A program made the position numbers and the translations under genes. Below, piece by piece: positions 1-64,000 of a DNA stretch of 64,000 nucleotides. The stretch lies in the NCBI RefSeq assembly GCF_004352855.1, contig NZ_SJSC01000003.1, positions 496,001 through 560,000 on the forward strand, given 5' to 3'. This DNA comes from Marinomonas sp. KMM3893 (lineage in GTDB: Bacteria > Pseudomonadota > Gammaproteobacteria > Pseudomonadales > Marinomonadaceae). The notes beneath the pieces were generated by a model. It ran no database searches and was not told the origin of the DNA. It saw nothing but the letters and a program-made list of their open reading frames with translations. Each line of letters begins with the position of its first letter. Positions within the stretch are counted from its first letter, which is position 1.

Positions 1-594
1 AATGTGTCTGTGTCTTTGAAGCGTTCTGAGTTTGTGGGTGCGCAAGTGGGTGAAGAGTTACGAGAGCAGGGCGGCTTAGGTATGTTGCTGGCGCTGTTGA
101 TCGTGATGATTTACGTTGCGGTGCGTTTCCAGTTTAAGTTCTCATTGGCATCGGTGATTGCCTTGGTTCACGATGTGACCATTACATTGGGTTTCTTCTC
201 TTTGTTCGGTTACGAATTCGATTTAACCGTATTGGCGGCGATTCTTGCGCTGATTGGTTACTCGTTGAATGACACCATTGTGGTCTGTGACCGGATTCGG
301 GAAAACTTCCGTATTCTGCGTGACATCAAGCCTTATGACTTGATTAACTTATCGATCAACCAAACGCTGGGACGTACTATTATCACGTCCTTAACCACCT
401 TGTTTACCTTGTTTGTGTTGTTCTTCTACGGTGGCGAGTCGATTCATAACTTCTCGCTAGCGCTCTTGTTCGGTATTCTTATCGGTACGTACTCTTCTAT
501 CTTTGTGGCGGCGAACTTGCTACTCACGATGAAGGTAACCCGAGAAGATCTTATTCCTGCACCAAAAGAGCAGTTAGAAGACGAGTTGCCATAG
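1..594 (+). CDS. secF: Protein translocase subunit SecF, C-terminal part (5' truncated by window edge)
   Basis: SecF works with SecD in the inner membrane, using the proton-motive force to help SecYEG finish protein export. The frame is open from base 1, so the true start lies to the left and only about 197 C-terminal residues are present. Visible are the C-terminal membrane segments of the RND-like SecD/F fold: a helix at about residues 27-44, a segment carrying the family HDV motif (about 46-69), then the hallmark GYSLNDTIVVCDRIREN stretch (about 86-102) and two further helices. The Asn/Asp pair in that stretch is the conserved export-motor signature. A hairpin terminator follows at 675-701. 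The family assignment is secure; the N-terminal periplasmic domain is off the window. Confidence 0.95.
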   Translation, partial: NVSVSLKRSEFVGAQVGEELREQGGLGMLLALLIVMIYVAVRFQFKFSLASVIALVHDVTITLGFFSLFGYEFDLTVLAAILALIGYSLNDTIVVCDRIRENFRILRDIKPYDLINLSINQTLGRTIITSLTTLFTLFVLFFYGGESIHNFSLALLFGILIGTYSSIFVAANLLLTMKVTREDLIPAPKEQLEDELP

Positions 595-674
595 CATTAC
601 TGCGTTGCGGACACTGTGCCGCGACGCTTGTTTTCAAGGCAGCCTATTTCAAGGTTATCCTGTTTGAGAGTCAA

Positions 675-701
675 AAAAAGCCTGCTTATTGCAGGCTTTT
701 T
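675..701. terminator. Bidirectional intrinsic terminator between secF and psd
   Basis: An 11-bp perfect stem (675-685 pairing with 691-701) with a 5-nt loop TTATT carries A-runs on one arm and T-runs on the other. It can therefore end secF transcripts on the plus strand and psd transcripts on the minus strand. Confidence 0.8.
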
Positions 702-735
702 ATTGTCTAAAATCTAGTGTCGCAGCGTCAATGGC

Positions 736-1590
736 TTATTTGATGGTGCCAAATGGCATGCCCATGGTGGTTGGGGTTTCTGCTTGCAGGCTTTCTTCCC
801 AGTTCACGGCGTCTTTGCCAAATAATACAATGGCCGTAGAGCCTAGCTTAAAGCGGCTCATTTCTTCGCCTTTCTTAATCACTACGTCATTAAGGGCGCT
901 GTAATCCCAAGTCACCACATTTTTGTTAAAAGGGGTGACTTGGCCTGCCCAGACGGTCTCTATGCTGGCCACTATCATGGCGCCCACAAGAATCACGGCC
1001 ATGGGGCCTGCTTCGGTATCAAATAGGCATACGGTGCGTTCGTTACGAGCGAAAACGCTGGGTATCTGCTCAGCCGTTACCTTGTTGACAGAGAACAGCT
1101 TGCCAGGGATGTGGATCATCTTGGTGAGTTTGCCTGTTAGAGGCATGTGCACGCGGTGGTAGTCTTTTGGCGACAAATACACGGTTGCAAAAGAGCCGCC
1201 TAGAAATTGATCGGACAAAGCGGCATCGCCACCCAATAAGCTTGTTAGGCTGTAGTGATGACCTTTGGCTTGCAATATGGTGCCATGCTCGATGTTGCCA
1301 AGCTGGCTGATAGCGCCGTCAGCCGGGCAGGCAATGCTGTTGCTTTCTTCACTGATAGGGCGAAGCTCAGGGCGAATTGCGCGGGTGAAGAAATCATTAA
1401 AATTGCGATAAGACAGTGGATCACTGTTGATCGCTTGAGACATGTCTACTTGGTATTTTTTAATAAATTGAGTAATGAAGGTGTTCTTAACCCAAGATGT
1501 TTCGCATTCTGCAATTTTTCCTATCACTCTGGAAAGGGTTTTTTGAGGTGTTATTTGTTGCGCGAACGCAAAAAGTTGATCTTTGGTCAC
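736..1590 (-). CDS. psd: Phosphatidylserine decarboxylase proenzyme
   Basis: Psd converts phosphatidylserine to phosphatidylethanolamine at the inner membrane. The 284-residue length matches proteobacterial type I Psd. The self-cleavage motif LGST is at residues 249-252; cleavage before the serine would give a pyruvoyl-bearing alpha chain of about 34 residues and a large beta chain. Other family signatures are an ACPADG stretch near residue 87 and a YHRVHMP stretch in the middle. The gene lies just downstream of the HDOD gene on the same strand (14 bases between them), so the two are probably cotranscribed. Nothing is unusual in the sequence. Confidence 0.95.
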   Translation of the reverse strand: MTKDQLFAFAQQITPQKTLSRVIGKIAECETSWVKNTFITQFIKKYQVDMSQAINSDPLSYRNFNDFFTRAIRPELRPISEESNSIACPADGAISQLGNIEHGTILQAKGHHYSLTSLLGGDAALSDQFLGGSFATVYLSPKDYHRVHMPLTGKLTKMIHIPGKLFSVNKVTAEQIPSVFARNERTVCLFDTEAGPMAVILVGAMIVASIETVWAGQVTPFNKNVVTWDYSALNDVVIKKGEEMSRFKLGSTAIVLFGKDAVNWEESLQAETPTTMGMPFGTIK

Positions 1591-1604
1591 AAGTTTTTCC
1601 TAGT

Positions 1605-3128
1605 CTAAAGTGTCTTTCTTGGGTTGTGGCTAATCAGCATCACAATCTTTTTTAAATTTGAATAATCTTTATCGTTGAAGCCATTCGATGTGGTTAGCCA
1701 AAAAATGCCAGTTTCCGTTTCTGATATCGGTGTGGACGCGAGTATTAAATGGCCATTTTGATCAATAAGGCTGTCTGCTAGATAAGGAAGGTCGTTTATC
1801 AAGTCCGACAATGTGCTTCCTTGGCAGTGAATAGCAGAACGTTTTTGGATCATTTTTTTAAACAGTGACGATGGCATGTTCCATTTTACATTTTTGATGA
1901 TGCTAACGTCTTGCCCATATTGCATGGCGGGGCTGATTTTACCGTCGGTGTGCTTGAGTAAAATAGCCTGCTGGGCATTGGGTATGGTGAGTTTAATGGT
2001 TTTAAGGGCTAGATTCAGTTTTTCTTTTGTTTTTAACGCCGGATTGCTCAGTTGTGTTTTGAGCTTATCCATTGCAGACCTAGGAATGTGAGCAGGCGCT
2101 GCTTTTTTAGTGCGAACTGGTGAGTACAGAGTGGGCGATAATAGCTGACAGGCAAGTGGCACTTTGGCGGTGTGTAGATAAAGGGTCGCGGCCTCAGCAC
2201 AACCTAGATGGGCGTTCTGGATTGCTTTGCCTAAGTAATCGTGGGTGATGGTGGCAATCACTCGGTAGTAAAAATGCAGCGTGTTGCCTTGCCAGCCGTG
2301 CAATAACGCCTCTTGGATGAGCTTGTTGGCACAATAAACAAACATTAACGGGCTGTTTGCTAAGATCGTTAGTCGTTTGTCTTCGATAAAACCTGGAAGC
2401 TGATCGGGGGTGTGGCTGAGCCTTGCTAATGTTTTGAGCTCTTCGTTGCTGGGCACATGGCTGGTTAGAAAAGACTCTATAATAGCGCGAGGCGCGTTCC
2501 AGTATTTGCACATGTGCACGGTGATTTCATCAATCCGACAGCCGAGTACGCTTATTTCTGCTTGGGCGGCGTTTTCGCCTGCGGCAAGTTTGCTTTGTAG
2601 GCGTTCCATGACAGGGTAGGCAAAAAACCACATTAACCAGCGCGGTGTGTTTCTAAAAAAAGTTATCCAAAAGATCTCTTCGTGCTCGGTGCTTTTTCCG
2701 CTGGCCCAGCGATTGGCGATGCCAGCGGCTTCGTAGCTGGTTTGTATCTCTTGCAAGAAGGCGACGTGGGCTGGATTGCTGTTAGAGTGTGTGTAGGGCG
2801 ACAGGTCTGTAAAGCTCTGCTTGATGCCGTTCATGCCAAGCATGGAGCCTGCGTGATAAGGGTTTTTTATCTCGCCGCGTTTGTTTGGGATGATTTTGTT
2901 TGCTTGATTAAGCAGAGCAAAGGCGACAAGTGGCTCTCGTTTGATTTTTGTTTGTAGGTTTTCAATGGTAGCATCTGGATGCGATATGTGTTTCTTTAAG
3001 CTCGCTAAGTTTTCGGACCTAACAGGTAGCTTGTGATCCTTAAGAAAACGTAGCCATTTGTTGAGGCCGTAAGGTGACTTGTCTTTCATAGGTCGCTGCA
3101 TTAAAAGCTCTAAAATACTTGATTCCAT
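1605..3128 (-). CDS. HDOD domain-containing protein
   Basis: This 507-residue protein has an HDOD domain, a degenerate HD-phosphohydrolase-like fold used as a signalling scaffold. The domain occupies roughly residues 30-240, with the typical opening (LASLKKHI, then KIKREPLVAFALLNQAN) and the SMLGMNGIK stretch. The metal-binding HD residues of active phosphohydrolases are not evident, as is usual for HDOD proteins. The C-terminal region (about 340-507) looks like a GAF-type alpha/beta domain, but this is weak. The gene is upstream of psd and divergent from motA, with only about 55 bases between the two starts. That proximity, and the role of HDOD proteins in motility and c-di-GMP signalling elsewhere, suggest a link to motility. 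The exact function is unknown. Confidence 0.75.
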   Translation of the reverse strand: MESSILELLMQRPMKDKSPYGLNKWLRFLKDHKLPVRSENLASLKKHISHPDATIENLQTKIKREPLVAFALLNQANKIIPNKRGEIKNPYHAGSMLGMNGIKQSFTDLSPYTHSNSNPAHVAFLQEIQTSYEAAGIANRWASGKSTEHEEIFWITFFRNTPRWLMWFFAYPVMERLQSKLAAGENAAQAEISVLGCRIDEITVHMCKYWNAPRAIIESFLTSHVPSNEELKTLARLSHTPDQLPGFIEDKRLTILANSPLMFVYCANKLIQEALLHGWQGNTLHFYYRVIATITHDYLGKAIQNAHLGCAEAATLYLHTAKVPLACQLLSPTLYSPVRTKKAAPAHIPRSAMDKLKTQLSNPALKTKEKLNLALKTIKLTIPNAQQAILLKHTDGKISPAMQYGQDVSIIKNVKWNMPSSLFKKMIQKRSAIHCQGSTLSDLINDLPYLADSLIDQNGHLILASTPISETETGIFWLTTSNGFNDKDYSNLKKIVMLISHNPRKTL

Positions 3129-3147
3129 TAATCATACTGTATATTTA
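3119..3147 (+). promoter_or_regulatory. Candidate sigma-70 promoter for motAB
   Basis: TTGATT (3119-3124) and TATTTA (3142-3147) are separated by 17 bases and lie about 36 bases before the motA start. The -35 hexamer overlaps the first codons of the divergent HDOD gene. No clear FliA (sigma-28) site was seen. Confidence 0.35.
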
Positions 3148-3183
3148 TTAAAGAGCATACTTTGTCATATTAAGGAAGAATAT

Positions 3184-4038
3184 ATGTTTGCGTTAGCGGG
3201 CATGCTGATTGTTATTATCAGTGTAGTAAGTGGCTATCTAGCATCGCACGGTAATATGGCTGTTCTATGGCAGCCGTTTGAAATTCTCATCATTTGTGGT
3301 GCCGCTTTGGGTGCATTCATGATGGCGAACCCTTTCTCCTTGCAGAAAAAAGTACTTTCTATGGCGCCTCAGGTGATTACCGGGAGCCGTCATAATAAAA
3401 CATTTTATCTCCAGCTTTTGGGGTTGATCTATTCTTTGTTTCAGAAAAGCCGTCAAGATGGCTTCTTGGCCATTGAGGATGATATTGAGTCGCCTTTCAC
3501 GAGTGAATTATTTGCTCGCTTTCCTGATGTGTTGAGGGATCACGAGATAGTGAACTTCTTAACCGATAATTACCGCATATTCACGCTAACTGGGCTTCCT
3601 GCTTATGAGCTTGAAGCGATTATGGATTCTGAGATCGAGCAAATTGGTGAAGAGCTGTTGGCGCCGAGTCATGCGGTGAATCGAGTGGCGGAGGCCTTAC
3701 CTGGGTTTGGTATTGTGGCCGCGGTGTTGGGGATTGTCATTACCATGGGGTCGATTGGCGGCCCTATGACTGAAATAGGCAACCATGTGGCGGCGGCGTT
3801 GGTGGGAACCTTTTTGGGTATTTTCTTTGCTTATGGGTTTATTGGCCCAGCTTCTGCGCATTTGGAAAATTTAGGGGCTCATGAGTTAAAAGCCTACTTG
3901 TGCATTAAGTCGTGCTTGATTTCTGTTGTGTCAGGTTACGCGCCACCGGTTGCTGCTGAAACCGGCCGTAAGTTATTGCCGCCAGAAATGAGACCAAGCT
4001 TTATTGAGCTGTCTGACCAATTGAAACAGTACCGATGA
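3184..4038 (+). CDS. motA: Flagellar motor stator protein MotA
   Basis: MotA forms the ion-conducting stator with MotB in the inner membrane and presses on the rotor protein FliG. The start at 3184 is preceded by an AAGGAAGA ribosome binding site and gives 284 residues, the usual size; the longer open frame from 3079 overlaps the HDOD gene and lacks such a site. Four membrane segments are visible: the N-terminal helix, one near residues 33-50, and a pair in the second half (around 172-195 and 205-230). The second-half pair contains the conserved PGFGIVAAVLGIVITMGSIGG region with the functionally important prolines. The cytoplasmic loop between helices 2 and 3 is rich in charged residues. motB follows 34 bases later. 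Confidence 0.95.
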   Translation: MFALAGMLIVIISVVSGYLASHGNMAVLWQPFEILIICGAALGAFMMANPFSLQKKVLSMAPQVITGSRHNKTFYLQLLGLIYSLFQKSRQDGFLAIEDDIESPFTSELFARFPDVLRDHEIVNFLTDNYRIFTLTGLPAYELEAIMDSEIEQIGEELLAPSHAVNRVAEALPGFGIVAAVLGIVITMGSIGGPMTEIGNHVAAALVGTFLGIFFAYGFIGPASAHLENLGAHELKAYLCIKSCLISVVSGYAPPVAAETGRKLLPPEMRPSFIELSDQLKQYR

Positions 4039-4072
4039 GTGCATCGCGGTTGATGGAAGTGGAGGCTGTTTT

Positions 4073-4978
4073 ATGGCGGTAGGTTCTGGCGACATCATTA
4101 TTCGTCGCGTAAAAAAAGTCAAAAAAGGCGGTCATCATGGTGGGGCTTGGAAAATAGCCTTAGCGGATTTTGCGTTGGCCATGATGGCTTTTTTCTTGGT
4201 GTTGTGGGTGATCAACGTTGCCTCTCCTCAAGAGTTGGTGGTGATTCAAGGTTATTTTAACGACCCTCTTGGGCAGTCAAAGTCAGGCTTTAGTGCTGAG
4301 CCGATTGATTTAGGCGGCAGTCCGGCAAAAAGTACGGAAAAGAAGTTGGACCTTGATTTACCTGACCCAGGAAGTACAAAAGAGCTGAATAAGCAGACAG
4401 AAAAAGCCAAAGACGACAGTCAGAAAGAGCTGGAGGAAATGAATCGAACGCTGCAGGCTGATCTTAAAAATATGAATTTAAGCAACGCCTTAATGAACAA
4501 TATTCGCATTGAAATTACCCCTCAAGGGGTGCGGATTACCTTGTTGGATGATCCAGATAAGCCAATGTTTGAGCGCGGCAGTGCGCAGTTTATTCCAGAC
4601 TTTGAAAACATCTTGCTGAGTATGGCGCCTATTTTTGCCAAGGTGAGTAATCCTATTACGATCACTGGGCATACGGATTCGGTAAAATTTGGTGGTAATG
4701 GATTGGATAACTGGGATTTGTCTTCGCGTCGAGCCAATGCCGCCAGAAAAATCTTGGAAGAAGGCGGAGTGGAGGATCGTCGAGTGGCGCAAGTAATCGG
4801 TTTGTCTGATACGGTGCCGTACAATCGAGTGGACCCAAATAGCCCAGAAAACCGTCGTATTAGCATTACATTGCTGACCGATTCCGCTTATAAAACCTTG
4901 TTAAAGCGCAATGAGCTGAATTACGGCCCAACGATTAAGCAAGCAGATTTGAAGTTGTCGCCTGAGTCTGTTTTCTAA
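4073..4978 (+). CDS. motB: Flagellar motor stator protein MotB
   Basis: MotB anchors the stator to peptidoglycan and supplies the ion-binding aspartate. The 301-residue protein has a basic N-terminus and one membrane helix (about residues 28-50). The helix begins ADFALAMMAFFLVLW and contains the conserved ion-path Asp near residue 32. A charged, probably coiled linker (about 80-145) follows, then an OmpA-like peptidoglycan-binding domain (about 165-280) with the TGHTDS and NRRISI signatures. The start has a GGAAGTGGAGG ribosome binding site. It forms a two-gene unit with motA. Sodium versus proton coupling cannot be decided from sequence alone. Confidence 0.95.
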   Translation: MAVGSGDIIIRRVKKVKKGGHHGGAWKIALADFALAMMAFFLVLWVINVASPQELVVIQGYFNDPLGQSKSGFSAEPIDLGGSPAKSTEKKLDLDLPDPGSTKELNKQTEKAKDDSQKELEEMNRTLQADLKNMNLSNALMNNIRIEITPQGVRITLLDDPDKPMFERGSAQFIPDFENILLSMAPIFAKVSNPITITGHTDSVKFGGNGLDNWDLSSRRANAARKILEEGGVEDRRVAQVIGLSDTVPYNRVDPNSPENRRISITLLTDSAYKTLLKRNELNYGPTIKQADLKLSPESVF

Positions 4979-5013
4979 GCAGAGGGTTGCTTGGGAGTGC
5001 TGGGTGATAAAGC

Positions 5014-5040
5014 ATAACGCCTTCGTTTAGAAGGCGTTAT
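5014..5040. terminator. Hairpin between convergent motB and rsgA
   Basis: An 11-bp perfect inverted repeat (5014-5024 with 5030-5040) has a 5-nt loop and overlaps the rsgA stop codon. T-runs on both sides are short, so termination may be inefficient, but the position between convergent genes fits. Confidence 0.55.
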
Positions 5041-6061
5041 TGTCTCGGATGGACTGCTTGATTCTTAGGTAGCTTTCGAAGCGGTGTTGCTCTATTTCGC
5101 CTTTTTCAAGGGCTTCTAGAATAGCGCAGCCAGGCTCTTTTTCATGGGCACAGTCTCTAAATCGGCAATAGCCAATGTGCGGACGAAACTCAATGAAACC
5201 ATTTAACAATTCGTCTTCTGAAATATGCCACAAGCCAAATTCCCGGATACCAGGTGAGTCGATAAGATCTCCCCCTTTAGGCATGTGGAATAGGCGAGCC
5301 GCCGTTGTGGTGTGAACGCCTTTCTTTCTTTTTTGCGACAATTCCCCGACCGTGATGTCCACGCCAGGCAGCAATGTGCTGATTAAAGAGGATTTCCCCA
5401 CTCCAGACTGACCAACAAAGACGCTGGTTTTGTTTTGCATAAAATCGTATAGGGATTCCATGCCAGCTTGATTGGAAATTGACGTGCGAATGATTTGGTA
5501 GCCGAGCTTCTCGTAGGTGCTCATTAGTGTGTCGAGCCCAGCTTTGTTTTTCTCGTTGATCAGGTCGCTTTTGTTGAGCAAGATAACCGGTGGAATGCCC
5601 ACTGTTTCTGCGGCGACCAAATAGCGGTCGATCAGGTTCGCGTGCGCTTCTGGTTCAACGGCAATCACAATGACAATGTGGTCTATGTTGGCGGCCACGG
5701 GTTTGAGTCGGCCGTGCATGTCCGGACGAGACAGGGAGGTAACGCGAGGGGTGGTCGCAACCACAACACCGCCTTCGTTCTGTTTTGGACGCCAAATCAC
5801 CTTGTCGCCAGTAACGAGCTGGCCTAGATTGGCGCGCAAATTACAGCGTGTCGCGACGCCTATGAAAGGTTCTTGGATACCCTCAACTTCCACCTGGGTG
5901 CCAAAGTGCGACAAGATAATTCCGCTTGTCTCTGGGCCAAGATCTGAAGACTGTAAGACCTCTTCGGCGCGCTCATCGCGCTTTTGTGTGCGTTCTACGC
6001 GTTCTTTTTGAATTCTTTCAATTCGCCAAGTTTGTTGTTTGGTTAGTTTTCGCTTCGACAT
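5027..6061 (-). CDS. rsgA: Small ribosomal subunit biogenesis GTPase RsgA
   Basis: RsgA is a circularly permuted GTPase that checks late 30S subunit maturation. The 344-residue protein shows the permuted order of G motifs: NKSD (163-166) comes first, then the P-loop GQSGVGKSS (217-225) and DSPG (268-271). An N-terminal OB fold (about 48-115) precedes them. The C-terminal zinc knuckle uses C299, C304, H306 and C312. A basic N-terminal tail (residues 1-35) likely contacts rRNA. The gene is divergent from orn, as in Pseudomonas. Confidence 0.96.
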   Translation of the reverse strand: MSKRKLTKQQTWRIERIQKERVERTQKRDERAEEVLQSSDLGPETSGIILSHFGTQVEVEGIQEPFIGVATRCNLRANLGQLVTGDKVIWRPKQNEGGVVVATTPRVTSLSRPDMHGRLKPVAANIDHIVIVIAVEPEAHANLIDRYLVAAETVGIPPVILLNKSDLINEKNKAGLDTLMSTYEKLGYQIIRTSISNQAGMESLYDFMQNKTSVFVGQSGVGKSSLISTLLPGVDITVGELSQKRKKGVHTTTAARLFHMPKGGDLIDSPGIREFGLWHISEDELLNGFIEFRPHIGYCRFRDCAHEKEPGCAILEALEKGEIEQHRFESYLRIKQSIRDNNAF

Positions 6062-6096
6062 TAGATTCGACTGGTCATATAGTAAGGGGCATAGAG

Positions 6097-6102
6097 TATA
6101 AT
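6097..6102 (+). promoter_or_regulatory. Candidate -10 element for orn
   Basis: A perfect TATAAT lies 34 bases before the orn start in the rsgA/orn divergent gap. No good -35 hexamer is at the ideal distance; TGGTCA at 6072-6077 would need a 19-base spacer. Confidence 0.45.
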
Positions 6103-6135
6103 GCTTAGCATTGATAATAAAGGATTTGGACGAAG

Positions 6136-6684
6136 ATGAGCTTTAGTAATGAAAATTTAGTGTGGATTGATCTAGAAATGACCGGATTGGATCCTGAGAA
6201 AGAAACCATTATCGAAATTGCCACTGTGGTAACCGATAAAAATCTTAATGTGCTGGCGAAAGGTCCGAATCTTGTTATTCATCAAGAAAAAGCCGTTATG
6301 GACGCCATGGATGAATGGTGTACCCAGCATCATGGTGAGTCAGGATTGACGGCACGCGTTTTGTCATCAGACATCAGTATGGCGCAAGCAGAGTCAGAAA
6401 CCATTGCGTTTTTAGAGCAATATTTACCCGCTGGCGCGTCGCCAATTTGTGGGAATAGTGTGGGCCAAGATCGTCGCTTTTTATACCAGTATATGCCGAA
6501 GCTGGAAGCGTTTTTCCATTATCGATATATTGATGTGAGTACGATTAAAGAGTTGGCAAGACGCTGGAAGCCAGAGGCGTTAGAAGGGTTTACTAAGAAA
6601 GGGGCACATTTGGCGCTGGATGATATTATGGAGTCCATTGGTGAGTTGCAGCACTATCGAAAAACCATGTTTGGCCTCGCGTAA
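6136..6684 (+). CDS. orn: Oligoribonuclease
   Basis: Orn is a 3'-5' exoribonuclease of the DEDD family that clears 2-5 nt RNA fragments, including pGpG from c-di-GMP turnover. The 182-residue length is standard. Exo I carries D12 and E14 (in DLEMTGLD), Exo II is the [11 protein letters not shown] segment, and Exo III is the C-terminal [14 protein letters not shown] segment with the catalytic His and Asp. The start is preceded by an AAAGGA-type ribosome binding site. It stands alone between rsgA and a convergent exporter gene. Confidence 0.97.
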
Positions 6685-6704
6685 TCGCTGAGCTTTGCTT
6701 TTTG

Positions 6705-6734
6705 AAAGGCGCGCTTAACCAGCGCGCCTTTTTT
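6705..6734. terminator. Bidirectional intrinsic terminator between orn and the TauE/SafE gene
   Basis: An 11-bp GC-rich stem (6705-6715 with 6721-6731), loop TAACC, is followed by a T-run on the plus strand and preceded by three A on the other arm. It serves orn and possibly the convergent minus-strand gene, whose stop codon it abuts. Confidence 0.8.
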
Positions 6735-7482
6735 ATAGAATGGCGGATAGGCCATCGTAAGTAAGTTTGAGCCCCGTTAAAAATAAAAACACAAAGATGC
6801 ACTTAAAAAACACGTCAGAAGGCAGTTTGTAGTGTAGCCAGGCGCCCAATTGAACACCCAGATAGGCCAGTGGAGCGAAGCTTAGAGACAGTAACACTGT
6901 GTGAGTATTAAATTCTCCGAGCAAGGTGTATGGGATCAGTTTTACGTAGTTGATGGTGGCGAAAATAACCGCGGCGGTGGCCACATAGCGTGTTTTATCG
7001 AGCTTTGCTCTTAACAGGTAAACGCTCATTGGTGCGCCACCGGCATGGGCAATAAAACTGGTGAAACCACCGAGTGTGCACCAGGCGTTTGCCGCGATAA
7101 AGCCGAGCGGGTTAAGGGTGCGTTTTCGTTTTTCGGTTGGCCATGAGTTAATGGAAAAGCCAATGGCAATGACCCCGACTAACGTCTTTAGCCAGTCTTC
7201 AGAAAACCAATTGGCTGTTAAACCGCCAATAATCACGCCTATAATGGCCGGTGGAATGCATTTTTTAAGTTGTGTTGTGTCCCATTTTTTCCAGAACTTT
7301 TGCACGGTAAAAAGATCCATAAGACATAATATAGGAAGCATGATGGCGGCTGCGTGCATGGGGGAGGTTGTTAGTGAGATCAGTGGGACGGCGAGAATGC
7401 CAAATGCCCCTGAAAAGCCGCCTTTAGAAATGCCAGTTAGTACAACCGCAATCGCAATAAGTGAAATAAGTAGCCAATCCAT
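6733..7482 (-). CDS. Sulfite exporter TauE/SafE family membrane protein
   Basis: This is a predicted anion or organosulfur transporter of the TauE/SafE (former DUF81) family. Most of its 249 residues are hydrophobic, in about seven or eight membrane segments arranged as two repeats. The family features IAVVLTGISKGGFSGAFGI near the N-terminus and HAGGAPMSVYLL in the middle are present. The start at 7482 has a TAAGG site 7 bases upstream; an in-frame start at 7524 would overlap the divergent nnrD. The substrate cannot be told from sequence. In several gammaproteobacteria this slot beside orn holds queG instead. Confidence 0.8.
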   Translation of the reverse strand: MDWLLISLIAIAVVLTGISKGGFSGAFGILAVPLISLTTSPMHAAAIMLPILCLMDLFTVQKFWKKWDTTQLKKCIPPAIIGVIIGGLTANWFSEDWLKTLVGVIAIGFSINSWPTEKRKRTLNPLGFIAANAWCTLGGFTSFIAHAGGAPMSVYLLRAKLDKTRYVATAAVIFATINYVKLIPYTLLGEFNTHTVLLSLSFAPLAYLGVQLGAWLHYKLPSDVFFKCIFVFLFLTGLKLTYDGLSAIL

Positions 7483-7516
7483 AGATAACCTTAGCGTGTA
7501 TTTATAGGTGATGAAG

Positions 7517-9043
7517 ATGATCAAACATATTGGAAGCTTTGTTGCTCAGCCAGTGTTCACCGTGGCGGCCATCAGGCAAATAGAAAAGCGTCTGTTTGCG
7601 GCTGAGAGGGACCCTTTTGCTGTGATGCAGCGTGCAGCCCAAATGCTGTTTAAGCATATTGCCATAAATTGGCCCGATTCCCAGCACTTTGTCATTGTGG
7701 TTGGTGGTGGCAATAATGGCGGCGATGGTCTTCTATTGGCGCGCTTATTAAAACAAGCTGAGTTGAATGTATTGGTTTTGGATTGTGCAAAAACCGAACG
7801 ACGGGGTGATGCACTAAAAGCGTTTGATTTGGCGCTTGCGGATGGTGTGGACATCGAACCATTTGACGCTCTGCGTGAATGCGTTGGGTCTGTGGTGGTT
7901 GATGGTGTGCTGGGCATTGGTGCGCGTTTACCGCTTGACGACGCTTTGTGTTCGGTTGTTGATTGGATTAATCGTGCGAAGCGAGCTGGTGCCTCGGTAA
8001 TGGCCATTGATTTACCCACGGGGGTGGATGCCGATACAGGTTATGCGCAAGCGTACGTGGCGGCGGATATTACCCTGTCCATGGTGCAGCCTAAAATTGG
8101 TCATGTCTTAGGGTTGGGAAGCATTGCCTCGGGGCGCTTGGTTAATGAGGCTTTAGGGTCGAATGCCTTGTTGTCCGCCATGTCAGAGGGGGATCGTTCG
8201 TCTCTTGCTGTTGCCTCTTTTTCCGAGCAAATTGATTGGTTTGATGTGGCCCAGTTAGCTAAGCATAAGCCTTGTCCGCGTTTTGCCGACAGCCATAAAG
8301 GGCGCTATGGGCATGTGGCCGTGTTTGGCGGCGATCATGGTTACGGTGGAGCAGCGATTATGGCCAGTGAAGCGGCGGCGAAATCGGGCGCTGGTACGGT
8401 TGCTTTGATGACTCGTGGTGAACATGTGGCGGCTTCTCTGGTTAGAAACCCTAATGTCATGGCGTTCGACCTTGCCCATGAGCGAGCAATGTCATTGGGT
8501 ATTCGAAAAGACACTGTGGTGGTGCTTGGGCCAGGTTTGGGTCGAGAGGAATGGGGGGAGGCGTTATTTCAGCGTGTGATGGCGTTGTCCCTGCCGTTGG
8601 TTTTGGACGCGGATGGGTTGTTTTGGTTGGCGCAATTGAGTGATGTAAGCTTGCCCGAGGGGTCTGTTATTACCCCCCATTTGGGTGAGGCTGCTCGGCT
8701 ATTAGGTTGGCGTATCGATGCCATTAACCGTTCTCCTATTGAGGCGAGTGTGGCGTTGGCGAAGCAATACGCTTGTGTGGTGGTGTTAAAAGGCCTAGCG
8801 TCTGTGATAGCAAATCCCCAAGGGCAGGTTTATATTGCGGGAAAATCTGAGCCAGTGCTGTCCAAGGGCGGATCTGGTGATGTACTGAGCGGTATGTTGG
8901 GTGCGACACTTGCGTATTATAAAACGCCTTTAGAGGCTGCTTTAATGGCGGTTTCTTGGCACAATTATGCCGCCGGCGAAATGGCTGGAAAGAGAGGGGT
9001 TCATCGTGCTCAGCCCTATGATGTATTAGAGTATTTGGATTGA
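7517..9043 (+). CDS. nnr: Bifunctional NAD(P)H-hydrate epimerase / ADP-dependent NAD(P)H-hydrate dehydratase
   Basis: This repair enzyme restores damaged NADHX and NADPHX. The N-terminal YjeF_N epimerase domain (about residues 10-215) carries VVGGGNNGGDGLLLARLL, and the C-terminal ribokinase-like dehydratase domain (about 240-505) carries the KGGSGDVLSGMLGA signature. GTG at 7508 and ATG at 7511 and 7517 are in frame. AGGTG at 7506-7510 is best spaced for ATG 7517, giving 508 residues. Only about 35 bases separate it from the divergent TauE/SafE start. It overlaps or abuts tsaE, its usual downstream partner. Confidence 0.93.
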   Translation: MIKHIGSFVAQPVFTVAAIRQIEKRLFAAERDPFAVMQRAAQMLFKHIAINWPDSQHFVIVVGGGNNGGDGLLLARLLKQAELNVLVLDCAKTERRGDALKAFDLALADGVDIEPFDALRECVGSVVVDGVLGIGARLPLDDALCSVVDWINRAKRAGASVMAIDLPTGVDADTGYAQAYVAADITLSMVQPKIGHVLGLGSIASGRLVNEALGSNALLSAMSEGDRSSLAVASFSEQIDWFDVAQLAKHKPCPRFADSHKGRYGHVAVFGGDHGYGGAAIMASEAAAKSGAGTVALMTRGEHVAASLVRNPNVMAFDLAHERAMSLGIRKDTVVVLGPGLGREEWGEALFQRVMALSLPLVLDADGLFWLAQLSDVSLPEGSVITPHLGEAARLLGWRIDAINRSPIEASVALAKQYACVVVLKGLASVIANPQGQVYIAGKSEPVLSKGGSGDVLSGMLGATLAYYKTPLEAALMAVSWHNYAAGEMAGKRGVHRAQPYDVLEYLD

Positions 9044-9075
9044 ATTATCAGACACTATTGAGGAATAACGAGTTA

Positions 9076-9543
9076 ATGCAGGTTGAAAAAGAAATTTACG
9101 GCGAAGAAGCGATGGAAGCATTTGGTGCGAGCTTAGCGCAAGCCTTTGAAAAAGGGGTGGTTGTATACCTTGAAGGTGACTTGGGAATGGGTAAAACCAC
9201 CATGGTTCGAGGTGTGTTGCGTGGTTTAGGGTACGAAGGGCCTGTCAAAAGTCCAACCTATACGATCGTTGAGCCTTATGAGTTTACCGGGCTTGAGGTG
9301 TTTCACTTTGACTTGTATCGAGTGGGGGATGCTGAAGAGTTAGAGTACATGGGCATTAGAGACTATTTTTCTGATCAAGGTTTGTGCCTGATTGAATGGG
9401 CCGAAATGGGCCAAGGTGTCTTGCCTGACGCGGATGTGGTTGTGTCTATTGAGCGCATTGCGCAAGGTCGTAAGGTGTTAGTGGAGGCGGGGACAAAGAG
9501 AGGACAGTTGGCGCTCAGTGGTTTGGCTAACGCGTTAAATTGA
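9076..9543 (+). CDS. tsaE: tRNA threonylcarbamoyladenosine biosynthesis ATPase TsaE
   Basis: TsaE is the ATPase that works with TsaB and TsaD to make t6A37 in ANN-decoding tRNAs. The P-loop GDLGMGKTTMVRG is near residues 35-47, followed by the family SPTYTIVEPY and HFDLYR motifs and a late LIEWAE. ATG 9076 gives 155 residues, close to the E. coli length, and has GAGGAA about ten bases upstream. A TTG at 9040 would extend it by 12 residues and overlap nnr. It is cotranscribed with nnr. Confidence 0.94.
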   Translation: MQVEKEIYGEEAMEAFGASLAQAFEKGVVVYLEGDLGMGKTTMVRGVLRGLGYEGPVKSPTYTIVEPYEFTGLEVFHFDLYRVGDAEELEYMGIRDYFSDQGLCLIEWAEMGQGVLPDADVVVSIERIAQGRKVLVEAGTKRGQLALSGLANALN

Positions 9544-9565
9544 TTGCCCCGTTAATGTCTTTCTT

Positions 9566-9594
9566 CTGACTAAGATTGAGATCCACTTAGTCAG
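9566..9594 (+). other. Inverted repeat between tsaE and amiC
   Basis: CTGACTAAG (9566-9574) and CTTAGTCAG (9586-9594) form a perfect 9-bp stem with an 11-nt loop. No T-run follows, so this is not a standard intrinsic terminator. It may be an operator, an attenuating hairpin or an mRNA-stabilising structure. Confidence 0.5.
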
Positions 9595-9633
9595 CAGTTA
9601 TAGTGTGTCACATATACTAGCTAGCTGTCTGAT

Positions 9634-10962
9634 ATGCATAATAAATTTCGCACTTACCTGTTTGTTTTCTGCCATTTTTTTTTGTTGTTGGTGTCTTTTG
9701 ATGTATCGGCGGCAGAAATTCGTGATATTAGAGTAGGGCAACAAGCCGGTGTTACCCGTTTGGTTTTTGAGTTGTCTGCTGCGTCGGAGCATCGGATGTT
9801 TCCGTTGTCTAACCCCGACCGCGTGGTGTTGGATATTAGTAAGGTTCAATTGAGTGAAAAGGTCGTTAACAATTTATCGGCCTTATCCTCTGGGGTGCTG
9901 ATGCGAGTGCGCTACGCGCGTCGTAACGATGGGGTTCGTTTTGTGTTGGACTTGTCACAGCAAGTTCGAGCGAAAAGCACCGTATTAGCGGCCAGTGGTG
10001 GTTATGGTCCACGCATTTTAGTGGAGCTTAGTTATGGCAAAAAGCAAGTTGCCAAAACGGTTAAAAGCTTGGCGAGCATTGAGAGCGCTAAACGCGATAT
10101 TGTAATCGCCATCGACCCAGGGCATGGGGGGAAAGACCCAGGTGCTCTTGGTAAATATCGAGTGCGTGAGAAAGACATTGTGTTGTCTATTGCGAAAGAG
10201 CTGGCCAGGCGAATCAACAAGGTGGATGGTTTTAAGGCGGTATTGACGCGCTCCACGGATGTTTTTTTGAAGTTGCGTGACCGCTCTAAAGTGGCGCGTG
10301 AGGCGAATGCAGATTTAATGGTTTCTATCCATGCGGACTCTTTTACTCGGGCGAGCGCGCACGGTGCTTCGGTGTGGGCGCTGTCATTAAGTGGTAAGTC
10401 CTCTGAAATGGGGCGATGGTTAGCGCAACAAGAAAACTCAGCCGACCTTGTGGGCGGCATATCGCTGGATGATAAGGATCAGTTGTTGGCAGAAGTACTG
10501 TTGGATATGTCGATGAACTCCACCATTCAAATGAGTTTGAATGTGGGGAATAGTGTTCTGAATGATTTAAAAGGCGTGGCTCGACTTCATAAAAGCTCGG
10601 TTCAGCAAGCGGGTTTTGTGGTGTTAAAATCCCCAGACATTCCTTCTATCTTGATTGAAACCGGTTTTGTTTCGAATGGCACCGAGGCTAAAAATTTATC
10701 CAGCAAAACTTACCGTTATAAACTGGCGTCGGCTATTTCGAGCGGCATTGTTGGGTATTTTACAAAAAATGCACCAAAAGGAAGCTTGGTGGCATGGAAG
10801 CAGCAGCGTCATGCTGGTTACGCTTACACTGTGGCCAAGGGAGACACGCTTTCTCAAATTGCGCGACGTAATAATGTTTCTCTGAGTGCGTTAAGAAGTG
10901 CTAATTCGCTTAAAAACGATGTAATTTGGATTGGCCAGAAACTTCTTATTCCCGCAAGTTAA
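9634..10962 (+). CDS. amiC: N-acetylmuramoyl-L-alanine amidase (AmiB/AmiC type, with LysM)
   Basis: This periplasmic zinc amidase cuts the peptide from MurNAc to separate daughter cells. A signal peptide is clear (about residues 1-26, ending VSA before AE). An AMIN domain (about 28-125) for septal targeting follows, then the Amidase_3 catalytic domain (about 148-370), beginning AIDPGHGGKDPGALG with the zinc His and ending near ETGFVSN. One LysM repeat (about 392-440, YTVAKGDTLSQIARR) completes the 442 residues. The AMIN-amidase-LysM layout fits AmiB/AmiC; the exact paralogue name is uncertain. Placement between tsaE and mutL is conserved in gammaproteobacteria, where it is often called amiB. 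Confidence 0.9.
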   Translation: MHNKFRTYLFVFCHFFLLLVSFDVSAAEIRDIRVGQQAGVTRLVFELSAASEHRMFPLSNPDRVVLDISKVQLSEKVVNNLSALSSGVLMRVRYARRNDGVRFVLDLSQQVRAKSTVLAASGGYGPRILVELSYGKKQVAKTVKSLASIESAKRDIVIAIDPGHGGKDPGALGKYRVREKDIVLSIAKELARRINKVDGFKAVLTRSTDVFLKLRDRSKVAREANADLMVSIHADSFTRASAHGASVWALSLSGKSSEMGRWLAQQENSADLVGGISLDDKDQLLAEVLLDMSMNSTIQMSLNVGNSVLNDLKGVARLHKSSVQQAGFVVLKSPDIPSILIETGFVSNGTEAKNLSSKTYRYKLASAISSGIVGYFTKNAPKGSLVAWKQQRHAGYAYTVAKGDTLSQIARRNNVSLSALRSANSLKNDVIWIGQKLLIPAS

Positions 10963-11016
10963 TCTTTACTGGTTTCTGCCTTTTGGCAGGGGCCTTTTCT
11001 CAATAAAAGGCAGTTC

Positions 11017-12963
11017 ATGCAAAGAATTAATCTTTTATCCCCTCGTTTAGCAAACCAAATTGCCGCTGGTGAAGTGGTTGAGCGTCCTGCCTCTGTGGTG
11101 AAGGAGTTGCTTGAAAACAGTTTGGATGCCGGAGCGACCCAGCTTGATATCGATGTTGAGCAGGGCGGCGTGAGGCGTATCAAAATTCGTGATAACGGCG
11201 TGGGTATATTGAAGGACGATTTGTCGTTGGCGTTGAGTCGTCATGCGACCAGTAAAATCATTACACTCGATGATTTGGAAGCCGTACGAACGCTGGGTTT
11301 TCGTGGTGAGGCGTTGGCGAGTATCAGTTCTGTGTCGCGTTTGCATTTGACCTCACAGGCAGAAGGCGAAGTTGAGGCTTGGCGGGTGGAAACCGAAGGT
11401 AAGGATATGAGCACTTCTGTGCGCCCTGCCTCTCACCCGAAAGGCACGACGATAGATGTGCGCGATTTGTTTTTTAATACCCCAGCGCGTCGCAAGTTTT
11501 TGCGCACGGAAAAAACCGAATTCAACTATCTTGAAGAGGTGGTGAAACGACTGGCATTGAGTCGCTACGATACAGGCTTTCGATTAAGCCATAACGGTAA
11601 GCAAATTTACGACCTGCGCCCGGTGACCGATCAGTTGCATGCTGAGCACAGATTGGCCAGTTTGTTGGGTAAAAAATTCATTGAAAATGCGCTGACCATT
11701 GATGTGGAAGCCGCCGGCTTGCGTTTGTGGGGGTGGATTGGTTTGCCGACTTTTTCTCGCTCTCAAGCCGACCTTCAGTATTTCTTTGTTAATGGTCGTG
11801 TGGTCAAGGATAAGCTGGTGGCGCATGCGGTAAGGCAGGCGTATCGAGATGTTTTGTACAACGGTCGACACCCTACGTTTGTGTTGTATTTGGAATTAGA
11901 CCCTGCAACGGTGGATGTCAATGTGCACCCAACGAAGCATGAAGTACGCTTTCGTGATGGCCGTTTGGTGCATGACTTTTTGTTCAGTCGTATTCATAAG
12001 GCGATTGCGGATGTGCGACCTGAGTCCGAAACTGAAGGGGCGAGTGAGGGCGGTCTGAGTGTTTCTCAGGGTGTCGCGCAACCAGAAGCGGCGATTACCG
12101 AACAATCCGCGTTGCCTCTGGCGAATCGCCCGGTGAACAGTACCGATTGGATGCGCGCGCCTCAGTCTCGTGTGGCAGTGGATCAGGTGGCGGGCCAACT
12201 CGAAGGCATGCGAAGCTTGTCTGGTTATGCGAATGACTATGCGTCATCTGGTGGTTATGCGTCGGCGGCTGGTAATGAGCAGGTTGACCCTTTGACCGGT
12301 GAGATTCGGCAAACCCCAGCGCCATCGCTGAATGTGGCGACAGGTTTTGCTGGCAGTGTACAAGAAGAATACCAAACGGTTCCTCCTTTGGGTTTCGCGG
12401 TTGCCCAGTTGCACGGTGTTTATATTTTATCGGAAAGTGAAAATGGTTTGATTCTGGTGGATATGCACGCAGCGCACGAGCGCATTGTGTATGAGCGAAT
12501 GAAGACCTCGTTCTATGAAAAAAGCATCGCCACTCAGCCGTTATTAGTGCCTATCAATGTGTCTGTGTCGCAAAGCGAGGCGGATCTGGTAGAGGAAAAT
12601 GGCGAGGTATTCTCTGCGTTTGGCTTTAGGGTTGAGCGCACCGGTCTAGAAAGTGTCATGGTGCGCGAAGTGCCGATTATTCTTATTAAAGCGGATACTG
12701 AAGCCTTAGTGCGTGATGTGATCAGCGATCTGTCTGCAAATGGGGTGTCTGACCTGTTAGAGGCTAGGGCGAATGAGTTGATGGCGACCATGTCTTGTCA
12801 TGGTGCGGTGCGTGCCAATCGTAAATTGACGATTGCTGAAATGAACAGCTTGCTGCGCGACATGGAAATTACCGAGCGAAGCGGTCAGTGCAATCACGGT
12901 CGCCCGACTTGGACTCAGATGACAATGTCTGATCTTGATAAACTATTTTTGCGAGGGCGCTAG
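11017..12963 (+). CDS. mutL: DNA mismatch repair protein MutL
   Basis: MutL couples MutS mismatch recognition to downstream repair. The 648-residue protein has an N-terminal GHKL ATPase (about 1-330) with the motifs [18 protein letters not shown] and [14 protein letters not shown] low-complexity linker (about 335-450) follows, then a C-terminal dimerisation domain. That domain has DMHAAHE at 482-488, aligned with the metal-binding DQHA(x)2E(x)4E endonuclease motif but with Met for Gln, and a late QCNHGRPTW. The gene is followed by miaA after one base. Confidence 0.96.
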
Positions 12964-12964
12964 T

Positions 12965-13897
12965 ATGGCAAAGCCAAGTGTTGTGTGTTTGATGGGGCCA
13001 ACGGCGTCTGGTAAAACTGGGTTGGCGGTTGAGCTGGCGCAAAATCATGGTTATGAAATTATCAGTGTTGATTCTGCTTTGGTGTACAAGGGGATGGATA
13101 TTGGGACGGCTAAGCCGGACGCCAGCACATTGGCGAAAGCTCCCCATCGCCTTATTGATATCATTGACCCTTTGGAATCGTATTCGGCGGCGGACTTTGT
13201 TGAGGACGCGGTGACGCAATCTCAGGAGATTATCGCGGCGGGTAAAACGCCTTTGTTGGTTGGCGGAACCATGATGTACTTTAACGCCTTGCAAAAAGGG
13301 TTGGCGCCACTACCAAGTGCGGATGACAAAATCAGAGCGGATCTTGAGCAAGAGGCGATGGAGAAAGGCTGGCCTGCGCTGCATGAGGAGTTGGCGCGAG
13401 TGGATCCTGAGTCGGCTTTGCGAATTCACCCGAATGACCCTCAGCGTTTGCAAAGAGCGTTAGAGGTGTATCGAGTATCGGGCCGATCAATGACGCAATG
13501 GTGGTCTGAGCAGACACCTGTTTCATTGCCGTTTGAGATGGTGAATTTGGCGGTCATGCCAAAAGAAAGAAGCGTGCTTCATGCACGAATCGAGCAGCGC
13601 TTTTACGACATGATGGATCAAGGCTTTTTGCAAGAAGTGGAATCCTTGTATGGGCGTGGTGATTTGTCTATTGACCTTCCTTCTATGCGCTGTGTTGGTT
13701 ACCGTCAGCTATGGCACTATTTAAATGGTGACGATTTGCTTGAAGATGCTATCTTTAAGGGAGTGGTTGCTACTCGCCAGCTAGCGAAAAGGCAGCTAAC
13801 TTGGCTGCGAGGCTGGGAGGATTTGATGATTTTCGACAGTTTGGCAAAAGATCTTATTCCTCAGGCCTTGAATTACATAGAAAGCAGGATTATATAG
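12965..13897 (+). CDS. miaA: tRNA dimethylallyltransferase MiaA
   Basis: MiaA adds the dimethylallyl group to A37 of UNN-decoding tRNAs, the first step to ms2i6A. The ATG at 12965 follows a GCGAGGGCG ribosome binding site and gives 310 residues; the longer frame from 12935 runs into mutL. The P-loop-like GPTASGKT is at residues 11-18, followed by the family [16 protein letters not shown] motif and VGGTMMY. The [12 protein letters not shown] segment near residue 245 is also typical. The position between mutL and hfq is conserved. Confidence 0.97.
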
Positions 13898-13985
13898 GGG
13901 AAATACAGAAAGATTTCGTGTACTATCTACCGTATTGTTTTACTAAGATTAATTTTATTTTTTGCGCTTGCTAAAGGAGATTCCA

Positions 13986-14231
13986 ATGTCGAAAGGGCAA
14001 TCATTACAAGACCCTTATCTAAATGTTTTACGTAAAGAGAGAGTGCCTGTTTCTATCTTTCTTGTAAACGGTATTAAACTTCAAGGCCAAATCGAATCCT
14101 TTGATCAGTTTGTGATTCTTTTGAAAAACACCGTTAGTCAAATGGTATACAAGCATGCCATTTCTACTGTTGTGCCTTCTCGTACTATACGCGTCCCTTC
14201 TCCTGATCAGCCGGAAGACGCTACTGAATAG
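13986..14231 (+). CDS. hfq: RNA-binding protein Hfq
   Basis: Hfq is the hexameric RNA chaperone that pairs small RNAs with mRNAs. The start at 13986 has a strong AAAGGAG site and gives 81 residues. The Sm1 region (about 8-45) and the Sm2 motif YKHAIST (about residues 55-61) are canonical, including the QSLQDPYLN proximal-face segment. The acidic C-terminal tail is very short (about 12 residues after the fold), shorter than in E. coli. It precedes hflX with a hairpin in the 35-base gap. Confidence 0.98.
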
Positions 14232-14252
14232 TTTGCTGTTAACAGGGCAAAC
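14231..14252 (+). other. Hairpin between hfq and hflX
   Basis: GTTTGC (14231-14236) pairs with GCAAAC (14247-14252) around a loop that itself contains the palindrome CTGTTAACAG. The 3' arm ends one base before the TGAGGA ribosome binding site of hflX, so folding could influence hflX translation. Confidence 0.45.
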
Positions 14253-14266
14253 TGAGGAATATTAAT

Positions 14267-15559
14267 TTGTTTTTTGAACGCCCCGATAGTGGTGATATTG
14301 CAGTATTGGTTCATATGGATTTTCACGATCAGCGTGTGTCCTATGGACCGGAAGAGTTTGTTGAGCTTTCCATCTCAGCGGGTGCGGATCCGATAGCGGT
14401 TGTTACCGGATCTCGTCTGCGACCTGATTCCAAATATTTTGTCGGTACCGGCAAATTAGATGAAATCAAAGGTATTGTTGATCGAGAAGGGGCAGAAGTC
14501 GTCCTTTTTGATCACTCCTTATCTCCTTCCCAAGAACGAAATCTAGAAAATTTCTTAAATTGTCGTGTGCTTGATCGCACAGGATTGATTTTGGATATTT
14601 TTGGCCAGCGTGCGCGATCCCATGAAGGTAAGTTACAAGTGGAATTGGCCCAGCTTCAGCATATGTCGACAAGACTGGTGAAAGGTTGGACTCACTTGGA
14701 ACGCCAGAAAGGTGGTATCGGTGTACGAGGCGGCCCAGGTGAAACCCAGCTTGAAACAGACCGTCGTTTGTTGCGTGAGCGTATCAAGTCCATTCAAAAA
14801 CGTTTGGATAAGGTAAATTCTCAGCGTGATCAAAACCGTCGAGCGCGTTCTCGTTCTGCGGTGCCGACTGTGTCTTTGGTGGGTTACACCAACGCGGGCA
14901 AGTCTACTTTGTTTAATCGTGCTACCGGCGCGGATGTGTATGCCGCTGACCAATTGTTTGCAACCTTGGATCCGACGTTACGACGCTTGGACTTAGAGCA
15001 AATTGGTTCTGTGGTGTTGGCCGATACAGTTGGTTTCATTCGACAGTTGCCGCACCGCTTGGTAAAAGCGTTTCAGGCGACATTGAAAGAGTCTTCTGAG
15101 GCGGATCTGTTGCTTCACATTGTGGATGCGGCGGATATATCACGAGATGAAAACATCGCGGAAGTGGAAAGTGTACTGAAAGAAATTGGCGCTGATGAAG
15201 TGCCGACGTTAAGAGTGTTTAATAAAATTGATATGTTGCCAGGCTCAGAAGCTCGAATAGATCGAGATGCGGATGGCAAACCTGTTCGGGTGTGGGTGTC
15301 AGCTCGCGATGGATTGGGTATTGAATTATTACAGCAAGCGATTGCGGAACTTTTGGCGGAAGATGTACTCAATGAAACGCTGGTATTACCAAATGAATAT
15401 GGCCGCTTAAGGGCCATGTTGTTTGAGCAAGGAGCGGTTCGCTCCGAACGCTATGATGAATTTGGGCAATCTGTGTTAGAAGTTAGGTTGCCAAAAAAGG
15501 ACTATTTACAAATACTAGCGCGTGCTGGAATGTCTGAAGATCAGATTGAAGCTGCATAA
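14267..15559 (+). CDS. hflX: Ribosome rescue/splitting GTPase HflX
   Basis: HflX is a ribosome-binding GTPase that splits stalled 70S ribosomes under stress. The 430-residue protein has the HflX N-terminal domain (about 20-130), a coiled linker with the GGRGPGE-like segment RGGPGETQLETDRR, and a GTPase domain. The GTPase motifs are GYTNAGKST (about 205-213), DTVGF and NKID. The start is TTG, encoding MFFERP, the usual N-terminus of the family; TGAGGA lies about ten bases upstream and no ATG fits. It begins the hflX-hflK-hflC block. Confidence 0.95.
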   Translation: MFFERPDSGDIAVLVHMDFHDQRVSYGPEEFVELSISAGADPIAVVTGSRLRPDSKYFVGTGKLDEIKGIVDREGAEVVLFDHSLSPSQERNLENFLNCRVLDRTGLILDIFGQRARSHEGKLQVELAQLQHMSTRLVKGWTHLERQKGGIGVRGGPGETQLETDRRLLRERIKSIQKRLDKVNSQRDQNRRARSRSAVPTVSLVGYTNAGKSTLFNRATGADVYAADQLFATLDPTLRRLDLEQIGSVVLADTVGFIRQLPHRLVKAFQATLKESSEADLLLHIVDAADISRDENIAEVESVLKEIGADEVPTLRVFNKIDMLPGSEARIDRDADGKPVRVWVSARDGLGIELLQQAIAELLAEDVLNETLVLPNEYGRLRAMLFEQGAVRSERYDEFGQSVLEVRLPKKDYLQILARAGMSEDQIEAA

Positions 15560-15600
15560 CTCAAGATTTGATTATCATTAAAATAAAGTGGAGATGTAGT

Positions 15601-16851
15601 ATGGCCTGGAATGAACCGGGTAATAACGACAAGGACCCATGGAATCCGGATAAAAACCGTACAGATGGGGATCGCCCAAACGACGGTCGTGATAAGGATT
15701 CCAATAGTAATGACCCATGGGGTCGTCAAACAGGCAGTGGCAATGATCAAAGTCCGCCTGATCTTGACGAAGCTTTTAGAAAGCTTATGGGGATGCTAGG
15801 CGTCAAGAAAGGCCGTAAAGGCGGTTCTGGCGGTGGTGGTGATTCTGGTTTTTCTGGAAAATTTGGTAGTGGCTTAGTTGCCATCGTGTTGATCGCTTTG
15901 CTTGGTTTATGGGCAGCGTCAGGCGTATACCAGGTGGATCAGCAAGAGCGTGGTGTTGTTCTAAGATTGGGTAAGTACTACGAAACAGTAATGCCTGGTC
16001 TACATTGGAATGCGCCATTAATAGATTCTGTTAGTAAGGTGAACGTGACAAAAGTACGTTCTCATGATCATAAAGCGCTGATGTTAACGGTTGATGACAA
16101 CATTGTTGATGTAAGTGTTTCTGTGCAGTACTCAGTAGAAAATCCAAAAGATTTCCTTTTGAATGTGCGTGATCCTGAAGAGTCTCTTGCTCAAGCGACA
16201 GAAAGTGCTTTGCGCCATGTTGTTGGTAGTTCTGAAATGGATCAGATTTTGACGGAAGGTCGTGAGTTGCTTGCGTCAGAAGTTAAGGTGCGTCTACAGG
16301 ATTACAATAATGCTTACGGTACCGGTTTATTGATCTCTAAAGTTAACGTTGAAAACACGCAAGCGCCAACGCAAGTGCAAGAAGCGTTTGATGATGTTAT
16401 TAAAGCGAAAGAAGATGAATTGCGTGTTCGTAATGAGGCGGAGTCTTACGCTAATGGTGTGATTCCTGAAGCGCGTGGTAAAGCACAGCGAATTCGTGAA
16501 GAAGCCGAAGCTTATCGCTCTGAAATAGTGGCGCGTGCGAGTGGTCAGGCCGATCGTTTTGATCGCCTCTACCGTGAGTATGTGAAAGCACCAGATGTGA
16601 CGCGTCGTCGTCTCTATATCGAAACAATGGAATCTGTTTATAAAGATACCAATAAAGTCGTTGTGGATACAAAAGACGGTAACAATATGATGTACCTGCC
16701 TCTAGATCAGTTGATGAAAAATCAAGCTTCAGGAAGCAAGGTAGACGTTAAGTCTCTTGATTCTGGCAGTATTGGCACGATAACGGATCAAGTAATTGAT
16801 GAGATTCGTAAGCGCCAAGGTACGACGGTAAATAGACAGGGGAGAAACTAA
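15601..16851 (+). CDS. hflK: FtsH protease regulator HflK
   Basis: HflK is an SPFH/stomatin-family protein that forms the HflKC cage around the FtsH protease in the inner membrane. The start at 15601 follows GTGGAGATG and gives 416 residues. A hydrophilic, Asn/Asp/Gly-rich cytoplasmic N-terminus (about 1-75, containing DPWNPDKN and a Gly-rich stretch) precedes a membrane helix (about 85-103). The SPFH domain follows (about 105-290), then an Ala/Glu/Arg-rich helical region. Its stop codon overlaps the hflC start. Confidence 0.95.
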   Translation: MAWNEPGNNDKDPWNPDKNRTDGDRPNDGRDKDSNSNDPWGRQTGSGNDQSPPDLDEAFRKLMGMLGVKKGRKGGSGGGGDSGFSGKFGSGLVAIVLIALLGLWAASGVYQVDQQERGVVLRLGKYYETVMPGLHWNAPLIDSVSKVNVTKVRSHDHKALMLTVDDNIVDVSVSVQYSVENPKDFLLNVRDPEESLAQATESALRHVVGSSEMDQILTEGRELLASEVKVRLQDYNNAYGTGLLISKVNVENTQAPTQVQEAFDDVIKAKEDELRVRNEAESYANGVIPEARGKAQRIREEAEAYRSEIVARASGQADRFDRLYREYVKAPDVTRRRLYIETMESVYKDTNKVVVDTKDGNNMMYLPLDQLMKNQASGSKVDVKSLDSGSIGTITDQVIDEIRKRQGTTVNRQGRN

Positions 16852-17726
16852 TGAAAGGACTTTCTTTTTCAATTCTATTTGCTGCACTGATTGCCATTTT
16901 GGTTGCGTCTCAGACTTTGTATGTCGTGAAAGAGACTCAGCGCGCTGTCGTGCTTAAATTTGGTGAGATTGTTGAAGCGGATGTTCAGCCGGGTCTTCAT
17001 TTTAAGATCCCTGTTGTAAATGATGTGAAGAAATTTGATTCACGTATTTTGACAATGGATTCTCGTCCACAGCGTTATTTAACACTTGAGAAGAAAGCGG
17101 TCATCGTTGATTCTTATGTTAAATGGAAAATTGAATCGGTTGCTAAGTTTTATCAGGCGACTTCAGGTGATGAATTTGTGGCTAACCGAGTGCTTTCTTC
17201 TCGAGTAGATACAGGTTTGCGTAACCAGTTTGGTGAGCGCACCATGAATGAAGTGGTTTCTGGTCAGCGTGATCAGTTGATGACAGAGCTTCGCGATAAT
17301 TTGGATAAAGTAGCTCAGTCTGAGTTGGGTATCAAAATTGTTGATATTCGAGTTAAGCGAATCGAGTTACCGCCAGATGTGAGTGAGTCTGTTTACCAGC
17401 GTATGAGAACGGAACGTGAGCGTGAAGCACGCGAGCACAGATCGAAAGGTCTTGAGTTGGCGGAAGGTATCCGAGCGGATGCAGATCGTCAGCGTGTGGT
17501 TCTTGAAGCGGAAGCTCAACGTGATGCGGAAATGATTCGCGGTGACGGTGATGCGCAAGCGGCTGCTATTTATTCTAAAGTCTACAAGCAAGATCCAGAG
17601 TTCTACGATTTCTATCGTAGTCTTCAGGCTTACCGAGATAGCTTCTCTGGTAAGAAGGATTTGTTCGTGCTTAAACCTGATAGCGAGTTCTTTAAGTATT
17701 TGAATAGTTCTACTCCTTCTAAGTAA
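16851..17726 (+). CDS. hflC: FtsH protease regulator HflC
   Basis: HflC is the SPFH partner of HflK. The 291-residue protein has an N-terminal membrane helix (about 4-24), the SPFH domain (about 25-200) and a helical tail with alternating charged and Ala residues (about 195-255). Start and stop overlap with hflK (TAATG), implying translational coupling. An intrinsic terminator follows at 17797. Confidence 0.96.
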   Translation: MKGLSFSILFAALIAILVASQTLYVVKETQRAVVLKFGEIVEADVQPGLHFKIPVVNDVKKFDSRILTMDSRPQRYLTLEKKAVIVDSYVKWKIESVAKFYQATSGDEFVANRVLSSRVDTGLRNQFGERTMNEVVSGQRDQLMTELRDNLDKVAQSELGIKIVDIRVKRIELPPDVSESVYQRMRTEREREAREHRSKGLELAEGIRADADRQRVVLEAEAQRDAEMIRGDGDAQAAAIYSKVYKQDPEFYDFYRSLQAYRDSFSGKKDLFVLKPDSEFFKYLNSSTPSK

Positions 17727-17796
17727 GGATGAATTATTCAGCAATATTGGATCGTGAAGCCTATTTGTTGAAATAGGAAACATGGTACTATTACAC

Positions 17797-17820
17797 AAAC
17801 CGGGTCCTGCCCGGTTTTTT
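17797..17820 (+). terminator. Intrinsic terminator after hflC
   Basis: AAACCGGG (17797-17804) pairs with CCCGGTTT (17810-17817) across a 5-nt loop and is followed by more T residues to 17820. Confidence 0.8.
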
Positions 17821-17843
17821 AATGGTCAAAATAAAGAGAGTCT

Positions 17844-18041
17844 ATGCAGGAATTGTTGCAGTCGCTGCTTATTGGCGTCAGCCTGTTATTGATCGCCGAG
17901 GGAATTTTGCCGTTTTTAGCTCCTCAGTTATGGAGACGAATCATGGTGAAAGCACTCGCGAGTTCCGATGTGAATTTGCGTATTCTGGGTGTGGTTAGTA
18001 TGTTTCTTGGATTAATGCTCCTTTTACTGACTCGAAGCTAA
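17844..18041 (+). CDS. DUF2065 family small membrane protein
   Basis: This 65-residue protein matches the DUF2065 (YjeT) family, usually found near hflC and hisZ/purA. It has two membrane helices (about residues 5-28 and 47-63) joined by a short basic segment containing LWRRIMVKAL. An AAAGAGAG-type ribosome binding site precedes the ATG. Its function is unknown; the conserved neighbourhood suggests a link to the HflKC membrane complex, but this is inference only. It sits downstream of the hflC terminator and 14 bases before hisZ. Confidence 0.85.
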   Translation: MQELLQSLLIGVSLLLIAEGILPFLAPQLWRRIMVKALASSDVNLRILGVVSMFLGLMLLLLTRS

Positions 18042-18055
18042 GAGGATATAGTTTA

Positions 18056-20567
<2,512 letters not shown>

Positions 20568-20584
20568 TTGCTTGTGAAATAGAC

Positions 20585-20611
20585 AAAAAAGCCGCTGATG
20601 CGGCTTTTTTT
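20585..20611 (+). terminator. Intrinsic terminator after purA
   Basis: An A6-GCCGC arm (20585-20595) pairs with GCGGC-T6 (20600-20610) across loop TGAT, with a continuing T-run. Confidence 0.9.
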
Positions 20612-20648
20612 GTTTGCTTTTAGTGAGAAGGAGTCATTTATTAGTATG

Positions 20649-20711
20649 AATTGTAAATAGAGTGAAAATGGGGGCAGGTCTTTATTTATCCCTAAGGTAA
20701 TATTTACAATT
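20649..20711 (+). promoter_or_regulatory. Long-range inverted repeat with CpxR-like box upstream of cpxR
   Basis: AATTGTAAATA (20649-20659) and TATTTACAATT (20701-20711) are perfect 11-bp inverted copies with 41 bases between. Starting in the left copy, GTAAA-N5-TGAAA (20653-20667) is one base off the known CpxR box GTAAA-N5-GTAAA. Together they suggest autoregulation of the two-component genes. No confident -35/-10 pair was assigned. Confidence 0.4.
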
Positions 20712-20772
20712 GATATTACGGACGCACTTGCGTCGTAAGAGAATGAATCTATTTAAAAGAGATAAGGTAATT

Positions 20773-21471
20773 ATGATGAAGTTATTGTTAGCGGATGATG
20801 ATGCACGTTTGTCTGATTTGATCAAAGAGTACTTTGATGGTGAAGGTTACCAGGTTGCTCACGCATGGAATGGTCGTGAAGCGTTGGAGTTAATGGCAGC
20901 TGATATGCCTGATATTGTGATTCTAGATGTCATGATGCCTGAGTTGGATGGGTTTGAAACACTCAAACAGATTCGTAATAAAAGTTCTGTGCCCGTTATT
21001 ATGTTGACGGCGAAAGGAGACGATATTGATCGTATCCTAGGTTTGGAAATGGGGGCGGATGATTACTTGTCTAAGCCGTTTAACCCGCGTGAATTGTTGG
21101 CTCGTATTAAAGCCATCTTGCGTCGAGCTAGCCAAGAGAAAGAAGACGATCCAACGGCGGATATCGAGTTGTCGGGTGTGCTTTTGCGTCGTAAAGATCG
21201 CAGTGTTTTCTTGGAAGGTGAGTTGGTTGAGCTGACTACGTCTGAATACACCTTGCTTGAGTGTATGTTGATGGCGCCGGGTCAGGTATTGACTAAGCAA
21301 GAATTGTCCGAAAAAGCCTTGGGTCGAAAGTTAACAATGTATGACCGTAGTTTGGATATGCACATCAGTAACTTGCGTAAGAAAATTGGTAATCTAGAGA
21401 ATGGCGATCCTAGAATCAAAACAGTACGCGGTGTGGGTTATATTTTTGTAGCAAGTGAACAGGGCGTTTAA
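20773..21471 (+). CDS. cpxR: CpxR-type response regulator (OmpR family)
   Basis: This is a DNA-binding response regulator, most similar to CpxR of the envelope-stress system. The receiver domain (about 1-115) has the acidic ADDDA pocket near the N-terminus, the phospho-acceptor Asp at about residue 52 (in ILDVMMP) and the conserved Lys in SKPFN. The OmpR-type winged helix (about 130-228) includes LTMYDRSLDMHISNLRKK, strongly CpxR-like. Starts ATG 20773 and 20776 are both possible, with AAGG a few bases upstream. The sensor gene follows after 6 bases. Stimulus and targets are not known here. Confidence 0.87.
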   Translation: MMKLLLADDDARLSDLIKEYFDGEGYQVAHAWNGREALELMAADMPDIVILDVMMPELDGFETLKQIRNKSSVPVIMLTAKGDDIDRILGLEMGADDYLSKPFNPRELLARIKAILRRASQEKEDDPTADIELSGVLLRRKDRSVFLEGELVELTTSEYTLLECMLMAPGQVLTKQELSEKALGRKLTMYDRSLDMHISNLRKKIGNLENGDPRIKTVRGVGYIFVASEQGV

Positions 21472-21477
21472 TAGTTT

Positions 21478-22821
21478 ATGAAGAGTACTTTTTTGCGCGT
21501 GTTTCTGGTGGTTCTACTTTCTAATACTGTGGTTGTAAGTATTGGTTTGGGAATTGTTGAATTTGTCCAGAAACATAACCAGGTGTCTGCTGATTTATTA
21601 GGTGATATTGGTGTTCAACTGGTAGCAGGGTACGAAAAATTTGGTTTAGCGGCGTTAAAAGGGGAGGCGGAAAAAGCGGAAAAACGCTTGTCTGGTAATA
21701 TTTATCTTTACCAAGAAAATGGTCGTCCCTTGCTTAAGCCGCTGCCAAGAAATTTCCGTGAAAACGACACAAGTGGCACGACGGCAGGAAGCGCGTTGAG
21801 TAAAGGCGCTAGAGCGGACGGGCGTCCCGCTGCGGATTTCTTACACAGTCAGTTTATCCAGGTTATTGGTGCGAATAACGTCCAATACCTATTAATTTTT
21901 AGACCGAACCCTGAGATAGACTCTTTGGCGCCTGGGTTGGTGATTGCATTGTCATTATTGGGCTTGTTGGTCTCTAGTGGGGTGTTGGCTTACTGGTTGC
22001 TTGGTCCATTGTTGAAACTGCAACGTGTGGCTCGGCTATTTGGTCAAGGGGACATGTCGGCGCGGGTAGAGGATAAGCTTGCAAGGCGCAGTGATGCGGT
22101 AGGTAAGCTGGCGCAAGAGTTTAATGAAATGGCGGTGCGCATTGATACCTTGCTGTCATCCAAAGAGCGTTTGATGCGCGATGTTTCTCACGAATTGAGA
22201 ACGCCGCTGGCTCGGATGGAAGTGGCTTTGACGATCGCAGAAGATAAGTTCGCTGTCGAGTCGCAGAAAAGTTACCTTTGCCGAATTCGAACTGAGCTTC
22301 ATGAGTTGGATGAGTTGATTGGGCAGGTGTTGACGCTCAGTCGTCTTGAAGCGGCGGCATTGAGTAAAGAAACGGTGCACTTGCAAGAATGGCTGGATGA
22401 AATTGTTGCTGATGTGAGTTTTGAAAGTCAGCTTAAGGGCATTTCGGTTACCAAGTCTGGCACCTTGCCAAAAACCTTATTGGGCGACCCTTTGCAGTTG
22501 CGTCATGCGATTGAGAATGTGCTGCGTAATGCGTGTTTCTACGCGGGTGAGGGTGGCATTATCGAGGTGGCCACGGAAGAGAAAGGGGGGAATGCCCTTA
22601 TCTTTGTACGTGATAATGGCCCTGGTGTGCCTGAGGAAAAACTCGAAAAAATATTCCATGCTTTTTATCGCTCGTCTGAAGCGCGCGAGGCAAATAGCGG
22701 TGGTTTTGGTGTGGGCTTAACCATCTCTAAACGTATTATTCACGCTCATAATGGCTGTATCGAGGCGAAAAACCGACCGCAAGGCGGCTTAGAAGTCTGC
22801 TTTAAAGTGCCTTTGGTTTAG
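21478..22821 (+). CDS. cpxA: CpxA-type sensor histidine kinase
   Basis: The inner-membrane sensor kinase is partnered with the CpxR-type regulator just upstream. The 447 residues show membrane helix 1 (about 7-26), a periplasmic sensor region (about 30-155), helix 2 (about 157-178), a HAMP domain (about 180-230), and a HisKA domain with phospho-acceptor H238 in VSHELRTPLAR. The HATPase_c domain (about 330-445) has an N box (ENVLRNAC), DNGPGVPEE and GGFGVGLTI. The periplasmic domain is short and not clearly like that of enterobacterial CpxA, and no cpxP gene is adjacent, so the signal may differ. Confidence 0.82.
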   Translation: MKSTFLRVFLVVLLSNTVVVSIGLGIVEFVQKHNQVSADLLGDIGVQLVAGYEKFGLAALKGEAEKAEKRLSGNIYLYQENGRPLLKPLPRNFRENDTSGTTAGSALSKGARADGRPAADFLHSQFIQVIGANNVQYLLIFRPNPEIDSLAPGLVIALSLLGLLVSSGVLAYWLLGPLLKLQRVARLFGQGDMSARVEDKLARRSDAVGKLAQEFNEMAVRIDTLLSSKERLMRDVSHELRTPLARMEVALTIAEDKFAVESQKSYLCRIRTELHELDELIGQVLTLSRLEAAALSKETVHLQEWLDEIVADVSFESQLKGISVTKSGTLPKTLLGDPLQLRHAIENVLRNACFYAGEGGIIEVATEEKGGNALIFVRDNGPGVPEEKLEKIFHAFYRSSEAREANSGGFGVGLTISKRIIHAHNGCIEAKNRPQGGLEVCFKVPLV

Positions 22822-22832
22822 TGTTTATTAGG

Positions 22833-22868
22833 CTTTCTTGCAGGGCTTTTGGGGCGCTTGCAAGAAAG
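22833..22868 (+). other. Long hairpin between cpxA and rnpB
   Basis: CTTTCTTGCA (22833-22842) pairs perfectly with TGCAAGAAAG (22859-22868). No T-run follows, so it is an atypical terminator at best. It lies directly upstream of the rnpB promoter and could insulate rnpB from cpxRA readthrough. Confidence 0.5.
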
Positions 22869-22871
22869 TGC

Positions 22872-22900
22872 TTGTTATTCTGCGGCGAGGTCAGTAATAT
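22872..22900 (+). promoter_or_regulatory. rnpB promoter
   Basis: TTGTTA (22872-22877) and TAATAT (22895-22900) are spaced by 17 bases. The GC-rich discriminator GCGCGTC then leads to the RNA 5' end at 22908. A GC-rich discriminator is typical of growth-rate-controlled stable-RNA promoters. Confidence 0.65.
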
Positions 22901-22907
22901 GCGCGTC

Positions 22908-23252
22908 GCAAGTTGGCTAGGCAGTCGCCGCCTCGTAAGAGGGGGAGGAAAGTCCGGGCTTCGCAGGGTAAAGTGCCAGGTAACGCCTGGGGGGCGTGAG
23001 CCTACGGAAAGTGCAGCAGAAAATAAACCGCCTAAGTAGTTTACTACCGGTAAGGTTGAAATGGTGCGGTAAGAGCGCACCGCGCGACTGGTAACAGTTC
23101 GTGGCAAGGTAAACCCCACTTGAAGCAAGACCAAATAGGAACTCATTGGCGTGACCCGCGCTGAGTTCGGGTAGGTTGCTAAAGACGTGCAGTGATGTAC
23201 GTATTAGATGAATGACTGTTCACGACAGAACCCGGCTTATCGGCCAACTTGC
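22908..23252 (+). ncRNA. rnpB: RNase P RNA (bacterial class A)
   Basis: This is the catalytic RNA of RNase P, which matures tRNA 5' ends. The conserved core is plain: GAGGAAAGTCCGGGCT (P4 5' side and CR-I), TGCCAGGTAACGCCTGG, GGTAAGAGCGCACCG, the CAAATAGGAA segment, and near the 3' end ATGACTGTTCACGACAGAACC. The terminal helix P1 pairs GCAAGTTGGC at the 5' end with GCCAACTTGC at the 3' end, which fixes the ends at about 22908 and 23252. P3 is reduced to a small CCTC-GTAA-GAGG hairpin, so the RNA is about 345 nt against 377 in E. coli. T-runs follow. Location upstream of mraZ is shared with Pseudomonas. Confidence 0.95.
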
Positions 23253-23309
23253 TTTTTTTCCCCTTCTTTTTTTGTAATACCAATCCCAACGCGTTGAATC
23301 CCTTGCTTG

Positions 23310-23329
23310 AGACAGAGCTTGTCTTTTTT
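23310..23329 (+). terminator. Weak terminator-like hairpin downstream of rnpB
   Basis: AGACA (23310-23314) and TGTCT (23320-23324) form a 5-bp stem followed by T residues to 23329. The stem is short; the 7-T run directly after rnpB (23253-23259) is the other candidate end point. Confidence 0.3.
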
Positions 23330-23411
23330 GTGCGTTTTTCTCTGAAAAATCTCCTCTAATGCGTCTTTACGGAATCATTGCATCTATTTTTGCTTATTTT
23401 GGGCATTTTTT

Positions 23412-23440
23412 TTTACTCTTTTTAGCAAATGGTGTTAAAT
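23412..23440 (+). promoter_or_regulatory. Candidate dcw cluster promoter (Pmra)
   Basis: TTTACT (23412-23417) and TTAAAT (23435-23440) have a 17-base spacer. Transcription would begin near 23447, inside the MraZ repeat array, as expected for an autorepressed mraZ promoter. Confidence 0.55.
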
Positions 23441-23442
23441 TG

Positions 23443-23467
23443 TGGGATAAAGTGTCGATAAGTGGGA
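23443..23467 (+). promoter_or_regulatory. MraZ operator: three TGGGA-type direct repeats
   Basis: TGGGA (23443-23447), TGTCG (23453-23457, degenerate) and TGGGA (23463-23467) lie at an exact 10-base period. The known MraZ site is TGGGN direct repeats separated by 5 bases. The array starts just after the predicted -10 and reaches the start of mraZ. Confidence 0.65.
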
Positions 23468-23468
23468 T

Positions 23469-23930
23469 ATGGCCGTGTTTCGTGGAATTCATCAAGTGAG
23501 TGTGGATGCAAAGGGGCGTATGACGCTTCCGGCCCGCCTACGTGATGAACTTGCTCAATACGAAGAGGAAGGTGTCGTCGTCACTATTGATCCAGCGTCA
23601 AAGTGTTTATTGCTTTATCCATTGATTGAGTGGGAACAGATCCAGCAAAAATTGGATAAGTTGCCAAGTTTTCAGCCACAGGCAAGACGGCTTCAGCGAC
23701 TTTTGGTTGGTCATGCTACAGATTTAGAAGTGGATAAAGCGGGAAGGATTTTATTGCCAGCCCCATTGCGTGATTTTGCCGCTTTAGATCGCAAAGTAAC
23801 CTTGCTTGGGCAAGGGAAGAAATTAGAAATATGGAGTCAAGATGAGTGGGAGTCCCAGCGCGACGACTACTTATCTCAAGAATCACTCGATGAATTGCAA
23901 CCAGAAATTATGATGGATATCTCTTTATGA
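23469..23930 (+). CDS. mraZ: Transcriptional regulator MraZ
   Basis: MraZ is a ring-forming AbrB-fold DNA-binding protein that represses the dcw promoter. The 153 residues contain two SpoVT/AbrB-like domains (about 7-50 and 78-122), each with the family pattern ([31 protein letters not shown]). ATG 23469 gives MAVFRG. An alternative GTG at 23475 would give MFRG, the N-terminus common in the family, and is better spaced (7 bases) from GGGA at 23464-23467. The second possibility would make the last operator repeat the ribosome binding site. It overlaps rsmH by four bases. Confidence 0.95.
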
Positions 23931-24865
23931 CAGACGCGACCTCAAAACATATCAGTGTGATGTTAAATGAGTCGGTAGATATGTTAGTGACCAACACTGA
24001 CGGACTGTATGTCGACGGGACATTCGGGCGAGGTGGTCATACGCGCCTAGTGTTAGACCGATTGAACGACGGTAAATTATTGGGGTTTGATAAAGACCCA
24101 GTGGCAATTGGTTTTGGTAAAGCGCTGGAGTCTGAAGATTCGCGTTTTACGATTGTACAAGACACGTTTGCGGCCATGGCTGAGCACATTAATGAGGTGT
24201 TTGGTGTCGATAAAGTCGACGGCATTATGATGGATTTGGGCGTTTCTTCGCCCCAATTAGATGACGCTGAACGTGGTTTTAGTTTTATGAATGATGGTCC
24301 GCTTGATATGCGGATGAACCCTGATAAAGGGATGAGTGCGGCTGAATGGATTGCGGTTGCTGGGGAAAAAGAAATTGCCGATGTGATGTATCAATACGGC
24401 GAAGAACGTTTTTCGCGACGCATCGCCAAAGCCATCTGTGAATACCGTTCCCACACGCCAATCATCACTACCTTACAGCTTTCTAAAGTCGTGGCGGAAG
24501 CCAACCCAGCTTGGGAGAAAGGAAAAAATCCTGCGACCCGAGCCTTTCAGGGTATTCGAATCTTTATTAATAACGAGTTAGGGGATTTGGAAACCGGATT
24601 AGAAGCCGCAACCGAGTCTTTAAAAGTCGGTGGTCGTTTGGTGGTGATTAGTTTCCATTCTTTGGAAGATCGCATCGTAAAACGCTTTATGAAATTGAAA
24701 GCGAAAGGGCCTGAATTGCCACGTCATTTGCCGATTCGTAATGCGCATTTAGACATTAAATTTAAAACCATTGGTAAGGCGATTAAACCTTCAGAATCGG
24801 AAGTGAGCGACAACGTGAGATCGCGCAGTGCGGTGCTTCGTGTGCTGGAGAAGATAAGTGATTAA
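23927..24865 (+). CDS. rsmH: 16S rRNA (cytosine(1402)-N(4))-methyltransferase
   Basis: RsmH (MraW) methylates N4 of C1402 in the 30S decoding centre using S-adenosylmethionine. The 312-residue length is standard. The SAM-binding region begins [14 protein letters not shown] (about 28-41), followed by the family [14 protein letters not shown] and [15 protein letters not shown] motifs. [18 protein letters not shown] and [12 protein letters not shown] are in the C-terminal half. ATGA overlap with mraZ and GTG overlap with ftsL imply coupled translation. Confidence 0.97.
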
Positions 24866-25136
24866 GCAACGTTTTTCTCCTTGGCCTACCAGCCTCGGTG
24901 TTGTTGTTTTAGCCATGATATCTATTTTAGTTGTTGTACAAGTTTATGATTTCAGGACAGATTTTTCTCATCTTCAAGCGTTAAAGAAAGATGAGGTGAA
25001 TTATGAGGTTACATGGGGGCAGCTGTTGTTAGAACAAAGTGCTCTGACTCAGCCGAGTCGATTAGAGCAAGCTGCCATCAAGGATTTACACATGCATTCC
25101 CCCACTCAGGATGAATTAATAATAGTTAAACCATGA
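24858..25136 (+). CDS. ftsL: Cell division protein FtsL
   Basis: FtsL is a bitopic divisome protein that forms the FtsQLB complex and activates FtsWI. It is 92 residues with a short cytoplasmic N-terminus, one membrane helix (about 13-32) and a periplasmic coiled coil ending in the typical tail ([14 protein letters not shown] near 73-86). It starts with GTG inside the end of rsmH and overlaps ftsI by four bases. Sequence conservation is low in the family; size, topology and position make the call. Confidence 0.92.
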
Positions 25137-26896
25137 ATATTGAAAACGGTTCTCACCGTCCAGGAAAATGGCGTTTTAGGTTTGTGTACGGCATTGCGCT
25201 AGTATTATTTCTAGTCGCAGGCGGCCGTCTTTTTTACCTGACCGTTGTTGATAAAGAATTCTTGCAGAATCAGGGAGAGATGCGTGCGGTGAGAAGTGAA
25301 TCTATTCCTGCGACAAGGGGGATGATTCTCGATCGCCGTGGTGAGCCGTTAGCGGTCAGTACGCCAACATGGACCTTGATTGCCAATCCAAAAGCGCTTT
25401 GGAATATGGAGCAGGACCCACAGCAGGGGAAAACACCGAGTCAGCAAATCAAGCATTTGGCTGATGCTATGGGGGTTGGGCGTGCTTGGTTGCAAGACAA
25501 GTTTGAGAGCAACAAAAATCGCTCTTACATGTATTTGAAGCGACAAGTTGCACCTCATGAAGCGGATCGGATCATGGCTGCTCATGTGGTGGGGGTTAGC
25601 AAAACCCGTGAATACAAACGTTTTTATCCTGCCGGAGAAGTGGCCGCTCAAGTGGTTGGCTTTACCAACATTGATGATAAAGGCCAAGAAGGGATAGAGC
25701 TTGCTTATGATAAAGCGTTACAGGGAAAACCTGGTAAGCGCACCTTCCTAAAAGATTTGAATGGCAATGTGTTGCGCTCTATCGGCGAAGATGAGCCAGA
25801 GCGTCCTGGTCAAAATATAGAATTAAGCATTGATCTGCGTTTGCAATACCTTGCCTACAGAGAGCTGAAAGCGGCGGTGACTGAGCATAGAGCCACATCG
25901 GCGTCTGCGGTGATTTTGGATGTGAAGACCGGTGAGATTTTAGCCATGGTCAACCAACCATCTTATAACCCAAATGATCGTTCAACGTTAGAATACGACG
26001 AGTTACGAAATCGTGCCGTGATCGATTTATTCGAGCCGGGCTCCACGATGAAGCCTTTCACGGTATCGGCGGCGCTTATGTCAGGCCAATACAACACAGA
26101 ATCAACCATTAATACAGCGCCTGGTTACTTGCGCATTGGGCGCTTTACGATTCGAGACGAAGGCAATTATGGAAAAATCAACTTAGAAACATTACTGGTT
26201 AAATCCAGTAACGTTGGCGCCTCTAAAATTGCCTTTTCTTTGCCTCAAGATGCCATTTGGAACATAGATTATGAGCTTGGTATTGGCTCTCCTGTTGGCA
26301 TTGGTTTTCCTGGTGAAGCGACGGGAAATCTACCGTCTCATCCCAAATGGCACCCTTCTGAAGTGGCAACGCTTTCTTATGGTTATGGCTTATCGGTTTC
26401 TACATTGCAGTTAGCGCAAGCCTATATGACCTTGGCTAATGGCGGTTATCGTGTGCCGGTAAGTATTTTTAAACAAGATGGCAAGCCTGTCGGTAAACAA
26501 GTGATTCCGCGTCAAGTGGCTAAAAATGTCACGAAAATGATGGAGGCTGTCGTGCAGCGAGGCTCAGGACGAGCGGCTAAAATACCGGGTTACAGCGTAG
26601 CGGGTAAAACAGGAACCGTGCACAGGGTCGGCTCAAAAGGGTATGAGTATGATCAATACAACGCTATGTTTGCAGGTTTTGCGCCTGCTTCGAACCCACG
26701 CTTGGCCATGGTTATCATGATCAATGATCCAAAGGGTCGTCAATATTATGGTGGTGAAGTCGCAGCACCGGTTTTCTCCCGTGTGATGGAAGGGGCGCTG
26801 ACGATTTTAAATATTTCACCAGACTTACCTGATGGGTTGCGTGAAGTGCGACTTGATACAAAAAAAGCGCCATATCGGGTGGCGCAAGGGAATTAA
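25133..26896 (+). CDS. ftsI: Peptidoglycan D,D-transpeptidase FtsI (PBP3)
   Basis: FtsI is the septal transpeptidase that works with FtsW. The 587-residue class B PBP has an N-terminal membrane anchor (about 17-37) and a pedestal domain with RGMILDRRGEPLAVS. The transpeptidase domain contains the catalytic STMK (304-307, Ser304), SSN (358-360) and KTG (492-494), all intact. ATGA overlap with ftsL; murE begins one base after the stop. Confidence 0.98.
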   Translation: MNIENGSHRPGKWRFRFVYGIALVLFLVAGGRLFYLTVVDKEFLQNQGEMRAVRSESIPATRGMILDRRGEPLAVSTPTWTLIANPKALWNMEQDPQQGKTPSQQIKHLADAMGVGRAWLQDKFESNKNRSYMYLKRQVAPHEADRIMAAHVVGVSKTREYKRFYPAGEVAAQVVGFTNIDDKGQEGIELAYDKALQGKPGKRTFLKDLNGNVLRSIGEDEPERPGQNIELSIDLRLQYLAYRELKAAVTEHRATSASAVILDVKTGEILAMVNQPSYNPNDRSTLEYDELRNRAVIDLFEPGSTMKPFTVSAALMSGQYNTESTINTAPGYLRIGRFTIRDEGNYGKINLETLLVKSSNVGASKIAFSLPQDAIWNIDYELGIGSPVGIGFPGEATGNLPSHPKWHPSEVATLSYGYGLSVSTLQLAQAYMTLANGGYRVPVSIFKQDGKPVGKQVIPRQVAKNVTKMMEAVVQRGSGRAAKIPGYSVAGKTGTVHRVGSKGYEYDQYNAMFAGFAPASNPRLAMVIMINDPKGRQYYGGEVAAPVFSRVMEGALTILNISPDLPDGLREVRLDTKKAPYRVAQGN

Positions 26897-26897
26897 T

Positions 26898-28364
26898 ATG
26901 GCTAATTTGACGCATGCTCAGCTTCTTAATTTAGTCGGGCTTACCGTCGATGAGCCTGCCGCCAGTCAGACCTACACTCATTTAGAAACGGATAGCCGAA
27001 AAATGGACCCTAATGGGGTCTTTTTTGCCCTACCAGGGGTGACCAGTCACGGCTGGCTTTATTTAGATAAAGTGGCTGAGTTGGGTGGTCAGGTGGCTGT
27101 TGTGCCTGGGCATCTTTCATTGACCCATGATCGCTTGCAGCTGATTCATGTGGACGATCCAGCGGCCTTTCTTGTGGCGTGTCTGTATTCATTTTTCGGG
27201 CTTCCGCCAGCCGCTTTGGTGGCGGTAACGGGGACCAATGGTAAGTCTTCGATTTGTTACTACTTGGCTCAATTAGCTGAGTCTATTGGTCATTCTAGTG
27301 GTTTGATTGGTACGTTTGGGGTGGGGCCGATTGGCGCGCTGCAAGAGGCGAATCAAACCACGCCAGATCTATTGTCATTGCATGAATTGCTGATCCATAT
27401 GGCGTCTAAATCGATTGATTTTGTGGCCTTTGAAGCGTCTTCACATGCCTTGGATCAAGGGCGCTTGTATGGCGTGCCGTTTCAAACGGCGGTGTTTTCC
27501 AATCTCTCTCGTGATCACCTAGATTACCATGGCACTATGGACGCTTATGCGGCTGCAAAACGTCGGTTGTTTTCTTTTCCGGGGGTGACTCGCGGGGTGT
27601 TTTGCTTGGACGATCCGTATGCTTCTTTTATGGCGCAAGGTTTGTCGTCAGACAGCGAGCGTTATTATTACAGTGAGAGCAATTCGCAAGCTGATTTTTA
27701 TGCTACTTCTCTGCGTTTGGCGCCCAATGGTTGCCACTTTACATTGTGTCATCCGAACGGTGAAGATGCGGTCTTTTTGCCACTGCTGGGGCGTTTTAAT
27801 ATTCAAAATGCCTTGGCCGCTTTAGCAAGTTTATGGTCCACCGTAGCGGATAAAGCGCTATTGATTTCTGCGTTGTCGTCCTTGCAAGGGGCGCCTGGTC
27901 GCATGGAAAGGGTGGTGTCAGAAAAAGGGCCGGCAGTGGTTGTGGATTATGCCCATACACCAGATGCGCTAAAGGTCGCGTTGCAAGCGCTAAAAGAACA
28001 TTCTCAAGGGCGTTTGGTGTGTGTATTTGGGTGTGGTGGTGATCGCGATAAAGGCAAACGTCCCTTGATGTTGCAGGCGGCGTTAGCGTTTGCAGACAGT
28101 GTTTGGTTAACCTCGGATAACCCGCGCACCGAATCCCCAGAGCAGATTATTAATGATGCGCTTGCTGGCGCACCTGCGTCAGAGGTGAATGTTGATGTGG
28201 ATCGTGCCAGTGCGATTGCAAAAGCCATTGAGACCGCTTCGCGTGGCGACATTATTTTGATCGCGGGCAAGGGGCATGAAACGTATCAGGATGTGAATGG
28301 TGTAAAGCATCATTTTGACGATAAAGAAGAAGCGGCAAAGGTGCTAAATGGCTATGTTGATTAA
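26898..28364 (+). CDS. murE: UDP-MurNAc-L-alanyl-D-glutamate--meso-DAP ligase
   Basis: MurE adds the third residue of the peptidoglycan stem peptide. Start ATG 26898 gives 488 residues; longer frames overlap ftsI. The ATP-binding TGTNGKSS (about 111-118) and the LSRDHLDYHG motif are present. The DNPR motif in SDNPRTESPEQI indicates meso-diaminopimelate specificity, as expected in a Gram-negative. The end overlaps murF by 17 bases. Confidence 0.97.
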   Translation: MANLTHAQLLNLVGLTVDEPAASQTYTHLETDSRKMDPNGVFFALPGVTSHGWLYLDKVAELGGQVAVVPGHLSLTHDRLQLIHVDDPAAFLVACLYSFFGLPPAALVAVTGTNGKSSICYYLAQLAESIGHSSGLIGTFGVGPIGALQEANQTTPDLLSLHELLIHMASKSIDFVAFEASSHALDQGRLYGVPFQTAVFSNLSRDHLDYHGTMDAYAAAKRRLFSFPGVTRGVFCLDDPYASFMAQGLSSDSERYYYSESNSQADFYATSLRLAPNGCHFTLCHPNGEDAVFLPLLGRFNIQNALAALASLWSTVADKALLISALSSLQGAPGRMERVVSEKGPAVVVDYAHTPDALKVALQALKEHSQGRLVCVFGCGGDRDKGKRPLMLQAALAFADSVWLTSDNPRTESPEQIINDALAGAPASEVNVDVDRASAIAKAIETASRGDIILIAGKGHETYQDVNGVKHHFDDKEEAAKVLNGYVD

Positions 28365-29700
28365 ACTTTCCTTGTCTCAAATCGCGAGTCTTTGTGGCGG
28401 TGTGCTTATTGGGGAAGATCAAGTCATTAAGGATGTGGTTACTGATACTCGCAAGATTCATGGCGGCTGCTTGTTTGTTGCCATTAAAGGTGAGCGCTTT
28501 GATGGGCATGACTATGCGCAATCGGCTATGGATCAAGGCGCCATCGCCGTGCTGTCTGAAAAGGATATTTCGGTGTCGAGTTACATCAGAGTGGCGTCCA
28601 CTGTAGCGGCTTATGGGCGCATAGCGAACGCCATTCGAGAGGCTTTTACTGGCACTGTTGTCGCGATTACGGGAAGTAACGGTAAAACAACCGTAAAAGA
28701 TTGGCTGGCTCAATCTCTTGACGAAAAAAATGTGCTAAAAACACGCGCTAATTTGAATAATCAGATTGGTGTGCCGCAGACCTTGCTTGAACTCACTGGT
28801 GATCATGATGCGGCTGTGATTGAAGCGGGCACCAGCTTTCCTGGCGAAATTAAAAAGCTGGCGGAAATTATCCGTGCCGATGTGGTGATTTTAACGAACG
28901 CCAGTGGCAGTCATTTTGAAGGCTTTGGTAGTTTAGAAGGGATCGCGGTTGAAAAAGGTGAGCTGATTTCAGCCGCTAAAGCGACAGCGACCATTATTTT
29001 AAATGCCGATGACGCTTATTTTGATTATTGGAAAACGCTGGCCAATCAGCGTCGAGTTTGCTCCTTCGGGTTTACTGAATCCGCCGATTTGTATGCTCAC
29101 GATCTGGTGTTAGAAGCAGAATCGAGCCGTGCAACTTTTACTTATCAAGGGGAGAGTGTGGCGGTTTATGTGTCTGGCGCTGGGCGACATTTGGTGGCGA
29201 ATGGCATGGCTGTGGTATTGGCGTTGATGGCGCTGGGCATGAGCTTGAAAGACGCTGTTGCTAAGTTAGCGCAACCTGTTCAAGTGCCCGGTAGAATGGA
29301 GCGCTTGTTGACAAAAAATAAGGCTCTGTTAATCAATGATTGTTACAATGCCAGCCCTACGTCTGTTGAGGCGGCCATTGATGTATTAGCCATGCAAAAA
29401 GTCGAGAAAACTTGGCTTGTTCTTGGTGCATTAGGTGAGTTGGGAGCGCAACAAGATGATATACACAAAGCACTTGGGGAATATGCTCAACAAAAAGGCA
29501 TTTCCTGTTTGATCAGTGTCGGTCCGATTGCTGGATTGGCGGCTCAAGCGTTTCGCGCCAATGGCGGCGAGGCGGTTTTTTGCCAGACACACAACGAAGC
29601 GGCGTCTGTTGTTCAGGCGCTTAATAAGGCACATGCCATTTTAGTGAAAGGGTCTCGCTCTTCTAAAATGGAAAATGTGGTGAATATTTTAACACTTTAG
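28348..29700 (+). CDS. murF: UDP-MurNAc-tripeptide--D-alanyl-D-alanine ligase
   Basis: MurF adds D-Ala-D-Ala to complete the UDP-MurNAc-pentapeptide. The 450 residues include the ATP-binding AITGSNGKTTVKDWL (about 106-120), NLNNQIGVPQTLL, and the C-terminal ligase domain with GRMERL and INDCYNASPTSVEAA. ATG 28348 and 28354 are both possible starts; the first lies within murE. Confidence 0.97.
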   Translation: MAMLIKLSLSQIASLCGGVLIGEDQVIKDVVTDTRKIHGGCLFVAIKGERFDGHDYAQSAMDQGAIAVLSEKDISVSSYIRVASTVAAYGRIANAIREAFTGTVVAITGSNGKTTVKDWLAQSLDEKNVLKTRANLNNQIGVPQTLLELTGDHDAAVIEAGTSFPGEIKKLAEIIRADVVILTNASGSHFEGFGSLEGIAVEKGELISAAKATATIILNADDAYFDYWKTLANQRRVCSFGFTESADLYAHDLVLEAESSRATFTYQGESVAVYVSGAGRHLVANGMAVVLALMALGMSLKDAVAKLAQPVQVPGRMERLLTKNKALLINDCYNASPTSVEAAIDVLAMQKVEKTWLVLGALGELGAQQDDIHKALGEYAQQKGISCLISVGPIAGLAAQAFRANGGEAVFCQTHNEAASVVQALNKAHAILVKGSRSSKMENVVNILTL

Positions 29701-29714
29701 GATGCTATTAACTC

Positions 29715-30797
29715 ATGCTACTCCTGCTGACGGCTTATTTGAGCGAGCACCACACTTTTTTTACCGTTTTTAATTATTTGTCATTGCGCGCCATTTTGGG
29801 TGTGCTAACGGCGCTGGCGATTTCTTTGTTGATCGGGAATCGTGTCATTTTATTGTTGCAACGTTTGCAGATTGGACAGGCAATACGAAGCGATGGTCCT
29901 CAGTCACACCTGAGTAAAGCGGGCACGCCAACCATGGGCGGCGCGTTGATTATTTTTTCAATTTCCATCAGTACCTTGTTATGGGGAGACCTCACTAATA
30001 AGTACGTTTGGCTTGTATTAGCGGTTATGTGGGCGTTTGGCGTGATTGGTTGGGTGGATGACTACCGTAAAGTGGTTGCGAAAAACTCAAAAGGATTGCC
30101 TGCTAAGTGGAAGTATTTTTGGCAAAGTGTGTTTGGTCTAGCGGCCGCTTTCTTTTTGTACTTTACCGCGACCACGCCCGCCGAAACGGCCTTGTTGGTG
30201 CCGCTGTTTAAAAATGTGGCCTTGCCTTTAGGTATCTTCTTTGTCGTGTTGACGTATTTTGTGATTGTTGGCACCAGTAATGCGGTGAATTTAACCGATG
30301 GTCTTGATGGTCTGGCGATTGTGCCAACGGTTCTGGTCGGCGGGGCGTTAGGGGTATTTGCGTACCTTACTGGTAACGTTCGTTTCGCGGATTATTTGTT
30401 GATTCCTTATGTTCATGGCTCAGGTGAGTTGCTGGTGTTTTGCTCGGCTCTGATTGGTGCCGGTTTAGGGTTTTTATGGTTTAACACCTACCCAGCGCAG
30501 ATTTTCATGGGGGACGTGGGTTCCTTAGCGATGGGGGCTGCCTTGGGCACCATTGCGGTGATTGTTCGCCAAGAATTGGTGTTGTTTATCATGGGCGGTG
30601 TTTTTGTAATGGAAACGGTGTCCGTTATTTTGCAGGTGGCGTCTTACAAACTGACCAAGCGGCGTATTTTTAGAATGGCGCCGATACACCATCATTTTGA
30701 GCTGAAAGGCTGGGCAGAGCCCAAGGTTATTGTGCGGTTTTGGATTATTACTGTGTGTCTTGTATTGGTTGGTTTTGCCACTCTAAAAGTGCGTTAG
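29715..30797 (+). CDS. mraY: Phospho-N-acetylmuramoyl-pentapeptide transferase MraY
   Basis: MraY makes lipid I from UDP-MurNAc-pentapeptide and undecaprenyl phosphate. The 360-residue protein has about ten membrane helices. The catalytic motifs are present: the WVDDYRK Asp pair, [10 protein letters not shown], and the C-terminal MGDVGSLA and [17 protein letters not shown] marks the family substrate loop. It sits in the usual murF-mraY-murD order. Confidence 0.97.
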
Positions 30798-30806
30798 GAG
30801 CGTTTT

Positions 30807-32156
30807 ATGTCGTTGATCGGGTCAGATCGGATAAGAGCCGTCGTTGGCTTGGGGGCGACAGGTCTCTCTTGTGTGCGCTTTTTGGCAAGTCAGAATATTG
30901 ATTTTTTTGTCGTGGATTCCCGCGACAACCCTCCAGGGTTAGAGCAGGCTAAAGCGCTTTGCCCTGCGGATCGAATTTTTACCGGCGATTTGGCTGTGCT
31001 GGCGCGTTTAGGCGTCAATGAGCTTTATGTTAGCCCCGGTATTCCATTAAAAACCCCTGTGCTGGCGGCGCTTGCTGAAAAAGGCGTGGCCATGCGTGGG
31101 GACATCGATCTTTTCTGTGATTATGTAAATGCGCCTTTTGTGGCGATTACCGGGTCTAATGCAAAAAGTACCGTCACCACCTTGGTTGCTAAGCTTCTAG
31201 AAGCGTGTGGCAATAACGCCGTAGCAGGCGGTAATCTTGGCTTGCCTGCGTTGGACTTGCTGAGCGCGGGTGTGGATTTTTATGTGCTTGAGTTGTCCAG
31301 TTTTCAGCTGGAAACGACCCATGCATTGCAAGCGGATTTGGCCTGTTTGCTGAATGTGTCTGAAGATCATATGGATCGTTATAAAGACCTGTATGAATAC
31401 CAGCGAGTCAAACAAAAAGTATATCGAGGCTGTAAGGCGGCGGTGTGCAATAAACAAGATATATTAACCGCGCCCTTACTTGCTGAGGGTGTTCCTGTGC
31501 GTGCGTTCACCACCAAGAGTCCTGATTTAAAAGAATACGGAATGCTACCGGATGACGACGGTGCTTGGCTTTGTAAAGGGGTTGAGCGACTTTACCACAC
31601 GTCAAATATTGCCCTGCAGGGGTCGCATAATTATGCCAATGTGTTGGCGGCGTTGGCGATGATTGAGCTGTTAGGGCAGGATGTTCGCGCGGACGGTGTT
31701 GCTCAAGTGTTACGTGAATTTGGTGGCTTGCCACATCGTTGTGAAACGGTACGTACCCATAATGGTGTTGTTTATATTAATGATTCGAAAGGCACGAACG
31801 TGGGTGCCACGCTGGCCGCGTTGGAAGGTTTAGGAAACGCCTCTCAGAAACACATACATTTGATTGCCGGTGGTGAGGGGAAAGGGGCTGATTTTTCACC
31901 CTTAGCGAAACCTGTTTCTGACTTGGTGCAAAAAACGTATTTATTTGGCAAGGATGCGAGCGTCATTGCTAAGGCCTTGTCGGCATCGTCTGATGTCGAA
32001 TTTTTTGCGACCTTGGACGAGGTGGTGGCTGCGTTGGCAGGCGAAGTGACGCCGGGCGATATTGTGCTCTTTTCGCCCGCTTGCGCCAGTTTGGATATGT
32101 ACAAAAACTATGAGCAACGTGGGCAGCATTTCATCGATCTGGTTCGTGCTTTATGA
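30807..32156 (+). CDS. murD: UDP-MurNAc-L-alanine--D-glutamate ligase
   Basis: MurD adds D-glutamate to UDP-MurNAc-L-Ala. The 449 residues open with a Rossmann-like VVGLGATGLSC. The P-loop reads ITGSNAKSTVTT (about 114-125), with Ala where most Mur ligases have Gly. ELSSFQLETT and NVSEDHMDRY follow, and INDSKGTNVGAT is in the C-terminal domain. It overlaps ftsW by four bases. Confidence 0.97.
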   Translation: MSLIGSDRIRAVVGLGATGLSCVRFLASQNIDFFVVDSRDNPPGLEQAKALCPADRIFTGDLAVLARLGVNELYVSPGIPLKTPVLAALAEKGVAMRGDIDLFCDYVNAPFVAITGSNAKSTVTTLVAKLLEACGNNAVAGGNLGLPALDLLSAGVDFYVLELSSFQLETTHALQADLACLLNVSEDHMDRYKDLYEYQRVKQKVYRGCKAAVCNKQDILTAPLLAEGVPVRAFTTKSPDLKEYGMLPDDDGAWLCKGVERLYHTSNIALQGSHNYANVLAALAMIELLGQDVRADGVAQVLREFGGLPHRCETVRTHNGVVYINDSKGTNVGATLAALEGLGNASQKHIHLIAGGEGKGADFSPLAKPVSDLVQKTYLFGKDASVIAKALSASSDVEFFATLDEVVAALAGEVTPGDIVLFSPACASLDMYKNYEQRGQHFIDLVRAL

Positions 32157-33352
32157 CCTGGTTGAAGTTCTTTGATCGTGTGACATGGCGAGAGTTTAGC
32201 CAGGTTGACTCTATTTTTATTGTTTCTGTAGTGTCAATCTTAGCGTTAGGGATTGTTATGGTGTCGAGCGCATCGATTTCCATTTCTGAAAACATGCATG
32301 GCCACCCTTATTTCTTTATGGGTCGCCAGATGCTCTATTTATTAATCGGGCTGGTTTTCGGTTGGGTGATGATCTCGTTACCTACTGATAAGTTGCAACA
32401 GTGGGGGATTCTGCTGATGGGCTTGTCGTTTCTGTTGCTGGTGTTGGTGTTGGTGCCAGGGATTGGGAAGAGCGTAAACGGCAGTCGTCGCTGGATCAAT
32501 TTGGTGGTGTTTAACTTACAGGCGTCCGAAGTGGCCAAGGTCTGTATGGTGGTGTACGTGTCTGGTTATTTGGTGCGCCGTGCCGATCGAGTGCGAGAAG
32601 GTTGGGTGGGCTTTTTCTTGCCCTTGTGCCTGTGCAGTATTTTTCTTTTGTTTTTGTTGTTTGAACCGGATTTTGGTGCCTCAGTGGTCTTACTGGGTAC
32701 CGTTATGGCGCTGTTGTTTTTAGGTGGCGCTCCCTTGTACCAATTCTTACTCTTGTTGGTTGCGGCTGTTTGTATGTTGGGGGTAGTGGCGGTCTCTGAA
32801 AGTTACCGGATGAAGCGCCTAATGAACTTTATTGATCCATGGGCGGACCCCTTTAATGAGGGCTACCAGCTGAGTCAGGCGCTCATTGCCTACGGGCGAG
32901 GTGAGTGGTTTGGTTTGGGGCTGGGTAATAGCGTGCAAAAACTCTCCTATTTACCAGAAGCGCACACGGATTTTGTGTTTTCTGTTTGGGTTGAAGAAAC
33001 CGGCCTGCTAGGTGGCCTGTTTCTGATTGCCTTGTTTGGCATTATGGTTAGTCGAGCTTTTAAAATAGGGCATAAAGCGATGGATCTCTCGCGTCCTTTT
33101 TCAGGTTATATGTGTTTTGGTTTTTCGATTCTTATTCTGGCCCAGGTGATTATCAATATTGGGGTGAATACTGGATTTCTGCCGACAAAAGGACTGACTT
33201 TGCCCTTGATTAGTTATGGTGGTAGTAGCTTGATTATTACCCTAGGTAGTTTGTTCGTTATTGCGCGAGTGGACATAGAAAATAGGCGATATGAAGCGCA
33301 AGCCAAAGACTCTGGTCAAAAGAGTGGAACAGTAGAGAAAAAAGATGAGTGA
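32153..33352 (+). CDS. ftsW: Peptidoglycan glycosyltransferase FtsW
   Basis: FtsW is the SEDS-family polymerase of the septum and partner of FtsI. The 399 residues form about ten membrane helices. SEDS signatures include GSRRWINL (about 104-111) with the ASEVAK region, LFEPDFGASVV with the catalytic Asp, LPEAHTDFVFSV and the C-terminal LPLISYGGSSLI. It overlaps both murD and murG by a few bases. Confidence 0.97.
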   Translation: MTWLKFFDRVTWREFSQVDSIFIVSVVSILALGIVMVSSASISISENMHGHPYFFMGRQMLYLLIGLVFGWVMISLPTDKLQQWGILLMGLSFLLLVLVLVPGIGKSVNGSRRWINLVVFNLQASEVAKVCMVVYVSGYLVRRADRVREGWVGFFLPLCLCSIFLLFLLFEPDFGASVVLLGTVMALLFLGGAPLYQFLLLLVAAVCMLGVVAVSESYRMKRLMNFIDPWADPFNEGYQLSQALIAYGRGEWFGLGLGNSVQKLSYLPEAHTDFVFSVWVEETGLLGGLFLIALFGIMVSRAFKIGHKAMDLSRPFSGYMCFGFSILILAQVIINIGVNTGFLPTKGLTLPLISYGGSSLIITLGSLFVIARVDIENRRYEAQAKDSGQKSGTVEKKDE

Positions 33353-34415
33353 TTCTAAGCGTGTTGTCATTATGGCTGGCGGAACGGGTGGGCACATATA
33401 CCCAGCCTTGGCCAGTGCTCAGCAATTTAAAGAAAAAGGCATGGAGGTCTTCTGGCTGGGTTCGAAAGGTGGCATGGAAGAGTCGCTGGTTCCACAGCAC
33501 GATATTGCGATTCATACCTTGTCGATAAAAGGGGTGCGAGGAAAGGGCGTTTTGGGGCTGTTGTCTGCGCCTTTTCGAATCTTGCATGCGATTGGCCAAG
33601 CGGTGGCTTTTCTGCAAAAAATCAAACCTGCTGTGGTGTTAGGTATGGGGGGCTTTGTGGCTGGACCTGGGGCCATTGCCGCTAAATTGCTTGGCATCCC
33701 TTTGGTGATTCATGAGCAAAATGCGATAGCGGGCACTACGAATCGAATATTGGCAAAAGTGGCGAATACTCGTCTGCAAGCATTTGATAACGCATTGCCA
33801 AACGCCATCACAGTGGGAAACCCAATTCGCGCTGATATTTTATCTCAGACGGTGCGTCCGCCGAGAAGCGGCCAAGGTCGACCACTTAAGTTACTCGTGG
33901 TGGGAGGGAGTCTTGGGGCGAAAGCGATTAATGACATTGTGCCAAATGTGTTGGCGCAATGGGATGGCTCGCAACGTTTGGATGTATGGCATCAAACGGG
34001 TAAACGCAATTTTGAAGCCGTGTCAGCGTTATACGATGAGGTGGGTGTTAAAGCGCGAGTAGAACCTTATTTGGACGGCATGGAGCAGGCCTATTATTGG
34101 GCGGATGTGGTGCTCTGCCGTGCTGGTGCAATGACAGTGAGTGAATTGGCGATAGCAGGCTTGCCGTCTATTTTAGTGCCTTTGCCACACGCTATTGATG
34201 ATCATCAAACCGCAAACGCTCGACACCTTGATGCGGTTGGGGCAGCCTATTTATTGCCTCAGACAGAGTTAACAAGTCAAAAAGTGGTGTCTATTCTAAT
34301 GGGCTTACTTGAGAGTGAGTCGACTTTACAAAAAATGGGTGAGCAAGCAAAGAAAATAGCGCACCCTACCGCAACACAAGATGTGGTTGCGCATTGTTTA
34401 AGGTTAATAAAATGA
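33345..34415 (+). CDS. murG: UDP-GlcNAc--MurNAc-pentapeptide GlcNAc transferase MurG
   Basis: MurG converts lipid I to lipid II at the inner membrane. This GT-B enzyme of 356 residues starts with the acceptor-binding [12 protein letters not shown] (about 12-23) and has a second glycine-rich loop near [23 protein letters not shown] and the C-terminal donor site [12 protein letters not shown], with [14 protein letters not shown], are intact. It overlaps ftsW and murC. Confidence 0.97.
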
Positions 34416-35836
34416 TAGTAAATAAATTTCAATACGATATTCCGACCATGCGTCGCATTCAAAACATCCACTTTATAGGTATTGGTGGCGTGGGGATGTG
34501 TGGCATTGCAGAAGTGTTGCATAACCAAGGGTATTCGGTATCAGGTTCTGACTTGAAAGCGTCGGCGACAACGGACAGGTTGTCTGAAATGGGCATTAAG
34601 GTCTATGTTGGGCATCAGGCTGAAAATGTCTTTGATGCTCATGTTATTGTCGTTTCAACGGCGGTTAATGAACAAAACCCTGAAATTATTTGGGGTAAAG
34701 ACAATCGCATTCCTATTGTTCGCCGAGCGGAAATGTTGGCAGAGTTGATGCGCTATCGTCACGGTATCGCTGTGGCGGGTACTCATGGTAAAACGACGAC
34801 GACCAGCCTTATGGCGTCGGTATTGGCGGCCACAGGCGAAGCGCCGACGTTTGTTATTGGTGGGCGTTTAACCAGTGCGGGCGCGAATGCGCAATTAGGA
34901 AGTAGCTCTTATTTGGTTGCTGAGGCGGATGAGAGTGACGCTTCTTTCCTACATTTGCAGCCGCAGACCGTCATTATCACTAATATCGATGAAGATCATA
35001 TGGATACTTATGGTGGTGACTTCGAAAAAGTGAAGCACACCTTTATCGAGTTTGTGCACAACTTGCCGTTTTATGGTTTGGCTGTGCTGTGTGTGGATGA
35101 TGCGAATGTCAGAGAGATTTTGCCGTCATTGAGTCGTCCAGTGCTGACCTACGGGATCGAGCATGAAGCTGACTTTTATGCGACAGACATAGTTCAAACT
35201 GGGCGTTTTTGTGAATTTACCGCTCACCGCCCTGAAGGCGAGCCGTTAAAAATTCGTTTGCCAATGCCGGGAATACACAACGTATTAAACGCTTTATCAA
35301 CGATTGCAGTTGCGACGGATTTGGGTGTTGATGCGGCGGCTATTCAGGCTGGTTTAATGGGGTTTGAAGGGGTGGGTCGCCGCTTCCAAGAGCAAACGCC
35401 ATTGGCTTTGTCGGATGGTTCCGAAGTGATGTTTGTGGACGATTATGGCCATCATCCAAGTGAAGTGCTTGCCACCATCAAAGCGATTCGAGCGGGCTGG
35501 CCAGAAAAGCGTTTGGTGATGATTTATCAGCCTCATCGATTCTCTCGAACGCGTGACTTGTATGAAGATTTTGTGCGCGTCTTGTCGCAAGTGGATGTGC
35601 TCTTGTTACTGGACGTTTACTCAGCAGGAGAGACGCCGATTAATGGCGCTGACAGCCGATCTTTATGTGGCAGTATTCGCCAACGGGGTACGGTAGACCC
35701 TGTGCACGTAGGCAGTGTGACGGATTTACGTTCTATCTTGAGCAATGTGCTTAAGAAAGACGATTTATTGATTACTCAAGGCGCTGGTGATATTGGTTTG
35801 ATTTCTAAAAATTTAGCAACCAGTGGGATACAGTAA
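34412..35836 (+). CDS. murC: UDP-N-acetylmuramate--L-alanine ligase
   Basis: MurC adds L-alanine to UDP-MurNAc, starting the stem peptide. ATG 34412 overlaps the murG stop (ATGA) and gives 474 residues; ATG 34448 is a possible shorter start. The [16 protein letters not shown] loop, the P-loop [21 protein letters not shown] and the C-terminal DDYGHHPSE are all conserved. Confidence 0.97.
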
Positions 35837-36787
35837 ATGTCATCAAGTTTAAAAGAATCCGTTATTGCCGTGATTTATGGTGGGCGTTCCGCTGAGCGGG
35901 ACGTGTCCTTGCAAAGTGGGCCATTGGTTGTTGAGGGGTTGCGTGCCTCTGGTTATCAAGTGGTGGCCATTGACTTATATGGTGCTGAAGGGCTGGATCC
36001 AGTGAAGCAGCTGCAGTCGATTGAGTTTGATCTGGCTTTTATTGCCCTTCACGGTGGCGAAGGGGAAGATGGGCGCATCCAAGCGTTGTTAGACATGATG
36101 GGTAAGCCTTATACCGGAAGCTCTCCTTTCGCTTGTGGTTTTGCGATGGATAAAGTCATGACTAAGCGCTTTTGGAAGGGGATTGGTATTGCAACGCCTG
36201 CCTACTTGTCATTTGAGGGGCAACCAGATCCTGCGGTGATTGAAGAGTCCATGTCTTATCCGCTGATTATTAAGCCGTCTCGAGAAGGGTCGACGATTGG
36301 TATTAATAAAGCGAATGATCGTACTGAGCTCTTGTCTGCGTTAACCAATGCGCTTGAGTTTGATTCGGATATTTTAGTCGAAGAGTTTGTGGATGGGCCT
36401 GAATACACGGTGGCCATTATTGATGATGTGGTGTATCCCGCTATTGGTCTTAAAGCATCATCCACCCATGAGTTGTATGACTACGATGCCAAATATTTGG
36501 CAGAAGATACTCAATATTTGTTGCCGTGTGGCTTGAGCGAGGATGATGAAGCTGAACTTCAGTCCTTGGCCTTAGAGGCTTATCAGTCGCTAGGTTGTAC
36601 TGGTTGGGGGCGTGTTGATGTGATGCGTGATCAGCAGGGTGTGTTTTGGGTGTTAGAGGTGAATACGTCGCCCGGAATGACCTCCCATAGCTTGGTTCCT
36701 ATGGCGGCTAACCATGTAGGGTTAAGTTACAATGGGTTGGTTGAAAAGATAGCACTGAGTGCATGGCATGGTGCGCAGCGTGATTAA
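35837..36787 (+). CDS. ddlB: D-alanine--D-alanine ligase B
   Basis: This ATP-grasp enzyme makes D-Ala-D-Ala for MurF. The 316 residues open with VIYGGRSAERDVSL. Next come the HGGEGEDGRIQALLD stretch, the IIKPSREGSTIGI ATP-grasp segment, the YDYDAKYL omega-loop with the usual Tyr, and LEVNTSPGMTSHSLVP near the end. It directly follows the murC stop and lies three bases before ftsQ. Confidence 0.96.
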   Translation: MSSSLKESVIAVIYGGRSAERDVSLQSGPLVVEGLRASGYQVVAIDLYGAEGLDPVKQLQSIEFDLAFIALHGGEGEDGRIQALLDMMGKPYTGSSPFACGFAMDKVMTKRFWKGIGIATPAYLSFEGQPDPAVIEESMSYPLIIKPSREGSTIGINKANDRTELLSALTNALEFDSDILVEEFVDGPEYTVAIIDDVVYPAIGLKASSTHELYDYDAKYLAEDTQYLLPCGLSEDDEAELQSLALEAYQSLGCTGWGRVDVMRDQQGVFWVLEVNTSPGMTSHSLVPMAANHVGLSYNGLVEKIALSAWHGAQRD

Positions 36788-36790
36788 ATT

Positions 36791-37471
36791 ATGAGGCTCG
36801 CCGCGCTTATTGGGGCTGTATTGTTGATCGTAGTGGCTTTATTTCAAGGGGATGATTCTCCTGATAGTTGGTTTGCGATCAAGAAGATAGATGTGAAGGG
36901 TGAGTTGAAGTATGCCTCTGCCACGGCGCTGCAAAAAGACTATCAGTCTTTGCTGGGAAAAAACTTATTGACGACATCGCTAGTGTCAATAAAGTCTATT
37001 GCTCTGTCGCCGCAATGGGTGGAAAGTGTAGAGGTACGTAAAGTTTGGCCGAATACGCTGCAGATACTTGTTCGAGAGTATAAACCTCTCGCATACTGGG
37101 GAGATAGGCAAATAATTTCCACAGGAGCGGTAGTAATATCGCCGCGAGCACTACCAGATTTGCCGCTTCCTAAGTTGTACGGACCTGAAGATACTAGCGA
37201 TCTGGTACTAGAACAGTTTGGATTGATTAGTCAGGTACTGTCTTCGACGTCACTGCGCATTGAAAAACTCAGTTTAGAGCTGCGAGGAGCGTGGAATATT
37301 ACTTTCACCAATGGTGTGAAGGTAAAGTTAGGAAGAGAGGAAATTTTAGAGAGATTACAACGCTTTATAGCGGTGTATAAAAGTGATTTATCGGGTAGAA
37401 TAGATCAAATTAGCTCCATCGACGCGCGTTACCCTCATGGGGTTGCCGTTGCCTGGAAAGAAACAAAATAA
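36791..37471 (+). CDS. ftsQ: Cell division protein FtsQ
   Basis: FtsQ links FtsLB to the rest of the divisome. The 226-residue protein has a very short cytoplasmic N-terminus and a membrane helix starting almost at once (about residues 3-19). A POTRA domain (about 27-95, WFAIKKIDVKGELKY onward) and the FtsQ beta domain (about 100-215, ending in RYPHGVAVAW) follow. The cytoplasmic tail is shorter than in E. coli or Pseudomonas. A 74-base gap separates it from ftsA. Confidence 0.94.
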   Translation: MRLAALIGAVLLIVVALFQGDDSPDSWFAIKKIDVKGELKYASATALQKDYQSLLGKNLLTTSLVSIKSIALSPQWVESVEVRKVWPNTLQILVREYKPLAYWGDRQIISTGAVVISPRALPDLPLPKLYGPEDTSDLVLEQFGLISQVLSSTSLRIEKLSLELRGAWNITFTNGVKVKLGREEILERLQRFIAVYKSDLSGRIDQISSIDARYPHGVAVAWKETK

Positions 37472-37545
37472 ACTTGGCCTGTTTGTTGCTTTTTTAAACA
37501 AGGTAGAGGGCGGTTCTAACAGCACTAAAATGCCGGGAAGGTTAA

Positions 37546-38817
37546 ATGATAGTCGGTTTGGATGTAGGCACATCAAAAGTTATTTGCTTAGTCGGAGAAG
37601 TTCTGGCTGACGGTAGTTTGGAAATTGTCGGTATTGGCTCTCACAGCTCTAAGGGAATGAAGCGCGGTGTTGTTATTAATATTGAATCGACCGTTCAATC
37701 TATACAGAGAGCTGTAGAAGAAGCTGAATTAATGGCAGGGTGTAATATTCATTCTGTTTACGTGAGTGTCGCGGGAAGCCATATTCGAAGCTTGAATTCC
37801 CATGGTATTGTTGCGGTCAAAAATGGTGAAGTGCAAAAAGAAGATGTAGATCGAGTGATTGATGCGGCGCAAGCGGTACCGATTTCTTCTGATCAACGTG
37901 TTCTGCATATTCTCCCGCAGGAATATCACATTGACTCGCAAGAAGGCATTAAAGATCCTTTAGGCATGTCTGGGGTTCGCTTAGAAGCCAATGTGCATAT
38001 GATTTCAGGCGCCGCGAATGCGGTGATGAATGTTGAAAAATGCATTAAACGTTGTGGTCTGGGTGTCGATGGTGTGATTTTATCGCAACTGGCGTCCAGT
38101 GAGTCTTCCTTGAGCGAAGATGAGAAAGAGTTAGGCGTTTGCTTGGTGGACATTGGTGCGGGTACATCGGATATCGCGGTTTGGCTTGATGGTGCGTTGC
38201 ATCATACTGCGGTGGTACCAGTAGCAGGGGATCAAGTGACGAACGACATTTCTATGGCGTTGCGTACTCCGACTCAGCATGCGGAAGAAATTAAAGTGAA
38301 ATACGCTTGCGCTATGTCTTCGCTCGCCACAGTCGACCAGGCTATTCAGGTGCCAAGTGTCGGGGACAGACAGCCAAGAACAATTTCTCGCCATGCTCTA
38401 GCAGAGGTGGTTGAAGCAAGGTATGAAGAAATTTACAGTTTAATTCAAGATGAATTAAGACGCAGCGGATACGCCGAGCGCATCCCTGCAGGTATTGTAA
38501 TTACTGGCGGTACCTCTCTTATGGAGGGGGCAGCTGAGTTAGCAGAAAGAGTATTTGATATGCCAGTTCGCTTATCGGTACCAGATTGTGCTAAAGGAAT
38601 GTCGGACATTGTCGATAACCCGATATATTCAACAAGCGTTGGATTATTGGCTTATGGAAGTAAGGAGGCTGAGACTGCTGAGCCCTCTAAGCAAGTTATG
38701 TCTAAGACGCAAAATAAACGAGATACATCATTGCTAGCAGCAAAAGAAACCGGGTCGTCCTTCAGTGCAGCGAAGGTGTGGCACAATGTAAAACACTGGT
38801 TTCAGAGCTACATGTAG
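37546..38817 (+). CDS. ftsA: Cell division protein FtsA
   Basis: FtsA is an actin-fold ATPase that tethers FtsZ to the membrane. The 423 residues start MIVGLDVGTSKV (phosphate 1 motif). A 1C domain (about 75-160), VCLVDIGAGTSDIAVW (phosphate 2), GIVITGGTSLMEG (adenosine motif) and a C-terminal amphipathic helix (KVWHNVKHWFQSYM) for membrane binding follow. The start has GGGAAGG upstream. Confidence 0.97.
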   Translation: MIVGLDVGTSKVICLVGEVLADGSLEIVGIGSHSSKGMKRGVVINIESTVQSIQRAVEEAELMAGCNIHSVYVSVAGSHIRSLNSHGIVAVKNGEVQKEDVDRVIDAAQAVPISSDQRVLHILPQEYHIDSQEGIKDPLGMSGVRLEANVHMISGAANAVMNVEKCIKRCGLGVDGVILSQLASSESSLSEDEKELGVCLVDIGAGTSDIAVWLDGALHHTAVVPVAGDQVTNDISMALRTPTQHAEEIKVKYACAMSSLATVDQAIQVPSVGDRQPRTISRHALAEVVEARYEEIYSLIQDELRRSGYAERIPAGIVITGGTSLMEGAAELAERVFDMPVRLSVPDCAKGMSDIVDNPIYSTSVGLLAYGSKEAETAEPSKQVMSKTQNKRDTSLLAAKETGSSFSAAKVWHNVKHWFQSYM

Positions 38818-38856
38818 TTAGCGTTGAGAACGAATTAATTAAGGAGCTATAAGCCC

Positions 38857-40101
38857 ATGAACGTCTTTGATTTAGCCGATGAAAATTTATCTGATAACGC
38901 TGTTATTAAGGTTATCGGTGTTGGTGGTGGTGGCGGTAACGCTGTTCGTCACATGCTTGAAAGTCAGTTGGAGGGGGTTGAGTTTATCTGCGCCAACACT
39001 GACTCCAAAGCACTAACGGGTTTTGATACTGGAGTATCTTTACAGTTAGGTACAACGATTACAAAAGGTCTTGGAGCGGGTGCGAACCCAGAAGTTGGTC
39101 GTGATTCGGCGCTTGAAGATCAAGAAAAAATTACACAATTGTTAACCGGTGCCGATATGGTGTTTATCACCGCAGGCATGGGCGGTGGTACAGGTACAGG
39201 TGCTGCGCCGGTAATTGCTAAAGTGGCCCGTGAACTTGGTATTCTGACGGTTGCTGTGGTGACTAAACCGTTTCCTTTCGAAGGACGTCGTCGCGCAAGA
39301 GTGGCAGAAGAAGGTGTTAAAGAATTGCGTGAAAATGTCGATTCATTAATTACTGTTCCAAATGAGCGCTTATTACCAGTATTGGGAAAAAACATCTCTC
39401 TACTGAAAGCGTTTGGTGAAGCCAACAATGTTTTGTTTAATGCGGTTCAGGGTATTACCGATTTGATTATGCGCCCTGGCTTGATCAACGTTGACTTTGC
39501 AGACGTAAGAACAGTGATGTCTGAAATGGGCATGGCGATGATGGGAACAGGTTCGGCTTCTGGTGATGACCGAGCAAGAGTGGCGGCGGAAGCGGCTATT
39601 CACAACCCATTATTGGAAGACATTAACCTTAGGGGCGCCCGTGGTGTCCTAGTAAACATCACAGCTAACGAAGAAGTTGGTTTGTCAGAGTTTACTGAGG
39701 TTGGTGGGATTATTGAAGAATACGCATCAGAAGATGCGACTGTTGTAATTGGTTGTGCAATCGATCCAAGTGTTGGAGACGAGATGCGAGTTACAGTGGT
39801 TGCGACTGGTTTAGAAGGGCATTCCTCTGCAGAAATGCAGTCCGCTGTAGGAGAGTCAGTTGTTTCTCAACCAGTGCAGGCAAGTGTTGAACGTGTTGTT
39901 GAAGAAAAGCAAGTTGTTGCGCCTCAACAGCGATCAGCGTCTAGACCTGTTGCTGCTTCCTCTGCGGTTAAGCGAGAAGAAGCGGTTGAGAAAAGCTCGG
40001 ACTCTGAAGGGGGCGATTTGAACGAATCTGCTTCATCAGCGAGTGGTGATAAATTGTCATACTTGGACATTCCCGCTTTTTTGCGTCGGCAAGCTGATTA
40101 G
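38857..40101 (+). CDS. ftsZ: Cell division protein FtsZ
   Basis: FtsZ is the tubulin homologue that forms the Z ring. Of its 414 residues the GTPase core covers about 10-315, with the tubulin signature [12 protein letters not shown] (about 108-119) and the T7 loop [12 protein letters not shown] variable, charged, Ser/Glu-rich linker (about 320-395) follows, then the conserved C-terminal peptide [11 protein letters not shown] for FtsA and ZipA binding. A TAAGGAGC ribosome binding site precedes the start, and the ftsA stop is 39 bases upstream. Confidence 0.98.
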
Positions 40102-40155
40102 TTTGCGTAAAAAAGATGCAAGCATAAGGCGTTGAATTGTATAAAAATTGTGTTA

Positions 40156-40185
40156 TTGATATTGTTTCTTAATTGAAAATATATC
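40156..40185 (+). promoter_or_regulatory. Candidate lpxC promoter
   Basis: TTGATA (40156-40161) and TATATC (40180-40185) are 18 bases apart in the AT-rich 108-base gap after ftsZ, about 25 bases before the lpxC start. Confidence 0.35.
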
Positions 40186-40209
40186 TTGTCATGTAAGTGT
40201 AGGAATCTA

Positions 40210-41127
40210 ATGGTACGTCAACACACATTAAAAAACATTATTCGAGCTACCGGTGTAGGTCTTCACTCAGGTGAGAAGGTGTATTTGACATTAAAGCCGG
40301 CTCCTGTAAACACAGGGATAGTTTTTGTCCGTACAGACTTGGATCCAGTAGTGGAAATTCCTGGTGATGCACGCGCAGTTGGCTCAACAAATTTCGCTAC
40401 GGCTTTATGCAAAGGAGATGTGAAGGTTAGTACCGTAGAACATCTACTCTCTGCTATGGCTGGCTTGGGTGTGGATAACGCCTATGTCGAAGTGAGCGCT
40501 AGTGAAGTTCCATTAATGGATGGCAGTGCCAGCCCATTTGTGTTTCTTCTTCAGTCTGCAGGCTTGGAAGCGCAAAGTGCGCCTAAGAAGTTTATTCGTA
40601 TTAAGAAGCCGATTCGAGTTGAAGACGGTGACAAATACGCAACTTTAGAGCCTCATACTGGTTTTCGCTTGTCATTCACTATTGATTTTCAGCATCCAGC
40701 GATTGGTGAAGATGTTCAGCATACTTCTTTTGATTTCTCTACAACGACCTTCGTTAAAGAAATCAGTCGAGCTCGAACATTTGGTTTTATGAAGGACCTT
40801 GAGTACTTCAAAAACAACAATCTAGCACGCGGTGCTAACATGGAAAATGCCATCGTACTTGATGATTTCCGTGTACTGAATGACGAAGGCTTGCGCTACC
40901 GCGATGAGTTAGTCAGACATAAAGTGCTGGATGCAATTGGTGATTTGTATCTTCTTGGTCATAGTTTGATCGGGGAATACAAGGCTTTTAAATCTGGACA
41001 TGCTTTGAATAATAAGCTTTTGTTGGCACTACTTGAGCAGCAAGAAGCTTGGGAATATGTTGTCTTCGAAGACGAAGCTCAAGCAAAACCTATTTCGTAT
41101 GTTGAGCCTGCCTTCGCTGGCGCTTAA
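40210..41127 (+). CDS. lpxC: UDP-3-O-acyl-N-acetylglucosamine deacetylase LpxC
   Basis: LpxC catalyses the committed, zinc-dependent step of lipid A synthesis. ATG 40210 gives 305 residues, the same as in E. coli. Zinc ligands are H78 (in [14 protein letters not shown]) and the His/Asp pair in the C-terminal [14 protein letters not shown]; the catalytic [15 protein letters not shown] segment is intact. In enterobacteria LpxC is degraded by FtsH, which may also hold here. A strong terminator separates it from secA. Confidence 0.97.
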
Positions 41128-41154
41128 TAATTGATCGAATTGCTAAAAATCGCC

Positions 41155-41184
41155 AAAAAGCCAGACTAAATGTCTGGCTTTTTT
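41155..41184 (+). terminator. Intrinsic terminator after lpxC
   Basis: A 12-bp stem AAAAAGCCAGAC (41155-41166) / GTCTGGCTTTTT (41172-41183), loop TAAAT, with a continuing T-run, ends the dcw-lpxC transcript. Confidence 0.9.
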
Positions 41185-41271
41185 GTGTTTAGTGCCTTGA
41201 TATTTCATGTTTTGTCCCACATTACCGTGGTAGACTCTATTCATTACTAATTTGGCTGCGTTGTATTCAAG

Positions 41272-43974
41272 ATGTTAGGAACTGTAATTAAAAAGGTAAT
41301 CGGTACAAAGAATGACCGAGAAGTGAAACGATTTAAAAAAGTCGTTACTCAAATTAATAAGCTTGAAGAATCTTTCAGCAAGCTCTCCGATGACGAACTT
41401 TCCGCTAAGACAAATGAGTTTCGCGAGCGAGTATCAAAAGGTGAATCCTTAGACGCTTTATTGCCTGAAGCTTTTGCGACGGTTCGAGAAGGCAGTCGCA
41501 GGGTGATGGGAATGCGGCATTTTGATGTGCAGCTGATCGGCGGCATGGTCCTTCATGAAGGTAAAATTGCAGAGATGCGTACCGGTGAAGGTAAAACGCT
41601 TGTAGCGACGCTGGCTGTATATTTGAATGCAATTTCCTCTAAAGGGGTTCATGTTGTTACCGTGAATGACTATCTCGCGAAGCGTGACGCCAATTGGATG
41701 CGTCCGCTTTATGAGTTTTTAGACATGAGTGTCGGTGTTGTGTTTTCTGGCCAAGACCGAGATGACAAGCGAGCTGCTTATTTAAGTGACATTACCTATG
41801 GCACAAATAACGAATTTGGTTTCGATTATTTGCGCGATAACATGGTCTTTCGTTTTGAAGATAGAGTGCAGCGTGAGCTTAACTTTACTGTTGTCGATGA
41901 GGTTGACTCTATCCTTATTGATGAAGCCAGAACGCCGTTAATTATTTCTGGTGCGGTAGAAGACAGCTCAGAACAGTACCGAAAGATCAATCACTTGCCG
42001 CCGTTGTTAACGCGACAAGAGGCTGAAGAAGCTATGGAAGAGGCGAGCGGGCATTATGTGTTCGATGAGTCTCAGAAGAGCATTGAGCTGACTGAAAATG
42101 GTCACCAGTTTGTAGAAAGTTGGTTGGTTGAGCAGGGTATGCTGCAAGAAGGTGACAGTCTATATGCGGCGGGTAACTTGTCGTTGTTGCATCATGTTCA
42201 TGCGTGTCTAAAAGCCCATGTCATCTTTCGTAAAAACATTGATTATGTGGTTCAAAACAATGAAGTGGTTATTGTTGATGAGCACACCGGACGTACGATG
42301 CAAGGTCGACGTTGGTCAGAAGGTATTCACCAGGCAGTAGAAGCCAAAGAAGGTGTTACCATTCAGGCTGAAAGTCAGACATTGGCATCGACGACCTTCC
42401 AGAACTACTTCCGTTTGTACGAGAACTTGTCTGGTATGACGGGGACCGCGGACACTGAAGCGTTCGAATTTCAGCAAATCTATGGCTTGTCTGTTGTGGT
42501 TATTCCGACCAATAAACAAGTTCAGCGAAAAGATTTCAATGACCTTATCTACATGTCTACTGAAGATAAGTTTGAGGCGATTGTTGTTGATATTGAAGAC
42601 AATGTGGCTCAAGGGCGTCCTATCCTCGTGGGTACTGCGTCGATAGAATATTCTGAGTTGTTGTCTGAATACCTCAATAAGAAAAACATTAAACACAATG
42701 TATTGAATGCCAAGCAGCATGAGCGTGAAGCGCAAATTGTTGCGGAAGCGGGTCGTCCGGGCGCTGTTACTATTGCGACTAACATGGCGGGTCGAGGCAC
42801 GGATATTGTGTTGGGTGGTAACTTACAGGTTGAGATTGATCAACTTGGTGAATCTGCTTCCCAAGAAGAAATTGATGCTTTGAAAGCGGACTGGAAACAG
42901 CGTAACGAAGCGGTATTGGCTGCAGGTGGTTTGCATATTATTGGTACGGAGCGTCATGAATCGCGTCGTATAGATAATCAGTTGCGTGGCCGAGCGGGTC
43001 GTCAAGGTGATGTGGGTTCTTCGCGTTTTTACTTGTCTCTTGAAGATAGCTTAATGCGAATCTTCATGTCTGATCGCATCAAGAAAATGATGATGGCGTT
43101 GGGTATGGAGAAGGGTGAAGCCATTGAGCATAAAATGGTCTCAAATGCGATTGAAAAAGCTCAGCGTAAAGTAGAGGGGCGCAACTTCGATATTCGTAAG
43201 CAACTGCTTGAATACGATGATGTGGCGAATGATCAGCGTCAGGTTATCTACCGTCAGCGTTTCGATATGATGGTGTCGGAAGATTTATCAGAAGCGATTT
43301 CTGCGATGCGTGAAGAAGTGGTAACGAATTTAATTGATGAATTTGTTCCGCCGCAAAGTGTTTATGATCAATGGGATCTAAAAGGTCTAGAAGATAAAAT
43401 TCGTAATGAGTTTGGTCTTGAGTTACCTGTTGCGCAATGGGTAGAAGAAGATTCGAAATTGTACGAAGAGCCATTGCGTCAAAAAATCCTTGATGCTTTT
43501 GTTAGTGATTATGCTGAGAAAGAGTCTGCAGCCGGTGCTGAGCCGCTTAGATCTTTTGAGAAGCAAGTGTTGCTGCAAGTATTGGATACGCTTTGGAAAG
43601 AGCATTTGCAAACAATGGACATGCTTCGTCAGGGTATTCACTTACGTGGTTATGCTCAGAAGAATCCAAAGCAAGAATATAAGCGAGAAGCGTTTGAGCT
43701 TTTCCAAGATTTGCTGGAGCAGGTCAAATTTGAAGTGATCCAGATAGTCACGCGAGTGAAGGTTCAATCGCCTGAAGAATCTGAAAAAATCGAAGAAGCG
43801 CGTCGACTTCATGAAGAAAAAACTCAGCTAAGCATGCAGCACGAGTCTACATCGGTACTTTCTGATGATGGTGTTGCTGGAGATGGCGCACAATACCCTA
43901 AAGTTGGGCGTAATGAGCCTTGTCCTTGTGGGTCTGGTAAAAAATACAAGCAATGTCATGGCAGTCTGGTTTAG
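41272..43974 (+). CDS. secA: Preprotein translocase ATPase SecA
   Basis: SecA drives post-translational protein export through SecYEG. The 900-residue length and order of domains are standard. NBD1 has Walker A GEGKT (K108) and the [15 protein letters not shown] segment. The PPXD, NBD2 ([26 protein letters not shown]), and helical wing/scaffold domains follow. The C-terminal zinc/SecB-binding tail carries C884, C886, C895 and H896. The start lies 88 bases after the lpxC terminator, and no secM-like arrest gene is in the gap. Confidence 0.98.
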
Positions 43975-43988
43975 TAGAGGGTAGTTAA

Positions 43989-45209
43989 ATGGCGGTAGGG
44001 TTGCAGGATTTCCCCAATATCCCAGAAATTAAGGGTGTGAAGATTGGGTTCGCTGAAGCGGGCATTAAAAAGCCAAACAAAAAAGACCTTGTTGTTTTTG
44101 AGTTGTGTGAAGGGGCAGCTGTTGCAGGCGTTTTCACCCAAAATGCTTTTTGTGCGGCGCCGGTTCGTGTTTGTCAAAAGCATTTGCTTGGCTCTGATAT
44201 TCGATATTTGTTAATAAATACGGGTAACGCTAATGCGGGCACTGGTAAGCAAGGTATGGAAAATGCTTTGCTGACGTGTCAGGAGCTTGCTCGCTCTGCT
44301 GGTGTGGCCGCAGAGTCTGTTTTGCCTTTTTCTACCGGTGTCATTGGTGAGCCTTTGCCTGTTGCTAAAATCCTAGCGGCTCTGCCGACGGCCTTGTCTT
44401 CTCTTGAAGGGGATAATTGGAAGGCGGCGGGTCTTGGTATTATGACGACAGACACCTTGCCTAAAGGTTCTGTTAGGACGTTTGAGTTTGACGGACGTCG
44501 CTATACGGTTGCCGGTATCTCTAAAGGTGCTGGCATGATTCGCCCTAATATGGCGACCATGTTGGGTTATGTGTTTAGTGATATTGCCCTTGATAAAGCA
44601 TTGCTTCAGCAGATGTTATCGTCTGTTGTGAATAAGAGCTTCAACCGTATTACCGTTGATAGTGATACTTCTACTAACGATTCTTGTATTGCGGTCGCGA
44701 CTGGTGCGGCAGGTAATGATCTCGTTACGGATATTAATTCGCCTTTGGCGCAAGCCTTTTTGGCGGCCTTTACCGAAGTTATGCAAGAGTTGGCGCATGC
44801 CATCGTGCGTGATGGGGAAGGTGCCACCAAGTTTGTCACTATTAAGGTTCAGGGCGCTAAGCTTGAGTCTGATGCGACAAAAGTGGCGTTTGAAGTGGCG
44901 CACTCTCCTTTGGTGAAAACGGCGTTGTTCGCGTCTGATCCAAATTGGGGTCGTATTTTAGCGGTCGTGGGTCGTGCTGGTGTTGAGGCATTGGATGTTG
45001 ATAAGGTGCAGCTTCATATTAACGGCTTTGAAATCGCGCGAGATGGCTGTCGTTCGCCAGATTATCTAGAAGAACATGGTCAAGAAGCCATGGCGCCAGA
45101 GGAAATTCAGATTCAAATTGATCTGGGTGCCGGTGATTCTTCGGATACGGTGTGGACAACGGATTTCTCTCACGAATACGTGACCATTAATGCGGATTAC
45201 CGAACCTGA
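43989..45209 (+). CDS. argJ: Bifunctional glutamate N-acetyltransferase / amino-acid acetyltransferase ArgJ
   Basis: ArgJ recycles the acetyl group between N-acetylornithine and glutamate in arginine synthesis. The 406-residue proenzyme carries the self-cleavage site in PNMATML, with the nucleophile Thr190 forming the new N-terminus of the beta chain. The INTGNANAGTG oxyanion region and the C-terminal SHEYVTINADYRT ending are intact. A bifunctional role (also making N-acetylglutamate) is likely but not provable here. It lies 14 bases after secA and overlaps mutT. Confidence 0.96.
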   Translation: MAVGLQDFPNIPEIKGVKIGFAEAGIKKPNKKDLVVFELCEGAAVAGVFTQNAFCAAPVRVCQKHLLGSDIRYLLINTGNANAGTGKQGMENALLTCQELARSAGVAAESVLPFSTGVIGEPLPVAKILAALPTALSSLEGDNWKAAGLGIMTTDTLPKGSVRTFEFDGRRYTVAGISKGAGMIRPNMATMLGYVFSDIALDKALLQQMLSSVVNKSFNRITVDSDTSTNDSCIAVATGAAGNDLVTDINSPLAQAFLAAFTEVMQELAHAIVRDGEGATKFVTIKVQGAKLESDATKVAFEVAHSPLVKTALFASDPNWGRILAVVGRAGVEALDVDKVQLHINGFEIARDGCRSPDYLEEHGQEAMAPEEIQIQIDLGAGDSSDTVWTTDFSHEYVTINADYRT

Positions 45210-45592
45210 TGTTGGTGCGTGTAGCGGCTGGGATTATCCTTCGGGAAGGTCAGGTGTTTATTGCTTTGCGAAAGCGTGACCAGCATCAAGGTGGTTTATG
45301 GGAATTTCCAGGCGGCAAGTGTGAGTCGAATGAGACTCCCTTGCAGGCTTTGTCTCGTGAGTTGCTAGAAGAGTGTGGTATCAAGGTTCAGTACGCGGAG
45401 CACTTTCAAACGGTTGCTCATGACTATGGTGATAAGCAGGTTGAATTGATTTTTTATACCGTGTCTCAGTTTTTGGGTGAGGCGACAGGGAAGGAAGGTC
45501 AAGAAGTGTGTTGGGTTGCTGTGTCAGAGCTTGCTGATTATGACTTTCCGGAAGCGAATCAGATCATTGTGAAGGCTTTGTTAGCAGGTTAA
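45209..45592 (+). CDS. mutT: 8-oxo-dGTP diphosphatase MutT (Nudix)
   Basis: MutT removes oxidised 8-oxo-dGTP from the nucleotide pool. The 127 residues contain a complete Nudix box, GGKCESNETPLQALSRELLEECGI (split here as GGKCESNE at about 35-42 and RELLEECGI at about 50-58). The start overlaps the argJ stop by one base. The family and location after argJ support MutT rather than another Nudix enzyme; there is no fused thiamine-synthase-like domain. Confidence 0.9.
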   Translation: MLVRVAAGIILREGQVFIALRKRDQHQGGLWEFPGGKCESNETPLQALSRELLEECGIKVQYAEHFQTVAHDYGDKQVELIFYTVSQFLGEATGKEGQEVCWVAVSELADYDFPEANQIIVKALLAG

Positions 45593-45618
45593 TTGTTAGC
45601 GATCTGCAGTAAACGTAT

Positions 45619-45653
45619 AAAAAGCATCGTAAGTCATTACGGTGCTTTTTTTT
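45619..45653 (+). terminator. Intrinsic terminator after mutT
   Basis: GCATCGTAA (45624-45632) pairs with TTACGGTGC (45637-45645, one G-T pair), flanked by A5 and an 8-T run. Confidence 0.85.
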
Positions 45654-45685
45654 GCCTTGCTGATGGTTTGGGTTTTCTAGGGATG

Positions 45686-45722
45686 AAAAAAAACGACCGC
45701 TACGAGAATGTAGGGTCGTTTT
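45686..45722 (-). terminator. Intrinsic terminator after gatB
   Basis: AAAACGACC (45690-45698) pairs with GGTCGTTTT (45714-45722), with an inner CTAC/GTAG helix and one bulged base. Read on the minus strand it ends in eight T, placing it as the gatCAB terminator. Confidence 0.85.
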
Positions 45723-45739
45723 ATTTGTGCTTATCAGGG

Positions 45740-47185
45740 TTAGCCTTTTAGCATTTTCGCAAGGATAGGGTTGACCATTCCTGGGTTTGCCTTGCCTTGA
45801 GAGGCTTTCATGACTTGGCCAACAAAGAAGCCAATCATTTTCTTCTGTTTGTCGGGTTCTGCGGCACGATACTGTTCAACTTGGGCGGCATTTGCGTCCA
45901 AAATGGTTTGGATCATGCTTTCGATTGCACCAGTGTCGGTTACCTGTTTCAGGCCTTTTGCATCGATAATCTCATCCGCAGAGCCTTCGCCGTCCCACAT
46001 TGCTTGCAGTACGTCTTTCGCTGTTTTGCCGTTAATAGTGTTGTCTTTAATGCGAGCAAGTAGCTCGCCAAAGGCGTTGGCATCCACTGGCGAATTGGCG
46101 ATGTCTAATTGGGACTGGTTGAGTAGCTTGCTTAGCTCGCCCATCACCCAGTTGGCCGTTAGTTTAGGGTCTTGGTTGACCTTGTTGGCGGCTTCAAAGT
46201 AATCCGCCATTGCGCGTGAAGAGGAAAGAACATGGGCGTCATAGTCGCTCAAGTTGTACTCGCTCTGGAAGCGCTCTGCTTTTTGACTTGGTAGTTCCGG
46301 TAGGTTGGCTTTTATCTGGTCAACGTACTCTTGGGTCAAGACGATAGGCAGTAAGTCAGGGCAGGGAAAGTAGCGATAATCGTTGGCGTCTTCTTTAGAG
46401 CGCATGCTGCGAGTTTCGTTTTTCTCTGGATCGTAAAGGCGTGTTTCCTGAATAATGCGGCCGCCATCTTCGAGAATGTCTGCTTGACGTTCAATTTCGG
46501 TGTAGATGGCTTTTTCAATAAAGCGGAAAGAGTTGACGTTTTTGATCTCGGTGCGAGTACCGTATTCTTCCTGACCTTTTGGGCGTAGCGATAGGTTAAT
46601 GTCGCAGCGCATTGAGCCTTCCGCCATATTGCCGTCACAAATGCCAAGGTAGGTTACGATGGAGTGAATCATCTTAACGTAAGCAACGGCTTCTTTTGCG
46701 GAGCGAATATCGGGTTCTGAAACGATCTCTAGTAGTGGTGTGCTAGAGCGGTTTAAATCGATGCCCGTCATACCTTGGAAGTCTTCGTGCAAAGACTTGC
46801 CGGCGTCTTCTTCAAGATGGGCGCGAGTGATGCCCACGCGGGTTGTGGTGCCGTCTTCTAGAGTGACGTCTAGGTAGCCCTTGCCAACAATCGGATGGTC
46901 CATTTGGCTAGTTTGGTAGCCTTTTGGCAAATCTGGGTAGAAGTAGTTCTTGCGAGCAAACACGGACGTCATGCCGATTTCTGCATTGATTGCGTGACCA
47001 AACATAACGGCCATGCGTAGCGCTTCTTTGTTGAATACAGGTAAGGCGCCAGGCATGCCTAGGTCAACCAGTGTGGTTTGTGTGTTTGGCTCGGCGCCAA
47101 ACCCTACTGCCGCACCAGAAAATAACTTTGATTTAGTAGAGAGCTGAGTATGAATCTCAAGGCCAATAACAACTTCCCAGTTCAT
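45740..47185 (-). CDS. gatB: Aspartyl/glutamyl-tRNA(Asn/Gln) amidotransferase subunit B
   Basis: GatB binds the mischarged tRNA and activates its acyl group in the GatCAB complex. The 481 residues start with the family [16 protein letters not shown] and include the [11 protein letters not shown] and [10 protein letters not shown] signatures. The C-terminal YqeY-like helical tail (about 330-480) ends in [18 protein letters not shown]. It is the last gene of the gatC-gatA-gatB unit. Its presence suggests indirect charging of at least one of tRNA-Gln or tRNA-Asn. Confidence 0.97.
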
Positions 47186-47187
47186 GC

Positions 47188-48648
47188 TTATGCTCCTTTT
47201 GCCATAGTAGGTGTTTGTAGGTGCCAGTCAGTATTTTGTTGATACTGGTGCGCTATGTTCAGCAACTTGGCTTCAGCAAAGTAATTGCCCATGATTTGTA
47301 GGCCAACAGGCATGTTGTCGACAAAGCCTGCTGGAACAGACATAGCAGGGATGCCGGCAAGGTTCACTGAAAGGGTGTAGATGTCTTCCAGATACATGGC
47401 CACAGGGTCGTTTGTTTTACTGCCAAGATCGAAAGCGGTAGTCGGTGCAACAGGTCCCATGATGACATCAACCTCATTGAGTGCGTTGACGAAATCTTCT
47501 TTGATTAGGCGGCGGATTTTTTGTGCTTTTAAGTAGTAAGCGTCGTAATAACCTTCAGAAAGCGCATAGGTACCGACCATGATGCGTTTTTGTACTTCGG
47601 TGCCAAAGCCTTCTGCGCGAGAGCGAGTGTACATGTCGAGCAGGTCTTTCGGATCGTCACAGCGATGACCAAAGCGAACGCCATCAAAGCGAGATAGGTT
47701 GGAAGACGCTTCAGACGGCGCAATGACGTAGTAAGACGGAATGCTTAGTTGAAGGTTTGGTAGGGACACTTCTTTCACGGTCGCGCCAAGCTTTTCGAAT
47801 TCTTTTACGGCGGCCATTATGGTGTCGGCGACCTTGGCGTCTAAGCCGTCACCAAAGTATTCTTTTGGCAAGCCGATTTTAAGGCCCGCTAGTGGCGCAT
47901 TTAAGTTGGCTAGGTAGTCTTCTTTAGGGGTTTCAGAAGAGGTTGAGTCTTTGTCGTCAAAGCCTGCCATGGCTTGCATTAAGTGGGCGCAATCTTCAGC
48001 GCTTTTTGCCATCGGGCCGCCTTGGTCTAGGCTGGAGGCGTAGGCGATCATGCCAAAGCGAGAAACGCGACCGTAAGTCGGTTTAAGGCCAGTGATGCCA
48101 CAAAAAGAGGCCGGTTGGCGAATGGAGCCGCCAGTGTCTGTGCCAGTAGCCGCAACGGCAAGGCCTGCAGCAACCGCAGCGGCGGAGCCGCCAGAAGAGC
48201 CACCAGGAACCTTGTTTAGGTTCCATGGGTTTTTAACGGCGCCATAGAAGCTGTTTTCATTGGAGGAACCCATCGCGAACTCGTCCATGTTGGTTTTGCC
48301 TAGCATGACAGCACCCGCTTGTTGAATGCGGCTGGTGACGGTCGATTCGTAAGGTGGGATGAAGTTGTTCAGCATTTTGGAGCCACAAGTGGTTAAAACG
48401 TCTTGGGTGCAAAACAAATCTTTATGAGCAATCGGAATGCCGGTAAGGCTGCTGCTACTGCCGTTTGCAATGGCGGTGTCAGCGGCTTTCGCTTGTTGTA
48501 GGGCAAGTTCGTCACTGATGGTGATAAAGCTGTTCAGTTGCGGGTCGAGTGCCTGAATGCGATCTAGAAATAGGCGAGTCAATTCGACGCTGGAAATCTC
48601 TTTGTTGCGCAGTTGTTGCGCGAGGGTGGCAATGCTTTGTTCAAACAT
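47188..48648 (-). CDS. gatA: Aspartyl/glutamyl-tRNA(Asn/Gln) amidotransferase subunit A
   Basis: GatA is the glutaminase subunit, releasing ammonia for the GatB reaction. The 486 residues are of the amidase signature family with the Ser-cisSer-Lys triad K76 (in IAHKDLF), S151 (in PGGSSGGS) and S175 (in DTGGSIR). The rest is colinear with the family. It is two bases upstream of gatB and 12 bases downstream of gatC. Confidence 0.97.
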
Positions 48649-48660
48649 GGTTGGCTCTCG

Positions 48661-48948
48661 TTATTCAATCACTTGTGGGACTAGGAAAAGACCGGCTTCT
48701 GTTTGTGGCGCGTTGGCCAAAAAGGCATCGCGTTGATTGACCTCGGTCACTTCGTCTTCGCGTAAACGCTGTGTCATTTCAAGTGGATTAGAGAGTGGGG
48801 CAACGCCATCGGTATCAACCGATTGCATTTGCTCTACCAGTGATAATACGCTGGATAGGGAATGTTGGTACTGCACGGCATCTTCCTCGGTGAGGGCGAG
48901 GCGAGCCAAGTGTGCTATTTTTTGCACGTCTTGCTTGTCTATGGACAT
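48661..48948 (-). CDS. gatC: Aspartyl/glutamyl-tRNA(Asn/Gln) amidotransferase subunit C
   Basis: GatC is the small subunit that stabilises GatA and bridges it to GatB. The 95-residue protein has the typical opening (VQKIAHLARLALTEED) and the late LRED and TEAGLFLVPQVIE segments. It is first in the operon, with an AGGTGG ribosome binding site. It is divergent from mreB across about 236 bases. Confidence 0.95.
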   Translation of the reverse strand: MSIDKQDVQKIAHLARLALTEEDAVQYQHSLSSVLSLVEQMQSVDTDGVAPLSNPLEMTQRLREDEVTEVNQRDAFLANAPQTEAGLFLVPQVIE

Positions 48949-48984
48949 GTTCCACCTGATACTTGATTGTCGAAAATGGCTCCT

Positions 48985-50228
<1,244 letters not shown>

Positions 50229-50254
50229 TAGCTAGGAGCTACACCATTAATAAT

Positions 50255-51082
50255 TTGCTTTATTTTAATGGCAAGATATCCGGCACACGCTTTGTTGTGC
50301 TGGTGATCTTATCAATCGCGATGATAGTGGCGGATGTCCGCTATTCTCTGTTTGCCCCCATTCGTCCTTATCTCACCTGGCTTGTTGCGCCGATACAAGT
50401 GGTTGTAAATACCCCTCAAAAAATTCTCTATTGGACCAGTGATCATTTGGCGAGCCGTGAAGGCTTGGTGGATGAGAATCAGGCATTAAGCCAAGAAATA
50501 CTCATTTTACGCAGTCGCTTGCAAAAGCTGGATTCGTTGCAAGCCGAAAACGTGCGCTTACGAGAGTTGTTAGACGCCTCTCAGCGAGTCGATGAGAAGA
50601 TTGTAATGGCCGAGGTTATTGGTTTTGATCAGAATGCGTACAGCCATAAGATCCTAATTGATAAAGGCTTCTCTTCTGGTGCCTATGTTGGTCAACCGGT
50701 TTTGGATGCAACTGGCGTACTTGGTCAAGTCGTCGAAACCTCAGCCTATACCAGTCGTGTGTTATTGATTGCGGACGCCAGTCACTTTTTACCCGTACAG
50801 TTGTCTCGTACTGGTTTTAGAAGTGTGTTGCGTGGTGTCGGGGATTTAAAACATATGAAACTGATGAGTGTGCCGCATTCTGCTGATATTAAAAAAGGCG
50901 ATATTCTCACTACGTCAGGTTTGGGTAAGCGGTTTCCGAGCGGCTATCCTGTAGGGGTCGTGCGCGCTGTGACACATGTGCCAGGTAAACCTTACGCAGA
51001 CGTGGATGTGGTGCCTCTTGCGCAGCTCGGGCGCAGTCGTCATGTGATGTTAATTGAAAAGCCTAAGTCGGAGCGTCAATGA
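50255..51082 (+). CDS. mreC: Rod shape-determining protein MreC
   Basis: MreC links the MreB scaffold to the elongation enzymes in the periplasm. The protein is about 275 residues, with an N-terminal membrane helix (about 10-28), a coiled coil (about 65-105) and the double beta-barrel domain (about 115-270). The start is unclear: TTG 50255 is the nearest standard start, but the AGGAG at 50234-50238 is 16 bases from it. The same AGGAG is seven bases from ATT 50246, which is in frame and would add three residues. It overlaps mreD by four bases. Confidence 0.93.
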   Translation: MLYFNGKISGTRFVVLVILSIAMIVADVRYSLFAPIRPYLTWLVAPIQVVVNTPQKILYWTSDHLASREGLVDENQALSQEILILRSRLQKLDSLQAENVRLRELLDASQRVDEKIVMAEVIGFDQNAYSHKILIDKGFSSGAYVGQPVLDATGVLGQVVETSAYTSRVLLIADASHFLPVQLSRTGFRSVLRGVGDLKHMKLMSVPHSADIKKGDILTTSGLGKRFPSGYPVGVVRAVTHVPGKPYADVDVVPLAQLGRSRHVMLIEKPKSERQ

Positions 51083-51552
51083 AATCGTTTTTTGTCTTTT
51101 TTGTGACCTTGCTGGCCGCACTAATGCTAGAGGCGATGCCGCTTCCTGAATCTTTGGTTTGGTATCGCCCTGAATGGGCTTTGTTGGTTATTTTATACTG
51201 GGTTATTGCGCTACCATTTCGTGTTGGTGTGGGCGTTGCTTGGTTTTTAGGTTTGATGGTGGATTTGCTGCAAGGTGGAATCATAGGTCAGCATTCTTTA
51301 ACCTATGTTCTGATTGCCTTCTCGTGTGCGATTTTTTACAAGCGCTTACGCATGTACCACCGTTGGCAGCAAGGTATTTTTGTTTGTTTGCTCGTCAGTA
51401 TCAATCAGTTGGTTGGTTTCTGGGTGGATCATTACCTGGGGAATGCTGAGCCGACCTTGATGATTTTTATGCCGGCGATTGTGACCGGCTTGCTATGGCC
51501 TTGGTCATTTGTAATATTGCGTAGTGTGCGTCGTATTTACGCTATTCGTTAG
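51079..51552 (+). CDS. mreD: Rod shape-determining protein MreD
   Basis: MreD is an integral membrane partner of MreC. The 157 residues are nearly all in about five hydrophobic helices. The family features PEWALLVILYWVIALPFRVGVG and GLMVDLLQGGIIGQHSL are present. ATG overlaps the mreC stop. The function within the elongasome is not fully defined in the family. Confidence 0.94.
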   Translation: MKSFFVFFVTLLAALMLEAMPLPESLVWYRPEWALLVILYWVIALPFRVGVGVAWFLGLMVDLLQGGIIGQHSLTYVLIAFSCAIFYKRLRMYHRWQQGIFVCLLVSINQLVGFWVDHYLGNAEPTLMIFMPAIVTGLLWPWSFVILRSVRRIYAIR

Positions 51553-51574
51553 ATTGTTTAATTAGGACGTATTT

Positions 51575-52180
51575 ATGCTTGTTTTGGCCTCGGCATCGCC
51601 AAGAAGAAAAGAACTGTTAGGGCAATTGGTGAGAGAGTTTGACATTTGCCCTGCAGACATTGATGAGACGCCTTACCAAGGTGAGGATGCGTCCGCTTAT
51701 GTAAAGCGCATGGCCCATGAAAAAGCCTTGGCGGTTTCTGACAAATTATCGCAAGACAAGACGACGTCGTCTCTTATTGTGTTGGCTTCAGACACCAGTG
51801 TGGTGGTTGACGGGGTTATTCTCGGTAAGCCGGCCGATTTTGAAGAGTCAAAAGCGATGCTTAGACTGTTGTCTGGTCGCGATCATCAGGTGATGACCTC
51901 GGTTTGTCTTTATGATGCAAAGCGCGAACATTTGCAATTAACGAATGTCGTGAGTGACGTGTCTTTTCGGGCCATCTCAGACGTTGAAATCGCTCAATAC
52001 TGGCGCAGTGGCGAGCCTCAAGATAAAGCAGGCTCATACGCTATTCAAGGCTTGGGCGCTGTGTTTGTCCGCGCCGTCTCAGGCTCTTATTCGGCTGTTG
52101 TTGGTTTGCCGCTTTATGAGACCTCTCAGTTGCTTGCTTTATTTGGTATTCATTCGCTAGAGGAAATGTCCCATGAGTGA
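51575..52180 (+). CDS. maf: Maf-family dTTP/UTP pyrophosphatase (YhdE type)
   Basis: Maf proteins hydrolyse noncanonical or pyrimidine nucleoside triphosphates and affect septation when overproduced. The 201 residues start LASASPRRKELL (substrate loop) and contain the catalytic base D73 in VLASDTSVVVDG, with DKAGSYAIQGLG later. Position directly after mreD supports the YhdE (dTTP/UTP) clade rather than YceF. Start has an AGGACG site; it overlaps rng by eight bases. Confidence 0.9.
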   Translation: MLVLASASPRRKELLGQLVREFDICPADIDETPYQGEDASAYVKRMAHEKALAVSDKLSQDKTTSSLIVLASDTSVVVDGVILGKPADFEESKAMLRLLSGRDHQVMTSVCLYDAKREHLQLTNVVSDVSFRAISDVEIAQYWRSGEPQDKAGSYAIQGLGAVFVRAVSGSYSAVVGLPLYETSQLLALFGIHSLEEMSHE

Positions 52181-53627
52181 AGATGTATTAATCAATGTCA
52201 CCCCGATGGAGATTCGAGTTTCTCTTGTCGAAAATGGCGTGCTGCAAGAAGTGTATATCGAACGCTCTAGTCGAAAAGGCATCGTAGGCAATATCTATCA
52301 AGGTAAGGTGGTGCGAGTGCTGCCCGGTATGCAGGCGGCGTTTGTGGATATCGGCTTAGAAAGAGCGGCGTTTATTCATGTTTCTGAAGTGGCCGATCGC
52401 GATGCGGTCAATCCGAGTGACCAGATCGGCGATTATTTGCGTGAAGGCCAGTCGCTGGTTGTTCAGGTGACAAAAGACCCTATTAGCACTAAGGGCGCGC
52501 GTTTAACGACCCATTTGTCGATTCCTTCTCGTTATCTTGTTTACATGCCAGATCAATCTCATGTTGGTGTGAGCCAAAGAATAGAAAATGAAGAAGAGCG
52601 TGAACGTTTGAAATCATTGATTTCTGAGGCGTTAAAAGACGCAGATGAAACCAATGGGTATATTCTTCGAACAGCGGCTGAACGTGCTGGAGAAGAAGAA
52701 ATATTGGCTGATATCAAGTTTTTGACACGACTGTGGCAATCCGTAAAACGACGCATTAAAGTGGCCAAAGCGCCGTCTGTTATTTATGAAGATTTGCCTC
52801 TGCATTTACGAACCATGCGTGACTTGGTGAGTTTGACGACGGAGAAAATTCGCATAGATTCGCGTGAGAATTTTACGAAATTGCGGTCCTTTGCAGAAGA
52901 TTTCATGCCTGAGTTAACGGAGCGTATTGAATACTATCCGGGTGAACGCCCAATCTTTGATTTATACAGTGTCGAAGATGAAATTCAGAAGGCGCTAGAT
53001 CGTAAGGTTCAGCTTAAATCGGGGGGGTATCTTATTGTCGAACAGACCGAATCCATGACCACCATCGATGTGAACACGGGGGCGTTTGTTGGCAGTCGTA
53101 ATTTAGAAGAAACCATCTATAAAACCAATTTAGAGGCCGCGACCTCGATTGGTCGCCAGTTACGGTTACGTAATCTAGGTGGCATTATTATTATTGACTT
53201 CATCGACATGGAAGACGAAGAGCATAAGCGCCAAGTGCTGAGGATGCTCGAAAAAACCTTAGAGTCTGACCATGCCAAAACCAAGATTACCGGAGTGTCC
53301 GAGCTTGGTTTAGTGGAAATGACTCGAAAACGAACGCGAGAGAGTTTGGGGCAAACGCTTTGTGAGCCTTGTCGTTCTTGTCGGGGAAGTGGTTTGGTCA
53401 AAACGCCTGAAACCGTATGTTATGAGGTGTTCCGTGAAATACTCAGAGCGGATCGTGCTTATGACTCTCAGACTTACACGGTATTGGCGGCCAGTTCAGT
53501 GGTGGATCGCTTTTTGGACGAAGAGAGTGTGGCAGTGGCTGAATTGGAGGACTTTATTGGTAAGACGATTCGTTTTCAGGTTGACCCTATCTATACACAA
53601 GATCAATATGATGTCGTTCTTCGATAA
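52173..53627 (+). CDS. rng: Ribonuclease G
   Basis: RNase G processes the 5' end of 16S rRNA and decays some mRNAs. The 484-residue protein has an S1 domain (about 35-125), a 5'-sensor/RNase H-like region, and a catalytic DNase-I-like domain. The metal-binding Asp residues are in TTIDVNTGAFVG and IIIIDFIDM. The zinc-link cysteines are in LCEPCRSCRGSG. It lacks the long C-terminal scaffold of RNase E. A seven-G run near 53021 lies in the coding frame without disrupting it. Confidence 0.95.
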   Translation: MSEDVLINVTPMEIRVSLVENGVLQEVYIERSSRKGIVGNIYQGKVVRVLPGMQAAFVDIGLERAAFIHVSEVADRDAVNPSDQIGDYLREGQSLVVQVTKDPISTKGARLTTHLSIPSRYLVYMPDQSHVGVSQRIENEEERERLKSLISEALKDADETNGYILRTAAERAGEEEILADIKFLTRLWQSVKRRIKVAKAPSVIYEDLPLHLRTMRDLVSLTTEKIRIDSRENFTKLRSFAEDFMPELTERIEYYPGERPIFDLYSVEDEIQKALDRKVQLKSGGYLIVEQTESMTTIDVNTGAFVGSRNLEETIYKTNLEAATSIGRQLRLRNLGGIIIIDFIDMEDEEHKRQVLRMLEKTLESDHAKTKITGVSELGLVEMTRKRTRESLGQTLCEPCRSCRGSGLVKTPETVCYEVFREILRADRAYDSQTYTVLAASSVVDRFLDEESVAVAELEDFIGKTIRFQVDPIYTQDQYDVVLR

Positions 53628-53646
53628 TAGGTTGTAGGTGCTCAGG

Positions 53647-56600
53647 ATGAAAAAGCAACTGCAAGGATGTGTTTGTGGCGTGTATTGGTTCGTTATCGGT
53701 GTGGCGGCCTTGCTTGCTGTGCTGGTTGTGTCTGTTAAATTGCTGTTGCCATGCTTGAATGATTACCGCACACAAATAGAAAGTAATTTAAGTCACTTAA
53801 CTGGCTATCAGGTGACGCTTGATAGTATCGGCGGGCACCTAGAAGGGGTTGACCCTACTGTCTCTATTAATGGCTTGGTGATGTCTGTTAATGGCTCACC
53901 TGCGGCGAGCGTGGCTGAAATACGAGTGCGCATCGACGCCATTAAATCCCTGCTTACTTTCTCCCCTCAATTTACTTATGTGCGTTTTGTTAAGCCGTCG
54001 TTGTCTTTGCAAGAGCGTGCTGGTCAATGGGCTTTAAAGGGCTCAGCGCCTTCCTCTGATGTGAAGACTGATATTGGTGTAGAGCGTATTTTAGGCTACC
54101 TAACGGCGCAACAACGTTTTTCTGTGTTAAATGCCAATGTTGATCTGGTCAGCCAGCAATATGGTGATCATTCTGTCTCGATTCCCTCCGCCTATATTTT
54201 TCAACATACGCAATCGTCATGGATCAAGTCGACAGTGTATGTCGATGGTAACGCCACGCCATTTGATATTAATGCCAAAATTTACCAGTCGCTCGGTGTG
54301 TTCGGCGCGTATCAGGTCGACGCTAGCGTAGATGTGCCTAATATTTCTATTCCTTTTGGGGGAGAGTCTTCTTCTTGGGCGGCAAGCTTGTCTGATGCGG
54401 ATTTTGCCGGCAAGCTTTGGCTAAATTATCGAGTGGGAGATGGGTTGAGTCTGCAAGCGAAAGCATCGCGCTTGATGTTGGGCTTCAATAACGGTGAAAC
54501 CTATGAATCCGCCCCGTCTATTCGAGTTCGTTATAGCCAGAAAAGAGGCGGAGCATTTGTCGATGTTCATCAATTGGCGCTGAAAGATGAGACGGGTCAA
54601 GTTTACCCACCAATCAATCTTTCTTATGAGTGGTTGAAGACTTCGAATCAGTCGTACCTGTCGTTTAATCAAGTGGATCTTGGTTTAGCGCATCGCATTG
54701 CCAAGCATTTTTTGCAGCCAGAATGGCATGTATCAAAGTTGATTTCTGGGTTGGCGCCACAAGGGGTGGTCTCCAATGCGGCATTGCGTTTAGGTAAAAA
54801 AGGCGATGCTGTTTCTTATCACTTTTTAAGCAATTTACAACAGGCGTCAGTGGCGGGTTATCAAGGCATACCTGAGGTCAATCATTTAAACGCTGTGTTT
54901 AGCCTCACTGACGGTGATGGTTATATTCAGTTTAAGCAACAGCGTGGTGAGCTGGCGTTTCCAACCTTGTATGCAGATAAGTGGCAAGTGAGCGGGCTTT
55001 CTGGGTTGGTGGATTGGCAGTTGGTTCAAAATACCTTGGTGGTGAGTGGGCGCGGATTAAAAATTCACCGAAATGGCGCGGATGTCGATGGCGGATTTCG
55101 TTTTGAGTCTCGGCCAAATGCCCCAGACTGGTTGTCTCTAAGTATCCGAGGGCAGCATGTCCCGATCGCTGATAGGCTTGTCTATTTGCCAGAAAATGCA
55201 CTGAATACAGAGTTGAAGGATTGGATTGGCAGCGCGCTCTCTGACCAAGGAGAAGTGAATAACCTTGACCTTATTATTCAATCCGAATTGGCGGATGGGG
55301 CCACTCCAGACGTGCGTCTTAAAATGGATGTCAGTAATGCGCAATTAGATTACAGCAAAGGCTGGCCTGTTGCTAAGTCGCTTAATGGTCAGTTTTTACT
55401 GGATGAGTCTGGAGTGCATGTTGACGTTCATTCGGCTTCTTTGTCCGGTGTGAAGGTGTCTAATATTGCCGTGAACGTGCCGATTAAAGAAGGTAAAGCA
55501 GATTGGCTGAGTGTGTCCGGTAAAGTCGATCGGGATGCAGCAGAAGCCTTGAACTTGCTGCGTACTACACCATTGAACGACAGTGTTCTTGCGCCGTTTA
55601 AAACGTGGACCATCAAAGGCAATGTCGCTGCTGAATTTGATGTGTCGGTTCCATTGAATGATCAAACGCTGCAACCAAAAGCAACATTGGCCTTGGTGTT
55701 TAAAGATAACCCTATTTACATTGGGGATGTAAATCTAGACACACAAGTTAAGCAAGGAGAGTTTCATTTCTCTACCGAAAAAGGGATTACGGATTCGCAT
55801 TTTGACGTTCGCGCTTTTTCAGGAGACTCCCATCTTGATCTCACGTCAGGGGTAGAAAGCGACGGTCGCATTAGTGTACTTGGGCAGCTTTCTGGTGGCG
55901 TTGATTTGCATCAGGTGGCTAGCTGGCAGAAATGGCCTGAGCAGGTGCTAAGTAATCTCTCAGGTGATGTGTCTTATCAAGGCACGCTGGAGATTAATAA
56001 GTCACAAGAAGGGCAAGTGGATTTGCACCTTAACAGTGATCTCAAGGGTGGGGTGGCGTCTTTTCCGAAGCCTTTTTCTAAGGTCTCCACGCAAGCCATG
56101 CCGTTGGATTTAAAGGTGATGGCGCATCAACAGGATGTCGTGGTGCAGGGCAGCCTTGCTGGTTTAGCGAAAGTGCGCTTGTTGGTTCGTTCGGGGGCGC
56201 TTTATGGGGGTGACTTATATTTGAATTCCAATAAGGCATTGCCCAAAGACATGCTGCCAGGTTTGGCTTTTGAAGGGCAGTTTGCTGCCTTTGATGTGGC
56301 TCAGTGGCAGGCGGTGTTAGGCACTTCGGTCAGTAACAAAACGACCAAGGATGCTCTGCCAAATGAGGGTTTTAAAGTGCCTGATTGGTTGCGCCAAGTG
56401 AATTTGTTGGTGGATCAGGTGGTGGTCAATGACCAGAATACATTGCACAATGTTAAGTTAAATTATGACGTTAATAAGGCAAAAGGGAAGTTTCAGGTCA
56501 GCTCGGATGAATTAAACGTTAAGTTTGACCATGACGCGGGTAAGCCGCGCTTCCATTTTGGTTATTTGAATTGGAATACAGAGAAGACCTCAGCAAAAGA

Positions 56601-57468
56601 AGAGGCGGATGCGCCGCCGTTTCATGCGAATCAAATCCCTAATATGCGTTTGATCATTGATCAGCTTTATATTAACCAAGCGCCATACGGAGATTGGAAC
56701 TTAAATGTGATTCAGCAGGGCAATGAGCTGCGCGTGGATCCTTTTTCTTCAGGTTTGAAAAAAGGCACATTTGATGGTCATTTGGTGTGGCGCGACGATA
56801 AAAACGCCCCCAGCGTGACATTAACCATGGCGGTAAACGGCAAAGACTTGGCTGAGCTAACGGGTAAATTCTCCGATAAGGCCTTTGTGACATCGAAAAA
56901 TTATAAAATCAATGTTGCGCTGAATTGGTACGGTAATCCATTTTATTTTGATCGTCCGTCTCTATCTGGGCGCATTGTTTTTGATGCAAAAGACGGTAAT
57001 TTTGCTCAGGTTGATGAATTGCCGGGGTTCATGAAAATATTTGGTATTTTCAATGTTGAGGCATTAAGACGACGTTTGACGCTCGATTTCTCAGATGTCT
57101 ATAAGCCAGGGTTGACCTACGATCGCTTTGAAGGGGCTTTCGAAATCAACAAAGGAATATTGAAAACAACCAAACCGTTACACATAGTGTCGCCAACCGC
57201 GGAAGTGACGGTGGAAGGCAGTGCAGACATTGCAAATGAGACCTTGGATGAGGTGTTGACCGCGACCTTACCAATTACTCGCTCTCTGCCATTGGCAGGT
57301 TTACTGTGGGGAACGCCTCAGCTGGCGGGTATCTTGTACTTAACGGATAAACTGATTGGCGACAAGATTTCAAAAGTGACCAGTGTTCAATATAAGGTAC
57401 AGGGTTCTTTCGATGAGCCGATTATTACGCCAATTAAACATAAACCTGCGAAAAGAGTGGAACGCTAA
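53647..57468 (+). CDS. yhdP: YhdP family AsmA-like phospholipid transport protein
   Basis: YhdP is a very long bridge-like protein implicated in phospholipid traffic to the outer membrane in E. coli. The 1273 residues have an N-terminal membrane helix (about 10-33). The rest is a repeating beta-rich body with DUF3971 features in the first half and an AsmA-like C-terminal region (about 1120-1255) with GLLWGTPQLAGILYLTDK near the end. ATG 53647 has AGGTG seven bases upstream; a GTG at 53638 is a less likely start. It lies between rng and a nitrilase gene, as in Pseudomonas. Confidence 0.92.
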   Translation: MKKQLQGCVCGVYWFVIGVAALLAVLVVSVKLLLPCLNDYRTQIESNLSHLTGYQVTLDSIGGHLEGVDPTVSINGLVMSVNGSPAASVAEIRVRIDAIKSLLTFSPQFTYVRFVKPSLSLQERAGQWALKGSAPSSDVKTDIGVERILGYLTAQQRFSVLNANVDLVSQQYGDHSVSIPSAYIFQHTQSSWIKSTVYVDGNATPFDINAKIYQSLGVFGAYQVDASVDVPNISIPFGGESSSWAASLSDADFAGKLWLNYRVGDGLSLQAKASRLMLGFNNGETYESAPSIRVRYSQKRGGAFVDVHQLALKDETGQVYPPINLSYEWLKTSNQSYLSFNQVDLGLAHRIAKHFLQPEWHVSKLISGLAPQGVVSNAALRLGKKGDAVSYHFLSNLQQASVAGYQGIPEVNHLNAVFSLTDGDGYIQFKQQRGELAFPTLYADKWQVSGLSGLVDWQLVQNTLVVSGRGLKIHRNGADVDGGFRFESRPNAPDWLSLSIRGQHVPIADRLVYLPENALNTELKDWIGSALSDQGEVNNLDLIIQSELADGATPDVRLKMDVSNAQLDYSKGWPVAKSLNGQFLLDESGVHVDVHSASLSGVKVSNIAVNVPIKEGKADWLSVSGKVDRDAAEALNLLRTTPLNDSVLAPFKTWTIKGNVAAEFDVSVPLNDQTLQPKATLALVFKDNPIYIGDVNLDTQVKQGEFHFSTEKGITDSHFDVRAFSGDSHLDLTSGVESDGRISVLGQLSGGVDLHQVASWQKWPEQVLSNLSGDVSYQGTLEINKSQEGQVDLHLNSDLKGGVASFPKPFSKVSTQAMPLDLKVMAHQQDVVVQGSLAGLAKVRLLVRSGALYGGDLYLNSNKALPKDMLPGLAFEGQFAAFDVAQWQAVLGTSVSNKTTKDALPNEGFKVPDWLRQVNLLVDQVVVNDQNTLHNVKLNYDVNKAKGKFQVSSDELNVKFDHDAGKPRFHFGYLNWNTEKTSAKEEADAPPFHANQIPNMRLIIDQLYINQAPYGDWNLNVIQQGNELRVDPFSSGLKKGTFDGHLVWRDDKNAPSVTLTMAVNGKDLAELTGKFSDKAFVTSKNYKINVALNWYGNPFYFDRPSLSGRIVFDAKDGNFAQVDELPGFMKIFGIFNVEALRRRLTLDFSDVYKPGLTYDRFEGAFEINKGILKTTKPLHIVSPTAEVTVEGSADIANETLDEVLTATLPITRSLPLAGLLWGTPQLAGILYLTDKLIGDKISKVTSVQYKVQGSFDEPIITPIKHKPAKRVER

Positions 57469-58298
57469 TGAAATCACTTCGTATTGCCGCTATCCAATTA
57501 ACCAGTGTGGCTGATTGGTCTACAAACCTAGAAATGGTGAAAAAGTGGGTTGGGTTGGCCGCGCAAGATGGCGCTCGATTGGTTGTGTTGCCGGAAAATG
57601 TTTTTTTGTTTGATGGAAAAGCCATGCGTGGTTTGGCCGACTCTGAGGCGCAAGCGGTGATTTTAAACGCGGTTCGAGAATTGGCTATTCAGTATTCCAT
57701 TTATTTGGTGGTCGGTTCACACCCTTCAGCCAGCCGGCCGAATGGTGACTGTGTTGAGAACAATCGAGTACGTCAATCGTGTTTGGTGTTTTCACCTGAT
57801 GGAGAATTGGTAAAGCGCTATGATAAAATTCATCTATTTGATGTGGCGGTCAACGACAAAGCTGGGGCTTACAAGGAGTCGGCGTCTATTGAGCCTGGTG
57901 ATATTGAGACACAGATTATTGATGTTGATGGCTTTAAAGTGGGTTTGAGCATTTGTTACGACCTTCGTTTTCCGGAATTGTATCGCGCTCTGTCTAAGGC
58001 GGGCGCTGAAATCTTGTTGGTGCCTGCGGCCTTCACTTATGTAACGGGTAAGGCGCATTGGAATACTCTGTTGGCTGCCAGAGCGATAGAAAACCAGTGC
58101 TTTGTGTTAGGGGTGAACCAATGTGGTTGGCATAATGAAACACGACAGACTTATGGTCACAGTGTGTTGTTTTCTCCTACCGGTGAATCTTTATCTCACT
58201 TAGAAGAAGCACCAGGGTATTTTGTTTGTGAGATTGATGATTCGTCATTAATTGAATGTCGAGAAAGAATGCCTTGCATGTCGCATCGTCGCCTTTAA
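57468..58298 (+). CDS. Carbon-nitrogen hydrolase (nitrilase superfamily, NIT1-like)
   Basis: This is a C-N hydrolase of the Nit1/omega-amidase-like branch, which in other organisms repairs deaminated glutathione. The 276 residues contain the complete catalytic triad E43 (in LPENVFLF), K120 (in YDKIHLFD) and C163 (in SICYDLRFPE). The start overlaps the yhdP stop (TAATG). The substrate here is inferred from family only. In Pseudomonas tldD comes next; here the convergent darP does. Confidence 0.9.
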   Translation: MKSLRIAAIQLTSVADWSTNLEMVKKWVGLAAQDGARLVVLPENVFLFDGKAMRGLADSEAQAVILNAVRELAIQYSIYLVVGSHPSASRPNGDCVENNRVRQSCLVFSPDGELVKRYDKIHLFDVAVNDKAGAYKESASIEPGDIETQIIDVDGFKVGLSICYDLRFPELYRALSKAGAEILLVPAAFTYVTGKAHWNTLLAARAIENQCFVLGVNQCGWHNETRQTYGHSVLFSPTGESLSHLEEAPGYFVCEIDDSSLIECRERMPCMSHRRL

Positions 58299-58303
58299 AA
58301 GGC

Positions 58304-58339
58304 AAAAAAAACCTCATGGGCTGTTAGGCGCATGAGGTT
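58304..58339. terminator. Intrinsic terminator between convergent nitrilase gene and darP
   Basis: AACCTCATG (58310-58318) pairs with CATGAGGTT (58331-58339), loop of 12. Eight A before the stem make an eight-T tail on the minus strand, so it best serves darP and mgtE; the plus-strand T-run is weaker. Confidence 0.75.
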
Positions 58340-58358
58340 GTTATTTCTTGGCTGGATA

Positions 58359-58895
58359 TTATTCCATTAAACCTAATTTTCTCTCTTCTGTTTCTCTCAA
58401 GAAGCGAAACAGTTTTTTTCTGTTGCTGGTGTTACCTTGCTGAGACACTTCTTTTTGAGATAGACGAATCAGCTGTCGTAATTGCTGTATGTCTTCTACT
58501 TCTGGGTGTTCGCGTAAATAATCAGCCAGCGCTTCTTTGCTGTTTTCTCCAATCAAGATATCGCGTTTTAGCTCTAATTGATGGAAGAGTTTGTTGTAAG
58601 CGGCAGAGGTTGTATCAAACAGGGCAACACGACGAGCAATGGCTTCATGATCTTCTGTGCGCATGACTTTGCCAATGTATTGCAGGTGTCTTCTCATGGC
58701 TTCGCGCTGTTTAATTCGATCCGCTTCGGCCAGTGCATCTCGTAGGGTCTCAGACATATCAACTTTCTTTTGCTGATTTTTGCTGAGGCCTAATAATTTC
58801 TTGCCCAACTCTTGGAGTTCTTCCATTTCACGCTTGATCTGCGTTTTGCTTTTAAAGTTTTCTTCGTCGTCATCAAATTGATCAAAGTTTGTCAT
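58359..58895 (-). CDS. darP: Ribosome biogenesis factor DarP (YjgA, DUF615)
   Basis: DarP (YjgA) associates with late 50S precursors in E. coli. The 178-residue highly charged, helical protein begins with an acidic FDDDEENFKSKTQIKREMEELQELG and includes the family segment RRHLQYIGKVMR. The role is taken from the family. It is the last gene of the minus-strand group, six bases after mgtE. The neighbouring tldD and pmbA found in related genomes are absent. Confidence 0.92.
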   Translation of the reverse strand: MTNFDQFDDDEENFKSKTQIKREMEELQELGKKLLGLSKNQQKKVDMSETLRDALAEADRIKQREAMRRHLQYIGKVMRTEDHEAIARRVALFDTTSAAYNKLFHQLELKRDILIGENSKEALADYLREHPEVEDIQQLRQLIRLSQKEVSQQGNTSNRKKLFRFLRETEERKLGLME

Positions 58896-58901
58896 GGGAA
58901 C

Positions 58902-60254
58902 CTATACTAAAAAAAGAGTGGCGAGACCAAGGAAGGCTAAGAAGCCAACAACATCGGTCACAGTTGTCAAAATCACACTGGCGGCTAATGCAGGGTCAAT
59001 ACCTAGCTTCTTCAGGAAAATAGGTAATAGCGTGCCAGTGAGGGCGGCAAACAAGAGATTTATGATTGTCGCGCTTGCAATGATATAGGCAATCTTTATG
59101 TTGTCAAACCAAAGTGCGGTTAAAGCGGCAATAACCGTTGCCCAAAGTATGCCATTTAGCAAACCGACGATCAATTCGCGGTTTAAAAGCCATCTTGTGT
59201 TGGTGGCACCGATTTGATTTAAGGCGATACCACGAATAACCAAGGTAAGTACCTGAGAGCCTGCTATGCCGCCCATGCTGGCAACGATGGGCATTAAAAT
59301 GGCCAGCGCGACCACTTGATCAAGTGTGTGCTGGAATAGCCCAATCACATAGGAAGCAATGAAGGCGGTAATTAGGTTGATGCCTAGCCAAACGGCGCGT
59401 CGTCTGGTGGTTTTTAAGATGGGGGAGAAGGTGTCTTCATCATCGTCTAGGCCTGCCATGCTGAGCATGGAGTGCTCCGCTTCATCGCGGATAACATCGA
59501 CCACGTCATCAATGGTGATGCGGCCTAATAATTTTCTGGTTTTGCTGTCAATAACCGGTGCCGAGACCAAATCCATTTTTTCAAACAGTTGTGCCACTTC
59601 GCTGGCAGGCGTTTCTGCGTCTATCACTGTGTTGTCGGTTTCCATGATGTCGCGCACGGTGGCGTTCACATCGGCTACCAAGAGTTTGGTGAGAGGCAGC
59701 GAGCCAAGCAGTCGATCAGAGCGACTAACAACCAGTAGGTTATCCGTCATGTCTGGAAGTTTGTTGTGGCGACGAAGGTAGCGGAAAACGATGTCCACTG
59801 TGATGTTCGGACGTATGGTAATGGTGTCCGTATTCATCAAGCCGCCAGCAGAGTCTTCTGAGTAGCTCAGCAGGGCTTCTACTCGTAACCTGTCTTGGCT
59901 TGACATGGAAGCCAGTACTTCTTTTACAACGGTTTCTGGAAGGTGTTGTAAAAGGTCGGCAAGGTCATCGCTTTCAAAGTGTTCGGAAACGGCAACGAGA
60001 CGCTCAGTATTCATGTTGCGCATGAATTGAACGCCAATGTCTTCGCTTAGGTATTGAAGAACATCCCCTTCATTTTTGGAATCGATTAGGTCCCAAAGTA
60101 ATTTACGTTCTTTTGGTGGGGAAGATTCCAGTAAACGGGCAACATCTTGAGCAGGTAGTGCACCGTTAAGGAGATAACGGATCTGCATGGTGGCACCGGA
60201 CTCTAGGGAGTCGGTGACCGTTTGAAGGTGGGCTAAGGTGGTTTGTTCTGGCAT
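58902..60254 (-). CDS. mgtE: Magnesium transporter MgtE
   Basis: MgtE is a Mg2+-gated channel for magnesium. The 450 residues show the N domain (about 15-130), two CBS domains (about 135-260) and a C-terminal membrane domain with five helices (about 285-448) containing PIVASMGGIAGSQ. All three modules are complete, so gating by cytosolic Mg2+ is expected. It follows ptsO after 8 bases. Confidence 0.95.
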   Translation of the reverse strand: MPEQTTLAHLQTVTDSLESGATMQIRYLLNGALPAQDVARLLESSPPKERKLLWDLIDSKNEGDVLQYLSEDIGVQFMRNMNTERLVAVSEHFESDDLADLLQHLPETVVKEVLASMSSQDRLRVEALLSYSEDSAGGLMNTDTITIRPNITVDIVFRYLRRHNKLPDMTDNLLVVSRSDRLLGSLPLTKLLVADVNATVRDIMETDNTVIDAETPASEVAQLFEKMDLVSAPVIDSKTRKLLGRITIDDVVDVIRDEAEHSMLSMAGLDDDEDTFSPILKTTRRRAVWLGINLITAFIASYVIGLFQHTLDQVVALAILMPIVASMGGIAGSQVLTLVIRGIALNQIGATNTRWLLNRELIVGLLNGILWATVIAALTALWFDNIKIAYIIASATIINLLFAALTGTLLPIFLKKLGIDPALAASVILTTVTDVVGFLAFLGLATLFLV

Positions 60255-60262
60255 GGCGATCC

Positions 60263-60532
60263 TTACTCGTCTTCGCCGAAGCGATCATTGATCAAGGTGA
60301 TAACCGCTTTGATGGCTTCCTCTTCATCTTCCCCGTTGGTTTTAATTTTGATCTCTGTGCCTTTGCCAGCCGCCAACATCATCATTGCCATGATGCTTTT
60401 ACCATCAACGTTGCGGCCATCTTTTTCAATGGTGATGTCAGAAGAGAAACGAGACGTTGTTTCTACCAGTTTGCCAGCTGCGCGCGCATGAAGGCCAAGT
60501 TTGTTAATGATGGTGATAGACTCTTCCAACAT
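60263..60532 (-). CDS. ptsO: HPr-family phosphocarrier protein NPr
   Basis: NPr passes phosphate from EI-Ntr to EIIA-Ntr in the nitrogen PTS. The 89 residues carry the phospho-acceptor His16 in LGLHARAAG and a Ser in VDGKSIMAMMML, the usual positions for the family. It is directly downstream of ptsN; rapZ, normally between them, is missing. An acidic tail (EDEEEA and GEDE) is notable. Confidence 0.93.
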   Translation of the reverse strand: MLEESITIINKLGLHARAAGKLVETTSRFSSDITIEKDGRNVDGKSIMAMMMLAAGKGTEIKIKTNGEDEEEAIKAVITLINDRFGEDE

Positions 60533-60542
60533 ACTCTTTCCT

Positions 60543-60992
60543 TTATAGTAATGAATCTAGTGCAATAAAGAGGGCGTCATTTGTTTCGGCCTCTCTTAAT
60601 GTGTTTAACACTTTTTCTGATTGTGCCAGTTCAGCAATTTCCGCCAGCGTGGATAAGTGTGCGTCACATTCTTGTGGTGGCACAATTAACGCAAAAACTA
60701 AATCGATTGGTTTTCTGTCGACCGCATCAAAGTCAATGGCAGATTGCAGCGACAAAATAACGACAGCGGTGTGATTGGCGCTTTCTAGGCGACAATGAGG
60801 AATGGCAATGCCATTACCAATGCCGGTGCTGCCTAGCTTTTCGCGTCCAAGTAAAGCTTCGTAGATTGCTTCTTTGTCACAATGGAGACGATTTGCAGCC
60901 ACATCGGCAACGCTTTCAAGAATGCGTTTTTTGCTCACAACGTCTTGTTTTGCAAAGACAAGGTCTGCTTTTATTAATGATTTTAATGGCAT
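60543..60992 (-). CDS. ptsN: PTS IIA-like nitrogen regulatory protein PtsN
   Basis: PtsN (EIIA-Ntr) is a regulatory phospho-acceptor affecting potassium transport, nitrogen and envelope stress in relatives. The 149-residue EIIA fold has the active His66 in GIAIPHCRLE. It starts 18 bases after the rpoN stop. The hpf gene normally found between rpoN and ptsN is absent. It is likely cotranscribed with rpoN and ptsO. Confidence 0.95.
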   Translation of the reverse strand: MPLKSLIKADLVFAKQDVVSKKRILESVADVAANRLHCDKEAIYEALLGREKLGSTGIGNGIAIPHCRLESANHTAVVILSLQSAIDFDAVDRKPIDLVFALIVPPQECDAHLSTLAEIAELAQSEKVLNTLREAETNDALFIALDSLL

Positions 60993-61010
60993 AAGAAGTA
61001 GTTGTCCGTA

Positions 61011-62489
61011 TTAAATCAATCGTTTTCGTTCATTAGAAGGAGGAATGTTCATTGCCTCACGGTACTTTGCAACAGTTCGTCGTGCTACTTGTATGCCTTG
61101 GTCCGCTAAAATAGTGGCTAGCTTGTTGTCACTCAAGGGCTTTTTGGCGGGTTCTTCTACCACCAATTTTTTGATCATGGCTCTGATTGCTGTCGAAGAG
61201 CATTCGCCACCAGAAGCGGTATTAACGTGGCTTGAGAAGAAGTACTTCAGCTCGAAAATACCTTTTGGTGCGTGCATGTACTTTTGTGTCGTCACACGCG
61301 AAATGGTGGACTCGTGCATGCCGACTTCTTCCGCGACATCGTGAAGTACCATGGGTTTCATGGCTTCTTCACCAAGTTCAAAGAAGTCGATTTGGCGATT
61401 TACGATACAGCTGGCCACTTTGAGTAGGGTCTCGTTGCGGCTTTGTAGGCTTTTCATAAACCACTTGGCTTCTTGCAAGGAGTTTTTGATGTAGGTGACG
61501 TCTTCTGAGGTGGAGGCTGTTGCGGCCATCGCAGAATAAGTTTCGTTGATCTTGACGGGCGGTAACGCGTCGTTATTTAACTCAACTTGCCAAACCCCAT
61601 TGCACTTTTTGACAGAGACATCTGGAATAACATAATCCGTGTCATCAGCGTCAATAATAGAGCCTGGTCGTGGGTTGAGTTGTTGAATCAGATCGACCAC
61701 TTCCTTCAATGACTCTTCTTTGAGCTTTGTTTTGCGACTTAATTGAGCAAAATCACGGTTGCCTAGTAAAGCCAGATGGTTATCGACTAGGTTGTAGGTA
61801 CTCTTATAAAGAGGGTGGTCGCGAAAGGCTTCTAATTGCACTAATAGGCAATCGCGTAAGTCAGTTGAACAGGCGCCAGCAGGATCAAAGCGTTGTAGTC
61901 TGTGTTGCACTGCCATGACTTCGTCGAGCTCAAGATCTTCAAGTTCGCTGGTTAGCGATTCCCAAATATCTTCAGGCGTAATACTGAGATAGCCGTCTGA
62001 TTGCACGCATTCAATGATGGCGTAAGCGATTTCAATGTCGCGATCTGACATGTGCGTTAGATTAAGTTGCCAGATCAAGTGATCTTGAATGCTTTCAGCA
62101 GGGGCGTTGCGACTTTCGTAGTCACTGTCACCTTCATAATTATTGCTGGAGCCGACGCTTGCTGCGGCAGAATTTTGGTAAGTATCGTCCCAATTGCTGT
62201 CAATGGAGAGCTCTGCTGGAATGCTGTCGGTCCACTCGGACTCAACGCGGGCTTCTTCACTGGCGTTCGCCTCGGTTTTTTTACTGGCTGCCTCTTCCTG
62301 TTCTCTCGTTGGCGCTTCTGAATGGGAAAAATCTTCATCATCAATTTCTAAAAGCGGATTGGATTCTAGAAACTCATGGATTTCCTGTTTCAGGTCTAAC
62401 GTAGAAAGCTGCAGCAACCGAATGGCTTGTTGCAGCTGGGGAGTCATGGTCAGTTGTTGACCGATTTTTAATTGCAGAGACTGCTTCAT
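61011..62489 (-). CDS. rpoN: RNA polymerase sigma-54 factor RpoN
   Basis: RpoN directs transcription at -24/-12 promoters with AAA+ activators, typically for nitrogen and flagellar genes. The 492 residues have region I (about 1-50, Gln/Leu-rich, MTPQLQQAIRLLQLS) and an acidic, variable region II (about 55-125). The core-binding region III follows, with the HTH and, near the end, the RpoN box ARRTVAKYR (469-477). It is downstream of lptB, as usual. Confidence 0.97.
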   Translation of the reverse strand: MKQSLQLKIGQQLTMTPQLQQAIRLLQLSTLDLKQEIHEFLESNPLLEIDDEDFSHSEAPTREQEEAASKKTEANASEEARVESEWTDSIPAELSIDSNWDDTYQNSAAASVGSSNNYEGDSDYESRNAPAESIQDHLIWQLNLTHMSDRDIEIAYAIIECVQSDGYLSITPEDIWESLTSELEDLELDEVMAVQHRLQRFDPAGACSTDLRDCLLVQLEAFRDHPLYKSTYNLVDNHLALLGNRDFAQLSRKTKLKEESLKEVVDLIQQLNPRPGSIIDADDTDYVIPDVSVKKCNGVWQVELNNDALPPVKINETYSAMAATASTSEDVTYIKNSLQEAKWFMKSLQSRNETLLKVASCIVNRQIDFFELGEEAMKPMVLHDVAEEVGMHESTISRVTTQKYMHAPKGIFELKYFFSSHVNTASGGECSSTAIRAMIKKLVVEEPAKKPLSDNKLATILADQGIQVARRTVAKYREAMNIPPSNERKRLI

Positions 62490-62564
62490 AAAGAAACACT
62501 TCTAATAAGAGGAAATTGGAACGAGTTATGCATACTACTCCCTTTCGGCTGCAAAGATAAGAGG

Positions 62565-63290
62565 CTATAGACGGAAGTCGTCCCCTAAATAAACCTTTTT
62601 TACTTGCTCATTGTTGATCACGGTATCAGCATCACCTGAGGCGATTATTTTCCCATTGCCTACGATATAGGCTTTGTCGCAAATGTCTAATGTTTCGCGT
62701 ACGTTGTGATCGGTAATCAAAACACCAATGCCGCTTTCTTGCAGGTGTTTTATGATCAGTTTAATGTCGCCAACCGAGATGGGGTCAACCCCAGCGAAAG
62801 GTTCATCCAATAGGATGAACTTTGGGTTCATGGCAAGCGCACGCGCTATTTCCACGCGACGACGTTCGCCGCCAGAGAGTGCCATGCCTAAGTTACTGCG
62901 AATGTGGGTGACATGAAACTCGTTTAACAGGCCTTCTAGTCTTTCTTTCTTTTGTTCTTTTGACAGCTCTTTGCGCGTTTCTAAAATGGCGTAAATATTG
63001 TCTTCAACGGACATTTTTCTAAAAATAGACGCTTCTTGTGGTAAGTAGCCAATGCCTTTTTGCGCCCGCGTATGCATGGCGTTTTTGGTGATGTCTTGCC
63101 CGTCGATGAAGATGCCGCCGGCGTCATTCGCGACCATGCCAACTATCATATAGAAGCAGGTCGTTTTGCCTGCGCCATTTGGGCCGAGCAAGCCAACGGC
63201 TTGACCGGATTCTACAGAAAGAGAGACGTCTTTAACGACTTGTCTTTTTTTGTAGCTCTTCGCCAGGTTTTTTGCTTCTAAAAGGGCCAT
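62565..63290 (-). CDS. lptB: LPS export ABC transporter ATP-binding protein LptB
   Basis: LptB powers LPS extraction by LptFG from the inner membrane. The 241-residue ATPase has Walker [10 protein letters not shown] (36-44), a signature [15 protein letters not shown] and Walker [14 protein letters not shown], then a switch His in ITDHNVRE. The start is directly adjacent to the lptA stop. Confidence 0.97.
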
Positions 63291-63809
63291 CTATTTCTTT
63301 TTGCCTTCTTTTTCGTTGTCTGCTGGTTGTAATGTCATAGATACGCGCCCTGTGCCTTTTTTCTGGGCGTTAAAGGTGCCGGTGTCTATGTGGTAGAGGA
63401 TGTAATCGGCGGTGATCTTGTCGTCCATCTTATTGAGGTAGCCATTGCCAAAGATTTCCAATTTTGACGTGGTGACTTGATAGTCTATTTTATCCCCTCG
63501 ACTGATCATCATATTGCCGCTCCAGTCGATTTGCTGACTGAATTTTGCCGGTCCGCCTGTGGCAACCAGTTTGCTGAATTTCCGAGTTTTAGGGTCGGTT
63601 GTGACCTTCAGGTATTGAGCTTGTATCTCAATGGTTCCCTGTTTCACAAAGACATCGCCCTTGTAGGTCGCTTCACCTGTTTTTTGGTCTAAAAAGGCTT
63701 CGTTCGACTGTATTGTTAGTGGCTGACTTAAGTCATCAGGCAGAGCAAGGACTTGTTGGCTAATGATTAAGCTGGCCAAGAGTGCGCTGAAATTAATGAG
63801 TTGTTTCAT
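63291..63809 (-). CDS. lptA: LPS transport periplasmic protein LptA
   Basis: LptA forms the periplasmic bridge that carries LPS to LptDE. The 172 residues have a signal peptide (about 1-22, ending VLA before LPDD) and an OstA-like beta-jellyroll (about 30-155), with QSNEAFLDQKTGEATYKGDVF. A basic tail (about 165-172) follows. It lies directly upstream of lptB and overlaps the end of lptC by 17 bases. Confidence 0.95.
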   Translation of the reverse strand: MKQLINFSALLASLIISQQVLALPDDLSQPLTIQSNEAFLDQKTGEATYKGDVFVKQGTIEIQAQYLKVTTDPKTRKFSKLVATGGPAKFSQQIDWSGNMMISRGDKIDYQVTTSKLEIFGNGYLNKMDDKITADYILYHIDTGTFNAQKKGTGRVSMTLQPADNEKEGKKK

Positions 63810-64000
63810 ACTGTCCTCGTACGGATCCTGTCATGACGACTTCTTCTGAATTAATGTAAGTAACGATGGTTTTTGCCGTTGTCTTGCCTTGTGTCGAATG
63901 CAAGGTGGCGTGACCGCTGCTTGTTAATGACTGATTACTGTCTAAATAATGAATGTTGTCGGCGTTAAGAATGATGTCGGGTGAATCTACAGACTGCTTA
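63793..64000 (-). CDS. lptC: LPS export protein LptC, C-terminal part (5' truncated by window edge)
   Basis: LptC anchors the LptA bridge to LptBFG. The visible 68 residues are in frame with a stop at 63793-63795 inside lptA. They show an OstA-type beta pattern (ADNIHYLDSNQSL, then TYINSEEVVMTGSVRG). The N-terminal membrane helix is off the window. The call rests on this fold plus its position before lptA. Confidence 0.85.
   Translation of the reverse strand, partial: KQSVDSPDIILNADNIHYLDSNQSLTSSGHATLHSTQGKTTAKTIVTYINSEEVVMTGSVRGQYETTH

Follow-up and report, generated by a model that had tools for sequence, protein, structure and literature searches.

The rpoN Locus of Marinomonas Is a Genus-Wide Variant of a Known Operon without hpf and rapZ

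Gene Content of the rpoN Locus in Marinomonas sp. KMM3893

The stretch of DNA analysed here, referred to as the window, comprises 64,000 nucleotides of the genome of Marinomonas sp. KMM3893 (3,752,246 bases, rated 100% complete). Named by their NCBIfam profiles, the genes on the minus strand of the window follow each other in the order lptA, lptB, rpoN, ptsN, NPr/ptsO, mgtE, and yjgA (table 1). The usual operon of the Gammaproteobacteria is rpoN–hpf–ptsN–rapZ–ptsO with lptAB upstream. The Marinomonas locus resembles it in encoding rpoN, ptsN, and ptsO on one strand with lptA–lptB upstream, and the downstream genes mgtE and yjgA are likewise found in many relatives, but there is no hpf between rpoN and ptsN and no rapZ between ptsN and ptsO. 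The first-pass annotation of this DNA had singled out positions 60533–61010, which correspond to ptsN and its two flanking gaps, and had described a tightly packed rpoN–ptsN–ptsO without a trace of either gene; the gap lengths are exactly those it had claimed, and gaps and profile names together confirm that both genes are missing from the locus. Because the gaps span only 18 and 10 bases, a remnant of hpf or rapZ can be ruled out at this site. The close spacing of rpoN, ptsN, and ptsO is seen directly, and the three genes are presumably cotranscribed. It should be noted that the ptsN product scores below the cut-offs of the NCBIfam equivalog models (NF008145, 131.2 bits; TIGR01419, 127.3 bits).

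Table 1.— Features of the rpoN locus in the window, with their profile matches.
Feature	Positions	Strand	Description	Profile match
lptA	63291..63809	-		NCBIfam TIGR03002, 113.9 bits
lptB	62565..63290	-	Next gene upstream of rpoN	TIGR04406, 402.9 bits
rpoN	61011..62489	-	Sigma-54, 492 aa	NCBIfam NF004595, 709.7 bits; TIGR02395, 498.3 bits
rpoN–ptsN gap	60993..61010	-	Exactly 18 bases; site of hpf in most relatives	
ptsN	60543..60992	-	EIIA-Ntr, 149 aa, His66 present	Pfam PF00359, 118.6 bits (cut-off 27)
ptsN–ptsO gap	60533..60542	-	Exactly 10 bases; site of rapZ in most relatives	
ptsO (NPr)	60263..60532	-	NPr, 89 aa, His15 present	TIGR01003, 106.4 bits (over cut-off); PF00381, 107.4 bits
mgtE	58902..60254	-	Magnesium transporter, downstream, 8 bases past NPr	TIGR00400, 295.9 bits

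The Compact Order Is Shared across Marinomonas

The genus was represented by 48 species genomes, and is the only one of its family among the genomes searched. The closest named RpoN loci among the matches listed are four from Marinomonas (78–84% identity), the next having 60%. All 47 Marinomonas loci obtained from the 48 genomes show the order lptB–rpoN–ptsN–NPr–mgtE, and tblastn gave no HPF or RapZ match at any of them. The ptsN–NPr gap measures 2–26 bases in all 47 loci and the rpoN–ptsN gap 10–19 bases in the 46 loci whose rpoN is intact; G026 is excluded from the latter range, its rpoN being split and its 405 bases counted from the premature stop. The locus outside the 47 is that of G018, a genome rated 99% complete and the only one of the 48 without an rpoN match. 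As the order is common to 47/47 loci, it is the norm of the genus and not a peculiarity of one genome; judged by the comparison with close relatives that the first-pass annotation itself had proposed, its reading of the locus as an oddity has to be abandoned. It is exceedingly improbable that the gene order of the window stems from faulty assembly or binning: We found no evidence in support of this, and the same junctions recur in 47 assemblies of the genus, seven of them listed as single contigs. The split rpoN of G026 (L093, contig 45) consists of two frames, reflecting either a sequencing error or a pseudogene.

Outside the Genus, hpf Is Often Missing from the Locus but rapZ Is Not

For comparison we used the best 80 named loci by similarity to the RpoN of the window among the matches listed, a set that is not a random sample. 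Within it, the compact arrangement is found in 4/4 named Marinomonas loci and in 0/74 informative loci from other genera. All 74 non-Marinomonas loci of this set that are long enough to show rapZ contain it; L130 and L165 end after hpf and were left out of this count, reducing it from 76 to 74. The gene hpf is present at 68 of the 76 non-Marinomonas loci among these best 80, whereas the remaining eight encode rapZ without hpf, and a pass of the HPF profile over these eight loci was also empty. With 8/76 loci lacking hpf and 74/74 retaining rapZ in this set, the absence of hpf from the rpoN locus is ordinary, whereas the absence of rapZ is rare. The Marinomonas locus is a real, genus-wide variant of the known operon, of which the hpf half is commonplace and the rapZ half is a lineage-specific loss.

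RapZ Is Absent from Marinomonas Genomes

Profile searches detected neither the N-terminal domain of RapZ (0/48) nor its C-terminal domain (0/48) in the Marinomonas genomes, that of the window included, with every first-look candidate scored against both domain profiles. The same two profiles both match in 6 of the 14 control genomes, among them E. coli and the distant Thermus and Lactococcus. The possibility that Marinomonas does encode a RapZ, too diverged for detection or split, gains something from the existence of a trimmed RapZ within the order (the C-terminal domain only, in G418). Yet both profiles remained empty in 48/48 genomes while detecting controls as far away as Thermus and Lactococcus, and we consider a hidden RapZ very unlikely. 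Rather, the sequence data point to an old, clean, and genus-wide loss of rapZ. The first-pass annotation had expected that a lineage norm would combine the compact order in all close relatives with hpf and rapZ elsewhere in the genome; this was borne out for the order and for hpf, but rapZ was found nowhere in the 48 genomes.

In a sample of the order, for which at most nine first-look candidates were scored per genome, the N-terminal domain was found in 356 of 390 genomes; 18 of the 34 negatives are Marinomonas, and outside the genus the count is 356/372. Of the 16 non-Marinomonas genomes without the N-terminal domain, 14 of which were identified from the gaps in the numbering of the positive genomes, two carry the C-terminal one: G418, and G228 with a match that starts at nucleotide 38 of a contig. 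The other 14 show neither domain, two of them (G049 and G108) being less than 90% complete. Four of the 14 (G174, G121, G278, and G349) have ptsN followed by NPr without rapZ at the locus, and only G174 also lacks hpf there.

G174 belongs to another family of the order and resembles Marinomonas in its compact rpoN–ptsN–NPr–mgtE arrangement, in the absence of hpf and rapZ at the locus, and in that RapZ was not found in its genome; it differs in a ptsN–NPr gap of 97 bases and in an HPF of another type. Since the C-terminal domain is retained in 8/8 other tested genomes of its family, the loss of rapZ in G174 looks separate from that in Marinomonas. A single loss shared by both is not favored in view of this retention, but it keeps some probability, as the RpoN tree leaves G174 on an open fork. 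The RpoN tree requires seven changes of RapZ label, only two of them forced by well-supported branches. We leave the losses uncounted because the 40 rows of this tree were hand-picked, few changes are forced, and G418 is labelled as lacking RapZ despite its C-terminal domain.

Three observations from genomes negative for the RapZ N-terminal domain may be added. The contig 118 of G418 (L035/L212) encodes, between ptsN and NPr, a 129-aa protein whose only RapZ match is to the C-terminal domain (PF22740, 117.7 bits), the N-terminal one being missing. G399 (family f40), a genome of 2.4 Mb rated 100% complete, gave no match for the RapZ domains, RpoN, or HPF. G321, where neither RapZ domain was detected, has two copies of rpoN (L039 and L046, on contigs 2 and 3), each with hpf and ptsN.

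HPF Proteins Are Encoded at Other Sites

The distinction between loss and relocation was rightly raised by the first-pass annotation, and the genome-wide search that it had proposed separates the two genes: rapZ has been lost (0/48 genomes for either domain), whereas HPF-family genes lie elsewhere (48/48). The genome of the window, where neither RapZ domain was found, encodes two HPF-family proteins on other contigs, of 105 aa (C1:331090) and 130 aa (C10:271711). Both contain a Ribosomal_S30AE domain (PF02482, 83.7 and 61.6 bits; cut-off 23.7), and with scores of 84.2 and 60.1 bits against TIGR00741 (cut-off 40.9) they are predicted members of the HPF/YfiA ribosome hibernation family. Across the genus there are one to three such proteins per genome, 101 matches in total; HPF is not lost from Marinomonas, family members being present at other sites.

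We distinguish three types by score. Type A (78 bits and over), the 105-aa type with a yccA-like neighbor, is found in 35/48 genomes or about three-quarters of the genus; type B (53.5–64.1 bits), the 130-aa type, in 48/48; and the divergent type C (46.4–53.1 bits) in about 18/48, that of the window not among them. These counts rest on score bands, those of B and C nearly touching. Of type A, 30 of the 35 loci were read, with a common upstream gene in 30/30 and the yccA-like neighbor in 29/30; for type B, nine of 48 loci were read, with an asd-like neighbor in 6/9. We assigned the names yccA, asd, and leuB by reading the sequences and not by profile. Type C was missed by a two-sequence profile and was read at the positions of the Pfam matches; at the loci L248–L255, seven of the eight read encode the tail YEEYENEYGYY.

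A phylogenetic analysis of 56 hand-picked HPF proteins, 30 of them rpoN-linked and 11, 9, and 3 of them of types A, B, and C, joins types A and B (support 95/91) within the region occupied by rpoN-linked HPFs; the alignment has 105 columns, and the program flags A and B as long branches, which are possibly joined falsely. The two types arise from an open fork together with many rpoN-linked HPFs and three extra copies (G174, G218, and G295), and type C branches apart. The simplest reading, and a likely one, is that types A and B represent the hpf of the operon, moved and duplicated. Their descent from the operon gene is unproven, as extra copies that are not rpoN-linked leave the same open fork, the columns are few, and the branches are long.

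Alternatively, the operon gene may have been lost outright, the present HPF genes being older paralogues or acquired. G174 illustrates that such an exchange occurs: The only HPF found in this genome (64.5 bits) groups with extra copies from two relatives, G218 and G295, whose rpoN-linked copies (105 and 101 bits) fall elsewhere, and the operon hpf of G174 seems to have been replaced by an extra copy. The low scores of type B in Marinomonas and the openness of the fork that gives rise to A, B, and the extra copies agree with outright loss as well. Against it, A and B pair with each other and not with the extra copies, and the HPF equivalog model gives each of them a higher score than the RaiA model does (84.1 vs. 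56.2 bits for type A, 54.4 vs. 28.3 bits for type B, all under the cut-offs). We regard outright loss as the less probable course, though one with a real chance, and retain the moved and duplicated operon gene as the preferred origin of types A and B.

The Nitrogen Phosphotransferase System and glmS Appear to Be Retained

His66 of PtsN, whose role as phosphoacceptor is taken from the family, is present in 47/47 Marinomonas rows and 72/72 outgroup rows, and so is the phosphoacceptor His15 of NPr (47/47 and 72/72). The outgroup consists of 77 loci, which gave 73 PtsN and 72 NPr sequences, rows outside 80–200 aa being left out. At every position that is conserved in at least 90% of the outgroup, the commonest residue in Marinomonas is identical. 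The median identity to the window within Marinomonas is 70% for PtsN, 84% for RpoN, and 87% for NPr, and in the outgroup 41%, 56%, and 55%, respectively; as the outgroup medians show the same pattern, nothing is concluded from the lower conservation of PtsN.

PtsP, or EI-Ntr, is an enzyme I with an additional N-terminal GAF domain. In the genome of the window, a 767-aa open frame, of a length that fits PtsP, matches enzyme I at 464.6 bits (cut-off 341.7), and enzyme I matches over the cut-off, regarded as putative PtsP, were obtained in 3/3 Marinomonas genomes tested, this one included. By its putative PtsP and the histidines of NPr and PtsN, the PTS-Ntr relay appears to be kept in Marinomonas. 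The gene glmS was found in 2/2 Marinomonas genomes tested; the copy in the genome of the window follows a glmU-like frame, recognized by eye.

Probable Origin of the Compact Locus and Its Proposed Link to Amino Sugar Supply

We think it probable that rapZ was lost and hpf departed in an ancestor of the genus, leaving PtsN and NPr as the link of the locus to amino sugar supply. The Marinomonas ancestor would have had the usual rpoN–hpf–ptsN–rapZ–ptsO operon. Before the genus diversified, rapZ would have been deleted between ptsN and ptsO, never to be regained, and hpf would have left the operon, the HPF genes at other sites most likely stemming from one moved and duplicated hpf; we infer the order and date of these events. 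What was left behind rpoN would be the end of a phosphorelay from PtsP via NPr to PtsN with its histidines intact, and the locus would now act on amino sugar supply through PtsN only, the sensing of glucosamine-6-phosphate (GlcN6P) by RapZ being absent.

The published functions cited here come from enterobacteria. PtsN of Salmonella inhibits GlmS directly (PMC5024086), and PtsN and RapZ, both products of the rpoN operon, have been proposed to balance amino sugars jointly (PMC5024086; review PMC13104625). In RapZ of E. coli, the C-terminal domain binds GlcN6P and, by itself, also RNA, while directing RNase E takes both domains (PMC7073468, PMC5737377). Compared with the Salmonella rpoN operon and its control of GlmS by PtsN, Marinomonas is alike in having PtsN, NPr, a putative PtsP, and GlmS; it differs in lacking RapZ. 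By analogy, PtsN is most likely the only remaining link of the operon to GlmS; a takeover by PtsN is an analogy because the role of RapZ is established only in enterobacteria. A genus-wide rewiring of the amino sugar economy, with PtsN as the sole sensor-effector of the operon on GlmS, goes further, and we consider it rather unlikely. If true, Marinomonas would be a natural rapZ deletion that exposes a RapZ-independent arm and the role RapZ had before the enterobacteria.

The first-pass annotation had also held that the loss or relocation of the two genes matters through GlmS and the supply of cell-wall precursors. Both genes are truly gone from the locus, but this consequence was carried over from E. 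coli, and PMC7073468 reports the RNA-binding tail of RapZ, along with GlmY/GlmZ, to be restricted to the Enterobacteriaceae. A GlmS defect in Marinomonas is not a safe inference, as RapZ control of GlmS has been described in enterobacteria. The same paper suggests that, in an older role, RapZ may have controlled a two-component system (PMC7073468). The literature regards RapZ as belonging to the logic of the rpoN operon, and Marinomonas keeps the neighboring phosphorelay without it; the 48 RapZ-less species genomes and the further RapZ-less lineages provide a natural set for studying RapZ function where GlmY/GlmZ are not known. A literature search that covered few subscription journals found no publication joining RapZ with Marinomonas; Marinomonas does occur together with ptsN and rpoN in PMC3162934, which names the genus once, in the context of type VI secretion.
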